NCBI GenBank assembly: GCA_031265595.1
Contig: JAISCM010000013.1
Location: forward strand, 1-6,444
Length of the DNA stretch: 6,444 bases
Source: Tannerellaceae bacterium
GTDB taxonomy: Bacteria > Bacteroidota > Bacteroidia > Bacteroidales > Tannerellaceae
Reading direction: 5' to 3'
The notes beneath the pieces are model-generated. The model saw nothing but the letters and a program-made list of their open reading frames with translations, was not told where the DNA came from and searched no databases. Below, in pieces: positions 1 to 6,444 of this stretch (positions are counted from its first letter, which is position 1; each line of letters starts with the position of its first letter). The position numbers were made by a program, and so were the translations under genes.

Positions 1-159
1 ACCACCGCAGGAGGCGCTCACCATTTGGACGGGGAATATACCGTCTTCGGCGAACTGACGGAGGGCTTCGATGTGCTCGACCGGATAGCTTCCCGGCCCA
101 AAGACGCTTACGACCGTCCGAAAACCGACATCCGCATCCTCCGTATCACCATCGAATAA
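1..159 (+). CDS. Peptidyl-prolyl cis-trans isomerase, cyclophilin type (C-terminal fragment)
   Basis: This is the last 52 codons of a gene whose start lies before the window, ending in TAA at 157-159. The translation begins TTAGGAHHLDGEYTVFGEL and continues TEGFDVLDRIA. That is the characteristic late cyclophilin block, in which the H-L-D-G-x-Y-T-V-F-G stretch forms the strand closing the beta barrel next to the active site. Cyclophilins catalyse cis-trans isomerisation of X-Pro bonds and help protein folding. The catalytic Arg and most of the proline-binding pocket lie upstream and are not visible, nor is any signal peptide, so cytoplasmic versus periplasmic location cannot be decided. The reading frame is intact. 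The next gene starts 12 bases downstream on the same strand, which suggests co-transcription. Family assignment is secure; the subtype is not. Confidence 0.9.
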   Translation, partial: TTAGGAHHLDGEYTVFGELTEGFDVLDRIASRPKDAYDRPKTDIRILRITIE

Positions 160-171
160 TATAATACGATC

Positions 172-567
172 ATGCTGAGAAGAGACTTTATTTTGACACA
201 GATTGAAGAGTTGGGGAAAGTAATCGCCCAAATCATCGCCCGAAGGAATGCAAATGACGCAGGGAAAATCCCGCAATTAGTGCAGGTGGTCTACGATTCG
301 CTGAAGATTGACCGCCGGTTCCTGTTGGACAAGGAGCCGCACGACATTCGTCAGTTTCTCGACGGCGAGGACGGCGCAGGCCTGCAACGACTCGAAATAG
401 CTGCAAAGACGCTATTGGAAGAGGCTTATTCGGATACTGAAAATGCAGGGAAAATGCGCTCGAAGGCCAAAGGGCTTTTGGAATATATCCAGGCAAGGGA
501 TACGACGTTCTCTCTGGAGAGGGCTCAATTGTTAAAGGAGTTAGAGGAGTTAAAGGAGTCAGAGTAG
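172..567 (+). CDS. Small helical protein of unknown function downstream of the cyclophilin gene
   Basis: The product is 131 residues, soluble, charged and apparently all-helical, with no signal peptide or membrane segment. It opens MLRRDFILTQIEELGKVIAQ, an amphipathic helix. Two further helical blocks follow, around residues 30-65 and 70-108. The lay-out (an opening D-[YF]-I-L-x-x-I-E helix, then a segment with hydrophobic 'L..D..FL' spacing, then a helical hairpin) is reminiscent of the DUF6483 proteins of Firmicutes as I remember them, but I cannot assign the family by eye. The start at 172 leaves 12 bases after the upstream stop, with no Shine-Dalgarno, as usual in Bacteroidetes. The last 12 residues, LKELEELKESE preceded by L, are encoded by a degenerate 9-bp tandem repeat that continues past the stop. 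The extreme C-terminus may therefore be repeat-derived rather than ancestral. Function unknown. Confidence 0.75.
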   Translation: MLRRDFILTQIEELGKVIAQIIARRNANDAGKIPQLVQVVYDSLKIDRRFLLDKEPHDIRQFLDGEDGAGLQRLEIAAKTLLEEAYSDTENAGKMRSKAKGLLEYIQARDTTFSLERAQLLKELEELKESE

Positions 568-574
568 TTAAGTA
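531..574. repeat. Degenerate 9-bp tandem repeat spanning the end of the upstream gene
   Basis: Five consecutive units are visible: gttaaagga (531), gttagagga (540), gttaaagga (549), gtcagagta (558) and a shortened gttaagta (567-574). The first four units encode the Leu-Lys/Glu-Glu ending of the 172-567 product, and the stop codon TAG at 565-567 falls at the junction of units four and five. Related units, gttaagta twice (861-868 and 869-876), reappear on the far side of the large palindrome. This suggests that the palindrome sits inside a longer repeat tract. Confidence 0.8.
563..574 (+). repeat. 12-bp direct repeat, left copy (right copy at 865-876)
   Basis: AGTAGTTAAGTA occurs at 563-574 and again, identical, at 865-876, exactly bracketing the palindromic element. 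It could be a target-site duplication from insertion of the element. Alternatively it is simply two members of the 9-bp tandem repeat tract that was already there. The sequence alone does not separate these. Confidence 0.7.
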
Positions 575-864
575 ACGTGAGTTCGATATAAGCCACATCG
601 TGGCGCATTCCTGTAAGGAATAAAGAGCTGAGGGCAGGGTTTCAACCCTGTCGACGGAAACGCCTCCCCCCTGATTCACAGCCCTGAAAGGGCGTTATAA
701 TGCAGAGAATAATTATAACGCCCTTTCAGGGCTGTGGATTCGGAGGGGGCGCTCCGGGCGACAGGGTTGAAACCCTGCCCTATGTTCTCTGTTCCCTTCG
801 GGAACCCGGCCACGTTGTGGCTTATATGCCATGCTGTTGATAAGCTTATATCGAACTCACGTTA
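573..864. repeat. Large nested palindromic element (about 290 bp) between convergent genes
   Basis: The whole gap between the convergent genes is one imperfect inverted repeat. Three arm pairs are exact: 573-593 with 844-864 (21 bp), 631-653 with 759-781 (23 bp), and 677-701 with 712-736 (25 bp, 10-base loop at 702-711). Between them, 587-604 pairs with 809-826 with one mismatch. Each arm is itself made of short hairpins: GCCAC/GTGGC (592-604; 809-821), ATTCCT/AGGAAT (607-621) matched by GTTCCC/GGGAAC (791-805), CAGGGTT/AACCCTG (635-650; 762-777) and GCCCT/AGGGC (681-693; 720-732). The right arm has about 20 extra bases near 825-843. It has no credible gene inside. In style it resembles REP/BIME-type elements mobilised in trans by IS200-like RAYT transposases. 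That identity is inference, because no transposase is present here. It could also act as a bidirectional transcription barrier. Confidence 0.9.
677..736. terminator. Central perfect hairpin, possible bidirectional terminator
   Basis: A perfect 25-bp stem (677-701 with 712-736) closes on a 10-base loop. Transcribed from either side it would fold into a very stable hairpin at the centre of the palindrome, between a plus-strand gene ending at 567 and a minus-strand gene ending at 900. No run of U follows the stem, so it is not a canonical intrinsic terminator. A role in stopping or protecting the converging transcripts is inferred from position only. Confidence 0.4.
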
Positions 865-876
865 AGTAGTTAAGTA
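865..876 (+). repeat. 12-bp direct repeat, right copy (left copy at 563-574)
   Basis: This copy of AGTAGTTAAGTA is identical to 563-574 and immediately follows the right end of the palindrome. It overlaps two tandem gttaagta units (861-868, 869-876). See the left copy for the two possible origins. Confidence 0.7.
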
Positions 877-899
877 CCTGGTCCCTCAGTGCCTCTTAT

Positions 900-1094
900 C
901 TACTTCTTCCGGTTAAAGAAGATGATGTAGCACAGATAAACCAGCAGGAGCGTTCCGAAAGCTATCATGATTGTGAGGCCTGATTTCCAGACAATCGTCC
1001 ACGAGATCGGCTGAATCCCCCAAAGCGCCAGTATCGTAAGAATCGCGCCTGTTATTACTATGAAAGTGACCAAAACACCAATAAAGAATCTCAT
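900..1094 (-). CDS. Small two-helix membrane protein of unknown function
   Basis: The product is 64 residues and almost entirely hydrophobic. One transmembrane helix lies at about residues 4-24 and a second at about 39-60, joined by a short loop containing WGIQPISW. The C-terminus NRKK is positively charged, which by the positive-inside rule puts both ends in the cytoplasm. There is no cleavable signal and no recognisable catalytic motif. The ATG at 1094 follows the stop of the FAD-dehydrogenase gene by 13 bases on the same strand, with an A-rich leader and no Shine-Dalgarno, so it is probably the last gene of the radA transcript. The stop TAG is at 902-900, about 36 bases from the palindromic element. 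The length, hydrophobicity and tight spacing make a real gene likely. I do not recognise the family and propose no function. Confidence 0.7.
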   Translation of the reverse strand: MRFFIGVLVTFIVITGAILTILALWGIQPISWTIVWKSGLTIMIAFGTLLLVYLCYIIFFNRKK

Positions 1095-1107
1095 AATCTA
1101 TGTTTTT

Positions 1108-2670
1108 TTAAGAATTTGTCAGACTGTTATAAACGGCTTCGGCGCAGCGCTCGCCGTCGATGGCTGCCGATACGATGCCGCCGGAATAGCCGGCTCCTTC
1201 ACCGCAGGGGAACAGACCGTCGAAGGTGACGTGCCGGAAGGTTTTCTTATTGCGCAAAATGCGTACGGGAGAGGAGGTGCGTGTCTCTACGCCGATCAGG
1301 ACGGCTTCGTTGGTAAGGAAGCCGCCGGACGTCTTCCCGAAGTGACGGAAGCCTTCCCTAAGGCGCGAGGTGATGAACTCCGGCATCCAAAAGTGGAGGG
1401 GAGACGCCAGCAGTCCCGGTGTATAGGAGGAGACGGGCAGGTCCGGGGAGTTCTTCTTCTGTACGAAGTCGTTCATTCGTTGGGCGGGAGCGGTTTGCTT
1501 CATGCCTCCGTTGAGCCAGGCGTGCTCCTCCAGTAGCTCCTGAAGTTTCATCAACGCCAACTCTTTATATGGAGCGAATTGGGGGAAATCTTCCGGATGT
1601 ATCTCTGTCACCATGCCTGCGTTGGCCCATTGCGACCCCCGGTTGGAAGGCGACATGCCGTTGACCACCACTTGTTTCCCGCCGCTGGCCGAGGGAACGG
1701 TAAAGCCTCCCGGACACATACAGAAGGAGTAAACGCCCCGTCCGTTTACCTGGGTAACGAAGCTGTATTCGGCAGCCGGAAGGTAAGGTCCCCGGCCTTC
1801 TTTCGTATGATATTGTATACGGTCGATAAGCGCCTGGGGATGCTCCAGCCTTACGCCGATGGCAAGCCCTTTGGCTTCGAGGGCTATTTGCTGTTCGTGA
1901 AGGTAGTAGTACACATCGCGCGCCGAATGTCCGGTAGCTAAAATAACGGGGCCCGTGAGGGATTCGCCCGTATGCGTGATGATGCCTTTCACTTCATTTC
2001 CCCTGATAATTAATTGCTCCATGCGTGTTTCAAAGCGGACTTCCCCGCCGCTGCGGATAATTTGGTTCCGGATATTTTCAATCACGCCGGGAAGCTTGTC
2101 CGTACCGATATGCGGACGGGCGTCTGCCAGGATAGAGGCCCCGGCTCCGTGCTGGCAGAACAGGTGCAGTATCTTTTCTACCGAGCCCCTCTTCCTGCTG
2201 CGCGTATAAAGTTTGCCGTCCGAATAAGCGCCGGCTCCTCCTTCGCCAAAGCAATAGTTTGATTCGCCGTTTACTTTGTGTTCGCGGCTTATCAGGGCGA
2301 TGTCTTTTTTACGGTCGTGTACGTTCTTTCCCCGCTCTACGACGACGGGGCGAAGTCCCAGTTCAATCAGTCGCAGGGCGGCGAAGAGTCCGGCAGGGCC
2401 TGCGCCTGCAATGATGACCGGCTTTCCTCCCGACACATCGCCGTATCCGACGGGCTGATATTCCAATTCTTCCGGTTCTTCATTAATGAAGGCGCGGAGC
2501 TTTACATTAATATATATGGTACGTTGCCGGGCGTCGACAGAACGCTTCAGGATGCGCACGGCGCGGATGTCGGACAGGGCGTCGCCTGTTTCGCGGCAGA
2601 CTACCTGCTTCAAAGCCTGTTCGTTTGCTGCCTGCTCCGGTAATAAGCGTAGTTGTAATTCTTTTATCAT
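1108..2670 (-). CDS. FAD-dependent dehydrogenase, COG2509-type NAD(FAD)-utilising protein
   Basis: The product is 520 residues, a predicted flavoprotein oxidoreductase. After an N-terminal domain of about 80 residues there is a Rossmann FAD-binding fingerprint, GAGPAGL at 89-95, followed by the acidic strand end VVVERG at 109-114. Family-typical blocks follow: FGEGGAGAYSDGKL (141-154), VILATGHSARD (242-252), GVRLEHPQ (272-279), CMCPGG (317-322) with VVVNGMS shortly after, and the C-terminal FAD contact GLFPCGEGAGYSGG (485-498). Substrate and physiological role of this family are not established. It is cytoplasmic, with no signal peptide. The frame stays open upstream to 2736, but that would overlap radA by over 60 bases. 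The ATG at 2670 begins MIKELQLRLLPEQ as expected and lies 2 bases after the radA stop, so I chose it. The arrangement implies one transcript and perhaps translational coupling with radA. Confidence 0.9.
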   Translation of the reverse strand: MIKELQLRLLPEQAANEQALKQVVCRETGDALSDIRAVRILKRSVDARQRTIYINVKLRAFINEEPEELEYQPVGYGDVSGGKPVIIAGAGPAGLFAALRLIELGLRPVVVERGKNVHDRKKDIALISREHKVNGESNYCFGEGGAGAYSDGKLYTRSRKRGSVEKILHLFCQHGAGASILADARPHIGTDKLPGVIENIRNQIIRSGGEVRFETRMEQLIIRGNEVKGIITHTGESLTGPVILATGHSARDVYYYLHEQQIALEAKGLAIGVRLEHPQALIDRIQYHTKEGRGPYLPAAEYSFVTQVNGRGVYSFCMCPGGFTVPSASGGKQVVVNGMSPSNRGSQWANAGMVTEIHPEDFPQFAPYKELALMKLQELLEEHAWLNGGMKQTAPAQRMNDFVQKKNSPDLPVSSYTPGLLASPLHFWMPEFITSRLREGFRHFGKTSGGFLTNEAVLIGVETRTSSPVRILRNKKTFRHVTFDGLFPCGEGAGYSGGIVSAAIDGERCAEAVYNSLTNS

Positions 2671-2672
2671 CT

Positions 2673-4040
2673 TTATCCGAATAATTGACGGAAGGCTTCT
2701 TCTACTTTCCGTACCTGTACGATTTGTATCCTGCATTTGGCGGTATCGAAGCCCTTCAGGTTATTATGCGGGATCAGGATACGCTTAAATCCCAGCTTTT
2801 CGGCTTCAAGAATACGTTGCTCGATACGGTTTACCGGACGTATCTCGCCCGACAACCCTACCTCTCCCGACAAACAAACGCCGCTCTCTATCGTAATATC
2901 CAGACTCGACGACAGCACCGCGCTGATAACAGCCAGGTCGATAGCCGGGTCGTTTACTTTCAGACCGCCGGCAATATTGAGGAAAACGTCTTTTTGTATC
3001 AGTTTAAAACCGGCGCGCTTCTCCAATACGGCCAGCAACATATTCATACGCCGCAGGTCGAAACCCGTAGCGCTCCGCTGAGGCGTACCATAAACCGCCG
3101 ACCCCGTCAGCGCCTGCGTCTCGATAAGAAAAGAACGTACCCCTTCGATAGCTGCGGCAATGGCTACTCCGCTCAGCCCCTCGTGATTCTGCGTAAGTAA
3201 TAATTCCGACGGATTGCTTACCTGGCGCAGTCCGTTTTGCCGCATCTCATAAATGCCCAGTTCCGCCGTACTTCCGAAACGATTCTTGATGCTCCGCAGG
3301 ATACGGTACATATAATGCTGGTCTCCCTCAAACTGCAAAACGGTATCTACGATATGCTCCAATACCTTCGGGCCGGCAATGCTTCCTTCCTTATTAATAT
3401 GCCCGATAAGAAGAACCGGCACCCCGCTTTCCTTGGCGTATTTCAGGATCAAAGCGCTACATTCGCGTACCTGCGAAACACTCCCGGGCGACGACTCCGC
3501 CCTTTCGGTATAAATGGTTTGAATGGAGTCTATAATCAGTAAATCAGGCTGTATGTTCTGTATCTGTACAAAGATTTGTTCCAGATTCGTCTCGCTCAGA
3601 ATGTAGCAATCCGGATTCGTATGCGCAATCCGGTCGGCGCGCAGTTTCAGTTGCTGTGCACTTTCCTCTCCCGACACATAAAGCGTTTTCAGGCTGTCCA
3701 GCCCCAGGATCGTTTGTAGTATCAGCGTAGACTTTCCGATACCCGGTTCGCCTCCGATCAGCGCCAGCGACCCCTTAACGAGGCCGCCTCCCAATACCCG
3801 GTTCAACTCATCATCTTTTAAGTCGATACGCGCCTCTTCCGTAGCAGTAATATCGCGCAGCAGGACAGGCCGCGCCTTCTCCCTGTCTGTCAGTCCGGAA
3901 ATAACCCGCCTCGCCGGTTCTTTGGCAATAAGCTCTTCCACATACGTATTCCATTCGCCGCAGGAAGGGCACTTCCCGATCCATTTAGGCGAATCCATCC
4001 CGCAGGCAGAGCATATATAAACAGTTTTTGTCTTACCCAT
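2673..4040 (-). CDS. radA: DNA repair protein RadA (Sms)
   Basis: The product is 455 residues, the usual full length. RadA is a RecA-like ATPase and hexameric helicase that promotes branch migration of recombination intermediates and works with RecA in recombinational repair. The N-terminal four-cysteine zinc finger is intact (Cys10, Cys13, Cys24, Cys27). Walker A is GEPGIGKST at 97-105 and Walker B is LLIID at 167-171. The RadA signature KNRFG is at 252-256. The C-terminal third, from about residue 275, is the Lon-protease-like domain, which serves as a structural and DNA-binding module in this family. The ATG at 4040 gives the standard MGKTKTVYICSACG start. A good Bacteroidetes -7 element lies 17-24 bases upstream, so the leader should be very short. 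It is the first gene of the minus-strand cluster. Nothing is truncated or missing. Confidence 0.97.
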   Translation of the reverse strand: MGKTKTVYICSACGMDSPKWIGKCPSCGEWNTYVEELIAKEPARRVISGLTDREKARPVLLRDITATEEARIDLKDDELNRVLGGGLVKGSLALIGGEPGIGKSTLILQTILGLDSLKTLYVSGEESAQQLKLRADRIAHTNPDCYILSETNLEQIFVQIQNIQPDLLIIDSIQTIYTERAESSPGSVSQVRECSALILKYAKESGVPVLLIGHINKEGSIAGPKVLEHIVDTVLQFEGDQHYMYRILRSIKNRFGSTAELGIYEMRQNGLRQVSNPSELLLTQNHEGLSGVAIAAAIEGVRSFLIETQALTGSAVYGTPQRSATGFDLRRMNMLLAVLEKRAGFKLIQKDVFLNIAGGLKVNDPAIDLAVISAVLSSSLDITIESGVCLSGEVGLSGEIRPVNRIEQRILEAEKLGFKRILIPHNNLKGFDTAKCRIQIVQVRKVEEAFRQLFG

Positions 4041-4049
4041 TCCTTAAAG

Positions 4050-4091
4050 CTTTCCGCAAATATACGGAAATAATATAATTATTGCGGAAAG
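4050..4091. promoter_or_regulatory. 10-bp perfect inverted repeat spanning the radA promoter
   Basis: CTTTCCGCAA (4050-4059) is repeated in inverse as TTGCGGAAAG (4082-4091), with 22 bases between. A third half-copy, CGGAAA, lies at 4065-4070 and pairs with TTTCCG at 4051-4056. The dyad covers the -7 element and the start-site region of radA, so it may be a repressor site or an mRNA-leader structure. No regulator is identified. Confidence 0.45.
4057..4064 (-). promoter_or_regulatory. Predicted -7 promoter element of the radA cluster
   Basis: On the minus strand the sequence reads TATATTTG, an exact match to the Bacteroidetes primary-sigma -7 consensus TAnnTTTG, followed by C as is common. 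It lies about 17-24 bases upstream of the radA ATG, so transcription should begin roughly ten bases before the gene. The -33 TTTG element is weak: the nearest match is TTTC, 22 bases upstream. Confidence 0.55.
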
Positions 4092-4155
4092 ACAGATAAT
4101 TCCTGCCCAATGCCTGAATATAATGAAAAAAAGTATAGAGGAAAATACAAGACTC

Positions 4156-4193
4156 AACTTTTTTCCGTAAGTTTACATACTTAATAAAAAGTT
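4156..4193. promoter_or_regulatory. Nested dyad upstream of the vapBC-like genes, candidate autoregulatory operator
   Basis: The outer arms AACTTTTT (4156-4163) and AAAAAGTT (4186-4193) are perfect inverse copies. The inner arms TAAGT (4168-4172) and ACTTA (4179-4183) form a second dyad whose centre differs by one base. The block ends 6 bases before the antitoxin ATG and covers the putative -7 element. VapB-type antitoxins, alone or with their toxin, commonly repress their own promoter through such palindromes. Assigning this one as the operator is inference. Confidence 0.5.
4168..4175 (+). promoter_or_regulatory. Possible -7 element for the vapBC-like genes
   Basis: TAAGTTTA matches TAnnTTTG at all fixed positions except the last. 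It lies 25-32 bases before the ATG at 4200. No TTTG is seen at the expected -33 distance, so this is a tentative call supported mainly by its position inside the dyad. Confidence 0.35.
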
Positions 4194-4199
4194 TTTGTC

Positions 4200-4457
4200 A
4201 TGTCAGTAACAGTATATAATGAAAAAAATGTGATTCATGCTTTTGAAACGCTGTTCGATACGCTTGATTATTCCAATAAAAAAGCATTGGTAGATTATTT
4301 TGTTAAATCATTGGAAAAAGAGCGCAAGTCTAAGGAAAAAGATTTTTTCCGCTTATATGGCGCATGGAAGTCAGATAAAAGCGCAGAGGAAATTATCGAC
4401 GAAATCCGTCTCAGTCGTAGCAGTGGAAATACCCGTTTTATTGAAAATTTAGATTAA
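4200..4457 (+). CDS. VapB-like antitoxin of a PIN-domain toxin-antitoxin pair
   Basis: The product is 85 residues, with no membrane segment. The N-terminal half (MSVTVYNEKNVIHAFETLFD and on to about residue 45) is helical and probably forms the dimerisation and DNA-binding part. The C-terminal part, LYGAWKSDKSAEEIIDEIR then NTRFIENLD, is the charged tail typical of antitoxins that wrap the partner PIN nuclease and block its active site. The identification rests chiefly on this tail and on the immediately following PIN-domain gene: the stop TAA (4455-4457) shares its last base with the toxin ATG. The antitoxin-first order is usual. Likely to repress its own promoter through the dyad at 4156-4193 (inferred). 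The coding sequence is clearly AT-richer than radA and the dehydrogenase gene, consistent with acquisition by transfer. I cannot name the antitoxin subfamily. Confidence 0.8.
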   Translation: MSVTVYNEKNVIHAFETLFDTLDYSNKKALVDYFVKSLEKERKSKEKDFFRLYGAWKSDKSAEEIIDEIRLSRSSGNTRFIENLD

Positions 4458-4870
4458 TGATGGATAAATACTTGTTAGATACTAATATTTGTATTTTCTT
4501 CCTTCGTGGAAAATATGATGTGGATAAACAAATAAGAAGTATAGGAATCGATAATTGTTGTATATCGGAAATCACAATAGCCGAATTGCTGTATGGAGTT
4601 GAATGTGATTTGCTTTACGCAGAAGAAAACAAAAAACGGGTAATGGAATTTGTTAATATAATGTCGGTCATACCTATCTCAAATGCACTTCCGGTTTATG
4701 CGAAGGAAAAATTTTTACTTCGAAAAAGCGGAACTTTAATTGATGATATGGATATTTTTATCGGTGCAACAGCTATTGCAAACGATATGATTCTGGTAAC
4801 CGACAATGAAAAACACTTAAATCGTCTGTCAAAAATCAAGATAGAGAATTGGATAGAGAGAAAGAACTGA
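4457..4870 (+). CDS. vapC: PIN-domain ribonuclease toxin, VapC type
   Basis: The product is 137 residues, normal for VapC. VapC toxins are Mg-dependent endoribonucleases that cut tRNA or rRNA when freed from the antitoxin, arresting translation. The acidic PIN active site is present: Asp8 in LLDTNI, Glu43 in SEITIAELLYG, Asp97/Asp99 in IDDMDIFIGATA, and Asp116 in VTDN. All the expected metal-binding positions are filled, so the enzyme should be active. Two start codons lie in tandem, ATG 4457 and ATG 4460. I take the first because it overlaps the antitoxin stop by one base, as in translationally coupled pairs, but either gives essentially the same protein. The exact RNA target cannot be read from the sequence. 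It is followed after 32 bases by the DUF3791 gene on the same strand. Confidence 0.92.
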   Translation: MMDKYLLDTNICIFFLRGKYDVDKQIRSIGIDNCCISEITIAELLYGVECDLLYAEENKKRVMEFVNIMSVIPISNALPVYAKEKFLLRKSGTLIDDMDIFIGATAIANDMILVTDNEKHLNRLSKIKIENWIERKN

Positions 4871-4902
4871 TTTCTTACAGAGTATAATAAAATAACGATA
4901 AA

Positions 4903-5151
4903 ATGGGAACATCATTGGAAAAGAATATGTTAGATAAGGACGCGAGCGACAGAATCAGTTTCATTACATTTATTATTCCTTATTTTGCCCGTTCATACAA
5001 GATGGACAGGCAGGAAGCCTATCGGTATTTAAAGAAATACGGCGGAATAGATTTTCTTTTTAAACACTGGTGGGCATTGCATACCGATAACCCGTTTTGG
5101 GCAGCACGTGATTTATACGAAGTTTGCCGCAAGAATGGGGGTCTGCGATGA
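4903..5151 (+). CDS. DUF3791 family protein, candidate antitoxin of the DUF3990 neighbour
   Basis: The product is 82 residues and predicted helical. It shows the DUF3791 pattern as I know it: a first helix with hydrophobic spacing (SFITFIIPYFARSYKM, 19-34), the EAYRYLKKYGGIDFL block (38-52) and the LHT motif (59-61), which is followed by a terminal helix. DUF3791 genes repeatedly occur beside DUF3990 genes in Bacteroidetes and Firmicutes, which suggests a toxin-antitoxin-like or regulatory partnership; a biochemical role is not established to my knowledge. The stop TGA (5149-5151) overlaps the ATG of the DUF3990 gene as ATGA, so the two are translationally coupled. The start at 4903 has an A-rich leader without a Shine-Dalgarno. 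The next ATG, at codon 9, is an alternative that would not remove any domain residues. Confidence 0.8.
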   Translation: MGTSLEKNMLDKDASDRISFITFIIPYFARSYKMDRQEAYRYLKKYGGIDFLFKHWWALHTDNPFWAARDLYEVCRKNGGLR

Positions 5152-5831
5152 AAGTTTATTACGGCAGCTATACTTTAATCGAAAAGATTGACTTGGCGAA
5201 ATGTCAGCCCGGCAGAGATTTCGGACGAGGATTTTATATCACTAAAATTCGTTCTCAGGCAGAATATTGGGCGAAACGAATCGGAGATAAAAATAATATG
5301 AAAGGTGTTGTAACCGAATTTAAATTCATGGAATACGCGTTTGATTATGAAAAATTGAATACGCTTCGTTTTGACCATTACTGTGAAGAATGGCTTGATT
5401 TCATCCTTCTCAATCGTACAAATACAAGCCTTAAACAGGTACATGGCTACGACATCGTAGAAGGACCTGTTGCCGATGACCAGGTTACCCGTCGTATCTT
5501 TGCTTTTCTAAACGGAACAGTATCCAAAGCCGATTTTCTGGAAGAACTGAAATTTTTCCGTTATACGCATCAGATAGCTTTATGTACCGTCGGTGCGCTA
5601 CAAATGATAGAACGAAAAGTCGATAAATCAGAATTGATTATCGACGACATTGACGAAGCCATAACCGGAGCGCTTGTCATTGACTACAGGATGACGGAAG
5701 AAAAAGCTCTTGACGTTTATTTGGAATCCGGGATATACAAAACACTTATCGACGAATCCACCGGACTGTATCAAAAGCCGTGGACGGAAGTCTATCAACT
5801 TCTCCTGCAAGAATTGAAATTGGAAAAATAA
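5148..5831 (+). CDS. DUF3990 family protein, ADP-ribosyltransferase-like, candidate toxin
   Basis: The product is 227 residues. The N-terminal region (1 to about 110) carries the DUF3990 signature: VYYGSYTLIEKIDL, then RDFGRGFYIT (23-32) and QAEYWA (37-42), later CEEWLDFILLNR (79-90) and YDIVEGPVADD (101-111). DUF3990 is related to the ADP-ribosyltransferase fold, so NAD-dependent modification of a cellular target is plausible but unproven. Residue 5 is Tyr where relatives I remember have His (YHGS). The frame is open back to a TTG at 5124, but the ATG at 5148 starts exactly at the family motif and gives the ATGA overlap with the upstream gene, so I chose it. Residues 160-227 form an acidic helical extension ending TGLYQKPWTEVYQLLLQE, possibly a separate module. 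The gene is AT-rich like the rest of the islet. No membrane or secretion signal is seen. Confidence 0.85.
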   Translation: MKVYYGSYTLIEKIDLAKCQPGRDFGRGFYITKIRSQAEYWAKRIGDKNNMKGVVTEFKFMEYAFDYEKLNTLRFDHYCEEWLDFILLNRTNTSLKQVHGYDIVEGPVADDQVTRRIFAFLNGTVSKADFLEELKFFRYTHQIALCTVGALQMIERKVDKSELIIDDIDEAITGALVIDYRMTEEKALDVYLESGIYKTLIDESTGLYQKPWTEVYQLLLQELKLEK

Positions 5832-5895
5832 AAACGCTGTGCGCTTCCGCCTAATCTGCGTACTCTGTGTGTTATATACAATCTTGCTTTTGGCG

Positions 5896-6444
5896 TTATA
5901 TCGCTTCAAAGGCTTGTTGCAAATCGTTAATCAGGTCATCTGCATGTTCCAGGCCGATGGAGAGGCGGATGGTTTCGGGATAGATCCCTGCATTTGTTAA
6001 TTCTTCTTCATTCATTTCATGGTGCGTAACGCATGGTGCGTTGATGACCAGTGAGCGGGCGTCTCCGATATTGGGATGATAAGAAAAGATGTTCAGCGAT
6101 TTAATGAACCGGTATATTTCTTCCTTATTGCCGGCATGGCCGAATGAAAAGACGCCGCCCGAACCAAGTGGCAGGTAGTTTTCAGCCCGCGCTTTGTTTT
6201 CGTCGTTATCTACATCGGGATGACTTACCCATTTTACTTTGGGATGGCTGGAAAGGTATTGTGCAACCTTCAGGGCCGATTCGCTTTGCTTCTTTACCCG
6301 TTCGCTCAGGGTTTCTATTCCCTGTAAAATCAGGAAAGCGTCGAATGGAGACAGAGACGCTCCAAGTAACGTAAGGTAGTGCGTGCGGACCCTGCCGATA
6401 AACGGGAAATCGGGAAACGTTTCCGTTACATTCCTGTTGCCAAA
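5896..6444 (-). CDS. metY: O-acetylhomoserine sulfhydrylase-type PLP enzyme (C-terminal fragment)
   Basis: This is the last 182 codons of a minus-strand gene whose start lies beyond the window; the stop TAA is at 5898-5896. The fragment belongs to the Cys/Met-metabolism PLP-dependent family. Typical blocks are THYLTLLGASLSPFDAFLIL with QGIETL directly after, the GGVFSF strand, NIGDARSLVINAP with THHEMNEEEL, and TIRLSIGLEH, whose Arg (residue 160 of the fragment) binds the substrate carboxylate in this family. The NIGDA-SLV block and the overall spacing fit O-acetylhomoserine aminocarboxypropyltransferase, which makes homocysteine from O-acetylhomoserine and sulfide for methionine synthesis. 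Cystathionine gamma-lyase or gamma-synthase is a less likely alternative. The catalytic Lys lies outside the window. The frame is intact. The gene converges with the DUF3990 gene, 64 bases apart, and no clear terminator hairpin lies between them. Confidence 0.88.
   Translation of the reverse strand, partial: FGNRNVTETFPDFPFIGRVRTHYLTLLGASLSPFDAFLILQGIETLSERVKKQSESALKVAQYLSSHPKVKWVSHPDVDNDENKARAENYLPLGSGGVFSFGHAGNKEEIYRFIKSLNIFSYHPNIGDARSLVINAPCVTHHEMNEEELTNAGIYPETIRLSIGLEHADDLINDLQQAFEAI

Follow-up and report, generated by a model that had tools for sequence, protein, structure and literature searches.

A contig of a Tannerellaceae bacterium (GCA_031265595.1, JAISCM010000013.1) carries a large nested palindrome at 573-864 of its first 6,444 bp, the stretch referred to here as the window. 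What kind of element is this, and which transposition system could have brought it there? An earlier note, made from the sequence alone, had described exact arms of 21, 23 and 25 bp built of smaller hairpins, and both parts of this description were confirmed. The outer (573-593 and 844-864, 21 bp), middle (631-653 and 759-781, 23 bp) and inner (677-701 and 712-736, 25 bp) arm pairs are exact complements. Smaller palindromes inside the arms could be read on the plus strand as GCCACATCGTGGC (592-604), ATTCCTGTAAGGAAT (607-621), GCCCTGAAAGGGC (681-693), TTCCCTTCGGGAA (792-804) and GCCACGTTGTGGC (809-821), and a repeat listing of the window gave, on the same strand, a left copy, CAGGGTTTCAACCCTG (635-650), and a right copy, CAGGGTTGAAACCCTG (762-777). 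The segments 591-604 and 809-822 agree in 13 of their 14 positions. On the right side, 17 extra nucleotides of the plus strand (828-844) break the symmetry of the outer arms; they lie between one copy of GCTTATAT at 820-827 and a second at 844-851, with base 844 shared.

The fold predicted for 560-880 reached -205.5 kcal/mol, compared with -96.6 ± 5.2 kcal/mol for 100 dinucleotide shuffles (z = -21), and that of the minus strand was similarly extreme (z = -21.5 against dinucleotide shuffles). No family reached its gathering threshold in an Rfam scan, and a comparison of 560-880 with plasmid and phage collections returned no matches. The palindrome lies between two convergent open reading frames (ORFs), 172-567 on the plus strand and 900-1094 on the minus strand. 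The last codons of the former are tandem 9-mers of the GTTAAAGGA type (531-566), directly before the element; by eye, such 9-mers are absent from the related genomes G034 and G017.

The extent given in the earlier note, 573-864, holds for the palindrome but not for the element, whose ends are at 575 and 862 (288 bp), the outer TA on either side being part of a 6-bp target duplication. This duplication, TAAGTA, matches exactly across the element (569-574 and 863-868, plus strand). Immediately inside it lies a terminal inverted repeat of IS982 type, ACGTGAGTTCGATATAAG, at 575-592 on the plus strand, whose exact reverse complement occupies 845-862. The 17-mer CGTGAGTTCGATATAAG from the outer arms was found in at least 119 stretches of public genomes and also in 4 viral contigs. 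By record label, the matches listed are mostly from Bacteroidota, the other labels including Calditrichaeota, Acidobacteria, Poribacteria, Nitrosomonas and more, although some of these are metagenome bins whose labels may err. In two of these stretches (L024 and L037) the same 17-base core stands at both ends, 1068 and 1031 bp apart, and the transposases there match PF13612 and score 242 and 251 bits against the IS982 model NF033520 (cut-off 130).

We then scored as a paired-end element every exact 17-mer end accompanied by another end with at most 4 mismatches, measuring lengths between the cores. Among the matches listed there are 54 such elements, the window's included: 6 measure 1030-1450 bp (the content of two of which, L024 and L037, was covered) and 48 measure 56-542 bp. 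Among the 54 pairs, six, including L104, have 4 mismatches at one end, a point that counts against the explanation preferred below. Flanking direct repeats without mismatch, 5-8 bp long, for the most part 6-7 bp and in most cases beginning with TA, occur at 26 of the 54 elements, with L105 and L110, whose right flanks are cut off by contig ends, scored as misses; when a left flank was combined with the right flank of another element, the rate was about 1.8%. A 12-bp repeat, AGTAGTTAAGTA, at 563-574 and 865-876 was considered as a longer target duplication and rejected by the same comparison, which places the boundary at ACGTGAG with a duplication of 6 bp and leaves the remainder of AGTAGTTAAGTA in a repetitive target. 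At 288 bp, below 600 bp, the element is too short for a transposase gene, and the one listed ORF of at least 50 aa that overlaps it (233-679, minus strand) runs out into ORF1. Judged by sequence, the outermost 18 bp (575-592 and 845-862) are IS982-family ends; together with the TAAGTA duplication, they identify the outer layer as an IS982-type MITE.

Several other elements with such ends deserve mention in their own right. In a Poribacteria record (L057) the IS982-type ends are 1450 bp apart, compared with 1.03-1.07 kb in the elements above. Five 161-bp IS982-ended elements labeled Calditrichaeota CLD2 (L006, L020, L039, L052 and L116) have a GC-rich palindrome in common, and four of the five are flanked by exact 6-7 bp duplications; this palindrome matched neither of two Y1 loci of the same genome. 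Another IS982-ended element, L203 (G039:C1), contains a large nested palindrome, and a Y1_Tnp search of G039 found none.

The inner layer has a different distribution. A BLAST search of 573-864 against a group of 123 genomes, which takes in a Tannerella MAG (G001) and Bacteroidales bacterium Barb4 (G002), gave matches in 7 genomes, and the palindrome was matched at length only in G021 and G105. The long G021 matches (>190 nt) fall on three contigs, have 69-77% identity and stay within query positions 19-250, that is, window 591-822. Copies are dispersed over contigs C88, C318 and C227, on the last of which they surround a Y1 transposase gene: in locus L189 they lie at 2434-2654, 3334-3552, about 4135-4247 (a half-palindrome, following the Y1 stop codon) and 4448-4670, the Y1 ORF itself being at 3688-4140. 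Six free copies, five of them in G021 and a partial one in G105, lack any IS982 end up to 80 bp away (best matches, 7-9 mismatches of 18; the C88 copy, near a contig end, offers 26 bp on one side). In the window (plus strand) and in the best-preserved free copy (C227c) the palindrome runs AGCCAC...GTGGCT and has no GTAG-type tag. As these copies indicate, the REP-like, Y1-linked palindrome 591-822 is a separate family from the IS982 ends.

In a comparison of seven copies of the inner palindrome, at least one both-sided change that preserves pairing was seen in 15 of 75 predicted pairs, which we take as modest evidence that pairing has been kept; the total covariation term of this fold, at +0.91, is slightly unfavourable and counts against our preferred explanation. 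By eye, further copies of the 3' end of the Y1 gene (ATGATGAAACGTATTTGT...) accompany the later palindrome copies at 4134-5000 of L189 (G021:C227), which suggests remnants of gene-bearing units.

The earlier note had proposed dispersal by a RAYT-type transposase, an idea that a Y1-type gene flanked by the same hairpins was to support. For the core, a gene so placed was found in a relative (G021:C227). The proposal of dispersal thus stands in part: the free copies of 591-822 and the Y1 gene agree with it, whereas the outer arms, which have the ends of IS982, a DDE system with no relation to RAYTs, and border the TAAGTA duplication, do not, and a pure RAYT reading of those arms was rejected on the free copies without IS982 ends. 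Nor is the linked transposase a canonical RAYT. The G021 protein matches Y1_Tnp (PF01797, 94.5 bits), but scores 22.4 bits against the RAYT model NF047646 (cut-off 80) and 70 bits, above the cut-off of 55, against the IS200 model NF033573. Solved transposases to which it shows sequence likeness include 2xm3 and 2a6m (ISHp608). Its Y motif, YVSNQKIHH, fits Y---Q--HH, and its HuH motif is NHIH. By motif, it resembles TnpA_Y1 subclass 1.2, for which the parts of Quentin et al. 2018 devoted to it (PMC6006769) give the signature Y---Q--HH, the HuH motif DH[IV]H and REP "no". The likeness extends to WQ (by eye) and a length of about 150 aa; unlike the subclass as published there, the G021 protein has NHIH, and loci of this kind have flanking repeats in our samples.

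Of 295 genomes sampled from the class, 148 have related Y1 genes (E ≤ 1e-15). At 31 loci with the Y---Q--HH motif, inverted repeats of at least 40 bits were found in 23 of 62 flanks of about 400 bp, compared with 3 of 151 RadA windows and 3 of 62 windows farther out in the same loci. When the 220 bp upstream of the Y1 gene were compared with the 220 bp downstream at a threshold of 30 bits, 16 of the 31 loci had flank-to-flank inverted repeats, against 6 of 882 cross-genome pairings (L248, being the place of L243, was left out of both tests). A second sample, taken without L353 and L362 (contig edge), L372 (no motif) and L344 (identical to locus L227), gave 10 of 26 loci against 37 of 650 control pairings, a weaker signal with a higher control. 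In the 26 positive loci the repeats are 42-125 bp long; 22 start no more than 60 bp from the ATG, and 19 start no more than 30 bp after the stop. The G021 locus itself has an inverted pair of 33 bp at 79% (29.7 bits), just under the threshold. On these counts, a third to a half of Y---Q--HH Y1 genes lie in TIRtron-like units (a term of PMC3733652); the remaining loci had no such flank repeats by the 30-bit test.

We next compared the interiors of 54 IS982-ended miniatures (the 48 listed short pairs and six from the family genomes) with 50 Y1 loci, L243/L248 being counted twice. Interior and Y1 locus matched in 4 of 66 same-genome pairs and in 6 of 2634 different-genome pairs. For 28 elements a Y1 locus of the same genome was compared, and only 4 of the 28 matched, which counts against our preferred explanation. 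Since the 50 loci are only part of the Y1 places, an unmatched element is no proof of absence, but the interiors of most IS982-ended miniatures are thus without a traced origin. The four same-genome matches are L055 (Mucilaginibacter), where the Y1 gene lies between copies; L068; L104 (Prevotella), with a copy about 37 bp after a Y1 ORF of another class by motif; and L202 (Barb4; L202/L262), with a copy 1.1 kb from the Y1 gene. The six different-genome matches join the window to G021, L076 to two genomes, L055 to two other Mucilaginibacter and the window to L256, the last of which may be chance.

Two of these lineages contain multiplied hybrids. L055 was matched in 5 of 61 sampled genomes of the genus of Mucilaginibacter G137, which itself carries the complete hybrid at six places, 90-100% identical and with exact 8-bp duplications at two of the six. 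In the flanks of two interior-only matches in G137 (L290 and L293), IS982 ends were absent. The Prevotella MAG G147 (2.6 Mb) has 111 IS982 ends at up to 3 mismatches (reversed control, 0), many of them in close pairs of a few recurrent lengths, and is a case of strong MITE expansion. Among 20 loci sampled there, mostly chosen as close pairs of ends, 19 show an end pair, and in 13 of these there is a GTAGGGACATAAT...ATTATGTCCCTAC palindrome or one closely resembling it; exact 6-7 bp duplications, scored by eye, flank five of the 13 (L324, L328, L330, L331 and L335). An 81-bp locus of the same genome, L339, has a similar MITE backbone without the palindrome. We do not take it as proof of an empty site, since GTAGG is retained at its junction and a deletion is just as possible. 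The palindromes of the Mucilaginibacter and Prevotella hybrids are unrelated to that of the window, and there are further hybrids in other bacteria.

Among the relatives of the host, the RadA gene of the window (2673-4040) is closest to those of G017 (91% identity) and G018 (90%) in the group of 123 genomes, which points to a host in the Tannerellaceae. Of these 123 genomes, 36 contain an IS982 end at up to 1 mismatch (reversed control, 0 matches). The gene order of the window recurs in G034. In both G034 and G017 the corresponding intergenic gap is short, and the best IS982-end match there has 9 and 10 mismatches of 18, respectively. A whole hybrid like that of the window was found in none of the 123 genomes, which counts against our preferred explanation. 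Elsewhere in the window, an 85-aa ORF without a Pfam match is followed by a PIN-domain protein (PF01850) at 4200-4870, a pair arranged like a toxin-antitoxin system, and a DUF3791 ORF is followed by a DUF3990 ORF (PF12668 and PF13151) at 4903-5831, possibly another two-gene module.

We consider it very probable that 575-862 is a non-autonomous composite, an IS982-ended MITE with a Y1-linked palindrome as its cargo. This reading is carried by the IS982 ends with their duplication, the free inner copies, the Y1 link in a relative and the multicopy hybrids elsewhere. At the level of sequence, the window joins two repeat systems that each occur alone in other places, and in at least two further genomes comparable combinations have multiplied. 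Duplication of the target typically accompanies DDE transposition, not HUH transposition. Its presence here, the six free copies without an outer arm within 80 bp and the occurrence of the outer arms at IS982 ends that lack the inner palindrome make it highly improbable that all 292 bp, outer arms included, form a single REP/RAYT element dispersed by a Y1 transposase, even though 591-822 does match Y1-flanking palindromes. The target duplication also speaks against the view that a regulatory role has preserved a structured RNA or strong bidirectional terminator here, any transposon origin being secondary. The convergent genes on either side (172-567 and 900-1094) would suit such a role, and the fold would be strong in either transcript; with no Rfam match and with the corresponding gap of G034 and G017 free of any IS982 end, however, we regard this account as scarcely probable, although the mobile element may possess a terminator or mRNA-protecting role today.

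Least probable of all is an ordinary IS982 MITE whose interior is internally deleted IS982 sequence, palindromic by chance. Such derivatives seem to exist, since by eye L204 and L205 look like internal deletions of the insertion sequence with transposase remnants, and the parts of PMC9769881 that concern it describe MITECca01 of Cardinium, a MITE of about 240 bp derived from its parental IS, ISCca4, with IS982-type inverted repeats, no transposase and presumed mobilisation in trans. The interior of the window element is, unlike that of MITECca01, a foreign, Y1-linked palindrome, which matches those of G021 over its whole length. Within the composite reading itself, the order of events could also have been the reverse, the IS982 ends having arisen or recombined around a resident palindrome. 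The terminal repeat directly adjoins the palindrome, which it overlaps by 2 bp on the left, and a partial second copy of the inner end of the terminal repeat (the two copies of GCTTATAT) lies in the right arm, both in keeping with this order; the Prevotella MITE backbone, with the palindrome in some copies and without it in L339, favours insertion or loss within a MITE, although L339 could be a deletion. We consider this reverse order possible but rather unlikely.

Under the preferred reading of a palindrome that entered an IS982 MITE, the outer layer would be moved as double-stranded DNA by an IS982 transposase acting in trans, which would leave an AT-rich duplication of 6-8 bp, and the window copy would have arrived between the two convergent genes in this way. 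The inner nested palindrome would stem from a Y1 (HUH) transposon family with genes that, in many loci, lie between inverted repeats of about 40-125 bp; loss of the gene would bring the two flanking repeats together into a palindrome, which a Y1 protein could then move as single-stranded DNA.

Most likely, the element combines already known kinds, an IS982 MITE and a Y1-linked palindrome, in a new variant form. In common with REPtrons and REPINs (RAYT, TnpA_REP), as the relevant parts of PMC6006769 and PMC3733652 present them, the palindromes are dispersed outside genes and flank a Y1 HUH gene, but they are nested and about 220 bp long rather than 20-40 bp as in REPs, the window palindrome has no GTAG tag and the Y1 protein is not a RAYT by the NCBIfam cut-off. 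TIRtrons and TIRYTs come closer in having a Y1 gene between long, in some cases self-complementary, inverted repeats that form dispersed families (PMC3733652, in its sections on them). Among the TIRYT examples given in part of PMC6006769, however, subclass 2.1 accounts for 20 of 26, with the others in 2.2 and 2.5, whereas the Y1 gene here has the Y motif of subclass 1.2 and the palindromes appear to travel also inside IS982 MITEs. A MITE enclosing another kind of repeat is known from Porphyromonas gingivalis as BrickBuilt, which differs in enclosing 23-bp tandem repeats and in its terminal repeats, as far as the sections of PMC4596501 describing it go. The main text of a 2024 review of prokaryotic MITEs contains neither IS982 nor RAYT nor "nested" (PMC10969869), and our searches of the open-licence literature found REP-type palindromes nowhere described as part of IS982 MITEs.

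The wider reading, to which we give even chances, is that IS982 MITEs are recurrent vehicles of HUH palindromes in several lineages, each with a local Y1 protein (subclass 1.2 or RAYT), that both transposases are able to move the element, as double- and single-stranded DNA, respectively, and that subclass 1.2 Y1 proteins are the transposases of widespread long nested palindromes. If this is true, a transposase subclass reported to have no DNA partner would gain one, and two unrelated transposition systems would share one element. The prediction would be that two different transposases each act on the same 288-bp DNA. The reading might also account for a number of the very long nested intergenic palindromes in these bacteria.
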